DNA of 56,613 bases, taken from positions 1 through 56,613 of the forward strand of contig JAOAJH010000006.1 in the NCBI GenBank assembly GCA_026414305.1, written 5' to 3'. Positions 1 through 56,613 of this stretch are shown here, piece after piece (the stretch's first letter is position 1; the number at the start of each line of letters is the position of its first letter). Made by a program: the position numbers and the translations under genes. The stretch is from Candidatus Aenigmatarchaeota archaeon (GTDB lineage: Archaea > Aenigmatarchaeota > Aenigmatarchaeia > CG10238-14). The notes under the pieces are model-generated. The model was not told the DNA's origin. It searched no databases and saw only the letters and a list, made by a program, of their open reading frames with translations.

Positions 1-152
1 TCAAAATGCTCTAACAACTTTACTACATGGGAATATGTACAATCTATATCCTTGGAAACTTGTGTTGCATACTTCGGTCCTTTTTTAAGATTTGTTATTA
101 TTTTTACTGGTTTTGGTCTTAAAAACAGTCTTTTCAAATCCATATCAGCCAT
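1..152 (-). CDS. Winged-helix DNA-binding protein, N-terminal part only
   Basis: A minus-strand reading frame opens with ATG at 152 and runs off the window edge, giving about 50 residues. It starts MADMDLKRLF and continues with a KGPKYATQVSKDI-type stretch followed by SHVVKLLEHF. That pattern (a short helix, 'ATQVSK', a turn, 'SHVVKLLEHF') is typical of an archaeal winged helix-turn-helix of the MarR/ArsR kind. It is probably a transcriptional regulator. The C-terminal wing and any effector domain are outside the window, so the ligand and target cannot be judged. A second ATG three codons in (143) is an alternative start. Confidence 0.6.
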   Translation of the reverse strand, partial: MADMDLKRLFLRPKPVKIITNLKKGPKYATQVSKDIDCTYSHVVKLLEHF

Positions 153-182
153 ATCACATCTTTACAAATATTAGTAAAGGAT

Positions 183-335
183 ATATTTATATCTTTCGTA
201 ACTATTATTATATTGATTATTTATTATTACAACTAATATTATTTATATATTAAAAAATATATATAAAATTATAATTAAAAAAATTATAAAAAATAAAATA
301 TATAATAAAATATATATTTTAAAATTCAAGTGTGA
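183..335. other. Extremely AT-rich intergenic stretch
   Basis: Between the divergent genes at 152 and 483 lies about 150 bases made almost only of A and T, with runs such as atatatataaaatt. No gene of useful length is found; two frames of 14-16 codons near 340-410 lack support. The stretch holds many possible TATA boxes for the leftward regulator gene. It could also be an easily melted element, but no origin repeats (ORB) or adjacent cdc6 gene support an origin here. Confidence 0.5.
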
Positions 336-440
336 CATTAAACTGTGAGTGAGAGAAATGAAGGCAGGAGTAAATTCATTAGTAAGTAGTGAAAATTTTA
401 CTAGATAAAAAACCGTTTTTCAGCAGAAAAGTAAACAAGC

Positions 441-449
441 TATTTATAA
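441..449 (+). promoter_or_regulatory. TATA box of the lamin-tail protein gene
   Basis: The octamer tatttata sits about 34-42 bases before the ATG at 483. That would place transcription start near 470 and leave a leader of about ten bases, an ordinary archaeal spacing. This is inferred from sequence only. Confidence 0.45.
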
Positions 450-482
450 GGCAACAACAGCAAATTTTCTTCAAGTGATATC

Positions 483-1397
483 ATGAATTTGACTGATATC
501 ATAATAGTAAGCTCTATAATAACAGGGCTTTTGAGCATACCTTTCCTAGCAACAAATTCTTTTGACGACTATATCCCAGCAGGCAAATCTGTGCTAGGTA
601 TAAACGAAAGTCAAGTGACAAAAATACCAGCAAAAGCAAGCAAAAGCATGTCTTATGATAGATTTGAAAGAACATATGAAACAGCTTTTGGCAAGTTTTA
701 CTTTTTGATGGCTCCAGACAATATAATACAGGAGCTAAGCAGACCAGGTACAACAGTAAGAGTAATAGCAAGCTCTGATCAAAGTATATGGCAGCTAACA
801 ACACACAAATATATGCTCAAAGTGACACAAGATCCCGACAAAACAATAGAAGAGTTTAGCAACGCAGATGGCAGTATAACAAGAGTCAAACAAAACGGCG
901 GCGTGAACGAAACTTTTAAAGGATTTAACCCAGCAGTGCTGACAAGAGATATGGAAGCAGCAAGAGCTTTACTTGAAAGCGAAGTCAATAAAATGGAGCA
1001 AATAAAACTCCAAACAATATTGCCAGAAATAAGTGCTTACAGCTATAGCACACCTGTCGTCAGTCAGCAGCAACAACAAGGACAATCATCTCTAGTGCGC
1101 ATAAATGGATTGGATTCCAAATCAGAATGGGTTGAAATAATAAACACAGATGAAAACCCAGTTAGTCTAACAGGCTGGACACTGCAAGATGCTTCAAGCA
1201 ATATATTTACCTTCCCTGAATTTACATTGCAACCAGGCGCAACTGTAAGAGTATATAGTGGCGCAGCTTATACAAGTTGCACACCAAGTCAAGCATCTCT
1301 ATGTTGGAAAGGCAGCTCAGTATGGAATGATAGCGGAGATACAGCTACTTTGAGAGACAACAATGGAAATACAATCAGCACTTACTCTTATCCATAA
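483..1397 (+). CDS. Secreted protein with C-terminal lamin-tail domain
   Basis: The 304-residue product begins with a hydrophobic segment (residues 4-24, IIIVSSIITGLLSIPF) that looks like a signal peptide or N-terminal anchor. Residues about 30-190 form a polar region I do not recognise. A glutamine run near 193-198 leads into a lamin-tail (LTD) fold at about 200-304, with the family signatures EWVEI, N-V-LTGWTL, F-F-LQPG and GDTATL-D. LTD modules are beta-sandwiches found in nuclear lamins and in many secreted bacterial and archaeal proteins, where they probably mediate binding. Two cysteines (CTPSQASLC) in the LTD could form a disulfide. The gene overlaps the opposing gene at its 3' end by 23 bases. 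Function beyond export and the LTD is unknown. Confidence 0.8.
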   Translation: MNLTDIIIVSSIITGLLSIPFLATNSFDDYIPAGKSVLGINESQVTKIPAKASKSMSYDRFERTYETAFGKFYFLMAPDNIIQELSRPGTTVRVIASSDQSIWQLTTHKYMLKVTQDPDKTIEEFSNADGSITRVKQNGGVNETFKGFNPAVLTRDMEAARALLESEVNKMEQIKLQTILPEISAYSYSTPVVSQQQQQGQSSLVRINGLDSKSEWVEIINTDENPVSLTGWTLQDASSNIFTFPEFTLQPGATVRVYSGAAYTSCTPSQASLCWKGSSVWNDSGDTATLRDNNGNTISTYSYP

Positions 1398-1755
1398 CCT
1401 GCTTTTCTATTTTTTCTATTTTTTTCTCTATTTTCTCTATACAATTCTCTAAAAGCGTTAGAATTTGATCTCTGCTAAAAATAAGGCTATTATAATAGTT
1501 ATAATTTTTTTTCAAAGTTTTTTTTGAAATTTCAACATCTTTGATAATCTTTTCAATTTTTTTCATGTGATTGTTTGGTTTTAAATAAAATTCGTAATAT
1601 ATTGCTAATCCAGAAGCGACACTGGACAAAACTATTGTATAAAAAATCAATATCATTACCTCTTTGCTAGGCTGCATTATTTTTGTGATTAGTATTGCAA
1701 AAGAGCTAAACAATATTCCTACAAAAAGAGTAATTTTCATCAGCCTAAAAAACAT
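1375..1755 (-). CDS. Small membrane protein with cytoplasmic coiled coil
   Basis: The 126-residue product has two predicted membrane helices in its first 55 residues (ITLFVGILFSSFAILI and MILIFYTIVLSSVASGLAI). A charged, lysine-rich tail follows, with heptad-like KIEKKIEKIEK near the C-terminus, so a coiled coil is likely. No family is recognised. An in-frame ATG at residue 6 is a possible alternative start. Its last codons overlap the convergent lamin-tail gene by 23 bases. It may organise something at the membrane, but that is a guess from shape alone. Confidence 0.5.
   Translation of the reverse strand: MFFRLMKITLFVGILFSSFAILITKIMQPSKEVMILIFYTIVLSSVASGLAIYYEFYLKPNNHMKKIEKIIKDVEISKKTLKKNYNYYNSLIFSRDQILTLLENCIEKIEKKIEKIEKQVMDKSKC
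1403..1440 (+). terminator. T-rich terminator of the lamin-tail gene, inside the opposing gene
   Basis: Directly after the stop at 1397 the plus strand carries a run of T tracts (ttttctattttttctatttttttctc). Archaeal transcription ends at such U-rich tracts, helped by FttA. The same bases encode the lysine-rich C-terminus of the convergent gene on the minus strand, so the site serves two roles. Confidence 0.45.
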
Positions 1756-1895
1756 TATTTAATAATTGTTTTTTTCATAAAATATTTTGTATGATTGATA
1801 AAGAAATGAATGAAATAACAAAAGAAATAGAAAAATATAGAGAAAAATCACAAAATCAATGATTAAAATATCTTTGTTTTATGTAAATAAAAATT

Positions 1896-2414
1896 TCAAA
1901 AGAAATCAGTAATTTTGTGTTTTTTTTCTTCATGCCACAACCAAGCAAGCAAAATAATAGCATCTATTGCGGCGGGAATATCTGTTAAATTCAATTTTGA
2001 AAGTAAATGGATTTTGTAAGATTCGTTTGAAAATGGCCAGAGAAGCATTATACCTTCATACGCACCGCCTCCTAAAACAAAATCTAAAAGTAAATGAAGA
2101 CTTATACCAAAGGAAATGGCAAAAAAATATGTTGAAATTTTATGTTTATCTTTTTTGAGAAAATAAAACCCAATCGGCAAAAATATCAAACCAAAAAATA
2201 ATGTATGTGTTATCCCACCATGATTAAAAAGATTGTTTTTAATATTCAGCATTTGCAAAAACCAATTCAAAGGAAGGTCAATGTCAGGCAACAATCCACC
2301 TATACCTGCTAATAATATTGTATGATTTGTAAAGTATTTTTTGTGAATGAAATAATCTCTTAATATGTCAGCTATTATAACTGTAAGCAAAACATGAGTT
2401 GCTGCTAATGGCAT
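1896..2414 (-). CDS. DUF457/YdjM-like membrane metal-dependent hydrolase
   Basis: This 172-residue integral membrane protein fits the DUF457 (YdjM, LexA-binding inner-membrane-associated hydrolase) family. The diagnostic features are HVLLT near residue 7, GGLLPDIDLPLN, the GGITHTLFFG segment, and ISLHLLLDFVLGG. The histidines and aspartates (H7, PDID, THT, HLLLD) are the conserved polar residues thought to bind metal between four or five membrane helices. The substrate is unknown for the family. The gene stands alone between two short gaps, head to head with RNase Z. Confidence 0.75.
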   Translation of the reverse strand: MPLAATHVLLTVIIADILRDYFIHKKYFTNHTILLAGIGGLLPDIDLPLNWFLQMLNIKNNLFNHGGITHTLFFGLIFLPIGFYFLKKDKHKISTYFFAISFGISLHLLLDFVLGGGAYEGIMLLWPFSNESYKIHLLSKLNLTDIPAAIDAIILLAWLWHEEKKHKITDFF

Positions 2415-2492
2415 TTATATTTTTTTGGTTTTATAAATTAATTAAATTTCTCATGCAAAATTAATTAACCTTTGTTTTCATAAATTATTTCA

Positions 2493-3404
2493 ATGATAGT
2501 CGTCACATTTTTAGGCACTGTGTCTGGAATTCCTACTTTGGATAGAAACCATCCAGCTATTGTTTTAGAGCATTACACGAACACAAGAGATGTCTTGCTT
2601 TTTGATTGTGGTGAAGGAACACAGAAGCAATTGATGAAGGCTGGAATAAGCTTTATGCAAATAAGCAAAATCTTCATTACCCATTGGCATGCTGATCATT
2701 TTGCTGGGCTGATACCAATGATACAGACAATGAATTTAGAAAAGAGAAAAAAACCTTTAATCATTTTTGGGCCAGAAGCAGAAAAGTTTGTGTCAAACAT
2801 CCTTGATCTTGGTTATTTTGGTGTACGCTTCCCTATAGAGGCTAGAAATGTCGAGTTTGAAGGAAATGCTATAACAAAAATAGATGAAACAGATGATTAT
2901 GAAATATATGCCACTCCTGCTTATCATACTGTTCCAGCTGTTGCTTATTGCTTCAAGGAAAAGGACAAGTGGAATATTGATGAGAGCAAACTAGAAAAAC
3001 TAGGCTTGAAAAGGGGTGCTTGGTTGAGAAAGCTTAAAAAAGATGGATTAGTTGAAGTTAAAGGTAGAAAGATTGATATAAAAGAAATAGGCTATGTGAA
3101 AAAAGGCTTGAAAGTAGTTTATTCTGGCGATACAAAACCGCACAAAAACATTGCTAATTTGGCCAAAGAGGCAGATCTGCTTATACATGACGGCACTTTT
3201 TTAGAGGAAGATGTATCAGACAAATCACATAGCGATGTAAAAAAAGCTGCTGAGCTTGCTGAAACAGCCAAAGTCAAGCAGTTGGTGTTAACGCACATAA
3301 GCAGAAGATATACTGATACAAAAGAGCTAGAAGAACAAGCAAGAAAATCTTTTGCTAATACAATGATTGCAAAAGATATGATGAAGGTAGTTTTAAAGAG
3401 TTAA
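2493..3404 (+). CDS. rnz: Ribonuclease Z (tRNA 3' processing endonuclease)
   Basis: The 303-residue protein belongs to the metallo-beta-lactamase fold RNase Z family, which cuts tRNA precursors after the discriminator base. The N-terminal FLGTVSG motif, the metal site HWHADH at residues 64-69, the YSGDT motif with its metal-binding aspartate, and the later LTHISRRY histidine are all present. A stretch around 160-195 corresponds to the family's insertion between the metal motifs. Length is usual for the short form (ElaC/RNase Z-S). None of the six tRNA genes seen here appears to encode CCA, so RNase Z followed by CCA addition is needed. The last 50 bases overlap the convergent gene. Confidence 0.93.
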   Translation: MIVVTFLGTVSGIPTLDRNHPAIVLEHYTNTRDVLLFDCGEGTQKQLMKAGISFMQISKIFITHWHADHFAGLIPMIQTMNLEKRKKPLIIFGPEAEKFVSNILDLGYFGVRFPIEARNVEFEGNAITKIDETDDYEIYATPAYHTVPAVAYCFKEKDKWNIDESKLEKLGLKRGAWLRKLKKDGLVEVKGRKIDIKEIGYVKKGLKVVYSGDTKPHKNIANLAKEADLLIHDGTFLEEDVSDKSHSDVKKAAELAETAKVKQLVLTHISRRYTDTKELEEQARKSFANTMIAKDMMKVVLKS

Positions 3405-3906
3405 ACCAGTTTTTATATCTTTCAAAATCTTGTCTTGATGCTTGTCTTATAATATAAACACTATCATCAAAACCATGTATGAAATAATATCCTTTTCCTG
3501 GCTTGCATAAGAATTTACCTTTACCAACAATATATTCACCTGTTAATGAAGGAAAAAAGATTTGACTTTCTATTTCAGCAATCTTTACACTACAGTATTC
3601 GGCATGCTCTATTATAGATGATAAAATTTGTTCAGGCAATTTCCTTTTCAATGAATTTGCAACAAACATCCATATAAGCCAGTTGTGTGAACCTTTGTCT
3701 AAAGATTCAAAATAATCTTGCAAGCCTCTGCCAGATTTATATATTCTATAAGCATGTGGAAATGCTTTGGCGAATTCTCCTTGAGATATTTCTCTTTTAC
3801 CCTCTCTAAACTGCATTTTATATTTTTCTGCTAGCTCAGAAAAAGGCCTGCCTTCATATGGATGGCAAGACAATATATATCTTGCTTCAATTTCATCAAA
3901 TTCCAT
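3355..3906 (-). CDS. Uncharacterised 183-residue protein
   Basis: The product is soluble, without signal peptide or membrane helix. It is mainly helical to about residue 120 and then probably strand-rich (GEYIVGKGKFLCKPGKGYYFIHG), ending in a short helix. I do not recognise a family. The gene follows a 102-residue orphan on the same strand with a five-base gap, so the two are likely co-transcribed from upstream of 4220. Its 3' end overlaps RNase Z by 50 bases in antiparallel arrangement. Base composition matches neighbouring genes. No catalytic motif can be assigned. Confidence 0.55.
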   Translation of the reverse strand: MEFDEIEARYILSCHPYEGRPFSELAEKYKMQFREGKREISQGEFAKAFPHAYRIYKSGRGLQDYFESLDKGSHNWLIWMFVANSLKRKLPEQILSSIIEHAEYCSVKIAEIESQIFFPSLTGEYIVGKGKFLCKPGKGYYFIHGFDDSVYIIRQASRQDFERYKNWFNSLKLPSSYLLQSLY

Positions 3907-3911
3907 AAAAA

Positions 3912-4220
3912 TTATACATCAATTGTTTTTAAAGAGAGTGCTCCTTTAAAATATATTGTAATTAACCTTTTGTTTGGTGTATTTTCATAACCAACATTCC
4001 ATTCATTTGCCTGGCTTAAACTTACAAGAGGAATTAGATCACTTGCTTTGGTTAGATAGACTTCAGCAACTACATCCCCTTCTTGTATATCAGTGATTTT
4101 AATTTCATATCCTCTTTTTTCCAAAGCATCTTTCAAATCTTCAAACGGATAGCTATTGTAGGTATGATAGAATTTGATCAAATGTCTTGTGACACCTTTT
4201 AGATGCTTTTCAGCACTCAT
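3912..4220 (-). CDS. Uncharacterised 102-residue protein
   Basis: A small soluble protein beginning MSAEKHLKGVT. It has a helical N-terminal half (HLIKFYHTYNSYPFEDLKDAL), then alternating strand-like segments (YEIKITDIQEGDVVAEVYL, RLITIYFKGAL). The alpha/beta pattern is compatible with a small regulatory or binding domain, but no named family is recognised. It is five bases upstream of the 183-residue orphan and likely forms a two-gene operon with it. It begins 39 bases from the 3' end of tRNA-Arg, which is transcribed in the same direction. Confidence 0.5.
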   Translation of the reverse strand: MSAEKHLKGVTRHLIKFYHTYNSYPFEDLKDALEKRGYEIKITDIQEGDVVAEVYLTKASDLIPLVSLSQANEWNVGYENTPNKRLITIYFKGALSLKTIDV

Positions 4221-4258
4221 GATTAATTTATTGAAAGTTAATTTTTTATTTTTAAAAA

Positions 4259-4332
4259 TCCTCCCGCCGAGATTTGAACTCGGATTAGAGCCTCCGCGGG
4301 GCCCTGTCCTATCCAGGTTAGACCACGGGAGT
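4259..4332 (-). tRNA. tRNA-Arg, anticodon GCG, with unusual C33
   Basis: The 74-base gene folds as acceptor ACTCCCG/CGGGAGG, D stem GTCT/GGAC, anticodon stem GGGCC/GGCTC, T stem CCGAG/CTCGG with loop TTCAAAT, and discriminator A. The seven-base anticodon loop is CCGCGGA, giving anticodon GCG for Arg codons CGC/CGU. Two features are odd: position 33 is C, not the near-universal U, and the first pair is an A1-G72 mismatch. No CCA is encoded. The D arm AACCTGGATA resembles archaeal tRNA-Arg. Confidence 0.85.
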
Positions 4333-4396
4333 AATAACGATATATTAATAAAGTTTTAAAACTAAAAGAAAAAAGTATTATATCTAAGGTGATTGT

Positions 4397-4582
4397 TTGA
4401 ATACACAAGTAGGCGAAAAATGGATGGTTTGCACAAGCTGTAAAGTGAATTTGTTAGGGGACACTAAATTTGTACAGTTAAAATGCCCTAATTGCGGTGA
4501 GGTTGATATATTCAGATGCTCTAGATGCAGACGCTTGTCAAATTTATACAAATGCTCTAAATGTGGTTTTGAGGGACCTTGA
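4397..4582 (+). CDS. Archaeal double zinc-ribbon protein (EF1B partner)
   Basis: The 61-residue product holds four CxxC pairs: CTSC, CPNC, CSRC and CSKC. It therefore probably binds two zinc ions in the manner of the short archaeal zinc-ribbon RNA-binding proteins commonly encoded beside elongation factor 1-beta. Translation starts at TTG (4397) behind an AAGGTGAT ribosome-binding site. The stop codon abuts the ATG of aEF1B, so the pair is probably translationally coupled. The family has no firmly established role; placement next to a translation factor suggests ribosome or RNA binding. Confidence 0.8.
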   Translation: MNTQVGEKWMVCTSCKVNLLGDTKFVQLKCPNCGEVDIFRCSRCRRLSNLYKCSKCGFEGP

Positions 4583-4843
4583 ATGGGACAGGCTACTGTT
4601 ATTGTTACTTATAAGATAACCCCTGAAGGGTTGGAAGTGAATTTAGACAAGCTACAAAAAGAATTGCAAAAATTACAGCCACAAAAGATGGAGATACAAC
4701 CAATAGCATTTGGTTTGAACGCAATAATAATGGTCAAAGTTTTGCCTGAGATTGAAGGAGAAGCTGACAGATTTGCTGAAAAAATTCAATCCATAAAAGG
4801 CGTGCAAACAGTTGATATAATTGAAATGACAAGAGGACTCTAA
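4583..4843 (+). CDS. Translation elongation factor 1-beta (aEF1B)
   Basis: This 86-residue protein is the archaeal guanine-nucleotide exchange factor for EF1-alpha. It matches the ferredoxin-like C-terminal domain of eukaryotic EF1B. Family features are the opening VIVTYKITPEG, the central PIAFGLNAIIM and the closing VQTVDIIEMTR. Length is typical for archaea. It sits immediately after the zinc-ribbon gene with no gap, the usual archaeal order. A short hydrophobic protein gene follows after 33 bases and may share the transcript. Confidence 0.92.
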   Translation: MGQATVIVTYKITPEGLEVNLDKLQKELQKLQPQKMEIQPIAFGLNAIIMVKVLPEIEGEADRFAEKIQSIKGVQTVDIIEMTRGL

Positions 4844-4876
4844 AGTTTTATTATATAGTTTTACCAAATTTTATTA

Positions 4877-5110
4877 ATGGCTAGAAAAAGGATAAAACAA
4901 GTTCTTGCAAAGAGAATTGTTTTCCTAATTTTAATGGGTGCTATAACAGCATTGCTAGGCGCAGCCATAGCTGGAAAAGCAGAAATCTCAGCAAATGTTT
5001 CTCAGGCTGATTTTGCAATAATGATTATTGTCTCTCTTATAATGTTCTTTATAACAGGCATGACATGGCTTTACACAGCAATTTTGATCAAAGACCTAGA
5101 AGAGTGTTAA
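4877..5110 (+). CDS. Small two-helix membrane protein
   Basis: The 77-residue product has a basic N-terminus (MARKRIKQVLAKR) and two hydrophobic helices (IVFLILMGAITALLGAAIAG and FAIMIIVSLIMFFITGMTWLYTAILI). By the positive-inside rule the N-terminus should face the cytoplasm and both ends should be inside. There is no recognisable family. It lies 33 bases after aEF1B on the same strand and 30 bases before the HAD hydrolase, so co-transcription with either is possible. Confidence 0.6.
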   Translation: MARKRIKQVLAKRIVFLILMGAITALLGAAIAGKAEISANVSQADFAIMIIVSLIMFFITGMTWLYTAILIKDLEEC

Positions 5111-5140
5111 AATTTAATTATATTTATCCTATATTTTTTC

Positions 5141-5773
5141 ATGATTAAAGCAGTTATATTTGATTTTGACGGAACGCTTGTTGAAAGCGAAGAAATGCAC
5201 TGCATAAGCTTGAGCAATTCCATCAAACAGCTTAAAGGTTTGGACATAACACCAAGACAAATAGGTCTTTTAGCAGGAATGACATATAAGGAAAAGATCA
5301 AGCACTTGATCAAAGGAATAAAGGAAGATGAGGCAGAAAAAATAGCAAGACATGCCTATGATAGTTATCTATCAAAATATTCTAAAGAGATAAAATTGAG
5401 GGACAAGGCAGGAGGTTTTGTAAAATTTTTACACCAAAAAGGCTTAAAAATAGGTTTGTATTCTCCAAACAAAAAACAATATCTAAAAGATGTTCTTGCG
5501 AGGTTTGATATTTTGAAATATTTTGATGTTGTTATAGGAAGAGAGGATGTAAAAAAACCAAAACCAGATCCTGAAGGATATCTTATCGCAGCGGAAAGAT
5601 TAAATGTAAAACCAGAAGAATGTCTTGTTTTTGAAGATACACCAACTGGATTTGCCTCTGCAAAAGCAGCTGGCATGAAAGTAATTGTTTTGGAGAACCC
5701 TTATCTTAATAAACCAGAATATCCAGGGGCCCTGAAAATTATAAAAGGGTATGACGAGGCTACAATTCTCTAG
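5141..5773 (+). CDS. HAD-superfamily phosphatase, beta-PGM/phosphoglycolate phosphatase type
   Basis: The 210-residue protein has the four HAD motifs in order: nucleophile loop DFDGTLVES, a Ser-containing YSPN loop as motif II, a lysine in KKPKPDPEGY, and the acidic motif VFEDTPTGFASAKAAG. The helical cap lies between motifs I and II (subclass I), as in beta-phosphoglucomutase, phosphoglycolate phosphatase and sugar-phosphate phosphatases. The exact substrate cannot be read from sequence. Its 3' end overlaps the opposing coiled-coil gene by 14 bases. Confidence 0.85.
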   Translation: MIKAVIFDFDGTLVESEEMHCISLSNSIKQLKGLDITPRQIGLLAGMTYKEKIKHLIKGIKEDEAEKIARHAYDSYLSKYSKEIKLRDKAGGFVKFLHQKGLKIGLYSPNKKQYLKDVLARFDILKYFDVVIGREDVKKPKPDPEGYLIAAERLNVKPEECLVFEDTPTGFASAKAAGMKVIVLENPYLNKPEYPGALKIIKGYDEATIL

Positions 5774-6014
5774 CTGTCAAAGCTTCTACTCTGCTTTCCA
5801 AATCTTTTATTTTTTCTTCTAGAACCTTTATTAGCATCAAAGAATCATCTGTTTTTTTTGACAAATGATTAAAATATTTTGTTACTGTGTTAAGCTGCTT
5901 TAATATTTCATCAACTTTCTCTTCCAATTCTTCCCTTTTAACATCTCTTAATGCCTTTAATTCTGGTTTAAAAGCAGCAAAATTGAATGTTTCTTCTTCA
6001 TTTCTCCTGAACAT
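5760..6014 (-). CDS. Short coiled-coil protein
   Basis: An 84-residue highly charged protein with no membrane segment. After about 20 residues (MFRRNEEETFNFAAFKPEL) the rest is a continuous heptad-rich helix (LEEKVDEILKQL through VLEEKIKDLESRVEAL), so a dimeric coiled coil is likely. It is not assigned to a family. It overlaps the convergent HAD gene by 14 bases. It could be a small structural or adaptor protein; nothing nearby points to a partner. Confidence 0.5.
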   Translation of the reverse strand: MFRRNEEETFNFAAFKPELKALRDVKREELEEKVDEILKQLNTVTKYFNHLSKKTDDSLMLIKVLEEKIKDLESRVEALTAREL

Positions 6015-6057
6015 AATAATTCTTAAACAATAAAAGTTTTAAATTTTATTAGATTGT

Positions 6058-6630
6058 ATGAACTACAAACTTACAAGGTTAGATGGAGAGCACATAGTTC
6101 TTGTCCCTACGGGTGAAATTGGTTATAACAAAGAATTAATAGAATTATATAAAAATTGGTTAAATACAGATCAAGAAGTGAGAAAGGGGCTTGGAGATAA
6201 AAATACATATAATTACAGTGATATAATTGGGTTGTTTGATAGATATATCCGTGAAGAATTGCATTTTTTTATATATCTAAAGACAAGTGAAGGGTTGAAA
6301 CCAATAGGCGACATTTCTGTTGTGATCAGGGGAAATGATTTAGATAGTTTTAGTAGTTATTATAATTACGGTCAAGGGGTGGGTTATTTTAAAATAATGC
6401 TAGGAGAAGAAAGAAGCAAAGGTTATGGTACTGAAGCAGCACGTCTATTTTTAGCCTATCTGATTGATCAGCTGGGGTTTGAAAAAATATTTTCTTCTTA
6501 TTATTCAGATAACACAGCTTCAAAAAAAATGCACGAAAGATTAGGTTTTAGAAATTTATTTAAAAAAAATGATGAAGGAAGGGAAGAGATATTTTCAGAA
6601 TTAACAAAGAAAAAAATGAGGAAGAAATAA
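6058..6630 (+). CDS. GNAT-family N-acetyltransferase
   Basis: The 190-residue protein has the architecture of RimJ/RimL-like GNAT acetyltransferases: an N-terminal TRLDGEHIVLVPTG strand, a central GDISVVI strand, the acetyl-CoA site EERSKGYGTEAARL (Q/RxxGxG/A type), and the C-terminal pattern SDNTASKKMHERLGFR seen in acyl-CoA transferases of this group. The substrate may be a protein N-terminus, an amino group of a metabolite or an antibiotic; sequence alone does not decide. It is transcribed toward tRNA-Val, 38 bases downstream. Confidence 0.85.
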   Translation: MNYKLTRLDGEHIVLVPTGEIGYNKELIELYKNWLNTDQEVRKGLGDKNTYNYSDIIGLFDRYIREELHFFIYLKTSEGLKPIGDISVVIRGNDLDSFSSYYNYGQGVGYFKIMLGEERSKGYGTEAARLFLAYLIDQLGFEKIFSSYYSDNTASKKMHERLGFRNLFKKNDEGREEIFSELTKKKMRKK

Positions 6631-6663
6631 AAGAATGAATTCTTAAAAATAATCAATCACATT

Positions 6664-7152
6664 TCAATGGGCCAATAGTCTATCGGCTAGGACGCAGCCC
6701 TTACAAGGCTGAGAGCGCAGTTCAATTCTGCGTTGGCCCATCAAATGTCTGAATTCTTCAAAGCTTATTATGTTACTGTAAAACACTCTACCCCTTTCTA
6801 TAAGCTGTTTGTCATTTGTGACCATTGTCATTCTTTTCTTTTTTGAAATAGCAAGGTGAATGCCATCTTTTTCATCTATTTGATGCATGTTAAATATCAA
6901 AACTTCTTTATCGATTTCAACACGCTCGATTATATTTACTCCAAATTCTTTCAACAAATTTTTAATATCTTCATACGAAAAATTCAATCTTAGATGACAA
7001 ATAATTTCTGATATTGTTAAAAATGATATGTATATTTCTGCTTTCCTTGAAAACTGCTTGATCAAAAACAGATTTCTAGAAAAGCCGCTTGAATAATTTT
7101 TAAAAAAACCAAAAAGTATGTTTGTGTCTAAATAAAACTTCACAAAAATCAC
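6664..7152 (-). CDS. PIN-domain ribonuclease (VapC-like), tail antisense to tRNA-Val
   Basis: Residues 1-137 form a PIN domain, the metal-dependent RNase fold of VapC toxins and related nucleases. Acidic residues sit at the expected places: D9 in YLDTN, E49 in ISEI, D96 in DGIHLAIS and D114 in VTNDKQL. A complete domain would end near FEEFRH. The last 25 residues are encoded by the antisense strand of tRNA-Val, so the original stop has probably been lost. Its ATG overlaps the stop of the preceding unknown gene by four bases, so the two are co-translated. In toxin systems the PIN gene usually follows a small antitoxin gene; here the partner is much larger (about 233 residues). Confidence 0.75.
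   Translation of the reverse strand: MIFVKFYLDTNILFGFFKNYSSGFSRNLFLIKQFSRKAEIYISFLTISEIICHLRLNFSYEDIKNLLKEFGVNIIERVEIDKEVLIFNMHQIDEKDGIHLAISKKKRMTMVTNDKQLIERGRVFYSNIISFEEFRHLMGQRRIELRSQPCKGCVLADRLLAH
6669..6740 (+). tRNA. tRNA-Val, anticodon UAC
   Basis: The 72-base cloverleaf has acceptor GGGCCAA/TTGGCCC, D stem GTCT/GGAC, anticodon stem CAGCC/GGCTG with loop CTTACAA, T stem CGCAG/CTGCG and discriminator A. Anticodon UAC reads GUA and other Val codons. No intron and no encoded CCA. The whole gene is antisense to the last 25 codons of the PIN-domain gene. Confidence 0.93.
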
Positions 7153-7850
7153 ACAAATGAAGTTATTATGTCAACTATCTGCTTTATTTCAAACCTTGGT
7201 TTCCATTTGAAATAACTGTCAGCCATTTTTATTGTGCCTTTGTCCCCATTTATTGTAACCATGTATTCCCTTGACATGTATTTTATTTTTGGTATTATTG
7301 ATATCATCCTTAAAGAGTCTGGTTTTGCTTTCAAATAAGTGCTGTATTTTTCGTTGTTTTCTAGATGTCTACCTCTTATTATGCTATACCACAATCCATG
7401 TATATACTTGAACATTGCCTGTTTCAACTCACTGCTGTAAGCATTTACAATTTTTGCAAGCTGATCTGCTGTAAGTGAATATGTGTAAAATTTTGCTGAT
7501 AGTATTTTTTCAAGCTTCTGTTTTATTGCTTCTGTAATAGCATCATATCCTCTATATATTTCTAGTGTTTTTTTCTTTACATCCAAAAAACAATATATTT
7601 TTCTTATTATCTTTTCCTTGCCATTTTCCTTTAAATATTGTACTATTTCTGACGCATCTTCTGGAAACAACCTTGATAGCCCGTTTTCCACATTTTCTTC
7701 AAACCAAACATCAATTTCAACCTCATCCTCTCTGAATCTTGATTCTTTAGCCCTAAATGTAAAGCCATTTTCTCTCCTTCCGTCAAGCAGCTTAACTGTT
7801 TGGTTTTTTGATATTATTTCATCAAATTTGAACAAACTTATCGTCGTCAT
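7149..7850 (-). CDS. Uncharacterised protein co-translated with PIN nuclease
   Basis: The start is set at ATG 7850 because a GGTGGTGTA ribosome-binding site lies directly before it; the open frame extends 20 codons further upstream to 7910 without such a site. The 233-residue product starts MTTISLFKFDEI. It has a probably strand-rich first third (NGFTFRAKESRF, VEIDVWF), a helical middle and a C-terminal strand pair (REYMVTINGDKGTIKM) before a closing helix. No signal peptide or membrane segment is present. I do not recognise a family. Four-base overlap with the PIN gene and divergence from an HTH gene suggest a functional module; the protein could be an antitoxin-like partner or an RNA-binding cofactor. 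Confidence 0.6.
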   Translation of the reverse strand: MTTISLFKFDEIISKNQTVKLLDGRRENGFTFRAKESRFREDEVEIDVWFEENVENGLSRLFPEDASEIVQYLKENGKEKIIRKIYCFLDVKKKTLEIYRGYDAITEAIKQKLEKILSAKFYTYSLTADQLAKIVNAYSSELKQAMFKYIHGLWYSIIRGRHLENNEKYSTYLKAKPDSLRMISIIPKIKYMSREYMVTINGDKGTIKMADSYFKWKPRFEIKQIVDIITSFV

Positions 7851-7872
7851 TACACCACCTTTTATATTCTTT

Positions 7873-7924
7873 ATTGTATATACATTAATAATAATACATT
7901 TAAACTCCAATTTATATATACAAT
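7873..7924. promoter_or_regulatory. Perfect 10-bp inverted repeat in divergent promoter region
   Basis: Arms ATTGTATATA (7873-7882) and TATATACAAT (7915-7924) are exact reverse complements separated by 32 AT-rich bases. The repeat is centred almost midway between the divergent starts at 7850 and 7940. Likely TATA elements lie inside it or overlap its arms. Such symmetry is what a dimeric or tetrameric repressor would bind, most simply the HTH protein encoded to the right. This is an inference; AT-rich DNA also gives chance symmetry. Confidence 0.5.
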
Positions 7925-7939
7925 TAAGGTGAGGTTTGT

Positions 7940-8410
7940 ATGAATGTTAAAAAAGGGGCAGAGGGTTTTGAATATGACACAAAAAATACCTACAAAATTC
8001 TTGATTTGTTGAAACAAAACATAAGAGGCCTTACTATAACTGAAATAGCAGAAAAATTGCTATTAAATAGACACACAGTTACAAAAATTCTTGAAAAATT
8101 ACTTATAGAAAAAAGAGTCAATTATGACGAAAAAGGAGCTGCAAAAATATTTTATTATGTTGGTGAAGGGAAGTTTGTAGGTAAAATAGATCAAGGGAAA
8201 CAGGACACTTTGTGGATTGATGTTTTCAAGCCATATTATGCAGGCGAGGAAGAGCTTGTAAGGATAAATCAAACAAAACACGATAACCTGTCCAGATCAA
8301 GTAGCAAATATAGATCTGTTGGTGCTATAGCAATAAAAAAGAAAAGTGTTGTTAATCTGATAAGACTGCTAAGAGACGTTGCAAAGAATGATTTAGGTCT
8401 TGACATTTGA
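7940..8410 (+). CDS. Winged helix-turn-helix transcriptional regulator
   Basis: The 156-residue protein has an N-terminal wHTH at about residues 15-70: LDLLKQNIRGLTITEIAEKL, then LNRHTVTKILEKLL as recognition helix, followed by a short wing (KRVNYDEKGAAKIFYYV). The C-terminal half (about 75-156) is a separate alpha/beta region of unknown fold that may sense a signal. Translation begins behind GGTGAGG. It is divergent from the unknown/PIN gene pair and shares a promoter region containing a perfect inverted repeat, so it probably controls that pair and itself. Its 3' end overlaps the convergent glycosyltransferase by 18 bases. Confidence 0.75.
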   Translation: MNVKKGAEGFEYDTKNTYKILDLLKQNIRGLTITEIAEKLLLNRHTVTKILEKLLIEKRVNYDEKGAAKIFYYVGEGKFVGKIDQGKQDTLWIDVFKPYYAGEEELVRINQTKHDNLSRSSSKYRSVGAIAIKKKSVVNLIRLLRDVAKNDLGLDI

Positions 8411-9505
8411 TTTAGAGACAATATCAATTAACTTTTTACCTGCTTGCAAATTCATGCTAGCTATCTTTTCAAGGTTATGCTGTTTTTTCTTTAAAATCCA
8501 TCTTTTGTTTACAATTGTTTTTATTAGGTTTGATGCTTTTGTTGGCTCTTCTGCAACCCAACCTAAATTATACTTTCTTATTAGATCTAAATTACCATCC
8601 TCCTGCCCGCTTATGTGTGAAATTGCTATAAATGGCTTTTTCATTGAAACGCTTTCAAAAATCAGATTTGGCCCGGCCTTACCTATTACTACATCTGAAA
8701 CAGCAATAAAGTCGTTCATGTTTTTTGTAAAACCCCTTACAATAATGTTCGGTATGTTTGGATTTATTGCCTTGAACATCGAGTGGGTTTGTTTTATTAT
8801 TTTAGCCAATCCTTTATTGTTCCCGCATATGAATATAATCTGCAAGTCTTTGAATTTAGACAAAAACAAGCTTGGTAAAAGCATTATTATTGCATTGTTA
8901 CCTTCACTTCCACCACAAAACATAAGGGTGAATTTGTCCTGAATTCCATATCTTTTTTTAATTTTTTGTATATCATGATCCTGGAAAAATTCCTTTCTCA
9001 CAAGCCAACCTGTTTGCACTATTTTGTTTTTACTTATACCATTTTTAATTCCGGCTGAAAGCACGTAGTTGTTAAATCCAATGTTGTAGTCAGCTTCTTT
9101 TGCAAACAATAAAGGATGCATTGTAACAGGGTCTGAAACAATGTTAATAAATTTAAACTTCGAAACAGGCCTTATCTCATCTAGTACAGGGTTATACCCA
9201 AAATAAGTGGAAATTACGACATCAGGTTTTTCCTTTTTCAAAATACTTAGAACTTTCTTTCTGTACTTAACTAGAAAATAGTTTTTCACAATTTCAGAAA
9301 GATTCTCATTTTTCACAATTTCAAAAGGTATTCTTGTCATAAAAGGCAGAAATCTGTATGAAGCTTTGTAAAATCCCCATGCAAACCTGTCTTCAATTAT
9401 GTTTATTATTTTTATTCTTGCACCTGGTATTTCCTTTAGAAAACTTTTTGCTGCTTGCGCAAGGCTAGTATGACCTGTTATTGCGGTGAATATCAATATC
9501 TTCAT
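8393..9505 (-). CDS. GT28-type glycosyltransferase, MGDG synthase/MurG-like
   Basis: The 370-residue protein has a two-domain GT-B layout. The N-terminal part begins KILIFTAITGHTSLAQAAK, equivalent to the GxGH motif of diacylglycerol glycosyltransferases, and the region FAWGFYKASYRFLP resembles the MGDG synthase membrane-contact segment. The C-terminal part holds the nucleotide-sugar site: LMFCGGSEG, then VSDVVIGKAGPNLIFESVS with the conserved glycine and glutamate, and the QEDGN motif. It probably adds a sugar from a nucleotide donor to a lipid at the inner membrane face. Archaeal lipids being ether-linked, the acceptor may be archaeol rather than diacylglycerol. It has no operon partner. 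Confidence 0.78.
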   Translation of the reverse strand: MKILIFTAITGHTSLAQAAKSFLKEIPGARIKIINIIEDRFAWGFYKASYRFLPFMTRIPFEIVKNENLSEIVKNYFLVKYRKKVLSILKKEKPDVVISTYFGYNPVLDEIRPVSKFKFINIVSDPVTMHPLLFAKEADYNIGFNNYVLSAGIKNGISKNKIVQTGWLVRKEFFQDHDIQKIKKRYGIQDKFTLMFCGGSEGNNAIIMLLPSLFLSKFKDLQIIFICGNNKGLAKIIKQTHSMFKAINPNIPNIIVRGFTKNMNDFIAVSDVVIGKAGPNLIFESVSMKKPFIAISHISGQEDGNLDLIRKYNLGWVAEEPTKASNLIKTIVNKRWILKKKQHNLEKIASMNLQAGKKLIDIVSKSNVKT

Positions 9506-9573
9506 ACTTCAACTAATATAATTAGTGAATAGGTTTTTATTTATATTTTAAATTCAATATTCAAGTTGATTTT

Positions 9574-9987
9574 ATGGTGAGTTTGAAGGAAGCTCAGGAA
9601 AAAATATCTAGATATCAGGTGCTAGGGGAAAAACTGAAAATGTATGACAATAGAAGACAACTTTTGTCAGCAAGGATAGCAGAGGTTGAAATGTGTCAAT
9701 CCACTTTAAGTGAGGTTGAGGAAAACAAAGAAACCATCGTACCGATTGGTGGCGGTGTTTTTATTAAAGCAGTCATAAAGGATTCGGACAAAATGATATA
9801 TATGATAAGCAGGGACACGGCAGTTGAAATGGATAAAGAAAAAATAAAAGAAAACATGCAAAAAAACAAGAAAACACTAGAAGAAGCTTTGAATATGATA
9901 GAAAATGATATGATGAAAATACAGGAAGAAATGATGAAATTAGAGCCTGAAATTAGAAGTTTTATAGAAAAACAACAAAGTGGTTAG
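9574..9987 (+). CDS. pfdA: Prefoldin alpha subunit
   Basis: The 137-residue protein has the prefoldin alpha pattern: an N-terminal helix (EAQEKISRYQVLGEKL), a central beta hairpin pair (EENKETIVPIGGGVFIKAVI and KMIYMISRDTAVEM), and a C-terminal helix rich in E, M and K. Two alpha and four beta subunits form the jellyfish-like hexamer that passes unfolded proteins to the thermosome, whose gene is at 20006 here; prefoldin beta is at 43936. The stop codon abuts the ATG of ftsY, a frequent archaeal pairing. Confidence 0.92.
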   Translation: MVSLKEAQEKISRYQVLGEKLKMYDNRRQLLSARIAEVEMCQSTLSEVEENKETIVPIGGGVFIKAVIKDSDKMIYMISRDTAVEMDKEKIKENMQKNKKTLEEALNMIENDMMKIQEEMMKLEPEIRSFIEKQQSG

Positions 9988-10965
9988 ATGTTTGATTTCC
10001 TGAAAAAAAAGTTGAATGAAGTAGTCAAAAAAGTAACTGATAAAGTAGCGCCTAAAGAAAAGGAAAAAAAACCAAAACCAAAAAAAGAAGAAAAAAAGGA
10101 AACATTTACAACAAAAATTGTCAAAGCCTTTACTGAGATAAATGTCAGTCCTGAAAAAGTTGATGAAATATTTCAAGAGATAGAGATCGATTTACTTGAA
10201 GCAGATGTTGCTGTCGAAGCGATTGACAAGATAAAAGAGGATTTAAAAAAAGAGATTGTTGGTAAAAGCATCAAAAAATCAGAATTGGAAAAGCACATAA
10301 AAAATGTGTTTAAAAAGACTTTGAATGAAATGCTTGATGTTCCTAAAATAGATTTGATGAAAAAACTGGAAAAGAAACCGACTCTTTTTGTGTTTTTAGG
10401 TTTTAATGGATCAGGAAAGACGACGACAATGGCTAAAATAGCATATTGGCTTCAATCCAAAAAATTATCATGTGTTTTTGCTGCAGGCGATTCTTTTAGA
10501 GCAGCTAGCATAGAGCAGCTAGAAGAGCACGGCAAAAAACTTAATGTAAATGTCATCAAACATCAATATGGCGCAGACCCAGCTGCGGTTATATTTGATG
10601 CTGTTAAATATGCTCAAGCAAAAAAAATAGATGTTGTTTTGGCTGACACAGCAGGAAGGACACACACAAACAAAAATTTGATGGATCAATTGGAAAAAAT
10701 AGTTAGAGTAAACAAACCTGATTTGAAGATACTTGTCATAGACAGCATGACAGGCAATGATATAATAAATCAATGCAGGATGTTTGACCAGGCAGTTGGT
10801 GTTGATGCTTTGGTGCTGACAAAGACAGATGTTTCAAACAAAGGCGGCAGCATACTATCAGCTGCTTATGTTCTTAAAAAACCAATTCTGTTTTTAGGAA
10901 CAGGCCAATCATACAAGGATTTACATGAATACAATCCAAAAGAGATAGCTGAAAAGCTCATTTAA
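9988..10965 (+). CDS. ftsY: Signal recognition particle receptor FtsY
   Basis: The 325-residue SRP receptor GTPase has a lysine-rich N-terminal A region (residues about 20-45, KEKEKKPKPKKEEKK) that probably touches membrane lipids, then the helical N domain (about 50-125) and the GTPase G domain. G motifs are visible: GFNGSGKTTT, the DSFRAAS insertion loop, DTAGR, and LTKTD. FtsY docks SRP-ribosome complexes on the membrane. SRP54 is encoded 43 bases downstream on the same strand, so receptor and particle protein are probably co-expressed. Confidence 0.95.
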   Translation: MFDFLKKKLNEVVKKVTDKVAPKEKEKKPKPKKEEKKETFTTKIVKAFTEINVSPEKVDEIFQEIEIDLLEADVAVEAIDKIKEDLKKEIVGKSIKKSELEKHIKNVFKKTLNEMLDVPKIDLMKKLEKKPTLFVFLGFNGSGKTTTMAKIAYWLQSKKLSCVFAAGDSFRAASIEQLEEHGKKLNVNVIKHQYGADPAAVIFDAVKYAQAKKIDVVLADTAGRTHTNKNLMDQLEKIVRVNKPDLKILVIDSMTGNDIINQCRMFDQAVGVDALVLTKTDVSNKGGSILSAAYVLKKPILFLGTGQSYKDLHEYNPKEIAEKLI

Positions 10966-11008
10966 GGTTAATATTTAAAATATATTTTTCATTTATCTTA
11001 AAGAGAAT

Positions 11009-12328
11009 ATGTTGGATTTTGGCAAAAAAATAACAGAGCTTATAAGCAAAGCCTTAGGCAGATCTACAGTTGACAGGGAAACTGTTGAATCAATCATCAA
11101 AGGTTTACAAAGAATCCTTTTGCAATCAGATGTTGATGTAAAGCTTGTTTACGAATTATCAAACAAAATAAGAGACAGATGCTTCAAGGAAAAAGTGCAA
11201 GAGGGTTTGACACTAAGAGAGCATGTGACAAAAGTAATTTATGAAGAGCTTGTCAACTTACTTGGTAGAGAGAAAGCTGGTTTGAAAGCGAAAAATAGAA
11301 TAATGCTTTTAGGTTTGTATGGAGTCGGCAAGACAACCACTTGTGGCAAGCTTGTAAAATATTTCCAGAAACATGGCTCAAAACCAGCTTTAATAGCTTG
11401 CGATTATCACAGACCTGCTGCAACCGAACAGCTTAGACAGATAGCTGAAAAATTGAATGTGCCCATACATATAGATGAAAGTAAAAACCCTTTCAATGCT
11501 GTTGAAAATGGATTGAAAAGATTTGCAAAAAATGATGTTATAATCATAGATACTGCTGGTAGAGATGCTTTGGACAAGGAATTAAGCGATGAGCTGAAGA
11601 AGATAGGCAAGATAGCAAAGCCTGATGAAGTTTTGCTTGTTATCCCAGCTGATTTAGGCAGAACAGCAGGACAGCAAGCGGCAGAATTCAACAAGCTTGT
11701 CGGCATCACTGGCGTAATTGTAACAAAAATGGATGGTACAGCAAAAGGCGGTGCTGCTCTTTCATCATGCTATGCCACAGGCGCAAATGTCAAATTCATA
11801 GGTGTTGGAGAGAAGCTTGAACAACTTGAAGAATATGATCCTGTAAGGTTTGTTTCAAGAATGCTAGGAATGGGTGATTTGGAAGCATTGATGGAAAAGG
11901 TGAAAGAAGCAGAGTTAGATGAGGATGATGCTAAAAGAATAATGTCTGGTAAATTTACATTAAAAGACTTTTATGACCAAATAGCAGGTATACAAAAAAT
12001 GGGTCCTTTGAGCGGAATAGTTGAAATGATTCCTGGTTTTAGTTCAGCTTTGCCTGAAGATCTTGTCAATATACAAGAAGCCAAGTTGAAAAAATTCAAG
12101 TATATAATTGATAGCATGACTGAGCAAGAAAGAAATGAACCTGAAATAGTCAATTCTTCAAGAATAAAAAGGATAGCAAAAGGTGCTGGTGTTAGTGAAA
12201 AAGATGTTAGAGAGTTGCTAAAACAATATGATTTGACAAAAAAAGTAATAAAAAAAGTTGGCGGCACAGCTTCAATAAAAAGAGGCCAACTTGCAAAACT
12301 TGCAAAGAAATTTGGATTGAAGTTTTAA
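11009..12328 (+). CDS. srp54: Signal recognition particle protein SRP54
   Basis: The 439-residue protein carries the N domain (about 1-90), the GTPase domain with GLYGVGKTTT, DYHRPAATEQL, DTAGRD and VTKMDG, and the C-terminal M domain from about 300. The M domain shows the RNA-binding HTH segment RIKRIAKGAGVSEKDVRELL and the flexible MGPL region of the signal-peptide groove. Length is usual for archaea. Following ftsY, it forms the protein-targeting pair. TrmY begins 17 bases downstream. Confidence 0.96.
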   Translation: MLDFGKKITELISKALGRSTVDRETVESIIKGLQRILLQSDVDVKLVYELSNKIRDRCFKEKVQEGLTLREHVTKVIYEELVNLLGREKAGLKAKNRIMLLGLYGVGKTTTCGKLVKYFQKHGSKPALIACDYHRPAATEQLRQIAEKLNVPIHIDESKNPFNAVENGLKRFAKNDVIIIDTAGRDALDKELSDELKKIGKIAKPDEVLLVIPADLGRTAGQQAAEFNKLVGITGVIVTKMDGTAKGGAALSSCYATGANVKFIGVGEKLEQLEEYDPVRFVSRMLGMGDLEALMEKVKEAELDEDDAKRIMSGKFTLKDFYDQIAGIQKMGPLSGIVEMIPGFSSALPEDLVNIQEAKLKKFKYIIDSMTEQERNEPEIVNSSRIKRIAKGAGVSEKDVRELLKQYDLTKKVIKKVGGTASIKRGQLAKLAKKFGLKF

Positions 12329-12345
12329 TTAAAAAGGTGGTTTAA

Positions 12346-12897
12346 ATTAGAAGGTTTTTGCTAAAAGCATCTCGAGCTGCTACAGGTGATTTTTCAATAA
12401 ACAACATATCTGGAGCCGGAAGAATGGATGTTGTGTGCAGATCTTTAACATCTGCTTTGTGGCTTTCTGATAGGCTAAGAGATGACACCATTTTTCATGC
12501 TTTACTAGAAGGCCAACCAAAACCGCCAAAGCTGTTAACGTTTGACCCTTTGAAGATGAAGAGGTTTTATCCTGATGAAAGGAACATAGCATCACACATA
12601 CGCTTGGCTTTGTTGGGGAAGCAAAAATCAATAAAAGTAGAAGAAATATCATTCAAAGATTTTATAAACCAAGCAAAAACACAAATAATCTTTTTAGACA
12701 AATATGGTGAAGACATAAGAAGAGTTTACATAGAAGATGATGTGCTTTTTGTTTTAGGCGATGACAAAGGTTTAAGCGATGATGATAAAGAATTTCTCAA
12801 AAACAAATCAATCAAAGTTTCAGTTGGTAAAAAAGTTTATTTATCTTCCCAAGTAATTTCAATAGTTCAGAATGAATTGGACAGGAGGATTGAATGA
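12346..12897 (+). CDS. trmY: tRNA (pseudouridine54-N1)-methyltransferase TrmY, ATT start
   Basis: The protein is the SPOUT-family TrmY, which makes N1-methylpseudouridine at tRNA position 54. Characteristic parts are SGAGRMDVVCRSLTSAL, the PDERNIASHIR segment, and FVLGDDKGL forming the SAM-binding knot. The first in-frame standard start is TTG at 12358, but that removes the first strand. Homologues open with M-R-x-F; here the codons from 12346 read ATT-AGA-AGG-TTT (I/M R R F L L K A), preceded by AAGGTGG at a correct spacing and by an in-frame stop at 12343. ATT is therefore the most likely start, or an ATG altered by one base. It overlaps Pus10 by four bases. Confidence 0.88.
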   Translation: MRRFLLKASRAATGDFSINNISGAGRMDVVCRSLTSALWLSDRLRDDTIFHALLEGQPKPPKLLTFDPLKMKRFYPDERNIASHIRLALLGKQKSIKVEEISFKDFINQAKTQIIFLDKYGEDIRRVYIEDDVLFVLGDDKGLSDDDKEFLKNKSIKVSVGKKVYLSSQVISIVQNELDRRIE

Positions 12898-14102
12898 AAA
12901 TAACAGATTTTCTTGAGCAAATTTTGAAAGACAAATATCTTTGTGATAATTGCCTAGGCAGGCAGTTTGCTTCTTTGCTTACAGGTTATACAAACAAGCA
13001 AAGAGGTCAAGCTATAAGGATGTATTTGGCATTTCTAGCTGAAGCAGATCAAATAAAGATAAAACCATCAAATTTTTATGGCATGCAATTTAGGCTGAAA
13101 AAGATGAAAGCAGAAAAAGAAAAATGCCATTTGTGTGATGATATTTTTACAAAAGTTGATGAAAAGGCAAAAAGAATTGCAAAAAAAATAGAAGGCTACG
13201 AGTTTAATACATTTCTATTGGGAACAAACCCGCCAAACGATATAATGAAAAGAGAAACAGAATTTTGGGAAGAATATGGAATAGAGTGGGCGGAGTCAAT
13301 AAACACAGAAATAAACAGGGAGATTGGAAAGTCAATATCTAAATTAATATCAAAAGAGCTTGATAGAAAAACACCAGACATAACAATATTGTATGACTTT
13401 GACAAGAAAAAAATAGATTTTATTGTAAGATCTGTTTTTGTATATGGCAAATATCAAAAATTGTCTAGAAAAATGCCGCAATGTAGGTGGAAATCCGTTG
13501 TATATAAGCATTCTGTGCAGTCTGTTATAGAAAAACCTTTGCTTGCACAAACAAAAGGAGAAAAGACAAGTTTTCATGGCGAAGGCAGAGAGGATGTGGA
13601 TGTTCGCTGTCTTGGGTGGAGGCCGTTTGTCATTGAAGTTTTGAACCCAAAAAAAAGGACGGTGAATATAAGTGATTTAAAAAACAGGATAAACAAGTCA
13701 AAATATGTCAAGGTAAAAGGCTTGCGAATTGCTTCTAAAATTGATGTGAAAGCAGTAAAGGCTGCAAAACCAGACAAGACATATAGAGCTATAGTTACTT
13801 TTGAGAATCCTGTTAGCAATGCAAGCGTGCTAAAAGCTTTAAAGGGGTGTGTTATAAATCAACAAACGCCGACTAGAGTAATTAAAAGAAGGGCTGATTT
13901 GCTGAGAAAAAGAAGAGTAAAGGATATAAAATATAAATTGCTTTCTAAAAATAGGTTAGAGTTGAAAACACATGCACAATCTGGTTTATATATAAAAGAG
14001 CTTATACATGGCGATGGCGGAAGGACAAGACCAAGTGTGCAAGAATTATTAAACAATAAAGTTAAAAATATTGAATTAGATGTAATAAAGATACATGAGT
14101 GA
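12894..14102 (+). CDS. pus10: tRNA pseudouridine synthase Pus10
   Basis: The 402-residue protein matches archaeal Pus10, which makes pseudouridine at tRNA positions 54 and 55. The N-terminal zinc module has CDNC and CHLC pairs followed by a THUMP-like region, and the catalytic domain has the GREDVDVRCLGWRPF motif with its catalytic aspartate. The C-terminal KRRADLLRKRRV and GLYIKELIHGDGGRTRPS segments are also typical. It overlaps TrmY by four bases (ATGA). TrmY methylates the pseudouridine 54 that Pus10 makes, so the gene order puts two successive steps on one message. Confidence 0.93.
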   Translation: MKITDFLEQILKDKYLCDNCLGRQFASLLTGYTNKQRGQAIRMYLAFLAEADQIKIKPSNFYGMQFRLKKMKAEKEKCHLCDDIFTKVDEKAKRIAKKIEGYEFNTFLLGTNPPNDIMKRETEFWEEYGIEWAESINTEINREIGKSISKLISKELDRKTPDITILYDFDKKKIDFIVRSVFVYGKYQKLSRKMPQCRWKSVVYKHSVQSVIEKPLLAQTKGEKTSFHGEGREDVDVRCLGWRPFVIEVLNPKKRTVNISDLKNRINKSKYVKVKGLRIASKIDVKAVKAAKPDKTYRAIVTFENPVSNASVLKALKGCVINQQTPTRVIKRRADLLRKRRVKDIKYKLLSKNRLELKTHAQSGLYIKELIHGDGGRTRPSVQELLNNKVKNIELDVIKIHE

Positions 14103-14108
14103 TGGAAA

Positions 14109-14393
14109 ATGGTAGTAAAATCCAAAGGTCCTCACAGAAGGACAAGAAGGATATTGAAAAGAAAATTAAGGGAAAAGTTTACTGTTAACAGGTTTTTACA
14201 GCAATTTCCCGTTGGTACAAAAGTGATGATAGACCTTGTGCCAGGGCAACCAAAAGGCAGGCCTTTCAAGAGATTTATAGGCAAAACAGGTGTAGTAATA
14301 GATAAAAGGGGCGAATCCTATATTATTAAAATAAAAGATGGCGGAAAGGAGAAACAGATAATATCAAGGCCAGAACATTTAAAACAAATATGA
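14109..14393 (+). CDS. rpl21e: Ribosomal protein L21e
   Basis: The 94-residue basic protein begins MVVKSKGPHRRTRRILKRK and has the SH3-like core FPVGTKVMIDLVPGQPKG and FIGKTGVVIDKRGESYIIKI, all typical of L21e of archaea and eukaryotes. It lies in the conserved order Pus10, L21e, Rpo4, DUF655, with gaps of only a few bases, so it is part of the same transcript. Confidence 0.95.
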   Translation: MVVKSKGPHRRTRRILKRKLREKFTVNRFLQQFPVGTKVMIDLVPGQPKGRPFKRFIGKTGVVIDKRGESYIIKIKDGGKEKQIISRPEHLKQI

Positions 14394-14403
14394 GATGATT
14401 TGC

Positions 14404-14733
14404 ATGGATGAACTTCTGAAAGAAAAGATAATAACTAATTCTGAAGCTTTAACTATTCTTGAGAAGAGATCAAAAGAAAAGGAGCTTAATTATGAACAAA
14501 AGAACGCTCTCGACCATTTGAAAAAATACACACAAATAAAAGAGGAAAAGGCAAAAGAGTTGTTTGAAAAATTGATGCAGACAGGCAAGCTGACTGAAAG
14601 GCAAATAGTCACAATAATAAACCTAATGCCAAAAGACAGGGATGACCTAAGAGTCATCCTGGAAAAGGATTATAAAAATTTCACAGATCAGGACAAAGAC
14701 CAAATTCTTGAAGCGGTAAAGGCCGCAAGATAA
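14404..14733 (+). CDS. rpoF: RNA polymerase subunit Rpo4 (RpoF)
   Basis: The protein of about 109 residues is the archaeal homologue of Rpb4, which pairs with Rpo7 to form the polymerase stalk. The helical signature is present: ITNSEALTILEKRSKEKELNYEQKNALDHLKKY and the HRDC-like C-terminal LTERQIVTIINLMP and DQDKDQILEAV. ATG at 14404 (MDELLKEK) fits family N-termini better than the in-frame ATG at 14395. The gene is in the L21e-Rpo4-DUF655 row. Confidence 0.92.
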   Translation: MDELLKEKIITNSEALTILEKRSKEKELNYEQKNALDHLKKYTQIKEEKAKELFEKLMQTGKLTERQIVTIINLMPKDRDDLRVILEKDYKNFTDQDKDQILEAVKAAR

Positions 14734-14745
14734 ATGGTGGTTTTC

Positions 14746-15279
14746 ATGAAAGAAGACTATATAATAGCCTTAGATTTTCTTCCGACAGGTCATGCAAGCA
14801 GTAGAAGGATGGAGCCAACAGTGCAGGGTATAGGTACAAAGTATATGAATTTGCTTGAGGTTGTTTTAAAACCAGGTGAAAGCGTCAAACCTGGTGATCT
14901 TGTTTATGTTGGAGATGGTAAATGGGACAAGGTAAAGCTTATCAAAGGAAGGATAAAATATAGTGAATTGACAAGCTTTGCTAAGCAAGAGTTGGAAATA
15001 GTTTTAGAAAAAATAATTGATGAAAATCAGCAGAAATATGTTGACTTCTTTAACAGAGCAGGGCCTTTAACAACAAGACTACATAGTCTGGAACTTTTAC
15101 AGGGAATTGGCAAAAAACACATGTGGGCAATTTTAGAAGCAAGAAAGCAAAAGAAATTTGAGAGTTTTGATGATTTAAGGCAAAGAGTTGAAATGCTACC
15201 AGACCCTAAAAAGATGATAAAGAGAAGGATAATAGACGAATTGAATGAAGTTGATAGGCATAAACTATTTGTTGTTTAA
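14746..15279 (+). CDS. DUF655 RNA-binding-like protein (OB fold plus HhH)
   Basis: This conserved archaeal protein has an N-terminal OB-like barrel (DYIIALDFLPTG, PTVQGIGTKYMNLLEVVLKPG, PGDLVYVG) and a helix-hairpin-helix segment (LELLQGIGKKHMWAILEARK). It belongs to DUF655, regularly encoded after Rpo4 and often before the KsgA rRNA methyltransferase, which is not present here. ATG 14746 is chosen over 14734 because the bases GGTGG in between serve as ribosome-binding site. Nucleic-acid binding is inferred from the folds; the role is unknown. Confidence 0.87.
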   Translation: MKEDYIIALDFLPTGHASSRRMEPTVQGIGTKYMNLLEVVLKPGESVKPGDLVYVGDGKWDKVKLIKGRIKYSELTSFAKQELEIVLEKIIDENQQKYVDFFNRAGPLTTRLHSLELLQGIGKKHMWAILEARKQKKFESFDDLRQRVEMLPDPKKMIKRRIIDELNEVDRHKLFVV

Positions 15280-15283
15280 ATTT

Positions 15284-15358
15284 TAGCGAGGGGAAGATTT
15301 GAACTTCCGACCTCTGGGTTATGAGCCCAGCGAGCACTCCAGGCTGCTCTACCTCGCT
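15284..15358 (-). tRNA. Initiator tRNA-Met, anticodon CAU
   Basis: The 75-base cloverleaf has acceptor AGCGAGG/CCTCGCT with A1-U72, D stem GAGC/GCTC, anticodon stem CTGGG/CCCAG with loop CTCATAA, T stem GGAAG/CTTCC and discriminator A. Three G-C pairs at the base of the anticodon stem (29-31 with 39-41) together with A1-U72 mark it as the initiator, not the elongator. No intron. Confidence 0.93.
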
Positions 15359-15382
15359 ATATCTATATAATCAAGAACTCAA

Positions 15383-16432
15383 TTACTTAAATTTCTTTCT
15401 TTTCAACAACCTAATAAAAACTTTTCTACCTCTACTTCCTTTTCTACTTTCTTGAATTTTGAAAAGCCCAATTTCTTTCAGTCTTTGTATATGGTCTGTT
15501 AAAGCATTTTGACTTATATTATCAAATCTCCTACAATACTCTTCCCAAAGTTCAGTTGATGTAAATGTTTTGTGACTTGAAAGTATGTCTACTATATTTT
15601 TTTCAATACCTTGCAAATTCGATTTCATTAAATCCATTTTAACAGATTTTACCTGGCTTAGAATAGATCGCACATGCTCTACTTTTATTCTACCATCATC
15701 TTCTGCCAACATGCTTGCCTTTCTAAGACATTCCAAACCAATCCTTACATCACCACCTCTCGAGATTGCATGGTTTGCACAAATTAGAACAACACCTTCT
15801 TCTGGTTTTTCAACAAAAGCCTCCTTGCATCTTTGGTTTAAAATATCCTTCATTTCCTCGAGTGTATAAGGCTTAAATTCCATTTCTTCCACATTTAGGC
15901 TGCTTTGAATTCTTGGTTCTAGTTTTAGCAGAACATCTTTGTAATTCGATATCATCACAAGGCATACAGGCGAGTCGACATACTGATTTATTCTAAGCAA
16001 GTCATAAAGAACAGTTTGATCTTTTGACAAAAGCTGGTCGACTTCATCTAGACAGACAACCAAACCTTTTTTCAGTTTTTTCAATATTTCTATCAGTTTT
16101 TCCAAAACCTCATCCTTTGATATCCCCCTTCTCGGTATAGGATAATTTAAACTGATTACAATTTTCGTCAATATTGCCAAAGGTGTATTATAATCCCATG
16201 TGTTTATGTATATTGTGTCTATGTTCGAGTATTCTTGAAATTGTCTGAACACAAACTTGATGCTGGCTGTTTTTCCAATACCAGGTGCACCGAATATGAA
16301 AATGTTTTGCCCAAGACCTTTTGCTGTTTTGTACAATAAATCAGCTACATATTTTATTTGTGATTCTCTATGCGGCATAATTTCAGGCAAATATTCTGGG
16401 GACAGTGCTTCTTGATTTTTGAATAACTGCAT
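15383..16432 (-). CDS. cdc6: Orc1/Cdc6-type replication initiation ATPase
   Basis: The protein carries the AAA+ ATPase core and C-terminal winged helix of archaeal Orc1/Cdc6, which binds origins and loads the MCM helicase. The start MQLFKNQEALSPEYLPEIMPHRE (split by the family's LSPEYLP.I.PHRE motif) fits homologues, so ATG 16432 is preferred; the frame extends to ATG 16468, overlapping alaX by four bases but adding an atypical hydrophobic leader. Walker A is GAPGIGKTAS, Walker B VVCLDEVDQLL, sensor 1 VMISN, sensor 2 SRGGDVR. No origin-type repeats are obvious beside it. It follows LysRS and AlaX in a close row. Confidence 0.88.
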   Translation of the reverse strand: MQLFKNQEALSPEYLPEIMPHRESQIKYVADLLYKTAKGLGQNIFIFGAPGIGKTASIKFVFRQFQEYSNIDTIYINTWDYNTPLAILTKIVISLNYPIPRRGISKDEVLEKLIEILKKLKKGLVVCLDEVDQLLSKDQTVLYDLLRINQYVDSPVCLVMISNYKDVLLKLEPRIQSSLNVEEMEFKPYTLEEMKDILNQRCKEAFVEKPEEGVVLICANHAISRGGDVRIGLECLRKASMLAEDDGRIKVEHVRSILSQVKSVKMDLMKSNLQGIEKNIVDILSSHKTFTSTELWEEYCRRFDNISQNALTDHIQRLKEIGLFKIQESRKGSRGRKVFIRLLKRKKFK

Positions 16433-16464
16433 AAAAATAATATAAAAAACAAATGTAAAAAATT

Positions 16465-17160
16465 TCATTCAAGCTTGAAATATAACCTTCTGTTGTTTTT
16501 ACCCTTGTTTTCAAATTTCGTTACCACTATTTTTCCAATTTCTTTTAGGTCTGAAACATGTACTCCACCGTCTGGTTGCTTGTCTATTCCTATGTCAACT
16601 ATTCTCCACTCGTCTACATCAGGTGGCATTGCCGCTGCCATTTTTATCAAAGTTTTATCTTTCATTGCTTCACTTCTTTTTACAAAATATATTTTTACCT
16701 TTCCGCCTTTGTTGCTTATCATGTTTGCTTCTTCAACATAATTTAGTATTTTTTCCTTGTCAAGAATTTCCATATTAAAATCCATTCTTGATTCATCATA
16801 TCCAAGCTGGTTACCAGTGACGAGCAAACCTTCTTTATTTGCAAAAATACCTATGAGCAAATGTGCTGCTGTGTGCATTCTCATTATTTTATATCTTTTT
16901 TCCCAATCAAGTTTGCCATAGACTTTTTGACCTATTTTTAACTCATCTTCAACTATATGTACTATTTCATCACCTTGTTTAACAGAATCTAATACTTTTG
17001 TGTTGTCAAGCCATCCAACATCTCCTGGTAATCCGCCACCTCTTCCGTTAAAAGCAGTTTGATCAAGCAAAATTTTGTTTCCATCAACATTTGTGACAAT
17101 AGCTTCAAACTCTCTGATGTAGGCGTCTTCCCAAAAAAGCTTTTTAGTCAAGAAAATCAC
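16465..17160 (-). CDS. alaX: AlaX-type alanyl-tRNA editing protein
   Basis: The 231-residue protein resembles free-standing AlaX editing factors, which remove serine or glycine from mischarged tRNA-Ala. It shows the N-terminal barrel with the DQTAFNGRGGGLPGD loop, the zinc motif HTAAH at residues 96-100, and the C-terminal DGGVHV motif. In the latter an Asp replaces the Cys of the classical CGGTH site, which I believe is usual for the AlaX-M subgroup. Start is GTG 17160, overlapping the lysS stop by four bases (GTGA). Co-translation with LysRS and closeness to cdc6 suggest one operon. Confidence 0.88.
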   Translation of the reverse strand: MIFLTKKLFWEDAYIREFEAIVTNVDGNKILLDQTAFNGRGGGLPGDVGWLDNTKVLDSVKQGDEIVHIVEDELKIGQKVYGKLDWEKRYKIMRMHTAAHLLIGIFANKEGLLVTGNQLGYDESRMDFNMEILDKEKILNYVEEANMISNKGGKVKIYFVKRSEAMKDKTLIKMAAAMPPDVDEWRIVDIGIDKQPDGGVHVSDLKEIGKIVVTKFENKGKNNRRLYFKLE

Positions 17161-18698
17161 TTTTTCTTTACAACTTTGCTTGAAACTTCATCTCCATATA
17201 AAACTATTTCTTGCTCAGGTCTTAATGTTGGGAAAAATATTACATCTCTTATTGACGGAGAATCTGTCAAAAGCATAACAAATCTATCAATGCCTATACC
17301 ATGACCTGTTGTTGGAGGCATTCCATATTCTAATGCTCTAATGAAATCTTTATCAAAAGGATGCGCTTCCTCGTCACCTTTAGCTTTTTTGGCTACTTGT
17401 TCCTCAAACCTTTTTTTCTGATCGATCGGGTCATTTATTTCAGAATATGCATTTATCAACTCCTTTCCTGCAACAAACACTTCAAACCTTTCAATTAGCT
17501 TTGGTTCTGTTCTCTTCTTTTTAGCAAGTGGGCAAAGTTCAACAGGATGATCTATAATGAATGTTGGATTGATTATTTTTGATTCGGCAAGCTCTTCAAA
17601 CAATATCCCTATTATTTCACCTCTTGTAGCATCTTCAGGGATTTCAATGTTTTTTACTTTAGCTATTTTTCTTAGCTGATCTTCATTTTTTCCTTCTACG
17701 TCAACACCTCCAAATTCTTTTATTGCCTGCTCCATTGTCAATTTTTTCCATGGCGGTGTAAAATCGATTTCTTTGCCTTGGTATTTTATTTTATAACTGC
17801 CTTTTATCTCCTTAACAATTGATGTGTATAGTTCTTCTGTCAACTTCATATTATCCTCGTAATTTGCATATGCCCAGTAAAACTCCATCATTGTAAATTC
17901 GGGGTTGTGTTTTGTGTCAACACCTTCATTTCTGAAATCAGGTCCTATTTCAAAAACTTTCTCAAATCCGCCTACTATTAGTCTTTTCAAATAAAGTTCA
18001 GTTGCTATTCTCAAGTAAAGATTTATTCCAAGTGCGTTGTGATATGTTATAAAAGGCCTTGCGTTTGCTCCACCTGCTATTGGTTGAAGAACAGGTGTTT
18101 CAACCTCTATGAAACCCATTGATTTCATTTTTTCTCTTATTAGATCAATTACTTTAGTTCTTGTAAGAAACGTCTCCTTTACATTTGGGTTCATCAAAAG
18201 ATCAACATATCTTTGCCTGTATCTTACCTCAACATCCTTTAAGCCGAACCATTCCGAAGGTAAAGGACGCAAAGCTTTTGCTAGAACTTCAAAGTTTTTA
18301 ACCCATACACTCAACTCACCTTTTTGTGTCTTGAATACAAAACCTTCTAATCCAATAAAATCCCCTGTATCCAAAAGCTTTACTATTTTATATTTCTTGT
18401 CTCCCAGTGTTTTAAGCTCAAGGAACGCTTGTATTCTTCCGTCAAAATCTTCCAAGTCGACAAAACAAGATTTTCCATGAATTCTTATGCTTCTTATCCT
18501 TCCAGCTATTTTTACATTTTCATATTCTAACTTTTCCCCTGGTTGTATTTTTGAAAACCTCATGTGTATTTGAGAAATTCTGTGAGTTTTTTCATATTTG
18601 TTGGTTTTAAACGGATAAACGCCGCTTTTTTCCATCTCTTCAAGCGATTTGATTCTTTTTTCCATTATGTCCTTTAGACCAGAATCATCCTTTTTCAT
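17157..18698 (-). CDS. lysS: Lysyl-tRNA synthetase, class II
   Basis: The 513-residue enzyme is a class II LysRS with an N-terminal OB anticodon-binding domain (about 60-165, including VKIAGRIRSIRIHGKSCFVDL) and the class II catalytic core. Motif 2 is visible as FRNEGVDTKHNPEFTMMEFY and motif 3 as GHGIGIDRFVML. Most archaea carry the unrelated class I LysRS, so the bacterial/eukaryal type here implies past transfer or lineage-specific retention. It is the first gene of a minus-strand row leading into AlaX and Cdc6. Confidence 0.95.
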   Translation of the reverse strand: MKKDDSGLKDIMEKRIKSLEEMEKSGVYPFKTNKYEKTHRISQIHMRFSKIQPGEKLEYENVKIAGRIRSIRIHGKSCFVDLEDFDGRIQAFLELKTLGDKKYKIVKLLDTGDFIGLEGFVFKTQKGELSVWVKNFEVLAKALRPLPSEWFGLKDVEVRYRQRYVDLLMNPNVKETFLTRTKVIDLIREKMKSMGFIEVETPVLQPIAGGANARPFITYHNALGINLYLRIATELYLKRLIVGGFEKVFEIGPDFRNEGVDTKHNPEFTMMEFYWAYANYEDNMKLTEELYTSIVKEIKGSYKIKYQGKEIDFTPPWKKLTMEQAIKEFGGVDVEGKNEDQLRKIAKVKNIEIPEDATRGEIIGILFEELAESKIINPTFIIDHPVELCPLAKKKRTEPKLIERFEVFVAGKELINAYSEINDPIDQKKRFEEQVAKKAKGDEEAHPFDKDFIRALEYGMPPTTGHGIGIDRFVMLLTDSPSIRDVIFFPTLRPEQEIVLYGDEVSSKVVKKK

Positions 18699-18741
18699 TA
18701 AAAATAATTTTGACTTTTAAAAATAAAAATATAAACAAGGG

Positions 18742-19335
18742 TTATTCATACCAATATTTTACTTTCTTTTTGTTAAATCCAAGAAATTTTATCATTACAA
18801 AAGCTGCTATCATACCGCCCAAGTGGCCAAAGTTAGAAATACCAGGCTGTGCGCCTGAAATTGCATAAACAAACTGTAGAATGCCTATTATTATGACATA
18901 AATGAACGCAGGAACTGGTATTAAAAGGTTGACATAAATTATATCTTTTGGATAAAACAGACCGAATGCAGTTAATATTGCAAATATGGCACCTGACGCT
19001 CCTATCAATGGAACAGGACTTATGCCGCTTAATAGTATATGAAATATACCGGAAAATATTCCAGCTGCTGTATAAAATATGAAGAATTTTATTTTTCCTA
19101 ACTCTGCCTCTATCCTCGGACCAAACACAACTAGAGCAAACATGTTAAGCAATATATGTTCAAAGCTACCGTGAACATACATGAATGTGAAGAATTGCCA
19201 ATACTTTCCAGCTATAGCTTCAGTTGGCGTCAAAGCAAGGAATTTGAATACACTTGGTATGAAGCTGAAAATAAAAACTATTATATTTGCTAAAAGAATG
19301 AGCCATGTTATTTTTGTTTTAGATTTTTTTGGCAT
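18742..19335 (-). CDS. Rhomboid-family intramembrane serine protease
   Basis: The protein of about 197 residues has six predicted membrane helices. The catalytic serine lies in GASGAIFAI and the catalytic histidine in FGHLGGMIAAF; the oxyanion asparagine region HILLNMFAL and the loop-1 WQFFTFMYVHGS (WR-like) are also present, so it should be active. Rhomboids cut membrane proteins within or near their transmembrane segments. ATG 19335 follows a GTGGTG ribosome-binding site; GTG 19344 is an alternative. The start overlaps the Nudix gene on the same strand, giving a likely two-gene unit. Confidence 0.9.
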   Translation of the reverse strand: MPKKSKTKITWLILLANIIVFIFSFIPSVFKFLALTPTEAIAGKYWQFFTFMYVHGSFEHILLNMFALVVFGPRIEAELGKIKFFIFYTAAGIFSGIFHILLSGISPVPLIGASGAIFAILTAFGLFYPKDIIYVNLLIPVPAFIYVIIIGILQFVYAISGAQPGISNFGHLGGMIAAFVMIKFLGFNKKKVKYWYE

Positions 19336-19756
19336 TTTTAACACACCACTTTTTTACATCTTTAATTATTTGTTTATTTGTATTTATTAAATCAAGTTGA
19401 TTTGCTTTGTAAATTTCCAACCATTTATAATCTTCCAACTCATTGTTTAGCTTTATTTTACCTTTGGCTGAGCATATACAAGCTATTACAATAGCATGTC
19501 TGTGCTTGTCTCTATATTGAGATTTGAACTCAAACGAATATACATTTATCAAAGCATAATTGATTAATTTCATGCCAACTTCTTCTTTTAATCCCCTAGT
19601 TATGGCTTTTTTAATATCTTCACCGTATTTTACAGTTTCTCCTATAAACCCCCATTTTGACGGCTCAAATCTAAGTTTACCACTTCTTTTTACAAATAGA
19701 AATTTCCTGCCTTTTTTGACTATAGCTAAAACACCAACAACTTGCTCTTTTATCAT
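19319..19756 (-). CDS. Nudix-like hydrolase with degenerate Nudix box
   Basis: The 145-residue protein has the Nudix fold pattern: VVGVLAIVKKGRKFLFVKRSG, WGFIGETVKYGED and the helix KKAITRGLKEEVGM. Compared with the canonical box (Gx5Ex7REUxEExGU) the first Gly is Glu and the RE pair is RG, while the EExG glutamates remain. Activity may therefore be reduced or altered. The rest (YSFEFKSQYRDKHRHAIV) is like NTP- or CoA-directed family members. Its 3' end overlaps the rhomboid start by 17-26 bases on the same strand. Confidence 0.75.
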   Translation of the reverse strand: MIKEQVVGVLAIVKKGRKFLFVKRSGKLRFEPSKWGFIGETVKYGEDIKKAITRGLKEEVGMKLINYALINVYSFEFKSQYRDKHRHAIVIACICSAKGKIKLNNELEDYKWLEIYKANQLDLINTNKQIIKDVKKWCVKNAKKI

Positions 19757-19806
19757 ATGATCATCAAAAATGGGCCGGGCGCGATTTGAACACGCGACCT
19801 ACGGTT

Positions 19807-19823
19807 TTTACGCTCAGAGGCCT
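19807..19823 (-). other. Putative canonical tRNA intron at position 37/38
   Basis: The 17 bases AGGCCTCTGAGCGTAAA sit in the anticodon loop one base 3' of the UAU anticodon, the classical archaeal intron site. Their removal leaves loop CTTATAA closed by ACGGT/ACCGT. The exact boundary can shift by a base or two because A residues flank it. Confidence 0.65.
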
Positions 19824-19838
19824 TATAAGACCGTTGCT

Positions 19839-19854
19839 TTAGTTGCACAAGGCA
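19839..19854 (-). other. Putative noncanonical tRNA intron at position 22/23
   Basis: The 16 bases TGCCTTGTGCAACTAA interrupt the D arm between GGTTAG and AGCA. Without them the D stem pairs perfectly; with them it cannot. Only a relaxed splice-site fold is visible (intron TGC against exon GCA). This site type requires a splicing endonuclease with broad specificity. Confidence 0.6.
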
Positions 19855-19930
19855 CTAACCAGGCTGAGCTACCGGCCCAAATTGAAAAATTTATAAATTA
19901 TAACATTTAAATTAATTTTTTGGATTGATA

Positions 19931-19998
19931 AATTAATTATTTATGTTTGAATTACTACAAACACATATTGACAATTCTTTCATAATTAAACGGAGGTG
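19931..19998 (+). promoter_or_regulatory. Thermosome promoter region and ribosome-binding site
   Basis: An AT-rich aattaattattta element at 19931-19943 could serve as TATA box, followed by a leader ending in GGAGGTG (19992-19998), eight bases before the ATG. The full-length Shine-Dalgarno match is the strongest in the window and fits a highly made chaperonin. No heat-shock operator can be identified by eye. Confidence 0.45.
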
Positions 19999-20005
19999 CT
20001 GAAAG

Positions 20006-21655
20006 ATGACAAATGCAACTATTGGTCAATTAGGTGGACAACCTGTTCTTATTTTGCCTGAAGGTACTTTAAGAACAAGAGGTAAAACTGCACAAGAAAA
20101 TAATATAGCAGCTGCGAAAGCAGTTGCAGATGCAGTTAGGACTACTCTAGGACCTAAAGGGATGGATAAAATGCTGGTAGATAGCATAGGCGATATTGTA
20201 ATAACAAATGACGGTGTAACTATACTTGAAGAAATGGAAATAGAACATCCAGCTGCAAAAATGCTTGTTGAAGTAGCTAAAACACAAAATGAAGAAGTAG
20301 GCGACGGTACAACAACAGCAGCAGTAATTGCAGGAGAGCTTTTAAGAAAGGCAGGAGACTTACTTGATCAGGATATACATCCTACAGTTATTATAAGAGG
20401 ATATAGCTTAGCTTTGAAAAGATCAATCGAAATATTGGAAAAAATGGCAAAACCAATTTCAATAAACGACAAAGAAATGCTAATAAAAATAGCAAGAACA
20501 AGCATGAGCGGCAAGTCTGGCTATGGCAATCTAGATAAAGTTGCTGATTTAGTTGTTGAAGCAGTTTCAATGGTTGCAGAGACTAAGAATGGCAAGGTAA
20601 ACATTGACACACAAAACATCAAGAGAGAAAAGAAACAAGGTGGCTCTTCACAAGATACAGAATTAATAAAAGGTGTTATAATTGATAAAGAAGTTGTTCA
20701 TCCAGGAATGCCAAAACAAGTGAAAGATGCAAAGATTGCTTTGGTTGATGCAGCTTTGGAAGTAAAAGAAACAGAGACAGATGCACAGATACAAATAACA
20801 GATCCTTTAAAGTTGCAGGCATTCATAGAGCAAGAAGAAAAACTGCTAAGGGACATGGTTGAAAAAATAGCAAAATCAGGCGCAAATGTGCTTTTCTGCC
20901 AAAAAGGAATAGATGACGCAGCTCAGCATTATCTAGCTAAGAAAGGTATATTGGCAGCAAGAAGAGTGAAAAAATCTGACATGGAAGCATTGGCAAAGGC
21001 AACAGGTGGCAGGATAGTTACGAGCTTGGATGATTTGGAAGCAAAGGATTTAGGATATGCAAAACTAGTTGAAGAGCAAAAAATAGGCGACGAGCAAATG
21101 GTTTTTGTAAGAGATTGCAAAAATCCAAAAGCAGTTAGCATTCTTGTCAGAGGAGGAACAGAACACGTAGTTGACGAAGTTGACAGAGCAATAGAAGATG
21201 CAATAGGTGCAGTTTCATCAGCAATTGAATTAGGAAAAATAGTACCAGGTGGTGGTGCACCAGAAGCAGAAGTCGCCAAGGGATTAAAGAAATATGCAGA
21301 GACTTTGAAAGGCAGAGAGCAATTAGCAGTGAATGCATTTGCAGATGCAATGGAAATAATACCAAGAAGTTTGGCAGAGAATGCTGGGTTAGATCCTATA
21401 GATACACTAGTTGCTTTAAGGGCTGAACACGAACATGGCAACATACAAATGGGTGTCAATGTTTTTGACGGTGGAGTAATGGACATGTTAAAAGAAGGAG
21501 TAATTGAGCCGCTAAAAGTAAAGACACAAGCGTTGAAATCAGCAGCAGAAGCAGCAGAAATGATTTTGAGAATTGATGATGTGATTGCTGCATCAAAGCT
21601 AGACAAAGGCGGAAATATGCCGCAAATGCCTAGCGGCGGTGAAGAAGAATACTAA
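20006..21655 (+). CDS. thsA: Thermosome subunit (group II chaperonin)
   Basis: The 549-residue protein is a group II chaperonin subunit. Signature stretches are [15 protein letters not shown], the ATP-site motif GDGTTTAAV, the hinge region, [13 protein letters not shown] with the lid-linked glycine run, and [10 protein letters not shown]. It ends with a short [15 protein letters not shown] tail like the Gly/Met-rich tails inside the folding chamber. It refolds proteins in an ATP-driven double ring, receiving clients from prefoldin (subunits at 9574 and 43936). The gene is monocistronic, with its own promoter and a T-rich terminator. Confidence 0.97.
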
Positions 21656-21660
21656 ATATT

Positions 21661-21687
21661 CTTTTTTTCTTCTAATTTTTGTTTTTA
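21661..21687 (+). terminator. T-rich terminator after thermosome
   Basis: Six bases past the stop the plus strand reads ctttttttct, then aattttt and gttttt, a typical archaeal oligo-T termination zone. It separates the thermosome from the pilus-type operon that begins at 21740. Confidence 0.5.
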
Positions 21688-21739
21688 AAACAAAAAACAA
21701 TTTAAAGCAGAAAATTTATTTATATTTAGTGATATTTTT

Positions 21740-22291
21740 ATGGTGGATGAAGAATTTGAAATAATTCCTGTTAATCCAATAAGGCGATTGGAAAAAAGGA
21801 TTGAAAGATTGGAGTCATATTCTGTTGAAGATCCAAAATCTATTTTCAAAGACATAATTGAAATTGTTAGAATGAATCAACAAATTGTTGATGAATTGGC
21901 AAAATCAAACGATGCTTTGAGAATAGAGCTGTCTAAGCTCCCTGGTAAAATGGACGAGTTGATAACAGACATGAGACAGCTAATAGCATTTATCAAAGCA
22001 TCAGGAGATTCTGAACAGGTTGGCTTTGATCCAAATATAATGAAACCTGTTGTTGAAAAATTAGAGGATTTGGTTCAAGTCAACAAAACATTGGCTGAGA
22101 AAAACGATGCAATGATGGAATTGTTTGATGAAGTTAATAAAAGGTTAAAGAGGCCACAAACACAACCTTCAACAATACCTGTTTTGCAACAAATGCAAAA
22201 ACCACCGCTTCCTGTTAGGCCTGCATTACCACCTCAGCCTATACCACCACATCCAACTCAACCTGTTAATACTCAAAAACAATTGAGGTGA
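21740..22291 (+). CDS. Coiled-coil protein, first gene of pilus operon
   Basis: The 183-residue protein is cytoplasmic in character: no signal peptide or membrane helix. Residues about 15-135 form long helices with coiled-coil periodicity (RRLEKRIERLES, LRIELSKLPGKMDELITDMRQL, VEKLEDLVQVNKTLAEKND). The last 45 residues are rich in proline and glutamine (PPLPVRPALPPQPIPPHP). The pilin gene begins four bases downstream, so it heads the operon. The layout recalls soluble archaellum accessory proteins (ArlC/D/E-like), but no clear homology is visible, so its role at the pilus base is inferred. Confidence 0.6.
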   Translation: MVDEEFEIIPVNPIRRLEKRIERLESYSVEDPKSIFKDIIEIVRMNQQIVDELAKSNDALRIELSKLPGKMDELITDMRQLIAFIKASGDSEQVGFDPNIMKPVVEKLEDLVQVNKTLAEKNDAMMELFDEVNKRLKRPQTQPSTIPVLQQMQKPPLPVRPALPPQPIPPHPTQPVNTQKQLR

Positions 22292-22295
22292 AAAA

Positions 22296-22673
22296 ATGAA
22301 AGGAATATCTGCTGTAATAGCGACCTTGTTGTTACTTGTAATAACAATCGGTCTAGCAATGACAGTATACTTTTATGTAAACAATATGGCTTCAAGGCAA
22401 ACGGCAAAAGTAATTGACGTACAACCATATTGTTCAAGAAATATCATAACACTAGTTATTACAAACATAGGTACAGAACCAATAAATGGTGATAATACTA
22501 ATGGCTATGATTTGAAATACAGTTTGGACAATGGTCAACTAACTAACATAGCTTTATCAAGTCCATTGAATCCAAGAGCTACAACTACATATACTATTGC
22601 TACTCAACCTGGACAACACACGCTTATACTTGTATCTCCAAGTGGAAGCACAAGACTTTCAGTATTTTGTTAA
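22296..22673 (+). CDS. Type IV pilin-like protein (archaellin/pilin N-terminus)
   Basis: The 125-residue protein starts MKGISAVIATLLLLVITIGL, the classical archaeal pilin signal: positive residue, glycine before the predicted cleavage site, then a hydrophobic assembly helix. The remainder is a compact beta-rich head with two cysteines (PYC near 45, and the C-terminal FC) that could pair. It is preceded by GAGGTGA. It is the best candidate for the major pilin. Processing would need a PibD/EppA-type peptidase, which is not in this window. Confidence 0.82.
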   Translation: MKGISAVIATLLLLVITIGLAMTVYFYVNNMASRQTAKVIDVQPYCSRNIITLVITNIGTEPINGDNTNGYDLKYSLDNGQLTNIALSSPLNPRATTTYTIATQPGQHTLILVSPSGSTRLSVFC

Positions 22674-22683
22674 GTGAAATAAA

Positions 22684-23283
22684 ATGAAGGCGCAGACACA
22701 AGTAGTTTCAGTTATACTTGTTGTCGGAATAGCATTAGCTGCGGTTGCAACAATAACTCCATGGTCCCTTAACATGATCCAAAAGAGAAAGGATGCAAAA
22801 GCTGTTGAGGATGTTTTTAATTTTTTCTTTTTGCTTGATTCTAAAATAAGAGAAGTTGCTGTTAATGGTGGCGAACAAACATTAATGATTAAAGTTCCTG
22901 GAAAGATTTCTGTATATCCATACAGAGACGATCAAGCAACAAGCAACAATATTACATTTAGTTTTACAAGCAAAGTTTCTAATGTGGCATTGAACGAGTG
23001 GATATCTTTTACTTCAAACAAAAATAAAACAGCAACTTTGGGTGTTGACAGTTTTGGTGTGATTCAGGCCAGGGCACAAAGGCAAAGAGATTACATGAAA
23101 ATGGATTATAATTTGTGGTACAGAGATCTTTTGGACAGGCAAGCAAACAGACTTTATAGAATAAAGCTGTCAACGATGAATGATCAAGTTGTTCACAGCA
23201 CAAACGGCTTTATACGAATACAGCGTGGTGAAATAACCACAGCACAAGGTTTAACTATTACAGAAGTTAAAATAATAATTTGA
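22684..23283 (+). CDS. Pilin-like secreted protein
   Basis: The 199-residue product starts MKAQTQVVSVILVVGIALAA, a class III-type signal with cleavage expected after KA. The head domain (about 40-199) has strand patterns (EQTLMIKVPGKISVYPY, WISFTSNKNKTATLGV) and no cysteine after the signal. It lies in the pilus operon between two other pilin-like genes with gaps of about ten bases. It is likely a minor pilin or tip subunit. Confidence 0.7.
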   Translation: MKAQTQVVSVILVVGIALAAVATITPWSLNMIQKRKDAKAVEDVFNFFFLLDSKIREVAVNGGEQTLMIKVPGKISVYPYRDDQATSNNITFSFTSKVSNVALNEWISFTSNKNKTATLGVDSFGVIQARAQRQRDYMKMDYNLWYRDLLDRQANRLYRIKLSTMNDQVVHSTNGFIRIQRGEITTAQGLTITEVKIII

Positions 23284-23287
23284 GGTT

Positions 23288-23698
23288 ATGAAAGGCCAAA
23301 CTTATATTGTCGAATATCTTTTGATGTTTGCCATAGCATTCGCATTGTTTTCAACTATAAGCTATTCATTCTATAAGCAGACAGAATACATAAGTCAAAA
23401 AACAAGTGCAAGTACATCAAAGTTGATCAATAGGGTGATTCTTAATGACATAATAAAAATAAACACATGCAAATCGTGTTTCTATATAGAGACCTACCCG
23501 GAAATACCGCAAAAAATAGGAAACTCACAATATTCAATTAGATTGTTTAAGAATGTGACAACAGTCCTTCCTTGGACAACAGTTAATTCCACTGCGTTAA
23601 ATGTAAACAATACTTTTGATTTTAGCGGAGAAGTCGCTACCAATAAAAAAATAAAAATAGAAATCAATAATATAAGTAAAACAGTAAAAGTGGTTTAA
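23288..23698 (+). CDS. Class III signal peptide pilin-like protein
   Basis: The 136-residue product starts MKGQTYIVEYLLMFAIAFAL. The G-Q-x-x-x-E-Y pattern is the archaeal class III signal (DUF361/Q-x-x-x-E type): cleavage before Q and a conserved Glu at position 5 of the mature helix, as in subunit-to-subunit contacts of type IV pili. It contains a CKSC pair. Its stop is followed directly by the ATPase gene. Confidence 0.75.
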   Translation: MKGQTYIVEYLLMFAIAFALFSTISYSFYKQTEYISQKTSASTSKLINRVILNDIIKINTCKSCFYIETYPEIPQKIGNSQYSIRLFKNVTTVLPWTTVNSTALNVNNTFDFSGEVATNKKIKIEINNISKTVKVV

Positions 23699-25420
23699 AT
23701 GAAAATTTTCTCAAAATTAGTCAAAGGCTATGTAAATTTGAGCAAAGTTCAACAAATGGAAACAAGTTCTTATCCGATGATAAAAGGGCCGATACAGATA
23801 TCTGGTGAAGTTTCAATTAAAAAAACAGAAGAAATAAACAAATTTTTACTTGAAGGCATAAAAATACCGGATTTTTCAACCAAAGTGTCATCGTTTGGTA
23901 TTGATGAAGAAGATGAAAGACTTGATTTAACATACCCTTTGATTCCTGAAAATCCTGCTAAAGACGAGAGTGTTTTAGCATACACAAAAATACAATGGAA
24001 TAACACAAAAAACCAGTATGAATATTTTCTTGTAGAACCTCAAATATCGCAAGAGATGAGAAAAATAATCGAAAAGCTGAAAGATCTTATAGAAGAAAGA
24101 ATTGACATAGATTTTAACAAGTTAAAGTCAAATGAAGCAAAAGATTATTTGTCAAAAAATCTTGATGATCTCTTGAAAATTTTTAATTTCAAAATAACAG
24201 AACAGGAAAGAAAAATAATTCAATATTATATTGAAAGGGACTTTCTTGGTCTTGGAAGAATAGAGCCATTGATGCATGATCCTAACATAGAAGATATAAG
24301 CTGTGATGGAGTAAACATACCTATATTTGTGTTTCATAGAAATCCTAAAATAGGGTCTGTTCAAACAAACGTTGTATATAATGATCCTGAAGAATTGGAT
24401 GCTGCATTGATAAGATTTGCACAACTATGCGGAACATCAATTTCAATTTTGAATCCTTTGCTTGATGGCGCATTGCCAGATGGATCCAGAATTCAGGGGA
24501 CTTTGGCAACAGATATAGCAAAAAGAGGCTCTAACTTTACAATAAGAAAATTCTCAAAAAATCCATATACACCAACACATCTTTTAAATTCAGAAACAAT
24601 TGATGTCAAAACACTGGCTTACTTATGGACAGCAATAGATTATGGAAGCAGCGTATTATTGTCAGGAGGTACAGCAACAGGCAAGACAACACTATTAAAC
24701 ATATTGTCTTTGTTCATAAGGCCTGAAATGAAAATTGTAAGCATAGAAGATACTGGCGAGATAGTATTGCCACACCCACATTGGATATCTCAGGTTGCAA
24801 GAGTTCCAATATCAACAGATCAGGGTAAACAAAAAGGAGAAATAGATTTGTTTGATCTGCTCAAGGAAAGTCTAAGGCAAAGACCAGATTATATTATAGT
24901 TGGTGAAGTTAGAGGCAAGGAAGCCTATGTCTTATTCCAGCAAATGGCAACTGGCCACTATTCACTTGCAACAATACACGCAGAGTCAATGGAAAAATTA
25001 ATAGACAGACTTATAACACCTCCTATACAATTGCCGCCTAGCTTGATTGAAAGTTTGGATATAGTAGTATTTGTTACGGCTACAAGATACAAAGGCAAAT
25101 TTGTAAGAAAAGTAAAATCAATAGCAGAAGTAGTAGGATTCAATTATTCTGAAAACAAACCTCTGTTCAAGGAGGTAATAAGGTGGAACTCTGACTTCAA
25201 CACATTTGATGCTGTTAACAAAAGCAGCATTTTGGAAAAAATAAAGAAAAGATATGGATTTTCTGAAAAGCAGATAATTGACGAGTTAAAAAGAAGAATG
25301 GTTATTTTGAACTGGATGAAGGAAAACAACATAACAGACTACAAAGATGTTGCCAAAGTCATCGAAGCTTATTATAGATATCCTGTCCAGGTAATTGATG
25401 CAATATCTGGTGAAACATAG
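23699..25420 (+). CDS. Type II/IV secretion ATPase (GspE/TadA/ArlI family)
   Basis: The 573-residue protein powers pilus assembly at the cytoplasmic face. Its N-terminal half (to about 240) includes the LIEERID and ERDFLGLGRIEPLMHDPNIEDISCDG region of the family; the C-terminal half carries Walker A SGGTATGKTT (about 322-331), the Asp box (IEDTGEIVLPH), Walker B IIVGEVRGKEA (about 396-406) and the His box ATGHYSLATIHAES. It most resembles archaeal PilB/ArlI-type ATPases. It overlaps the next gene by one base (TAGTG), binding expression to the platform protein. Confidence 0.93.
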   Translation: MKIFSKLVKGYVNLSKVQQMETSSYPMIKGPIQISGEVSIKKTEEINKFLLEGIKIPDFSTKVSSFGIDEEDERLDLTYPLIPENPAKDESVLAYTKIQWNNTKNQYEYFLVEPQISQEMRKIIEKLKDLIEERIDIDFNKLKSNEAKDYLSKNLDDLLKIFNFKITEQERKIIQYYIERDFLGLGRIEPLMHDPNIEDISCDGVNIPIFVFHRNPKIGSVQTNVVYNDPEELDAALIRFAQLCGTSISILNPLLDGALPDGSRIQGTLATDIAKRGSNFTIRKFSKNPYTPTHLLNSETIDVKTLAYLWTAIDYGSSVLLSGGTATGKTTLLNILSLFIRPEMKIVSIEDTGEIVLPHPHWISQVARVPISTDQGKQKGEIDLFDLLKESLRQRPDYIIVGEVRGKEAYVLFQQMATGHYSLATIHAESMEKLIDRLITPPIQLPPSLIESLDIVVFVTATRYKGKFVRKVKSIAEVVGFNYSENKPLFKEVIRWNSDFNTFDAVNKSSILEKIKKRYGFSEKQIIDELKRRMVILNWMKENNITDYKDVAKVIEAYYRYPVQVIDAISGET

Positions 25421-26289
25421 TGGATGAATATTCAAAATTTGCCATAAAAGTTTTTGGCAAAATAGTGGAATCTAACATAAATTTTTTTTCAGATTTAAGA
25501 GATGACATAAAGAAAAGCGGTTTGAAAAAAACACTTTTAGAATATGTTTCAACGACCCTTTTGACATGCACAATAGTGTTTATTATAGAATTGCCTTTGC
25601 TAGCTGTAATATTTTCTTTGCTTAAATTAGGGGCATTGTTTAGCCTTTTTCTCTCATTGACAATTTCGACAGTTTTCTGTATTTTGCTTTTTGTATTTTT
25701 TCTAAACTACCCAAAGTTTATAATAAGAGACAAAGTAAAGGCTATAGAAAGAAGTTTGCCATTTTCAACGATATACCTTTCAACAATAAGCAGCTCTGGG
25801 GTGCCTGCAAACAAGATGTTTGAAATATTTTCAAACTTTGGAAAAAAAGACGAGGTATCTGCAGAGGCAAAAAGAATAGTTCTTGATATGAAAGGTTTTG
25901 GCCTTAATGTATACGAAGCTTTAGACAGATCAATAGAAAGAGTGCCATCAATAGAGTTCAGAGATCTTTTATGGTCAATGTCGTCAATAATGAAAACAGG
26001 TGGTGATTTAGCAGTGTTCCTCAGGGAAAGGTCAATGAACTATCTCAATAATTATAGGAGAAAATTAAATGAGTTTGCTAGAAATCTTGCGATATTTCTT
26101 GAAATATATTTGACTGTTTTGATTTTGGGGGCAATATTCTTCACTATATTAACATCCATAATGATGGGTTTAGGTGGGGGTTTGGGAAATGCAGTCATTA
26201 TACAGTTTTTGATAGTTTTCATTTTCATACCATTTGTAACTTTTGGCTTCATAGTGCTGATAAAGTCAGCATCTCCAGGCGGTGAATGA
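25420..26289 (+). CDS. Type II secretion F-domain platform protein, first half
   Basis: The 289-residue membrane protein starts at GTG 25420. It has a cytoplasmic segment, two helices (TLLTCTIVFIIELPLLAVIFSLL-type and the FLSLTISTVFCILLFVFFL region), a T2SSF domain (IERSLPFSTIYLSTISSSGVPANKMFEIF, FGLNVYEALDRSIERVP), and two more helices near the end. Archaeal platform proteins usually hold two T2SSF domains in one chain; here the second domain is a separate gene, as TadB/TadC are in Tad systems. It sits in the membrane and couples the ATPase to pilin extraction. Confidence 0.85.
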   Translation: MDEYSKFAIKVFGKIVESNINFFSDLRDDIKKSGLKKTLLEYVSTTLLTCTIVFIIELPLLAVIFSLLKLGALFSLFLSLTISTVFCILLFVFFLNYPKFIIRDKVKAIERSLPFSTIYLSTISSSGVPANKMFEIFSNFGKKDEVSAEAKRIVLDMKGFGLNVYEALDRSIERVPSIEFRDLLWSMSSIMKTGGDLAVFLRERSMNYLNNYRRKLNEFARNLAIFLEIYLTVLILGAIFFTILTSIMMGLGGGLGNAVIIQFLIVFIFIPFVTFGFIVLIKSASPGGE

Positions 26290-26290
26290 A

Positions 26291-27232
26291 ATGGCAGCAC
26301 TGTCAAAAAGAAAAAAGTTAATGCTCATAACAGTGCTAATATCTTTTTTGTTGGTTTCATTATCTTTCATATTTAGCGATGTTGGAATAACAGGAAATGT
26401 GATACTTGTAAGCATATTCATTATAACATTTCCTCAAATTTTTTATACATATATAGAGTACAAGGATGTAAAAGAAATGGAAGCAAGGTTTCCGTATTTT
26501 TTAAGGGATCTTACAGAATCTTTAAGGTCAGGCATGCCATTGCATAAAGCGATAATACTTGCCGGCAGAGTTGATTATGGTAAGCTTAGCAAAGAAATAA
26601 AAAAAATGGCTTATCAGCTTACATGGGGTGTTAGCGTAGTTAAAGTTCTTGAGCAAGCCGAAAAGCGATTAGAGTCAAGCCCAATAATGTCACAAAACAT
26701 TAGAATAATAATTGAAACTTACAAAGCTGGTGGAAACATAGACAGAACACTTGATAGCATAGCGACAGCAATATTGACAATTCAAGAAACTCAAAATGAA
26801 AGAAAAAGCACATTAAATCAGTATATTGTTGCAATGTATGCAATCACCTATATTTTTATTGGAATTATTGTTGGTATAAGCAGGTTGCTTGTTCCAATAT
26901 TTACAACTTCAGCTGGGGCAGCAGGGCCAATAGGAACCATAATGGGTAATCCATGTGAACAATGTATATATTTTCCAGGCCCAAACTGTATGCCATGCTA
27001 TATGTATTTCAGCATATGCAGACTTCTTGGTACAGCCACAGAAACTATAAGTTGCTACTACACAGGCTTGTTCTTTTCAATGATAGTTGTTCAGTCTATC
27101 TGCGGTGGCCTTGTTGCCGGACAGATAAGTGAAGGTTCTATAAAAGCTGGAATAAAGCACAGCATGATATTGCTGGCATCATCTACAGGAATATTTTTGA
27201 TTTTGATCAGACTGGGTTTTTTAGGTGGATAG
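26291..27232 (+). CDS. Type II secretion F-domain platform protein, second half
   Basis: ATG 26291 follows GGTGA; the frame also has GTG 26282 overlapping the preceding stop. The product of about 313 residues has paired N-terminal helices, a T2SSF domain (FLRDLTESLRSGMPLHKAI, YQLTWGVSVVKVLEQAEKRL, IIETYKAGGNIDRTLDSIA) and C-terminal helices. A loop with seven or eight cysteines (NPCEQCIYFPGPNCMPCYMY and CRLLG, SCYY) lies between helices and is unusual; it may be disulfide-bonded outside or bind metal. It partners the preceding platform half. Confidence 0.83.
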   Translation: MAALSKRKKLMLITVLISFLLVSLSFIFSDVGITGNVILVSIFIITFPQIFYTYIEYKDVKEMEARFPYFLRDLTESLRSGMPLHKAIILAGRVDYGKLSKEIKKMAYQLTWGVSVVKVLEQAEKRLESSPIMSQNIRIIIETYKAGGNIDRTLDSIATAILTIQETQNERKSTLNQYIVAMYAITYIFIGIIVGISRLLVPIFTTSAGAAGPIGTIMGNPCEQCIYFPGPNCMPCYMYFSICRLLGTATETISCYYTGLFFSMIVVQSICGGLVAGQISEGSIKAGIKHSMILLASSTGIFLILIRLGFLGG

Positions 27233-27739
27233 ATGAAAAAAGCGCAAATCACAGTTGAATACATCGTGGCTTTTACTATATTTATAGGCGTGATAGGTTA
27301 TGTTTATATAAACTACTCTAGAAGCTTTCAGCCATTTTTGTTAGAAACTGAAAAAGAGGAAAAATACACTGAAGCATTCCAAATATCCGAGTTAATGTTG
27401 AATGGTTTGGGGGATCCTACAAATTGGAACACTTTGAGTTTAAATCAAATAAAAAGAGTCGGGTTATCTGAAAATTTAAACAAACAAAATTATCTATCTC
27501 AGCAAAAAATAGCAGCACTACAAGCAATTTGTCAAAATAGCTATGCCGATGCTAAAAGGTTGATAGGCTCAGAAAAAAATTTTCACATGTTCATCTTTTC
27601 AATAGACAATAGTGGAAACAGGAACAGCTTGCTTTCTTGTGTGCCACCAAATATTGTTAGAGAACAAATTAATGTTACTGTAAAAAGGTATGCAAACACA
27701 AACAACGGACAGCTGGTTGAGTTGATGATACAGGTGTGA
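27233..27739 (+). CDS. Class III signal peptide pilin-like protein
   Basis: The 168-residue product starts MKKAQITVEYIVAFTIFIGV, with A-Q-x-x-x-E-Y at the predicted cleavage point, so it is processed like archaeal class III pilins. The head is mixed alpha/beta, with two cysteines (AICQN and LLSCVPP). No gap separates it from the platform gene, and its stop overlaps the next gene's possible GTG. Probably a minor pilin. Confidence 0.75.
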   Translation: MKKAQITVEYIVAFTIFIGVIGYVYINYSRSFQPFLLETEKEEKYTEAFQISELMLNGLGDPTNWNTLSLNQIKRVGLSENLNKQNYLSQQKIAALQAICQNSYADAKRLIGSEKNFHMFIFSIDNSGNRNSLLSCVPPNIVREQINVTVKRYANTNNGQLVELMIQV

Positions 27740-27741
27740 TT

Positions 27742-28134
27742 ATGAAAGGTGTGACAGCGCTTTTGGAAGCAACGCTTGCAGGTGTTTTAATTATCATGAT
27801 ATTTCTTTATTTTCTTCCTCAATATTCAACCAAGAGCGAATGGAGTTCTGTTTTTTTGCAAATGACAGTTAATGATGTTATTTTGACAATAGACAACTCC
27901 GGTCAACTTTACAATTTTGCAAGAAACACAAACCAGTTTGACAGCTATATGAACAGAATTTTTTCAAATTCTGTTTATGTTTGGTGGAAAGATATAGAAG
28001 GTTTACCAACAGGAACAGATACCCAACGATTGTATTTCACAAAAGCAAAAAAAGCAACAATGGTAGACGTTGTTAACGTAAACGGCAATCTTGTCTTTTA
28101 TAGCTTTACGCTTTATATGGGTTATGTTTTCTAA
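27742..28134 (+). CDS. Pilin-like protein, last gene of pilus operon
   Basis: ATG 27742 (MKGVTALLEATLAGVLIIMI) is chosen because pilin signals begin M-K-G and GGTGTGATT lies before it; GTG 27736 is possible. The K-G followed by V-T-x-x-x-E again places Glu five residues into the mature helix. The head of about 95 residues has no cysteine. It ends the operon: four bases of its 3' end overlap the convergent FttA gene. Confidence 0.7.
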   Translation: MKGVTALLEATLAGVLIIMIFLYFLPQYSTKSEWSSVFLQMTVNDVILTIDNSGQLYNFARNTNQFDSYMNRIFSNSVYVWWKDIEGLPTGTDTQRLYFTKAKKATMVDVVNVNGNLVFYSFTLYMGYVF

Positions 28135-29996
28135 ACAAGTCTTATTGTTTCTAAATTTTTAGGAGCAATAGTTTCAGCTCTGAATGCTTTATGTAAAGCA
28201 CTAGCCAATGCTATTGGTTTGTTTTCTTCACCATGATTTACAATTATTCTTTCTGGCCTTGATCTCAACCTGTGCACAAAGTTAAACAACTCTTTAACAT
28301 CAGCATGACCGGATAAACCATCGATTGTTTTTACCTCTAATTCAAGCTTTAGCGTTATGTTTTTTCCATTTGAACTGACAGGTATTTCTCTCCAACCTTT
28401 TTGTATTCTTCTACCAAGGCTGCCCTCTGCTTGATATCCAACAAAAACAAGCGAGTTTCTTTTATCTTCGCCTAATGCTGTTAAATGAGACATTACAGGT
28501 CCACCTTCAAGCATACCTGAAGTAGATATAATGACGCAAGGTCTATTTTCCCATGCCTTTTCTCTGTCTTGCTGCGATGACAATCGCTTGAATATAGGAT
28601 TTGTGAACGGATTTTCTCCTTGCAATATTTTGCTTTCTATACTTTTTGACATGTATTCAGGATAAGCAGTATGTATAGCAGTTGAATCCCATATCATACC
28701 ATCAACATAGACAGGATGTTCAAACTTGTAATAATCTAAAATTGCCATTATTTCTTGCGCCCTACCAACAGCAAAGCTAGGTATCAAACATATTCCATTT
28801 CTTTGCATTGTTCTATTTATTATATCCATCAAAGCGTCTTCTGCTTCCTGTCTTGATGGCATGACATCATTGTTTGAACCATATGTTGATTCTATTATCA
28901 GTGTTTCAATTCTCTGAAAGTTTGTAAAGGCAGGATCAAACAATCTTGATCTGGTGAATTTAATATCAGCTGTATAGACTATGTTATGTAGACCTTGACC
29001 TATGTGTAAATGAACTTGACCACCACCGAGCATATGACCGTTTGGCTGGAATGTTAATCTTATGTCAGGGCCAACATCTGAAACTTCATTGTAATCAATT
29101 GTTATTGTATGCTTTATCGCTTCTTTCACACCCTTTGCAGTGAATAGAGGTTGTGTGCCTTGTTTTTGCATGACATCGATATAATCCATATTAAGTAATG
29201 TGAACAAATCCAATACAGGCGGGGTACAGTATAATGGACCATCAAATCCATATTCATATAAATAAGGAATAAAACCACAGTGATCCAAATGCGCATGGCT
29301 CAATATTATTGCATCTATTTCCGACAAGTCAAACTCTTTAACATTAATGTAGGGATATCTATTATTCCCTGTTCCTCCTGCGTTTATACCACAATCAACA
29401 AGCACTTTTGATTTCGGTGTTTCAAACATTATGCATGATCTTCCAACTTCTCTAAATGAACCTAAACAAAACATTCTCACCCAATCTCTGTTTGTTGTTT
29501 TTTCAGAGAATATATTCTTTCCAACTTGCTTTAAGAATTTCACTCTCCATTTTGCTTCTTCGTGAATCAAGTTTCTTGTTGATTTAACTATGTTTGATGT
29601 AATTTCAGGCGATCTCTCTATTTTTGGAACCCATAAAATAGATTCTTTTAGTTTTTTTAATGTCTCACCACCTTTGCCTATAACTAAACCAGGTTTTTCA
29701 GCTATTATGAAAACAACACTTCTTTCTGGCTCAAAATATATGTCTTTTATTGCAGCTTCAGCTGGCACAATCTCTTCAATTTTTTTCTTTGCATTTTCAG
29801 GCTGCATGCACATGCTGTTTTCAAGCCTGACTTCAATTCTTTTCTTCAATTCGCTGACAAGCTCTCTTACTTGCTCAGCTGCGTCAAGGAAAAATACCTT
29901 GTCCTTTGTATATATGACTATTTCACACCCTTCCAACTCTACTCTTTCAATTACATCCTTTGGAAAGCTAGACTTTACCTTTTCTAAAATATCCAT
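28131..29996 (-). CDS. fttA: FttA/aCPSF1 transcription termination nuclease
   Basis: The 621-residue protein is the archaeal CPSF73-like factor. It has two N-terminal KH-type domains (to about 145, with GKGG at 107-110), a metallo-beta-lactamase domain with HAHLDH at about 234-239, and a beta-CASP domain with the GGPVMSH and SGHADVKEL motifs. The family cuts U-rich RNA 3' ends and terminates transcription in archaea. Key metal ligands are all present. It lies 19 bases after psmB on the same strand, a pairing common in archaea. Confidence 0.95.
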   Translation of the reverse strand: MDILEKVKSSFPKDVIERVELEGCEIVIYTKDKVFFLDAAEQVRELVSELKKRIEVRLENSMCMQPENAKKKIEEIVPAEAAIKDIYFEPERSVVFIIAEKPGLVIGKGGETLKKLKESILWVPKIERSPEITSNIVKSTRNLIHEEAKWRVKFLKQVGKNIFSEKTTNRDWVRMFCLGSFREVGRSCIMFETPKSKVLVDCGINAGGTGNNRYPYINVKEFDLSEIDAIILSHAHLDHCGFIPYLYEYGFDGPLYCTPPVLDLFTLLNMDYIDVMQKQGTQPLFTAKGVKEAIKHTITIDYNEVSDVGPDIRLTFQPNGHMLGGGQVHLHIGQGLHNIVYTADIKFTRSRLFDPAFTNFQRIETLIIESTYGSNNDVMPSRQEAEDALMDIINRTMQRNGICLIPSFAVGRAQEIMAILDYYKFEHPVYVDGMIWDSTAIHTAYPEYMSKSIESKILQGENPFTNPIFKRLSSQQDREKAWENRPCVIISTSGMLEGGPVMSHLTALGEDKRNSLVFVGYQAEGSLGRRIQKGWREIPVSSNGKNITLKLELEVKTIDGLSGHADVKELFNFVHRLRSRPERIIVNHGEENKPIALASALHKAFRAETIAPKNLETIRLV

Positions 29997-30015
29997 TTCA
30001 ATCAGCTTGAGAATT

Positions 30016-30651
30016 TCAGTTCTTTGAAATCTTTTGTACCTCTTCTTGGGTCAAAAGCCTAAAACCATTTTTATCAATTACAGCAACATCTATACCTTTC
30101 CCACCCGAAGCTATGTCCCTTTCAACAGCAGCTCTCACTGCTTTGACAGCAACCTGTTTTGCCTCTTCTATTGTCATTCCATCTTTGTATAGTATTTCCA
30201 AAACACCAAATGCCATTGGGGATCCTGAGCCAGTTGAAAAGAATTTCTTTTCTTCTAGTTTTGAACCATCTGGATGTAATATAAACAACTGAGGCCCCTT
30301 TTCGTCAACACCTGCTAGTATCACTTGAACCAAGTATGGGTACCATCTGCCACCATACATTATATTTGCAAGCAAAGAAGCAGCAGCATTTACACTTATT
30401 TTTTTATTTTCTCTCAATTCGTACAATGTGGCTTCTGCTTTTAGATATCTTACCAAAGTTTGTATATCACCTACAGATCCTGCTTGTGTCATTCCTATAT
30501 GAGGCATTACCTCCACTATCTTTATATCATCTTTCGAAGCTACTAGATAACCTAAAGTAGCCTTTTTCTCTGCGGCTAACACTATTCCATCCTTGCATAC
30601 AATACCCACTGTTGTGGTTCCAGTTTTTAATTTCTTAATTTGTTCTTCCAA
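30016..30651 (-). CDS. psmB: Proteasome beta subunit
   Basis: The peptidase subunit of the 20S proteasome. TTG 30651 is taken as start because AAGGAGGT lies just before it; the frame extends nine codons further without such a site. The propeptide MEEQIKKLKTG is then cut before Thr in the KTG-TTTVG motif, exposing the nucleophile. Lys33-type KKATLG, Asp in VCKDGIV and the SGSPMAFG region are in place. The alpha subunit is not in this window. Cdc48 at 34833 could act as unfoldase. Confidence 0.95.
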   Translation of the reverse strand: MEEQIKKLKTGTTTVGIVCKDGIVLAAEKKATLGYLVASKDDIKIVEVMPHIGMTQAGSVGDIQTLVRYLKAEATLYELRENKKISVNAAASLLANIMYGGRWYPYLVQVILAGVDEKGPQLFILHPDGSKLEEKKFFSTGSGSPMAFGVLEILYKDGMTIEEAKQVAVKAVRAAVERDIASGGKGIDVAVIDKNGFRLLTQEEVQKISKN

Positions 30652-30714
30652 AGAAACAACCTCCTTAGAATTTGTCAATATAATAATACCGTTAATAATA
30701 ATTTAAATATTTAT

Positions 30715-32142
30715 CTAATATGACCTTGCAAAATAAGCAACTACATTTGCGCTTTTGTCACAAAACACACATTTACCTTTTATTTTTTCTTGTTTGAATG
30801 GTATCACTCTTACAGTTGCTGTTGTTTGCTCTTTAATTTCTTTTTCACATTCTATACTGCTGCACCATTTTGCTTTCACAAAACCGCCTTTTTGAATTAT
30901 TTCCTTAAAGCCATCAAAAGTGTTAACCTCATATGTATTATTATCAAGCATTTCTTTTGCTTTTTTAAACATGTTTTTCTGTATGTCTTCAATCAAATTT
31001 TCAATTTCTCTTTCCAAGCTAGTTTCTTTGATAGAAAGCTTTTCGTTTTTATCCCTTCTTACAGCTGTAATTTGCTTGTTTTCAACATCTCTTGGTCCTA
31101 TTTCTATTCTTACAGGAACGCCTTTAAGCTCCCAATCATTAAATTTCCATCCAGGCGTATAATCCCTTTTGTCAACATAAACCCTGTATTTTGCTAGCCT
31201 TCTTTGTATTTCATCAATTTTTGTCAAAACATTCTTGTGTTTTTCATAACCTATTGGTACTATAACTATTTGTATTGGTGCTATCTTTGGAGGTAAAACA
31301 AGCCCTTTGTCATCACCATGAACCATTATCAATGCGCCTATTGTTCTTGTGCTTATACCCCATGATGTTTGCCACGCATGCTTTTCCTTTTCATCTTTAT
31401 CTGTGAATTTTACATCAAATACTTTTGAAAAGTGTTGGCCTAAATCATGAGAAGTTGCTATTTGCAAAGCCTTTCCATCAAACATCAATGCTTCTATTGA
31501 GGTTGTTTTTAACGCACCAGCAAATTTTTCACCTTCACTCTTTTCACCATCAATAACTGGTATAGCAAGATACTCTTCCGCTAATTTTTTGTATTGTTTT
31601 AATCTAAGCAAAACCTCTTCCCATGACTCTTGATGAGTTGCATGAACCGTGTGCCCTTCCTGCCATAAAAATTCTCTTGTCCTCAAAAAAAGTTTTGTAG
31701 CTTTGGTTTCCCATCTAACAACATTGCACCATTGATTCAAACGTAACGGCAAATCCCTGTGGCTTCTTATCCATTCTGAAAATACAGTGTACATTATTGT
31801 TTCAGAAGTTGGCCTGACAGCAAGTTTTTCTTCAAGATCACTTTCTCCACCTTTGGTTATCCATGCAACTTCGGGAACAAAACCTTGAAAATGTTCGGAT
31901 TCTTTTTTCAGCATAGACTCAGGTATAAACATTGGAAAATAGCAGTTTTCGACCCCAGTTTCTTTAAGCCATGAATCAAGTGTTTTTTGAATGTTTTCCC
32001 ATATAGCATATCCATATGGCTTTATTATCATGCAGCCTTTTACAGGACTGTAATCAGCTAACCCAGCTTTTTGTATAACTTGAGTGTACCATTCAGAAAA
32101 ATTTTCGCTTTTTTTGACAGTTAACCCAAGCTGTTCGCTCAT
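30715..32142 (-). CDS. proS: Prolyl-tRNA synthetase, archaeal/eukaryal type
   Basis: The 475-residue class II enzyme charges tRNA-Pro, whose gene lies 350 bases upstream. Motif 2 (RWETKATKLFLRTREFLWQEGHTVH), motif 3 (IGALIMVHGDDKGLVLPP) and the anticodon-binding domain are clear. The C-terminal zinc-type extension has CVFC near the end and CSSIEC before it, then closes with Y as in the eukaryal/archaeal form, whose C-terminal Tyr reaches the active site. Ten bases separate it from the CsaA-like gene, so they form a pair. Confidence 0.95.
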   Translation of the reverse strand: MSEQLGLTVKKSENFSEWYTQVIQKAGLADYSPVKGCMIIKPYGYAIWENIQKTLDSWLKETGVENCYFPMFIPESMLKKESEHFQGFVPEVAWITKGGESDLEEKLAVRPTSETIMYTVFSEWIRSHRDLPLRLNQWCNVVRWETKATKLFLRTREFLWQEGHTVHATHQESWEEVLLRLKQYKKLAEEYLAIPVIDGEKSEGEKFAGALKTTSIEALMFDGKALQIATSHDLGQHFSKVFDVKFTDKDEKEKHAWQTSWGISTRTIGALIMVHGDDKGLVLPPKIAPIQIVIVPIGYEKHKNVLTKIDEIQRRLAKYRVYVDKRDYTPGWKFNDWELKGVPVRIEIGPRDVENKQITAVRRDKNEKLSIKETSLEREIENLIEDIQKNMFKKAKEMLDNNTYEVNTFDGFKEIIQKGGFVKAKWCSSIECEKEIKEQTTATVRVIPFKQEKIKGKCVFCDKSANVVAYFARSY

Positions 32143-32151
32143 ACAAACACC

Positions 32152-32481
32152 TCAATAAACCCTTTCACCCAATTTTGCATCTCTCTCTGTTGTCAATAAT
32201 ACTACATTCTTTTTATCATCATTAACGCCTAAAACAAGCACCTCCGAAACAAAGTTTGCTATTTGCTTTGGTCTGAAGTTTGTCACTGCAATCACATTTT
32301 TCCCTATCAAATCCTTCTTGCTATATAATTTTGTTATTTGAGCACTTGACTTTTTCACTCCAAAATCACCAAAATCGATTTCAAGTTTGTAAGAAGGCTT
32401 TCTTGCTTCTGGAAAATCATCAACCCTTATTATTTTTCCAACCCTCATTTCAACTTTTTCAAAGTCTTCATATTCAATCAT
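32152..32481 (-). CDS. CsaA/MetRS-beta-like tRNA-binding OB-fold protein
   Basis: The 109-residue protein is a single tRNA-binding OB domain related to CsaA, Trbp111 and the C-terminal domain of methionyl-tRNA synthetase. Typical segments are VEMRVGKIIRVDDFPEARKPSYKLEIDFG, SSAQIT and VIAVTNFRPKQIANFVSEVLVLG. Such proteins form dimers that grip the tRNA elbow and help synthetases in trans. Its place just ahead of proS and behind tRNA-Pro makes a link with prolyl-tRNA charging plausible, though MetRS is the usual partner. Confidence 0.88.
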   Translation of the reverse strand: MIEYEDFEKVEMRVGKIIRVDDFPEARKPSYKLEIDFGDFGVKKSSAQITKLYSKKDLIGKNVIAVTNFRPKQIANFVSEVLVLGVNDDKKNVVLLTTERDAKLGERVY

Positions 32482-32494
32482 TTAAACACCTTTA

Positions 32495-32569
32495 TGGGGC
32501 AGCCGAGATTTGAACTCGGGTCGCCTGCTCCCAAGGCAGGAATCGTAGACCAAGCTGGACCACTGCCCC
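32495..32569 (-). tRNA. tRNA-Pro, anticodon UGG
   Basis: The 75-base gene has acceptor GGGGCAG/CTGCCCC, anticodon stem CCTGC/GCAGG with loop CTTGGGA, T stem CCGAG/CTCGG and discriminator A. The D stem GTCC/CGAT is weak. Anticodon UGG reads Pro CCN codons. It lies just upstream of the CsaA-like and proS genes on the same strand. Confidence 0.92.
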
Positions 32570-32776
32570 TTTTAAAACTAGAAAGAAATAGAAAGTGAAA
32601 ATATTTAGATATGTGGAATACACTCACCTTAATTTATTTTACACACAAAATTTATAAAATATACCATTATAAAAAAATTTTTAATGAATGAAGTCTTTTA
32701 ATGTTTTTCATCAAAAATCTTATAAAAAATTTTTTAGTTACACTTTTATACTTTTTTTCCAAAATAATTTCTAAAG

Positions 32777-32908
32777 AGTATGCCATCTAAACATAAATTT
32801 AATTTTAGAGTCTTTAATTTGGCATACTGTTATTCATCCCAAAATATCAAGGTCATTTAAATTGGGATGATTCCGACTTTTTCTCTTTCTGTTGGATGAC
32901 CATGTCGG
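32777..32908. other. Gap region with three successive inverted repeats
   Basis: The 380-base gap between tRNA-Pro and the zinc-ribbon gene has no gene I can support. Its right half holds AGTATGCCA/TGGCATACT (32777-32785, 32820-32828), CATCCCAA/TTGGGATG (32835-32842, 32862-32869) and CCGAC/GTCGG (32873-32877, 32904-32908). The last two could form adjacent hairpins in a leader of the zinc-ribbon message or a small RNA. C/D-box or RNase P RNA signatures were not found. Confidence 0.4.
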
Positions 32909-32951
32909 GTGTTGTGTCAAAGGGCTTGAAAAAAACGTGGAGGTGAAAAAG

Positions 32952-33119
32952 TTGCTAGTATTTTGCCCGGCGTGTAATAATGTAATGACATTGAAAGAAA
33001 AAAGACATAGAATAGGCATATATGAGTGCAGAAGATGTAATGCAATCAAGAAATTGAAAGCAATGTCATTTGAAAGAAAAGAGCAAATTGTGAATTTGAC
33101 ACCGCCTGTGCCTCTTTGA
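32952..33119 (+). CDS. Small zinc-ribbon protein, RpoM/TFS N-terminus-like
   Basis: TTG 32952 lies behind a strong GGAGGTGA, giving a 55-residue product; GTG at 32943 or ATG at 32892 are in-frame alternatives. The core is FCPACNNVM followed by GIYECRRCNAIKK, two CxxC pairs forming one zinc ribbon like the N-terminal domain of TFS/RpoM, but without the C-terminal catalytic ribbon. The tail ends LTPPVPL. It may bind RNA polymerase or RNA; the function is not known. Confidence 0.65.
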   Translation: MLVFCPACNNVMTLKEKRHRIGIYECRRCNAIKKLKAMSFERKEQIVNLTPPVPL

Positions 33120-33139
33120 TTTTTGCGGTGTTTTTTATT

Positions 33140-33580
33140 TTATATTCTATTTATTGCGCACCACGTTGGTGTATAAATTAAAGTATCACAAACAGTGTCA
33201 ATAGACTGTCTTACAGTGGGGTTGTAAATCATTGTTTCGTTCATAAGGTTTACAACATAAAGGCTTGTTTGGCTTGAATTTTCTATAAGTTGCAAATATA
33301 TTTGGTTTTCAGAGTTTTGTGTTAGCTCTTCAAGCGTGCTCTTTACTTGAATGCATTCAAAGCAGTTGTTTTGATAATTATATTCAACAACTGTAAAATA
33401 ATTCTGTACAAGAAGATCAACTTGAAATTGGCTAAGTTTGTAGTTCAACACCCTTTCATTTGGCACAATTTGTTGTTTGTTTCCAAACAAAGCTATAATA
33501 CCATAAGCAACTGTGGATCCTACAAGAATTAGTATAAATACCAAAGCCAAAACTCTCTGCTTTACATTTTTCTTTGACAT
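33140..33580 (-). CDS. Membrane-anchored protein with thioredoxin-like CxxC
   Basis: The 146-residue product has a basic start (MSKKNVKQR), one membrane helix (VLALVFILILVGSTVAYGIIAL), then an outer domain. Within it a strand (YFTVVEYNYQ) leads into CFEC and a helix (IQVKSTLEELTQ), the order found at thioredoxin active sites. Two further cysteines (DTVCDT and TWCAI) are near the C-terminus. It may be a secreted oxidoreductase or its relic; the usual cis-proline is not evident. It precedes no obvious partner. Confidence 0.55.
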   Translation of the reverse strand: MSKKNVKQRVLALVFILILVGSTVAYGIIALFGNKQQIVPNERVLNYKLSQFQVDLLVQNYFTVVEYNYQNNCFECIQVKSTLEELTQNSENQIYLQLIENSSQTSLYVVNLMNETMIYNPTVRQSIDTVCDTLIYTPTWCAINRI

Positions 33581-33606
33581 AAAATCATTTTATAAAACAA
33601 AAAATC

Positions 33607-33963
33607 TTAAATTTGGCTTGTTGCTTCTCCTCTGTAAACTCTGGCAAAATCGGGTGTTATTATCAAGTAGTTTTCATCAACTCCTACTATATCACCGTTC
33701 ATTGCAGTTATTGTTTTTTTGATTTTAGCTACAGCTCTTTTGAGTTCACCTAAATCCTTGTCCCTCATTGGCTTTATTTTCAAAAATATTATATTTCCTT
33801 CCCTTAAAAGCTTCTGAACCTTGTCTGTGTCTGCATACTCTTCTAGCGATTCGACTCTCACTTGAACTTTCCTTCCTTCTTCCCCTGATTTGTCAATTTC
33901 TACAAAAGATTCCTTATCTTCTTCGTCATCTCTTTCTCTTCCGAATATCAGATCAAAAACCAT
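33607..33963 (-). CDS. sepF: SepF-like cell division protein
   Basis: The 118-residue protein has a charged N-terminal region (MVFDLIFGRERDDEEDKE) that may act as membrane-targeting helix, then the SepF (DUF552) core: VRVESLEEYADTDKVQKLLREGNIIFLKI, LKRAVAKIKKTI, and the typical GDIVGVDENYLIITP ending. In archaea SepF tethers FtsZ to the membrane during division, so an FtsZ-based system is expected in this organism, although ftsZ is not in this window. It is transcribed away from S8e, which lies just upstream on the same strand. Confidence 0.88.
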   Translation of the reverse strand: MVFDLIFGRERDDEEDKESFVEIDKSGEEGRKVQVRVESLEEYADTDKVQKLLREGNIIFLKIKPMRDKDLGELKRAVAKIKKTITAMNGDIVGVDENYLIITPDFARVYRGEATSQI

Positions 33964-34027
33964 TTGTTTTCACCTTATTTGCTTATAATAATTAAACTTA
34001 AATAACTATTACTTTTACAAAATAAAT

Positions 34028-34414
34028 TTATTTGCTTTCTATAATGATGCCGTTGATAGTTCCTGTTTGTGATGGGCGGCTTGTTATTTTAACCAAACCT
34101 GCTTCTGTTCTTACAATGCAACCCTTTGTTATTATACCTCTTCTTGTATAGTTTAGATTGTCGTCATGATTAACGACATCCAGGATTTTTACTTTTTTGG
34201 CTTTTTTGGTCTTTGGATTCAATGCATTAACAAAATCAACGCTTACTATTCTAACTTTTTTTAACCCAGCTCTTCTTCTGTCAATTCTTTTTTTAATTTG
34301 ACCTATTATAGTCAAGCTTGATGAAGAACCTCTTTGATACTTCTTTTTCTTTCTATTTAAATGAACCTTACCGCCTGTAGTTTTTTTGCCTCTATCAAGA
34401 TTCCACAATACCAT
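34028..34414 (-). CDS. rps8e: Ribosomal protein S8e
   Basis: The 128-residue basic protein has the S8e pattern: N-terminal GKKTTGGKVHLNRKKKKYQRG, central VRIVSVDFVNALNPKTKKAKK, and closing GCIVRTEAGLVKITSRPSQ and GTINGIIIE. Length is normal for archaea. It is the upstream neighbour of sepF and diverges from the 34523 gene. Confidence 0.95.
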   Translation of the reverse strand: MVLWNLDRGKKTTGGKVHLNRKKKKYQRGSSSSLTIIGQIKKRIDRRRAGLKKVRIVSVDFVNALNPKTKKAKKVKILDVVNHDDNLNYTRRGIITKGCIVRTEAGLVKITSRPSQTGTINGIIIESK

Positions 34415-34522
34415 AAAATTACCTTCAAATTAAATAGCATACTAAAATTTAAGTGTTTTCATTTTTGTTGGCATATAAATTTCAATAAAATTTAAATATT
34501 TAGTGTTTAAATAATCTAAAAT

Positions 34523-37118
<2,596 letters not shown>

Positions 37119-38348
37119 TTATTTCAGAAATGAATAAAGCCTTTTTTGATTTTTTATAAATTGCAAAACTTTGCTTTTTTCTTTCCATTCTTTGCTTTTG
37201 ACTATAAACTGCTTGTCAACTATTTCGAAAAATTCATCAACTCCTTTAAGCAACAAAGGTTTTTTGTTAAAAGCATCTCGCACGCATTCTCTTACTTTCC
37301 AAACACCAACAGGAGCATAATATTCTGGTCTTATTTCTCTGACTACCAATACACCTGCTTGTTTTTTTATACTAGATAAATATTCTAATATAGCTAGCTC
37401 AGCCGCATAATAACCGCCAGCAACATTGGCAGCATAATCTTTTCTGCCTTCATAAAACTCATAATCATTTACTATTATCGGATTTTTGCTATTCATCCAT
37501 GATGCCCCTGGCACAGCTATTTCTATAACTTCAAACATCCATTTTTCAGGTATCAACAATATATTGAAATAATTTCCCATATAATTGGACTGAAAGAGCA
37601 TATAGTCACTTACAGAATCAAACTGCTTAATTGAATGAAGCAGGCTCTTTATCAAAATAGAATCAGTTGCTGTTATTGCCCATCTTGTCGGAACCAAAGA
37701 CCTTTGAAATTTTGCACCGAGCAAACCAACAGAAAGCAATTTTGTTATGCTGTAAACATCATATTTCTCATATAAAATTTTCACAGCCTCTTCTGCCTTT
37801 AGATCAACATCGCCTATTACATAATCAACTTTTCTATCGATTTTTGGATTTTCAGTTATTTTTATATTTTCAAAATTTGCGGCAGGCCCATATGGCGCAG
37901 TGAATGGGCTAATGTGCAAGTTGAAATAAGGCACTTTTTTTAGCTTGACCTCTGCATCCAGTGGCATCGATGAAGCTGCTATTTCTTGAATTGTTTCTAG
38001 TTTTTTGTCCTTTGAGTTTTTATCAAAAACATTTTTAGCATTGTAAAGCTTCAATCTCAAATTGAAAACATCCTCTATTGTGAATTTGTTTTTAAACCAT
38101 TGCTGAGGCGAATCAAAAATACTAGTGTCTCCTGATTCTTCTGGCATAAGTAAACCAACATTAAGTTTTGGATAGTTCCATTCACCAACTATAACAGAAG
38201 GCGGTGTTGAACCGAACAATTCTTTTTTTGAATAAGTTTTTTTGATGTCAGCTTGCATCAATATTCTTTTCAAAACAGGGCAGCTGCTTTTATGAGACCA
38301 TGTGTTGCTGTTGCACACAGGACATATATTTTCTTTGCTTTTGAACAT
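37119..38348 (-). CDS. nreA: NreA-like archaeal DNA repair protein
   Basis: The protein of about 409 residues matches the NreA/NreB (DUF650/DUF651) family. An N-terminal zinc finger (CPVCNSNTW and the following SSCPV) leads into the signature GSTPPSVIVGEWNYPKLNVGLL and SGDTSIFDSPQQW. Later conserved stretches include GPAANFENIKI and RWAITATDSILI. The last residues QKRLYSFLK fit the PCNA-interacting pattern QxxLxxFL. Family members act with PCNA in resistance to DNA damage. It is convergent with cdc48, whose stop is adjacent. Confidence 0.88.
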   Translation of the reverse strand: MFKSKENICPVCNSNTWSHKSSCPVLKRILMQADIKKTYSKKELFGSTPPSVIVGEWNYPKLNVGLLMPEESGDTSIFDSPQQWFKNKFTIEDVFNLRLKLYNAKNVFDKNSKDKKLETIQEIAASSMPLDAEVKLKKVPYFNLHISPFTAPYGPAANFENIKITENPKIDRKVDYVIGDVDLKAEEAVKILYEKYDVYSITKLLSVGLLGAKFQRSLVPTRWAITATDSILIKSLLHSIKQFDSVSDYMLFQSNYMGNYFNILLIPEKWMFEVIEIAVPGASWMNSKNPIIVNDYEFYEGRKDYAANVAGGYYAAELAILEYLSSIKKQAGVLVVREIRPEYYAPVGVWKVRECVRDAFNKKPLLLKGVDEFFEIVDKQFIVKSKEWKEKSKVLQFIKNQKRLYSFLK

Positions 38349-38392
38349 CAATAAGAAATAACTATTTAAAAATTAATTTTATTATTTCAATT

Positions 38393-38677
38393 ATGAATCT
38401 TGGCAAGGACACATATGTCATCAGTGACAAGACCAGGTTAATAGAGTATCTTTCTAATTTAGGCTACAAATTAGAAGATAAAAATGGGGTAACGTTTGTT
38501 TCTAATGGAAAAGATGTTATTGCAAGAATATATCAGATGAATTCAAATCCAGAAAACCCAAACAATGGAAGGAACACTACATATTTTAGTTTCTTTACCG
38601 TTGCTAATATGCATACTTCCATTAAAGAAGAGATAGTAAAATACCTTAAACAAAATCTATTTAAGACGCAAATATAA
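38393..38677 (+). CDS. Uncharacterised 94-residue protein
   Basis: A small soluble alpha/beta protein: DTYVISDKTRLIEYLSNLGYKLE, a strand pair (GVTFVSNGKDVIARIYQM), a polar asparagine-rich loop, and a C-terminal helix (SIKEEIVKYLKQNL). No family is recognised. It diverges from nreA and precedes a membrane-anchored protein gene by ten bases, so the two may form an operon. Confidence 0.5.
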   Translation: MNLGKDTYVISDKTRLIEYLSNLGYKLEDKNGVTFVSNGKDVIARIYQMNSNPENPNNGRNTTYFSFFTVANMHTSIKEEIVKYLKQNLFKTQI

Positions 38678-38687
38678 ATAGATAAAC

Positions 38688-39227
38688 ATGAAACTTTCAA
38701 CCCAAATTATACTTATATCGGTCTTAATATTTCTTTTATTTGGAACCCTTTATTTGAAAGATCTTTTAAGGCAAAACGTAGAGTTGAAAATTGATGATAT
38801 TGAAATGGAAAACATTGGGTTTTCTGTGGCAAATGAATGCGTAAAAGAATACTATAACCAAAGACAATCATCAATCAAGCAATACATATATTGCAATTAT
38901 ACTGTTAATAGCTTATCTGACACATGGATATTCCTGGAAATAAAAAAATTCCAAAACAAAAATGATTTGTACAATGCTTATGAATATGATTCGCAGCATC
39001 TTTTTGCAGCGGATGGAATTATAAGTGAAAACACATATGGTGACAAAAGTAGATTTAGAATAAACAGCAAAAATGACTATGGTGCAGAATTTGTCGACCC
39101 AAATATTTCTTATTATCATTTGTGGATATGCAAGAACAATTATCTAATACATATAACGTCCAAAGGAAGCAAGCAGGCTAATGAATACATTGAAAGAATG
39201 GCTGATTTGATATTGTCAAAATTTTAA
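38688..39227 (+). CDS. Membrane-anchored extracytoplasmic protein
   Basis: The 179-residue product has an N-terminal hydrophobic helix (IILISVLIFLLFGTLYL) without a clear cleavage site, so it is probably a signal anchor. The outer domain has four cysteines (NECVK, IYCNY, WICKN and none obvious as lipobox) and several strand segments (YIYCNYTVNSLSDTWIFLEIKKF, YYHLWICKNNYLIHI). No family is recognised. It overlaps L31e by four bases at its 3' end, in convergent order. Confidence 0.5.
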   Translation: MKLSTQIILISVLIFLLFGTLYLKDLLRQNVELKIDDIEMENIGFSVANECVKEYYNQRQSSIKQYIYCNYTVNSLSDTWIFLEIKKFQNKNDLYNAYEYDSQHLFAADGIISENTYGDKSRFRINSKNDYGAEFVDPNISYYHLWICKNNYLIHITSKGSKQANEYIERMADLILSKF

Positions 39228-39475
39228 CTTTCAGCTAATTTTGCAACAAAAACATCTTCTTCCTTTTCAACCTTTATTTTGATCTTGTGCAAAGGTTTAG
39301 TTGCACCTCTAGTCCACACAGCTTTAGAAATAGAATTATCCAGTTTTATCTTGTCAGTTTTCATTTTTTTCTTTAAAAATTCCCTGACAGCCCTAACTGC
39401 AAACTTGCTTCTTTCCCATCTAGGTTTGTTCACAACCTCTTTTTGAATGTTTATCGTAAACACACTTTCAGCCAT
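39224..39475 (-). CDS. rpl31e: Ribosomal protein L31e
   Basis: The protein of about 83 residues shows the L31e pattern: VFTINIQKEV, PRWERSKFAVRAVREFLKKKMK, and SKAVWTRGATKPLHKIKIKV. ATG 39475 (MAESVF) is preferred; an in-frame GTG lies three codons upstream. L31e usually neighbours L39e and aIF6 in archaea, but here it stands alone next to the 3' end of the 23S rRNA gene, on the same strand. Confidence 0.93.
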   Translation of the reverse strand: MAESVFTINIQKEVVNKPRWERSKFAVRAVREFLKKKMKTDKIKLDNSISKAVWTRGATKPLHKIKIKVEKEEDVFVAKLAES

Positions 39476-39498
39476 ATCTATCACAAATAAAATATAAT

Positions 39499-39524
39499 AC
39501 CATCATAGGTTACCAACTTTAGCA

Positions 39525-39534
<10 letters not shown>
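39499..39534 (-). repeat. Inverted repeat, 3' side of 23S processing stem
   Basis: Read on the rRNA strand this segment is AGACCTGAATT, a six-base spacer, then GTTGGTAACCTATGATGGT. Both blocks (11 and 19 bases) are exact complements of the segment at 42518-42553 beyond the 5' end. The stem brackets the 23S and contains a 6x6 internal loop where the splicing endonuclease would be expected to cut. Confidence 0.85.
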
Positions 39535-42517
<2,983 letters not shown>

Positions 42518-42530
<13 letters not shown>

Positions 42531-42553
42531 TGCCGTTGGTAACCTATGATGGT
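42518..42553 (-). repeat. Inverted repeat, 5' side of 23S processing stem
   Basis: On the rRNA strand it reads ACCATCATAGGTTACCAAC, spacer GGCAAA, then AATTCAGGTCT, pairing exactly with 39499-39534. Such bracketing stems form the bulge-helix-bulge substrates that release archaeal pre-23S rRNA, often as a circle. Confidence 0.85.
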
Positions 42554-42712
42554 TTCATAATCGTGCTATGATCGCGACGTTCTAACCCTTCACTCTACCA
42601 TTTTATGGAGAGTTGCATGCATCTTACGAGGCTCAAAAGGTGTCCTTTCTCTTCATCAAATCAGAGAGACAGTTCGAATATCACAGCCTCTCGCATTTTA
42701 AATTATATCCTT

Positions 42713-42723
42713 TGATTTAAATA
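42713..42723 (-). promoter_or_regulatory. TATA box of the 23S rRNA gene
   Basis: On the minus strand the bases GTATTTAAATC lie about 25 bases before a likely transcription start near 42692 (..AAATGCGAGAGG). That leaves a leader of about 140 bases before the processing stem and no other gene between, so the 23S has its own promoter. The opposing C39 peptidase gene begins 80 bases to the right. Confidence 0.5.
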
Positions 42724-42801
42724 CTTTATTGCATAAAAAGCACCGTGAAAGTATTTATAATACTATTATTATTTAAAATTTTTGTTTAAATTTATTAACA
42801 T

Positions 42802-43701
42802 ATGTTAAGAAAAATGCTTTTAATTTCAGCTCTATTTTTTCATCTTGTTACAAATATTACGATACCAAGAGAGTATAATATTGAAATACACGAACCACCA
42901 CCATTTGTACAAACTGTAAATCTTACTTTTTGTGGTGAAAACAATACTTTCAATAAAGATAGGTGTACTTATATAAAATTTTATCAAGACAATGGAAAAA
43001 TTTCAAGTAAACAACAAGATGCAAAAGGTTTTATATTGTCTATTGAGTATAAAAACCAAGGTAGTTTTGAACCTAGAGATGAAAAAGGCAATGTTTGCGA
43101 TCCTAATGTTAAGAAATGCAAATATAGGTTAGATGCTGCTGGCTGTGCTCCTGTATCACTTTCAATGGCAACTGGCATAGATCCTTATGAGCTGTGGGAT
43201 ATGCTTTTTACAAGACCACTTTACGGTACCTCAAAGGAAAGCGTTTCCAGAGTAACAAAAGAATTAGGCATAAATCTTGAAGAAGGTTTTAATATAAGCT
43301 ATAAAGAAATAAAAAGACGAATAGACGAAGGCAACCCAATTATTCTTAATATTTTTGTTAACACAAAAATAGAGGATGGTCAATTTATATATCCAAATCC
43401 CCCTTGGCCGGCGTATGCGAATGAAAGATACTGCGGTCCAGATAAATGTTATCCTGGAGGTCACTGGGTTTTAATAGTAGGATATGTTAGAATAAAAGGA
43501 GAGGATTATATTGTTATTCACGATCCACATACAGACAGGATTGGTGATAGCATTGAACAAAAAATTAATGCAAGAAAATATGGTAAATTTTTGGTTGTAT
43601 CAAGAAAGACTCTTGAAAAAGAAATATACAAAAGCAAATCTAATTTTTATATAGTGCTATATCGAAATTCAACTAATTCTTTACCGTCTCAAGCATGGTA
43701 A
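42802..43701 (+). CDS. Secreted C39-like (papain-fold) cysteine peptidase
   Basis: The 299-residue product begins with a signal sequence (MLRKMLLISALFFHLVTN). The first 100 residues are unassigned. From about 105 it matches the peptidase C39-like family: catalytic Cys115 in AAGCAPVSLSMA, a helical region with KEIKRRIDEGNPIILNI, His221 in GGHWVLIVGY and Asp241 in IVIHDPHT. All triad positions are in place, so activity is likely. Six or more cysteines outside the active site (CGENNTF, RCTY, VCDP, KKCKY, RYCGP, KCYPG) suggest disulfides in an exported protein. The substrate could be a neighbouring cell's surface protein, but that is a guess. Confidence 0.82.
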   Translation: MLRKMLLISALFFHLVTNITIPREYNIEIHEPPPFVQTVNLTFCGENNTFNKDRCTYIKFYQDNGKISSKQQDAKGFILSIEYKNQGSFEPRDEKGNVCDPNVKKCKYRLDAAGCAPVSLSMATGIDPYELWDMLFTRPLYGTSKESVSRVTKELGINLEEGFNISYKEIKRRIDEGNPIILNIFVNTKIEDGQFIYPNPPWPAYANERYCGPDKCYPGGHWVLIVGYVRIKGEDYIVIHDPHTDRIGDSIEQKINARKYGKFLVVSRKTLEKEIYKSKSNFYIVLYRNSTNSLPSQAW

Positions 43702-43924
43702 CTATATTCCAAACTTGTATTCTTGTATAGTTTGGTATGTTTGGATCGTTTGTTATTTCGTCTAGGATTGATATAGCTGTGCTTACACGTACATCCCAAT
43801 CTCTGCCATCATTCTCAGTTAAGTTCTTTCTAGCCTCTTCAACAGCAGATCTTATGTTCTTTGGCACAGTTCTATCTTCAATTATCTCATTAACAAGCTT
43901 GAGTATTGGCTCTATGTTTTTCAC
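43673..43924 (-). CDS. UPF0147 family protein
   Basis: The 83-residue helical protein matches UPF0147: IIEDRTVPKNIRSAVEEARKNL, then RVSTAISILDEITNDPNIP and a closing NIVTMLETV. Start is GTG 43924 behind GGAGGTGGTTCT. Prefoldin beta ends 12 bases before its start on the same strand, the normal archaeal order. The function is unknown. Its 3' end overlaps the convergent peptidase by 29 bases. Confidence 0.9.
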   Translation of the reverse strand: MKNIEPILKLVNEIIEDRTVPKNIRSAVEEARKNLTENDGRDWDVRVSTAISILDEITNDPNIPNYTRIQVWNIVTMLETVKN

Positions 43925-43935
43925 AGAACCACCTC

Positions 43936-44265
43936 CTATTGTCCCAACATCTTTTGAATTTTTGGCTCCAATTCAGATAACTTTTCACTTATCTTTTTTT
44001 CAGTTCTGTCAAAAGCGCTTAATCTCAATTCCAATTCGCTTATTCTGTCTTCAATATCCTTTTTTATACTTTCAACGTCTTTTTTAACCATTATTTGTCC
44101 TGAAATTTTGTAAGCTTCTTTTACATTCTCATTTTTAAGCTGTTCCAAAGCCTTTTCATTTTCCATTAGCTCCAGTTTCGTGTCTTCCCTTTGTATCAGT
44201 ATAGACTGAAGCTGCTGTTGAAAAAGCTGGTATTGATTTATAAGATTCATATCATTTTCTGCCAT
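43936..44265 (-). CDS. pfdB: Prefoldin beta subunit
   Basis: The protein of about 109 residues has two long coiled-coil helices (NLINQYQLFQQQLQSILIQRE and IKKDIEDRISELELRLSAFD) joined by the single beta hairpin KNENVKEAYKISGQIMVKK typical of the beta subunit. ATG 44265 follows GGAGTGATT. Four copies pair with two alpha subunits (9574) in the prefoldin hexamer. It follows pcc1 by five bases, as in many archaea. Confidence 0.93.
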   Translation of the reverse strand: MAENDMNLINQYQLFQQQLQSILIQREDTKLELMENEKALEQLKNENVKEAYKISGQIMVKKDVESIKKDIEDRISELELRLSAFDRTEKKISEKLSELEPKIQKMLGQ

Positions 44266-44270
44266 GAAAA

Positions 44271-44483
44271 TCACTCCATCTCATTTAATACGTTAATTAA
44301 GGTTAAATAGGAATTTATTATTCCCTTTATATGACTTGTTTTCTCTCCTTTTATTTCTATTGTAAGCAAATTCCCTTTTGTCTTTATTTTGACAGATGCG
44401 TTTTTGTTGTTTTCCACATCCACGATTAAAGCCTTTTTCACAGCTTCAGGATTTTTGACATTGACTGTAATCACAACTTTCAT
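44271..44483 (-). CDS. pcc1: KEOPS complex subunit Pcc1
   Basis: The 70-residue protein fits Pcc1 of the KEOPS complex, which makes t6A37 in tRNAs reading ANN codons. It has the two-strand pattern MKVVITVNV and KIKTKGNLLTIEIKG, then the typical helix INSYLTLINVLNEME. The length is short but normal. Neighbours match the usual archaeal cluster (L37Ae, Rpo12, Pcc1, prefoldin beta). Other KEOPS subunits are not in this window. Confidence 0.82.
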   Translation of the reverse strand: MKVVITVNVKNPEAVKKALIVDVENNKNASVKIKTKGNLLTIEIKGEKTSHIKGIINSYLTLINVLNEME

Positions 44484-44514
44484 AAAAAAAGATTGAAAAT
44501 ATTTCTTTATTAAC

Positions 44515-45033
44515 TTATGTCACCACATAAAAAAAAGAAATTTGACCAGTTTTGTTTGAAATATCATTTGCATTTACTTTTATTCTATACACACCTTCTG
44601 CAAGGCAAACATTCAATAAATTTTCTTGATTTGGGATAAGATTTATGTTTGTATATTGGGTTTTTTCAATGCTTGCTTTCATGAAAATTGCGCTTTGATT
44701 GAAAACATTTATCTTTAGCAAAATGCCAACGTTTTTACATTCTTTTTTTTCAGATTTTTCCAATGATATGATGCTGTATGCTAATTTTTCGCTTGTGTTT
44801 GTCCTTATAAGTATGTTTTTTGTTTGTTCATCATACGAGAAAAACGTTGACCAAGAGCCGCCTAATACATCACCTTTCACGCTGTTTGTAGGAACTTCTT
44901 TTGATAAAACAACAAAACTTCCATCTACAGGTTTTCCTGTGAAGAAGTCGACAACATTGCCATTTATTTCTATAACTTTTGCTGAGGCAACAACAAGTGA
45001 CAAAAATATTATTAAAAAAGCTACTAGTCTCAT
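44515..45033 (-). CDS. Secreted protein with carboxypeptidase-like beta domain
   Basis: The 172-residue product starts with a signal peptide (MRLVAFLIIFLSLVVASAKV). The next segment IEINGNVVDFFTGKPVDGSFVVLSK resembles the start of carboxypeptidase-regulatory-like (CarboxypepD_reg) beta sandwiches, GNVVD-x-GKPV. The rest is strand-rich with two cysteines (KKECKN, NVCLAEG). No catalytic motif is seen. It sits between Rpo12 and Pcc1, where archaea often carry a Brix/Imp4 gene, so it looks like a replacement or insertion in a conserved cluster. Confidence 0.6.
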   Translation of the reverse strand: MRLVAFLIIFLSLVVASAKVIEINGNVVDFFTGKPVDGSFVVLSKEVPTNSVKGDVLGGSWSTFFSYDEQTKNILIRTNTSEKLAYSIISLEKSEKKECKNVGILLKINVFNQSAIFMKASIEKTQYTNINLIPNQENLLNVCLAEGVYRIKVNANDISNKTGQISFFYVVT

Positions 45034-45058
45034 TAAAATTTATTTTATTTTGCCTTAA

Positions 45059-45187
45059 TTAAGCCTTTACCCTTTTGACAATTTTAGGTCTGTTTTTTAC
45101 AAATATTCTATACCCACAATAAGGACATCTTACTCTTCCTTCAAGCTTTTCGACAACTTTACCACATTGTAAGCATTTAAAGCTCAT
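45059..45187 (-). CDS. rpoP: RNA polymerase subunit Rpo12 (RpoP)
   Basis: A 42-residue protein, [18 protein letters not shown] continuing [22 protein letters not shown], with the CxxC...CxxC zinc ribbon and the basic tail of archaeal RpoP (Rpb12). Its ATG lies inside the end of the L37Ae gene, overlapping by 11 bases, so the two are translationally coupled. Length and order (L37Ae then RpoP) are typical for archaea. Confidence 0.93.
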
Positions 45188-45419
45188 CAAATTTCACCTC
45201 AACCTTTTTTGGCACATATGCAGGTCCAGCAAACTTTGCCTTGCATGTCTTACATTGCCATATGCCTGCTGCTATTCTTTTAACAGATTTTTTCTTGCAT
45301 ACAGGGCAAACGTGTTTTTGCTTTTGCAGCTCTTCTATTTTTCTAACGGCTTCTTTGGTTTTTCTACCATATCTTACGCCATATCGTCCAGCAGAACCAA
45401 CTTTTTTTGTTTTTGCCAT
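45177..45419 (-). CDS. rpl37ae: Ribosomal protein L37Ae
   Basis: The 80-residue basic protein has the L37Ae signature [17 protein letters not shown] at the start and a four-cysteine zinc ribbon, [11 protein letters not shown] and [12 protein letters not shown]. It overlaps rpoP by 11 bases and begins three bases after PDCD5. All are on one strand in the order S19e, PDCD5, L37Ae, Rpo12. Confidence 0.95.
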
Positions 45420-45421
45420 TT

Positions 45422-45682
45422 TTATCTCCTTATTTTAAAATCTGTTTTTTGCGATATCTGGGTCAATATATTCTTTAGTTGATCATCATTTATAACCTTT
45501 TTTATCTGTCCGTTTTGATAAAGTTGCACAAGATAAAGCTCAAGCTGATTTGCCATATCAGGCTTTACTAACTTCAACCTTGAAAGCCTTTCAGTTGCGT
45601 CTTTTGAAAGTATTTTCCCAAGTACAGTTTTTTTTAATATTTCTATTTCTTTCAATCTTTGAATATCATCTTGATTGTTCAT
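45422..45682 (-). CDS. PDCD5/TFAR19-family DNA-binding protein
   Basis: The 86-residue protein matches the archaeal PDCD5 family: an N-terminal charged helix ([16 protein letters not shown]), then [37 protein letters not shown], ending in the [11 protein letters not shown] tail. A three-helix fold with DNA binding is known for the family. Its start overlaps S19e by four bases (ATGA), a standard archaeal neighbour. Confidence 0.92.
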
Positions 45683-46104
45683 CTTTTTGTCTCCTCTATT
45701 ATTTTTGTAACAAACCTTCTTCCCTTTTCAGATAAAATTCTTCCCTTCTTACCTTCCTTTTGGGTCGCAACCAGACCAGCTGATTCAAGCTGTTGCAATA
45801 TTTTTCTTATAGCATTGCCTCCAGCTTTTCTAAACTTTTCAGGTTTGTGACCTCTTTCCTTTTTACCACCATAAAACGTTCTCAGTCTTGAAACGCCAAC
45901 GGGGCCATCGATAGCTATTCTTCTTAATAAAGATGATGCCCTAACATACCACCAGTCTTGGTTGTGAGGAGGATTTTTTTTATGCGAACCTGTTTTTGCA
46001 TATGCAGCCCATTCCATAGGCTTGATTTCTTTTATTTTTTTCAATTCTTCAGTACATTTAGTAACAAAATCAGAACTTTTCACTTGTTTTACAACATCTT
46101 TCAC
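45679..46104 (-). CDS. rps19e: Ribosomal protein S19e
   Basis: The 141-residue protein has the S19e core: WAAYAKTGSHKKNPPHNQDWWYVRAS, LLRRIAIDGPVGVSRLRTFYGGKK and the winged-helix end ILQQLESAGLV and GRILSEKGRRFVTKI. Length is typical. It leads the S19e, PDCD5, L37Ae, Rpo12 row and lies three bases after a small membrane protein gene. Confidence 0.95.
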   Translation of the reverse strand: MKDVVKQVKSSDFVTKCTEELKKIKEIKPMEWAAYAKTGSHKKNPPHNQDWWYVRASSLLRRIAIDGPVGVSRLRTFYGGKKERGHKPEKFRKAGGNAIRKILQQLESAGLVATQKEGKKGRILSEKGRRFVTKIIEETKR

Positions 46105-46107
46105 TAT

Positions 46108-46356
46108 CTACACCTCTTTCTTACCGGTTATCAATATGTAGGCTGTGGTTGATATTACTATCACCAAGCCACCTGCTATTAACAGCAACATCAAAATTAT
46201 TATGTGAAAAGTATTTATTTTACACTGTTCTTGCCCTAGTTCGCATTTTGTTTTTATCTTATACAAATTATCAAATATATAAATAAGCACGTAGACAGAC
46301 AAAAAAACAACAACAAAACCCAGTAGCACAAGTCTTATGTCAATTTCACTCTCCAT
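46108..46356 (-). CDS. Small two-helix membrane protein
   Basis: The product of about 82 residues begins MESEIDIRLVLLGFVVVFLSVYVLIYIF, has an outer loop with two cysteines (KCELGQEQCKIN), and ends with a second helix (IIILMLLLIAGGLVIVIST). ATG 46356 is preferred; ATG 46365 is three codons upstream. Both overlap the end of RNase P subunit 4, so the gene is co-translated between that gene and S19e. No family is recognised; the cysteine pair probably lies outside the cell and may be bonded. Confidence 0.6.
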   Translation of the reverse strand: MESEIDIRLVLLGFVVVFLSVYVLIYIFDNLYKIKTKCELGQEQCKINTFHIIILMLLLIAGGLVIVISTTAYILITGKKEV

Positions 46357-46684
46357 TTTTATCATCTTTTAAAGGAACTCTAATTATATTACCACAATCT
46401 TTACATATAATATTTACCATTTTTTTTGATATTCTGACAGCACTTGTCTTTCCAGGAATCAATATAGAGTTGCATTTTTTGCAGAAACTTTGTTTAATAA
46501 CCTTTGAAAATCTTATGTTGTATCTAAGCCCTATCTTTCTTGCAAGTTGAACATACCTTTTTGATCTGCTTGGATTTGACTGCGCATTTTTTCTTGCAAG
46601 GGAAAACAGTATTTTTATCCTTTCATTGGCTATTTGCTTTTGCCACTCAGGCTTCTTGCCCCTTTTCATTAAAGAAATATTCAT
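46346..46684 (-). CDS. rnp4: RNase P protein component 4 (Rpp21/Rpr2)
   Basis: The 112-residue protein matches archaeal Rnp4: KRGKKPEWQKQIANERIKILFSLA, then YVQLARKIGLRYNIR, and a zinc ribbon with CKKCNSILIPG and CKDCGNIIRVP. With Rpp29 it binds the specificity domain of RNase P RNA for tRNA 5' maturation. ATG 46669 (MKRGKK) is a good alternative start. It overlaps the small membrane protein gene by 11-20 bases. Confidence 0.92.
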   Translation of the reverse strand: MNISLMKRGKKPEWQKQIANERIKILFSLARKNAQSNPSRSKRYVQLARKIGLRYNIRFSKVIKQSFCKKCNSILIPGKTSAVRISKKMVNIICKDCGNIIRVPLKDDKNGE

Positions 46685-46797
46685 TTGCTTTAATTAAAAC
46701 CTTTAAAAATGATGACTTTATAACCTTATCCAACAAATAATACGGTTAGAGAGAAGTCTTTTGACTCTTTCTAGAATAAAATAAGGTGAGTAAAAGA

Positions 46798-46962
46798 ATG
46801 CCATTTAATAGAGGTTTTAGACAGGGAAAATTCGGTGGCCCAAGAACAATGCACGATGCAGTTTGTTCTGACTGCGGCAAGGAAACACAAGTACCTTTCA
46901 AGCCAACAGAGGGTAGGCCTGTCTATTGTAGGGATTGTTATCAAAAACACAAGAAATTCTAA
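46798..46962 (+). CDS. CxxC-x17-CxxC small zinc-binding protein
   Basis: A 54-residue protein starting MPFNRGFRQGKFGGPRTMHD, with a zinc motif of CSDCGKETQVPFKP and RPVYCRDCYQKHKK. The spacing between the CxxC pairs is 17 residues, as in the CxxC-x17-CxxC zinc-binding family found in archaea and candidate phyla. It has a strong AAGGTGAG site at 46783. The basic glycine-rich N-terminus suggests RNA binding. The function is unknown. Confidence 0.82.
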   Translation: MPFNRGFRQGKFGGPRTMHDAVCSDCGKETQVPFKPTEGRPVYCRDCYQKHKKF

Positions 46963-46996
46963 GATTGTTTTTGATAGCTTGAGTTTTAGGAATTTT

Positions 46997-47326
46997 TTAT
47001 TTTATTTTATCTTCGTTGTTAGGTATTATTCTATATTTGGATTTTAAACAATTGTCCCAACCGTCGTATAATATCCCTATTTTAATTAAACACCCATTTA
47101 TTTGGTAGTCAGCCTGTATTTCATTGCCTGGATATGGGTAAAACTGCTTTAGGTGAAGCATATCAGGGCCTAAATAAAGAACATAAATACCTGATTTGTA
47201 AACAACCGCCTGTATGAATGGATAGTTTCCTATTAAAATGTTGCTTAGATGCATCAAATTATTTGGATGTATGCTTTCAGATTTAATGAAATCTAGTATT
47301 TGCTGAAGATAATCAGTATCCATCAT
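46997..47326 (-). CDS. Uncharacterised protein of about 109 residues
   Basis: A soluble product, MMDTDYLQQILDFIKSES at its start, then segments FIQAVVYKSGIYVLYLGP and ADYQINGCLIKIGILYDGW that look like two beta hairpins, with a lysine- and asparagine-rich end. No family is recognised. ATG 47326 or 47323 is preferred; the frame extends to 47347. It lies between the CxxC protein and tRNA-Arg(UCU). Confidence 0.5.
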   Translation of the reverse strand: MMDTDYLQQILDFIKSESIHPNNLMHLSNILIGNYPFIQAVVYKSGIYVLYLGPDMLHLKQFYPYPGNEIQADYQINGCLIKIGILYDGWDNCLKSKYRIIPNNEDKIK

Positions 47327-47361
47327 GTGAATTAAAATATAAATCAATTTTAAAAGTTTTA

Positions 47362-47436
47362 TGGACCCGGAGGGATTTGAACCCTCGACCTTCTGCTTAG
47401 AAGGCAGCTGCTCTATCCAAACTGAGCTACGGGTCC
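47362..47436 (-). tRNA. tRNA-Arg, anticodon UCU
   Basis: The 75-base gene has acceptor GGACCCG/CGGGTCC, D stem GCTC/GAGC, anticodon stem GCTGC/GCAGA (the outer pair G27-A43 mismatched), loop CTTCTAA, T stem GAGGG/CCCTC and discriminator A. Anticodon UCU reads AGA/AGG. U33 is normal here, unlike in the tRNA-Arg at 4259. Confidence 0.92.
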
Positions 47437-47504
47437 TTGACTAATAAAACATTTAATTAATAATTTTTAAATTTTGTTTTCCATCTATATTAAAGGCGAT
47501 TTTT

Positions 47505-50156
47505 ATTGTTGAGCATGCAAAAATCGAAGACAAGTGGAAAAAGAAATGGTTAGATGAAAAAATTTTTCAGGCAGATCCTGACAAAAGACAAAAGATATTT
47601 GTAACTTTTGCATTCCCATATGTCAACGGTCCTTTGCATCTTGGTCACAGCTTCACTGCTACAAGAATAGATGTGTACGCCAGATTTAAAAGAATGCAAG
47701 GATTCAATGTTTTATTTCCATTTGGTTTTCATGCAACAGGTGAGCCAATTTTAGGTGTTGTTGAAAGACTTAAAAAAGGTGATCATGCGCAAAAGCAAGT
47801 TTTGTTAAGGGAGGGTATAAGTGAGCAGGACATAGAAAAATTCAAAGATCCAAAATATATAGTCAGGTTTTGGCAAAAAAGAATAGAGAATGATGCCAAT
47901 AGCTTGGGGTTGTCTGTTGATTGGAGAAGAAAATTCACCACAATTGACCCTGTGTTTAATAAATTTATAGAGTGGCAATACAATTATCTTAGAAAAAAAG
48001 GATATGTGATTCAAGCGACTCACCCTGTTGTGTGGTGCCCTCACTGCAACAGCCCGACAGGCGATCATGATAGATTATCGGGTGAAGGCGAAAGCCCGAT
48101 AGAATACATTGTAATAAAATTCAAGATGGATGATTTTGTTCTTCCAACCGCAACATTAAGACCAGAAACGGTTTTTGGTGTGACCAACATATGGGTAAGA
48201 CCAGATGCAGAGTATGTGAGGGCTGAAGTAGACGGAGAGGTATGGGTTGTATCAGAATCTGCAGTTGAAAAACTCAAGGATCAGCTGCATTCTGTCAAAG
48301 TTAAAGGAAAATTAAAGGGAAGCGATCTTATAGGAAAATATGCCAAAAATCCTGTTACTGGAAACGAAGTGATTGTGTTACCTGCAACATTTGTAGATCT
48401 TAACAATGCAACAGGCATAGTAATGTCTGTGCCGGCCCATGCTCCATATGATTGGATTGCCCTTAATGATCTAAAATCATCTGCAGACGCTTCATTTAAA
48501 AAATATGGAATTAAAATCGACATAAAGCCGATAAAATTAATCGAAACACCAAATTTTGATGGTATCCCTGCAGAGCAAGCATGCTTACAATTTTCAGTTA
48601 ATTCACAGCTGGATAAAGAGGCTTTGGAAAAAGCAACAAATGAAGTTTACAAAAAAGAGTTTCATCTAGGAGTGTTGAACGATTTAGCCGGTAAATACAA
48701 AGGTATGCAAGTTTCAAAATGCAAGAAAAGCTTATCATCTGATTTCAAGTCAAACGGTTTTGCTTCATCAATATGGGAGCTTACAGGTAAAGTTGTTTGC
48801 AGATGCACAACAGAGGCTCATGTAAAGATTCTTGAAAATCAATGGTTTTTGAAGTTTTCAGATCCTGAATGGAAAAATCTTGCTAGAAAATGTGTGGATA
48901 ATATGAAATTCTATCCTGATGATGCAAGAAAGCAGTTTTACGAAATAATAGAATGGCTTGAGGACAAGGCATGTGCGCGCAAATCTGGCTTAGGGACAAG
49001 ATTACCCTGGGACAATGAATGGATCGTTGAAACACTTTCAGACAGTGTGATTTATATGGCATTTTATACAATTTCTCATTTTTTAAATGAAAACAATATT
49101 GAACCGCATTATTTGAAGGATGAAGTTTTTGATTATGTGATGTTAGGAATGGGAAATGCTGATAAAATTGCATCAAAGGGTTTAAACAAAGACTTGCTTG
49201 AAAAAATGAGAAAAGAGTTTGATTACTGGTATGGGCAAGACATGCGATCTTCTGCCAAAGAATTAATACCGAACCATTTCACATTTTCTATATTTCATCA
49301 TGTTGCAGTTTGGCCAGATGAGCCAAAGAGATGGCCCAAAGCATATACGATAAATGGAATGCAGCAGATGAACGGTCAGAAAATGTCGAAAAGCAAAGGC
49401 AATTATATTACAATAAAGGAAGCCATAGAAAAATACAGCTCAGACGCCATAAGAATAACCCTTATGGATTCAACAGAAGGCATGGACGATCCTGACTGGA
49501 CTGAAAAATCTACTTTGGCATGGCGTGACAAACTTGATCACATATTCAATTTGGTGAAAGAAAATTACAATAAAGGCATCGACAAAACTACTGTTATGGA
49601 TGAATGGCTTTATTCTAGATTGCAAAATCACATATCAAAATTAACGCAACATCTTGAAAGCATTCAAAATAAATCTGCTGTCACTGTTTTGCATATGATT
49701 TTGAATGACATTAACTGGTATTTGAGAAGAGTTGATAAACCGAACAAAAAAATAACCAATTATGCTCTTGAGGTTTTAATAAAATGCTTGTCGCCATTTA
49801 CACCTTTCATTGCTGAAGAAATGTGGAGCCAGATAGGCAAGAAAGGTTTTGTTTCTATTTCAGAATGGCCAAAAGCAGATGTATCGAATGAAGAGATTAT
49901 AAAACTTGAGGAATTTGTTAAGAATTTGTGCGATGATCTATCCCAAGTAATAAAGCTTGCTGGAAAGAAAAATAAACTGTATCTTTATGTTGCATCTCCA
50001 AAAGAGTTTGAGCATTTCAGCACAGCAGAAGAGTTTTTGAAAAAACAATTTGGTTTTCATTCAGTCTCTATACATTTGAGTAGTCAAGCTGTTTATGATC
50101 CTGAAGGAAAGTCTAAAAGAGCAAAGTTTGGCAAGCCGGGTATTTATGTTGAATGA
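47505..50156 (+). CDS. leuS: Leucyl-tRNA synthetase, non-standard start
   Basis: A class I LeuRS of archaeal type, about 880 residues. The HIGH motif HLGH lies in FAFPYVNGPLHLGHSF, the editing insertion holds a zinc site (CPHC) and TLRPETVFGVTN, and the KMSKS loop is QKMSKSKGNY. The first ordinary in-frame start is TTG 47634, inside the HIGH motif, which cannot be right. Homology clearly extends upstream (HAKIEDKWKKKWLDEKIF). Either ATT 47505 is the start, behind GGCGAT, or one A is missing from the run at 47519-47523, which would bring ATG 47515 in frame (MQKIEDKW). The coordinates assume ATT. Confidence 0.93.
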   Translation: MVEHAKIEDKWKKKWLDEKIFQADPDKRQKIFVTFAFPYVNGPLHLGHSFTATRIDVYARFKRMQGFNVLFPFGFHATGEPILGVVERLKKGDHAQKQVLLREGISEQDIEKFKDPKYIVRFWQKRIENDANSLGLSVDWRRKFTTIDPVFNKFIEWQYNYLRKKGYVIQATHPVVWCPHCNSPTGDHDRLSGEGESPIEYIVIKFKMDDFVLPTATLRPETVFGVTNIWVRPDAEYVRAEVDGEVWVVSESAVEKLKDQLHSVKVKGKLKGSDLIGKYAKNPVTGNEVIVLPATFVDLNNATGIVMSVPAHAPYDWIALNDLKSSADASFKKYGIKIDIKPIKLIETPNFDGIPAEQACLQFSVNSQLDKEALEKATNEVYKKEFHLGVLNDLAGKYKGMQVSKCKKSLSSDFKSNGFASSIWELTGKVVCRCTTEAHVKILENQWFLKFSDPEWKNLARKCVDNMKFYPDDARKQFYEIIEWLEDKACARKSGLGTRLPWDNEWIVETLSDSVIYMAFYTISHFLNENNIEPHYLKDEVFDYVMLGMGNADKIASKGLNKDLLEKMRKEFDYWYGQDMRSSAKELIPNHFTFSIFHHVAVWPDEPKRWPKAYTINGMQQMNGQKMSKSKGNYITIKEAIEKYSSDAIRITLMDSTEGMDDPDWTEKSTLAWRDKLDHIFNLVKENYNKGIDKTTVMDEWLYSRLQNHISKLTQHLESIQNKSAVTVLHMILNDINWYLRRVDKPNKKITNYALEVLIKCLSPFTPFIAEEMWSQIGKKGFVSISEWPKADVSNEEIIKLEEFVKNLCDDLSQVIKLAGKKNKLYLYVASPKEFEHFSTAEEFLKKQFGFHSVSIHLSSQAVYDPEGKSKRAKFGKPGIYVE

Positions 50157-50158
50157 TT

Positions 50159-50251
50159 TTATTTGCCTAATAAAATTTTTATAAATCCAACGAAAGCAGC
50201 TAATATAACCAAAATTATTCCGATATAAACAACAATATCAATCAAATTCAT
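50159..50251 (-). CDS. 30-residue micro-membrane protein
   Basis: The frame reads MNLIDIVVYIGIILVILAAF and ends VGFIKILLGK, a single membrane helix with a basic end. ATG 50251 overlaps the stop of the 53-residue gene by four bases (ATGA), a typical coupling arrangement, which is the main support that such a short gene is real. No family is recognised. It ends two bases from the LeuRS stop on the other strand. Confidence 0.5.
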   Translation of the reverse strand: MNLIDIVVYIGIILVILAAFVGFIKILLGK

Positions 50252-50409
50252 TGTAACCAACCTTTTATTATTAACAAACCAAATAACAACCCTATTAAAA
50301 TCCCCCAAAAATAATCAATTTTTAAAATATTAGATCCAATGAAACCTGCCATAATACTTACAAAAATTACAAGTATAACATTGAACAGTTTTTCACTTTT
50401 TCTTACCAT
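50248..50409 (-). CDS. Small two-helix membrane protein
   Basis: ATG 50409 follows GGGAGAT and gives a 53-residue product, MVRKSEKLFNVILVIFVSIM and onward, with two hydrophobic helices (VILVIFVSIMAGFIGSNIL and GILIGLLFGLLIIKGW). An upstream in-frame ATG at 50430 lacks the site. The N-terminus is basic, so it probably lies inside. It overlaps the preceding 65-residue gene by 17 bases and the following 30-residue gene by four. Confidence 0.6.
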   Translation of the reverse strand: MVRKSEKLFNVILVIFVSIMAGFIGSNILKIDYFWGILIGLLFGLLIIKGWLQ

Positions 50410-50590
50410 TTCTATCTCCCTTTGCAACATATCCTATACCGACACCAAGCAATAAAAACAAAATATCTTTGATCTCTTGGAATGATGGTTTTAGACCAAA
50501 TATAACATATCCAGTAAAAACCAAACCAGATAATGAAAACGATAATAACATTATATTTTTGATTGACTTATCATCTCTTAAAAATTTCAT
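50393..50590 (-). CDS. Small membrane protein, holin-like layout
   Basis: The 65-residue product has a charged start (MKFLRDDKSIKN), a helix (IMLLSFSLSGLVFTGYVIFGL), a short loop, a second helix (ILFLLLGVGIGYVA) and a basic C-terminal tail (KGDRNGKKK). Two helices and a basic tail recall small holins but also many other small proteins; no homology is claimed. It begins 28 bases after the giant surface protein stop on the same strand. Confidence 0.6.
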   Translation of the reverse strand: MKFLRDDKSIKNIMLLSFSLSGLVFTGYVIFGLKPSFQEIKDILFLLLGVGIGYVAKGDRNGKKK

Positions 50591-50618
50591 AAATATTATA
50601 TTAATTTTATTAAATTTA

Positions 50619-53600
50619 TTATTTCATATTTTGTAGCTTTCTTTCAATTTCTTCAAGCTTGTCAAGATTTCTTTTCTTCAATTCATCATAAGCTTCTTTT
50701 GATATTATTCCTTCCTTAACTTCAGCATCAAGCAATGCTATTACCTTGTTTATTTTTTCCTTTTCCTCAAGCAACGCCTGCTTCTCTCCTGACTCTTTCT
50801 TCAATGATTCTGCTACCTGCTCAGCTTCTTGTGCTCCTGATTTCTTGAATATTTTTGTAATGTCAATCACTTTCTTCTTTATCATAAACACTAATATTGC
50901 TGTTACAAATAATAAAATTATCAGAATTATTATGAATGTTGACAATGGCAGTCCAGGAAGCACCATTGGCCTGGCCTTTGGTGCTTTTATGAGCATTTCT
51001 TTTGCTCTGTCAAGCAAAGTGGCAGCATTTATTATTTTTTCAAGAACATTGTCATAATCTTTTTTGTTTAGCAATTCATCTGCTTCATTTATTTTTCTTA
51101 ATGCCTCGTCAAGCAAAACCCTTACAGCTAATACGTCTTTTCCATCCTTTTCAGCTTGGTTTGTTTGGTTTAATAAAGATGCATATTGATTTTTCACTTT
51201 TTCTAATTCATATCTTAGTAGCTCTTCCCTTGATGAAAATACAAACAATGTACCAACTTTTTCATCGCTTGTTTCATTTGAGATTGCTATTATCTTGAAT
51301 GGATATTCTTTTGTTTTTTCACCTGGTGGCACTGTTATTCTCAATGAAAATATGGCAACCTCTTGAGGGTTTAATTTTTCAATTCTAATAGGATCAATGT
51401 TTATCCATTCCAATGGTATGCCTCTTATAAGTATCCTTATGTCCTTTAAAATTGTGTTTCCAACATTTTTTACCTTTATTGTAGGATATCTTGCCCATCC
51501 ACTTTCTATTCCTATTTCAGACGGGTATGACTCTATTGCAATCTTGTTTTCAACCCTTTCCATAACAGGAGGCATTTCCTTCCCAGGTGCTTCTCCTGGC
51601 CCAGCCGGCCCTGGTGCAGGCCCAGGTGGTTGTGGTGGTAAAGCCTGAACTACAAGAAATGTTACATTTTTTCTTATTGGTTGCTGAACAAGATCATATA
51701 TTACTCTTACATTTAGTCTGTGCAAACCAAGATTTTGGTTGTTAAAAATAAAAGCTCTTCTTGCAAATGTTTGGTTACTGAAAGCTGGTGTGTAAACAGC
51801 TTCTGAAGAATAATACCAAACGGTTTCATTTTCGTCTGTCACCCAAAATTCGACGTCAACATCTTGAGATGTTTCTCCCTTGTTTTCAACAATAAAATTA
51901 AAATCTAAATAGTCTCCCAAAGGAACTTCTGTGTCTATTAGTTCCAAACGAACATCATAAGGACCACCTGCAGCTACTCTAAATGGAAAAACATCCCTTG
52001 TGAACAAACTTCCTTTTGCTGCTGTGACAACTGCTCTGTACGCACCTGTTGATGTGTTTAGAGGCATTGCAAAATTATATGTGTAAAATCCTGTATCTTG
52101 CCTTGTCATAGAAGACAATGGTATGGAGAAATAAACATTATCAGCCGGATCATATACTGTTAAATTCATGCTTTCTGGATCAATCACAAGTCCCATATCA
52201 TTGTACACTGTTATTGAAAACTTCATTACATTGTTCGGATACCAAACAACAGTTGTTGCAACATCAACAAACAATCCGCCACCAAGAGTTGTGTATACAG
52301 TGAAATTTGTTTGCTGAGAACCATTTATATATTTGTTTGACAAACTGTCATACCAACTTGCGTTTGCATACAATTTGTACAAGCCAGTTGGTGCGTCAGA
52401 TGATAATGTAAACTGCCTTTGATCTTCATTAACTTCACCAAATTGGTTTGCTTGCTGCGACCTGTTGAATGTTATGTTATTGTTTGAATTGATCATTGTG
52501 ACGCTAATATTGCTGAAAGGAAGATAATCTCCGTTTGCATCATGAACTCTGACATAATATGTCGCTACTTGACCTTGATAGTGATTGCCTGTGTCAAGCG
52601 TTATTGACATGTTCGGATATATTATAATATAATTTGTAGAGTTTCCTTCATTGTTTGCCATATCAAATGACCTTATCAATATAGAGTAATTTCCCCTTTG
52701 TAGTGTTGAACCCCAAGAAGATGGGAAAGATATAAACCATGTTGAGTTTTCAGAACTGTTCCAAATTCTGCTCATGTTTGCAGAATAAACATTTCCTTTT
52801 GGCGAATAAATGATTACAGTAACATAATTCAAACCTTGGCCAGACTGGTCTGTTATGTTTGCGTATATGCTTACATTCCCACCTTGATGAGTTATTTGTG
52901 GAAAAACATAAGATGTTGTCATTGGGTATATTAACGGGCTTAAAAATATTCTTAAAAATTCAAAGGAAGGTGAAGCGCTTGAGTTCAATGCATCTACAAA
53001 ATATGTTGTATTGAAATAACCTTTTGTTATGCCTGTCACATTATAGTAGACATCAAGAATAAAGATTTGCGCTGCAGGAACTGTAAAGTTTGTTGTTGAA
53101 ACACGAGTGTAGTTAGCAGCATTTGGTGTTATGTTGAATGCTATTGCTAGATTTCCTGTGTTGTTTATTGTGACTTGGCAAGCAACACCCTCTTCTGGAA
53201 ATTCAAGCTTATAGCAAATAGTTGGTGTTATGTTCCAGCTCATATCCGGCCCTACTTGAATGTTGATCGATATGTTCTTGTATCCGGCATTGCTTGTGTT
53301 AATTAATATATACCCAGAATAGTTTCCTGGATAAAACCCATAGCTTGTTGTTACGTTAACATCTATTAATTTTTCATCACCACTTTCTGCTATTGTTATG
53401 TTTGGCCTAAACTCAAAAGTAAAGTTTGACGGATAAAACTCATATGTGATGTTTTCTATCGGATCATTTCCATAAGACCTTATTGTGAAATTACCGAGAT
53501 ATGTTTTGTTTCCATGACCTGTTGTTATATTGAACATGTTTTCTAAAATGACCATAGTTACATTTGATGTTACATTTACAGTTAATGATGTTGTATTTGA

Positions 53601-56384
53601 TATTATGCCGTTGTCAGGTTCAAACCATACAGATGAAACGTTTATCAGGTATTCACCAGATCTTGTTCTATTGGGAATAGTTACATAAAAATCTGTGAAG
53701 CATGAATTGTTTATGTCTATATTACCACATTCAAATTTTGTGGAGTTTGAATACCAGTTTGTCGGAAGCTGCAATGTTATGTTAACATTATATCCCAAAT
53801 TCAACCCAATGTTTGTTGAATTGGACGAAAAAACAAATGATTCATTTTGGCTTGATGTTATATAGTTTGCTGTATAGTTGTTTGGAAATATTTCGATAGT
53901 GAAATTTGTACCTACAATGTTTATATACAAATTTAGAATTTCAAAACCGTCATTTGCTGAGCTTATGTTTATAAAGCCGGAATAATTTCCAGGCATATAA
54001 CCTTCTGGTACTGTTATGTTTATACTTACAGATTTTATACCACCGGCACTTATATTGCTGAAGTTGAGCGGATTAAATGTAAAAATAAAATCGTCAAGAT
54101 TTTGAACTGTGAATGTCACATTTTCAAGCTGTTCGTTGCCTAATGAATATATTGTAAAAGTGCCTATTTGCTTTTCCCTGCCTGATGGAGCTGTGCTTTG
54201 GATCTCTGTTTCTAATACATCGATTATGACATTTGGATATACATTTACAAGCAACGATGTGGTGTTTTGATTTGTTGTATTATCAGGATTTCTCCATTGT
54301 GTTGTTATGTTAACTAAATATATTCCAGATTTAGTTCCATTCTTTATTGTTATTTCAAAATCACGGTAGCATGTTGCCCCAAAGAAAACATTTCCACAAT
54401 TTGCGTTTGTTATGTTAGCAGCCCACCCGCTTGGTAGCTGCAATGTTATGTTGTTGTTGTATGCAGTGCCGTTTCCAATGTTTGTTGTGTTTGTCTTTAT
54501 AACCAAAGTTTCATTTACAAACCATGTTATGTTATATGAGTCATAAAGGTTAGGATCAACAAAAACAGTCATGTTAGTTCTCAAATCCTCTACCATGAAA
54601 ATGTCATAACCTTCTCCTGTGTTGTTGAATCGAGTAGCATTACAGAAAAGATTGTAATAACCTGCTTGCATTGGTGCATTGAATGTTATTGAGTAAGCAC
54701 CATTGTTATAATCAACTGTTTGGTTTGGTATTAGCTGATTTTGTATGTAGCAAGAAACACTCGCATTTGAAATAAAAACATCTTGTCTGTAGTTTCTTAC
54801 ATAAATAAAGGCATTGACAGGGTAGCCGTTAAATACAGAAGGGTTAGATATTTGCACCGAAACATTGTAAATTTTTGTCACATTTATTGTTTTTGTTGCC
54901 TGTTTTAGTAAAACACTCTCATTACTGTATGCCTTTATTGTTATATTCCATAATCCGTGTGAATGATAAGGCTGTATATGAAAAATGTTTGTAAAGATAC
55001 TGTCACCAGCCTGAGTATCATTGTTTGTGCCATCATTATAAAGAATCAATGTTATATCATCACTTGGATCTACTGTACCCAAATTTATTGTAGCATTCAT
55101 GTACTTTGTAAGATTGTATGGATCTATTGTGTTGTTGCCTAAAATCAAAATTTTTTCATTAAGATTGTAGAAATCAAAATCCGTTATTGCATTTATTGTT
55201 ACACCAAATCCTTCTAAACTGCTTAAAGAAATGTTTTCAGGGCTATGTAACATGTCAGAAAGCTCAGCTGCACCAACAAAATCTGTTTCTGTGTCGTTAA
55301 AGTAAACAACAGTTGTTTGAGATATTTTTTGTGACGGATTTATCAGAGTGTTGTTGAGATGTATGCCTATTCTTTTTTCTGCTAACAGATTTACAGGGTA
55401 GTAGTTGCTTGTTCCTTCTTGTTTTGTTTGAATAAAGGCAGTTATGACACCCGCATAGCCTGCCCAAACGCCATTGCTTATTTCGCCATTGAAATAACCG
55501 GGGCCAAATGCCCTTTCGGCATCAAGAGCAAGCGCACCTGCGGGTGATGACTGCCTGTAAATTGAAGAGTTGCCAACATTAACAAATTCCTGCTCGATTT
55601 TGATCCATTTGTTGTAAGCGTAAAATGTATACCTCTTTATAAGATATCCTTCTGTCAACTGATTAGTACTATTCCATACCGCCTCTCTTCCTTTTTGTTC
55701 AAAAACAATTTTTGTTGGACCTATGTGTTTTATTGTCATGTTTTCTTTTAGGTTGAATGTAAAGTTATGAGTAGCATTCATATATTGGATGTATTCGGCT
55801 GTTTTTCCTGATGTTATGCTAAATATGTTGTTTTCAGAAGTAAGACCTATTACCCTTGACAGTCCTGTTGTGTTTTCTGCGCCATTTGTGTTTATGTAAT
55901 ATGCCATTAATGTGTTGTTTACATTTAGTATATTACTGTCCCAATAATAAACTAAATCAGAAATATACTGCTGTTTTTTCTTAGATCCATTTTCTTTTAT
56001 GTCAAAGTACAAATAAAACGTCCTGTTTTGATATTGATAGGTTGTGCCGTTCATTATAAAAGATAAAGTACCTGTTGCATTGTATGTTTCATTGAAATTA
56101 TCATCAGGGTCAAATTGGCTTGGTACTTCGTTGAGTATGCTTCCATTAAAATACTCAAAAACTCTGGTTGAATTTATATCAAACCTTCCGAATGTGTCGA
56201 CATCATTTAAAATTTTTGTAAAGTTTAGCTTTAGCTCTATAGGCCAGTTTATTCTGTCATAATCTGTTGAGTTTATTTCGACTTTTATTCTATAATGCCA
56301 TGTAGAATTCCACCATTCATCTTCTGCTTTTGCAATACTCAATGAAAATAAAATTAGCAGTAAAGCTAAGGCAACTCTTCTCAT
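50619..56384 (-). CDS. Giant cell-surface protein with cytoplasmic coiled-coil tail
   Basis: About 1,921 residues. A signal peptide (MRRVALALLLILFSLSIAKA) is followed by WWNSTWHYRIKVEI, the typical opening of DUF2341-type surface proteins. Residues about 500-1600 are successive Ig-like/NEW3/CARDB-like beta domains with phrases such as MPGNYSGFINISS. N-glycosylation sequons (N-x-S/T) are very dense. Near 1585 is a Pro/Gly-rich linker (PPQPPGPAPGPAGPG), then another beta domain and a helical stalk, one membrane helix (STFIIILIILLFVTAILVFMI, near 1815) and a basic-acidic coiled coil ending with a SHOCT-like AEVKEGIISKEAYDELKKR segment. The shape suits an S-layer-like or adhesion protein with an inside contact. 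ATG 56384 is chosen over TTG 56387. Confidence 0.85.
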   Translation of the reverse strand: MRRVALALLLILFSLSIAKAEDEWWNSTWHYRIKVEINSTDYDRINWPIELKLNFTKILNDVDTFGRFDINSTRVFEYFNGSILNEVPSQFDPDDNFNETYNATGTLSFIMNGTTYQYQNRTFYLYFDIKENGSKKKQQYISDLVYYWDSNILNVNNTLMAYYINTNGAENTTGLSRVIGLTSENNIFSITSGKTAEYIQYMNATHNFTFNLKENMTIKHIGPTKIVFEQKGREAVWNSTNQLTEGYLIKRYTFYAYNKWIKIEQEFVNVGNSSIYRQSSPAGALALDAERAFGPGYFNGEISNGVWAGYAGVITAFIQTKQEGTSNYYPVNLLAEKRIGIHLNNTLINPSQKISQTTVVYFNDTETDFVGAAELSDMLHSPENISLSSLEGFGVTINAITDFDFYNLNEKILILGNNTIDPYNLTKYMNATINLGTVDPSDDITLILYNDGTNNDTQAGDSIFTNIFHIQPYHSHGLWNITIKAYSNESVLLKQATKTINVTKIYNVSVQISNPSVFNGYPVNAFIYVRNYRQDVFISNASVSCYIQNQLIPNQTVDYNNGAYSITFNAPMQAGYYNLFCNATRFNNTGEGYDIFMVEDLRTNMTVFVDPNLYDSYNITWFVNETLVIKTNTTNIGNGTAYNNNITLQLPSGWAANITNANCGNVFFGATCYRDFEITIKNGTKSGIYLVNITTQWRNPDNTTNQNTTSLLVNVYPNVIIDVLETEIQSTAPSGREKQIGTFTIYSLGNEQLENVTFTVQNLDDFIFTFNPLNFSNISAGGIKSVSINITVPEGYMPGNYSGFINISSANDGFEILNLYINIVGTNFTIEIFPNNYTANYITSSQNESFVFSSNSTNIGLNLGYNVNITLQLPTNWYSNSTKFECGNIDINNSCFTDFYVTIPNRTRSGEYLINVSSVWFEPDNGIISNTTSLTVNVTSNVTMVILENMFNITTGHGNKTYLGNFTIRSYGNDPIENITYEFYPSNFTFEFRPNITIAESGDEKLIDVNVTTSYGFYPGNYSGYILINTSNAGYKNISINIQVGPDMSWNITPTICYKLEFPEEGVACQVTINNTGNLAIAFNITPNAANYTRVSTTNFTVPAAQIFILDVYYNVTGITKGYFNTTYFVDALNSSASPSFEFLRIFLSPLIYPMTTSYVFPQITHQGGNVSIYANITDQSGQGLNYVTVIIYSPKGNVYSANMSRIWNSSENSTWFISFPSSWGSTLQRGNYSILIRSFDMANNEGNSTNYIIIYPNMSITLDTGNHYQGQVATYYVRVHDANGDYLPFSNISVTMINSNNNITFNRSQQANQFGEVNEDQRQFTLSSDAPTGLYKLYANASWYDSLSNKYINGSQQTNFTVYTTLGGGLFVDVATTVVWYPNNVMKFSITVYNDMGLVIDPESMNLTVYDPADNVYFSIPLSSMTRQDTGFYTYNFAMPLNTSTGAYRAVVTAAKGSLFTRDVFPFRVAAGGPYDVRLELIDTEVPLGDYLDFNFIVENKGETSQDVDVEFWVTDENETVWYYSSEAVYTPAFSNQTFARRAFIFNNQNLGLHRLNVRVIYDLVQQPIRKNVTFLVVQALPPQPPGPAPGPAGPGEAPGKEMPPVMERVENKIAIESYPSEIGIESGWARYPTIKVKNVGNTILKDIRILIRGIPLEWINIDPIRIEKLNPQEVAIFSLRITVPPGEKTKEYPFKIIAISNETSDEKVGTLFVFSSREELLRYELEKVKNQYASLLNQTNQAEKDGKDVLAVRVLLDEALRKINEADELLNKKDYDNVLEKIINAATLLDRAKEMLIKAPKARPMVLPGLPLSTFIIILIILLFVTAILVFMIKKKVIDITKIFKKSGAQEAEQVAESLKKESGEKQALLEEKEKINKVIALLDAEVKEGIISKEAYDELKKRNLDKLEEIERKLQNMK
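53255..54600 (-). repeat. Tandem duplication of a domain of about 220 residues
   Basis: Within the giant protein two adjacent blocks (about 54600-53905 and 53904-53255) encode matching series: TNIGNGTAYNNNITLQLP with NCGNVFFGATCYRDF and MPGNYSGFINISSANDG in the first; TNIGLNLGYNVNITLQLP with ECGNIDINNSCFTDF and YPGNYSGYILINTSNAG in the second. The paired cysteines are conserved between copies. Boundaries are approximate. Confidence 0.75.
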
Positions 56385-56433
56385 CAAATAATATTTGTCA
56401 AACCTATATATTATATTTTCAGAATTGTAAAAT

Positions 56434-56444
56434 CTTTTTATATA
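56434..56444 (+). promoter_or_regulatory. TATA box of the downstream secreted-protein gene
   Basis: The bases ctttttatata lie about 37-47 bases before ATG 56481. A start near 56465 would give a short leader containing gtgggg as ribosome-binding site. The same 90-base gap must also hold the leftward promoter of the giant surface protein. Confidence 0.4.
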
Positions 56445-56480
56445 ACCACAACAATAAATTAATTAAATTGTGGGGTTTCT

Positions 56481-56613
56481 ATGAAGACAAAAAGCTTAGC
56501 TATAGCTGTTTTTCTGTTGACATTTTCAGTTGCTTTAGCACAGCAATCACACCCTTTGTCACAGCTTACACCAATAGATGTAAACCTAAACATGAACAAT
56601 CGTTCTGTGCTTA
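56481..56613 (+). CDS. Secreted protein, N-terminal part only
   Basis: The frame begins MKTKSLAIAVFLLTFSVALA, a clear signal peptide with likely cleavage after ALA, then QQSHPLSQLTPIDVNLN and continues past the window end. It diverges from the giant surface protein. The mature domain cannot be identified from 24 residues. Confidence 0.6.
   Translation, partial: MKTKSLAIAVFLLTFSVALAQQSHPLSQLTPIDVNLNMNNRSVL

Follow-up and report, generated by a model that had tools for sequence, protein, structure and literature searches.

RdgC, known from E. coli, other Proteobacteria and phages (PDB 2OWL, 2OWY), is built from a base domain, a centre and a two-helix tip inserted between strands 4 and 5 (PMC11077077). 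The same fold occurs in lambda RexA, which works together with RexB to exclude phages (PMC11077077), and kinship with RdgC has been stated for the kinetochore proteins Iml3 and Chl4 (PMC4080450). In Haloarchaea and Bacillus, an RdgC-like protein is encoded with a membrane protein bearing a winged helix-turn-helix (wHTH) in the conserved "RdgC histone" operons (PMC11390915). Recombination control in bacteria, phage exclusion and the kinetochore of eukaryotes are linked by this fold, which is poorly known from archaea; our literature search found nothing on point for archaeal RdgC with TBP-like proteins or for prokaryotic kinetochore TBP-like proteins.

The window, which is the whole 56,613-nt stretch of Candidatus Aenigmatarchaeota DNA analysed here, contains a gene for a 233-residue protein of predicted RdgC fold, placed between a divergent wHTH regulator gene and a PIN-domain nuclease gene (Table 1). 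The original prediction had described the three genes as a self-controlled nuclease module in which a large protein of unknown family takes the antitoxin or targeting role, and it was right to hold the unknown gene to be the interesting part. The wHTH regulator and PIN genes are ordinary; what is unusual is the RdgC/CENP-L fold, together with an operator found across the order and a nuclease slot of variable content. On balance, we favour reading the locus as a self-regulated module of a wHTH regulator and an RdgC-fold clamp, whose slot repeatedly takes up nuclease-toxin genes. An order-wide archaeal family whose operator is conserved while its nuclease partner changes is a new place to probe the function of this fold.

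Table 1. Features of the locus in the window, and contents of the slot behind the RdgC-like gene in related genomes.
Feature	Position	Strand	Basis	Genomes
PIN-domain nuclease (clade A)	6664-7152	-	PF01850 4.7e-8	
tRNA-Val (TAC)	6668-6742	+	ARAGORN; converges on PIN gene	
RdgC-fold protein, 233 aa	7149-7850	-	ORF call, homologue starts, predicted fold	
Putative palindromic operator, TTATTGTATATACATTAA (+ strand); consensus TTAATGTATAKACATTAA	7871-7888	.	alignment of 17-21 loci	
Likely TATA box of RdgC-like gene, TTTAAATG	7897-7904	-	sequence	
Likely TATA box of HTH gene, TTTATATA	7911-7918	+	sequence; overlaps right arm (7915-7924) of the 10-bp repeat	
wHTH regulator, 156 aa	7940-8410	+	ORF call	
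Slot: clade A PIN behind RdgC-like gene				G000, G001, G003, G010, G018, G023
Slot: clade B PIN behind RdgC-like gene				G016, G019, G021, G026, G029
Slot: clade C, PIN_3-type PIN and convergent AbrB-like gene			AbrB-like gene named by eye	G033, G035
Slot: clade D, RHH-like gene and VapC-like PIN			RHH-like gene named by eye	G025
Slot: PBECR2-like nuclease and DUF2283-like gene			DUF2283-like gene named by eye	G015
Slot: no toxin directly adjacent				G005, G006, G008, G011, G012, G022, G034

The gene layout was borne out, both in the 4-nt overlap of the PIN and 233-residue reading frames and in the divergent orientation of the wHTH frame. We place the start of the 233-residue gene at ATG 7850 and not at TTG 7910, because its homologues all begin at ATG 7850. 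The protein does lie outside all sequence families checked, as had been supposed: none in Pfam, NCBIfam, PHROG or PADLOC scored above its cut-off. An AF2 model made with 20 homologues has a pLDDT of 90.7 and a pTM of 0.86, and Foldseek against the PDB returned E. coli RdgC as the best match (3.7e-9), followed by CENP-L (6e-5), Iml3 (2e-4) and CENP-N, with the kinetochore proteins ranging from 6e-5 to 3e-3. Among viral models, the search picked out RdgC of phages and "exonuclease" proteins, the best at 6e-10. The matches have TM-scores near 0.5 and high RMSD, for a single predicted model, as expected if the domains are turned against each other. A tip of two helices (54-61 and 66-75) lies between strands 4 and 5 of the model, and the base domain that follows has five strands and four helices; this domain order and tip insertion agree with the published description of RdgC (PMC11077077). 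The model is a confident one, and its predicted RdgC fold would be shared with CENP-L/N.

The likeness ends at the fold. Comparison of the 233-residue profile with 13 RdgC sequences (hhalign) gave a probability of 1.8% and no sequence similarity, and we therefore call the protein RdgC-fold without assigning it to the RdgC sequence family. RdgC has 303 residues and is acidic, whereas the archaeal protein has 233, is basic (predicted pI ~9 in most homologues) and, unlike RdgC, is accompanied by a divergent regulator and a nuclease slot. It is about the size of Iml3, and the RdgC/TBP-like fold is predicted to be common to it, CENP-L/Iml3 and CENP-N/Chl4, but those proteins form a partner pair while the archaeal protein is single, and a profile search of the PDB returned nothing up to E 5, a sequence relation to kinetochore proteins included. 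The RdgC-histone operons, compared here by description, also combine an archaeal RdgC fold with a nearby winged-helix protein; they begin with a histone-fold gene and belong to a different lineage, whereas our module has neither a histone gene nor a transmembrane partner and its neighbours are the HTH, PIN, tRNA-Val, prefoldin-like (named by eye) and SRP-type GTPase genes. RdgC itself is a ring-shaped dimer whose DNA binding shows no sequence preference. By analogy with it, and with Iml3-Chl4 as an open form, the archaeal protein would most likely dimerise into a ring or clamp that holds double-stranded DNA.

The 233-residue family is present in 23 of the 36 genomes of one Candidatus Aenigmatarchaeota order, where absences may partly reflect incomplete assemblies, and among the 156 phylum genomes searched none outside that order scored above threshold. 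Possible relatives outside the order were rejected, since they matched only at E 0.02-0.05 and inside long frames. The viral contigs and plasmids searched held no relative, and matches to phage sequences (E ~0.7) were set aside as chance. The HTH family, found in 21 of the 156 genomes, is restricted to the same order, and the HTH gene adjoins the RdgC-like gene divergently in 17 loci. Many loci have a prefoldin-like gene and SRP-type GTPase genes past the HTH gene, and tRNA-Val borders the module on its opposite flank in G000, G001, G003, G006, G010 and G011 and likewise in G015, G016, G019, G021 and G034; because these flanks are shared by many relatives, the locus looks vertically inherited. 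Between G000 and G003, dN is 0.045 for both the HTH and the RdgC-like gene, at a dS of 0.6-0.9, and 0.155 for the PIN. From these comparisons of genes, the conserved unit is the divergent pair of wHTH and RdgC-like genes, confined to one Aenigmatarchaeota order, and the two genes are under strong purifying selection.

The wHTH protein has an N-terminal winged helix and, at the C-terminus, a conserved beta/alpha domain of no recognised kind, with 57-92% identity over 16 loci. Like the autoregulators of the MarR and Lrs14 types it combines a wHTH domain with a palindromic site in a divergent gap, but it scores below both curated family cut-offs, just missing that of MarR (5.6e-5; 23.4 bits against the Pfam cut-off of 24.6) and not reaching that of Lrs14 (1.4e-3; 18.6 bits against 90). 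It weakly resembles the HTH of Csa3/CARF proteins in PADLOC, and a fold search with its predicted model (pLDDT 76) gave generic wHTH domains and nothing further.

The 10-bp inverted repeat that had been proposed as a symmetric operator does have exact arms, at 7873-7882 (ATTGTATATA) and 7915-7924 (TATATACAAT), but it is not the conserved operator. Perfect repeats of at least 10 bp appear in 2.4% of base-composition shuffles of this AT-rich gap, and the long repeat, with its arms 32 nt apart, was rejected since G001, from the same genus, has not retained the right arm. The conserved element is an 18-bp palindrome within which the left arm lies (Table 1). It is symmetric column by column, with its centre mostly 22-38 nt before the RdgC-like start codon; it sits just downstream of the RdgC-like TATA box, over the predicted transcription start, and in most loci a TATA-like box precedes it. 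Archaeal repressors commonly bind just downstream of a TATA-like box. At up to four mismatches the palindrome is found in 16 of the 17 loci with a divergent HTH gene, the same loci from which the consensus was drawn, and in none of the three without one (G005, G022, G025; Fisher p ~0.004, by hand). It is weak in G035, and G014, which has the HTH gene without the RdgC-like gene, carries an exact copy before HTH. Among 150-nt stretches of comparable random sequence, 0.1% come within three mismatches of it. We take the palindrome to be a real, if putative, operator of the module. The wHTH protein, probably as a dimer, would bind it over the RdgC-like transcription start and so repress the RdgC-like gene. 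A role as a genome-wide regulon site was rejected, because the palindrome is the sole site at one mismatch or fewer in the 819 kb of this genome and the extra matches in relatives look sporadic.

The third gene behaves differently from the conserved pair. The PIN domain of the window (~6796-7134) keeps its four acidic residues and may well be active. PINs stand behind the RdgC-like gene in 14 of 22 loci, in four clades, with the PIN start at most 10 nt from the RdgC-like stop in 11 of the 14. PF01850 has two matches in this genome, the window PIN and one in a 605-aa open frame, and 0-9 matches in each of the other genomes; a tree of the slot PINs and the other PINs of the same genomes requires the linked label to change at least five times. 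Given that tree and the few PF01850 genes, four separate PIN placements in one slot would not be expected from random gene order. As seven loci lack a toxin there, the module can do without a nuclease, and on this distribution we consider the PIN a variable add-on to the HTH and RdgC-like genes. The PIN is routinely found apart from the other two genes, which is not so for the HTH and RdgC-like pair; of the nuclease module first proposed, the conserved divergent pair under its own operator and the usual coupling of a nuclease remain, while the form of the operator does not.

How the slot is filled bears on what the pair is for. In the module that we favour, the slot between the RdgC-like stop and tRNA-Val would repeatedly acquire nuclease-toxin genes, which would become translationally coupled to the RdgC-like gene and thereby come under the same switch. 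There is almost an even chance that the slot is instead a toxin hotspot, in which the HTH/RdgC-like pair serves a separate function, such as maintaining DNA or controlling recombination, and the PINs are functionally unconnected passengers in a permissive gap beside tRNA-Val. The flanking tRNA-Val of many relatives, cargo that varies by lineage and, in three of the clades (B, C and D), comes with antitoxin candidates of its own, the lone clade B PINs elsewhere in the phylum, and the ~10-kb integrative element that entered the same place in G021 all argue for such a hotspot. Arguing against it, the cargo is nearly always on the same strand, close behind the RdgC-like stop and of the toxin-nuclease kind, and strong clade A matches in the phylum occur only beside an RdgC-like gene, across two families. 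The data agree with either a swappable effector slot or a hotspot, and the four PIN clades and the toxin-free loci provide natural replicates for the question of passenger versus effector.

The antitoxin role first suggested for the unknown protein does not hold in general, given the seven loci without an adjacent toxin and the four PIN clades, three of which have candidates of their own. Those of clades C and D are the convergent AbrB gene and the upstream RHH gene. Clade B has a conserved convergent micro-ORF (31-40 aa; motif F-D/K-D/E-P-E-L) at 13 of the 21 PIN ends examined, whether or not the PIN is linked to an RdgC-like gene, and in nine of the 13 cases the stops of micro-ORF and PIN overlap by 4-6 nt; we regard this micro-ORF as a candidate micro-antitoxin of unusual arrangement. 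With such candidates in clades B, C and D, there is no need for the RdgC-like protein to act as antitoxin there. PINs unlinked to the RdgC-like gene have no partner resembling it, and many of them stand alone; clade B PINs in particular occur in many genomes without the RdgC-like gene. Our literature search found nothing on point for toxin-antitoxin systems of Aenigmarchaeota or for convergent PIN antitoxins.

For clade A a dedicated pair, in which the RdgC-like protein neutralises the PIN, could still be entertained, since no small or separate antitoxin candidate was found at clade A loci and strong relatives of these PINs are restricted to the neighbourhood of the RdgC-like gene. We consider this improbable. 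The clade A PINs do form a supported, all-linked group in the PIN tree (98/81), and in the window the PIN gene overlaps the gene upstream by 4 nt, as in VapBC-type systems. Those systems have a small cognate antitoxin, however, whereas the upstream gene here is large and RdgC-fold, is kept without a PIN in the same-family G006, G008 and G011, sits with unrelated PINs elsewhere and, unlike typical antitoxins, is more conserved than the PIN; regulation, too, would come from a separate divergent gene.

Lambda RexA/RexB offers another comparison, being an RdgC-fold protein gene followed by an effector gene, as in the module. RexB is a membrane effector, whereas the slot here holds PIN or other nuclease genes, and our module has a dedicated divergent wHTH regulator. 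A sensor-effector switch on this pattern, in which the RdgC-fold protein would sense foreign or damaged DNA and license interchangeable nucleases, strikes us as unlikely. It would accord with the part of RexA in phage exclusion, with the conserved pairing of RdgC-like and wHTH-bearing membrane proteins in Haloarchaea and Bacillus, and with the exchange of effectors behind a constant RdgC-like gene; in one case, G021, a split RdgC-like gene goes with a degraded PIN, as if the two had decayed together. Against it stand the seven loci without an effector, a locus that is syntenic and not patchy, the lack of relatives in the viral contigs and plasmids, and the lack of a PADLOC match for either the RdgC-like protein or the window PIN, on which ground membership of a known anti-phage defence family was also rejected. 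That DPANN archaea have here a RexAB-like, effector-swapping suicide or defence switch built on an RdgC/CENP-L-fold DNA sensor is likewise a speculative proposal, to which we give a low probability. The reading that we favour is the self-regulated clamp module described above.

Several observations concern single loci. In G021 (L074:4166-14570), a ~10.4-kb element with genes for a tyrosine integrase, a NERD protein and a D5-like primase has entered the RdgC-like gene at its 3' end; beyond the element lie the final 30 RdgC-like codons and then the PIN, which has lost the conserved Glu and eight residues. At L171:1486-3549 (G150), clade B PIN genes occur as a tandem of three, ~300 nt apart, and the micro-ORF lies tail to tail with a clade B PIN in G016, G019, G021, G029 and the L165-L176 loci. 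In the window, the 3' end of the PIN frame (6664-6742) is antisense to the tRNA-Val gene, which had been overlooked, and the last ~25 PIN residues are therefore tRNA antisense sequence; they are identical in G003. The gene abutting tRNA-Val runs into its antisense strand in G000, G003 and G001, where it is the PIN, and in G034 (L088 3905-3977) the RdgC-like gene itself does so. Elsewhere in the window, positions 40001-42000 have a GC content of 51% against ~33% around them, and may be an rRNA gene region.
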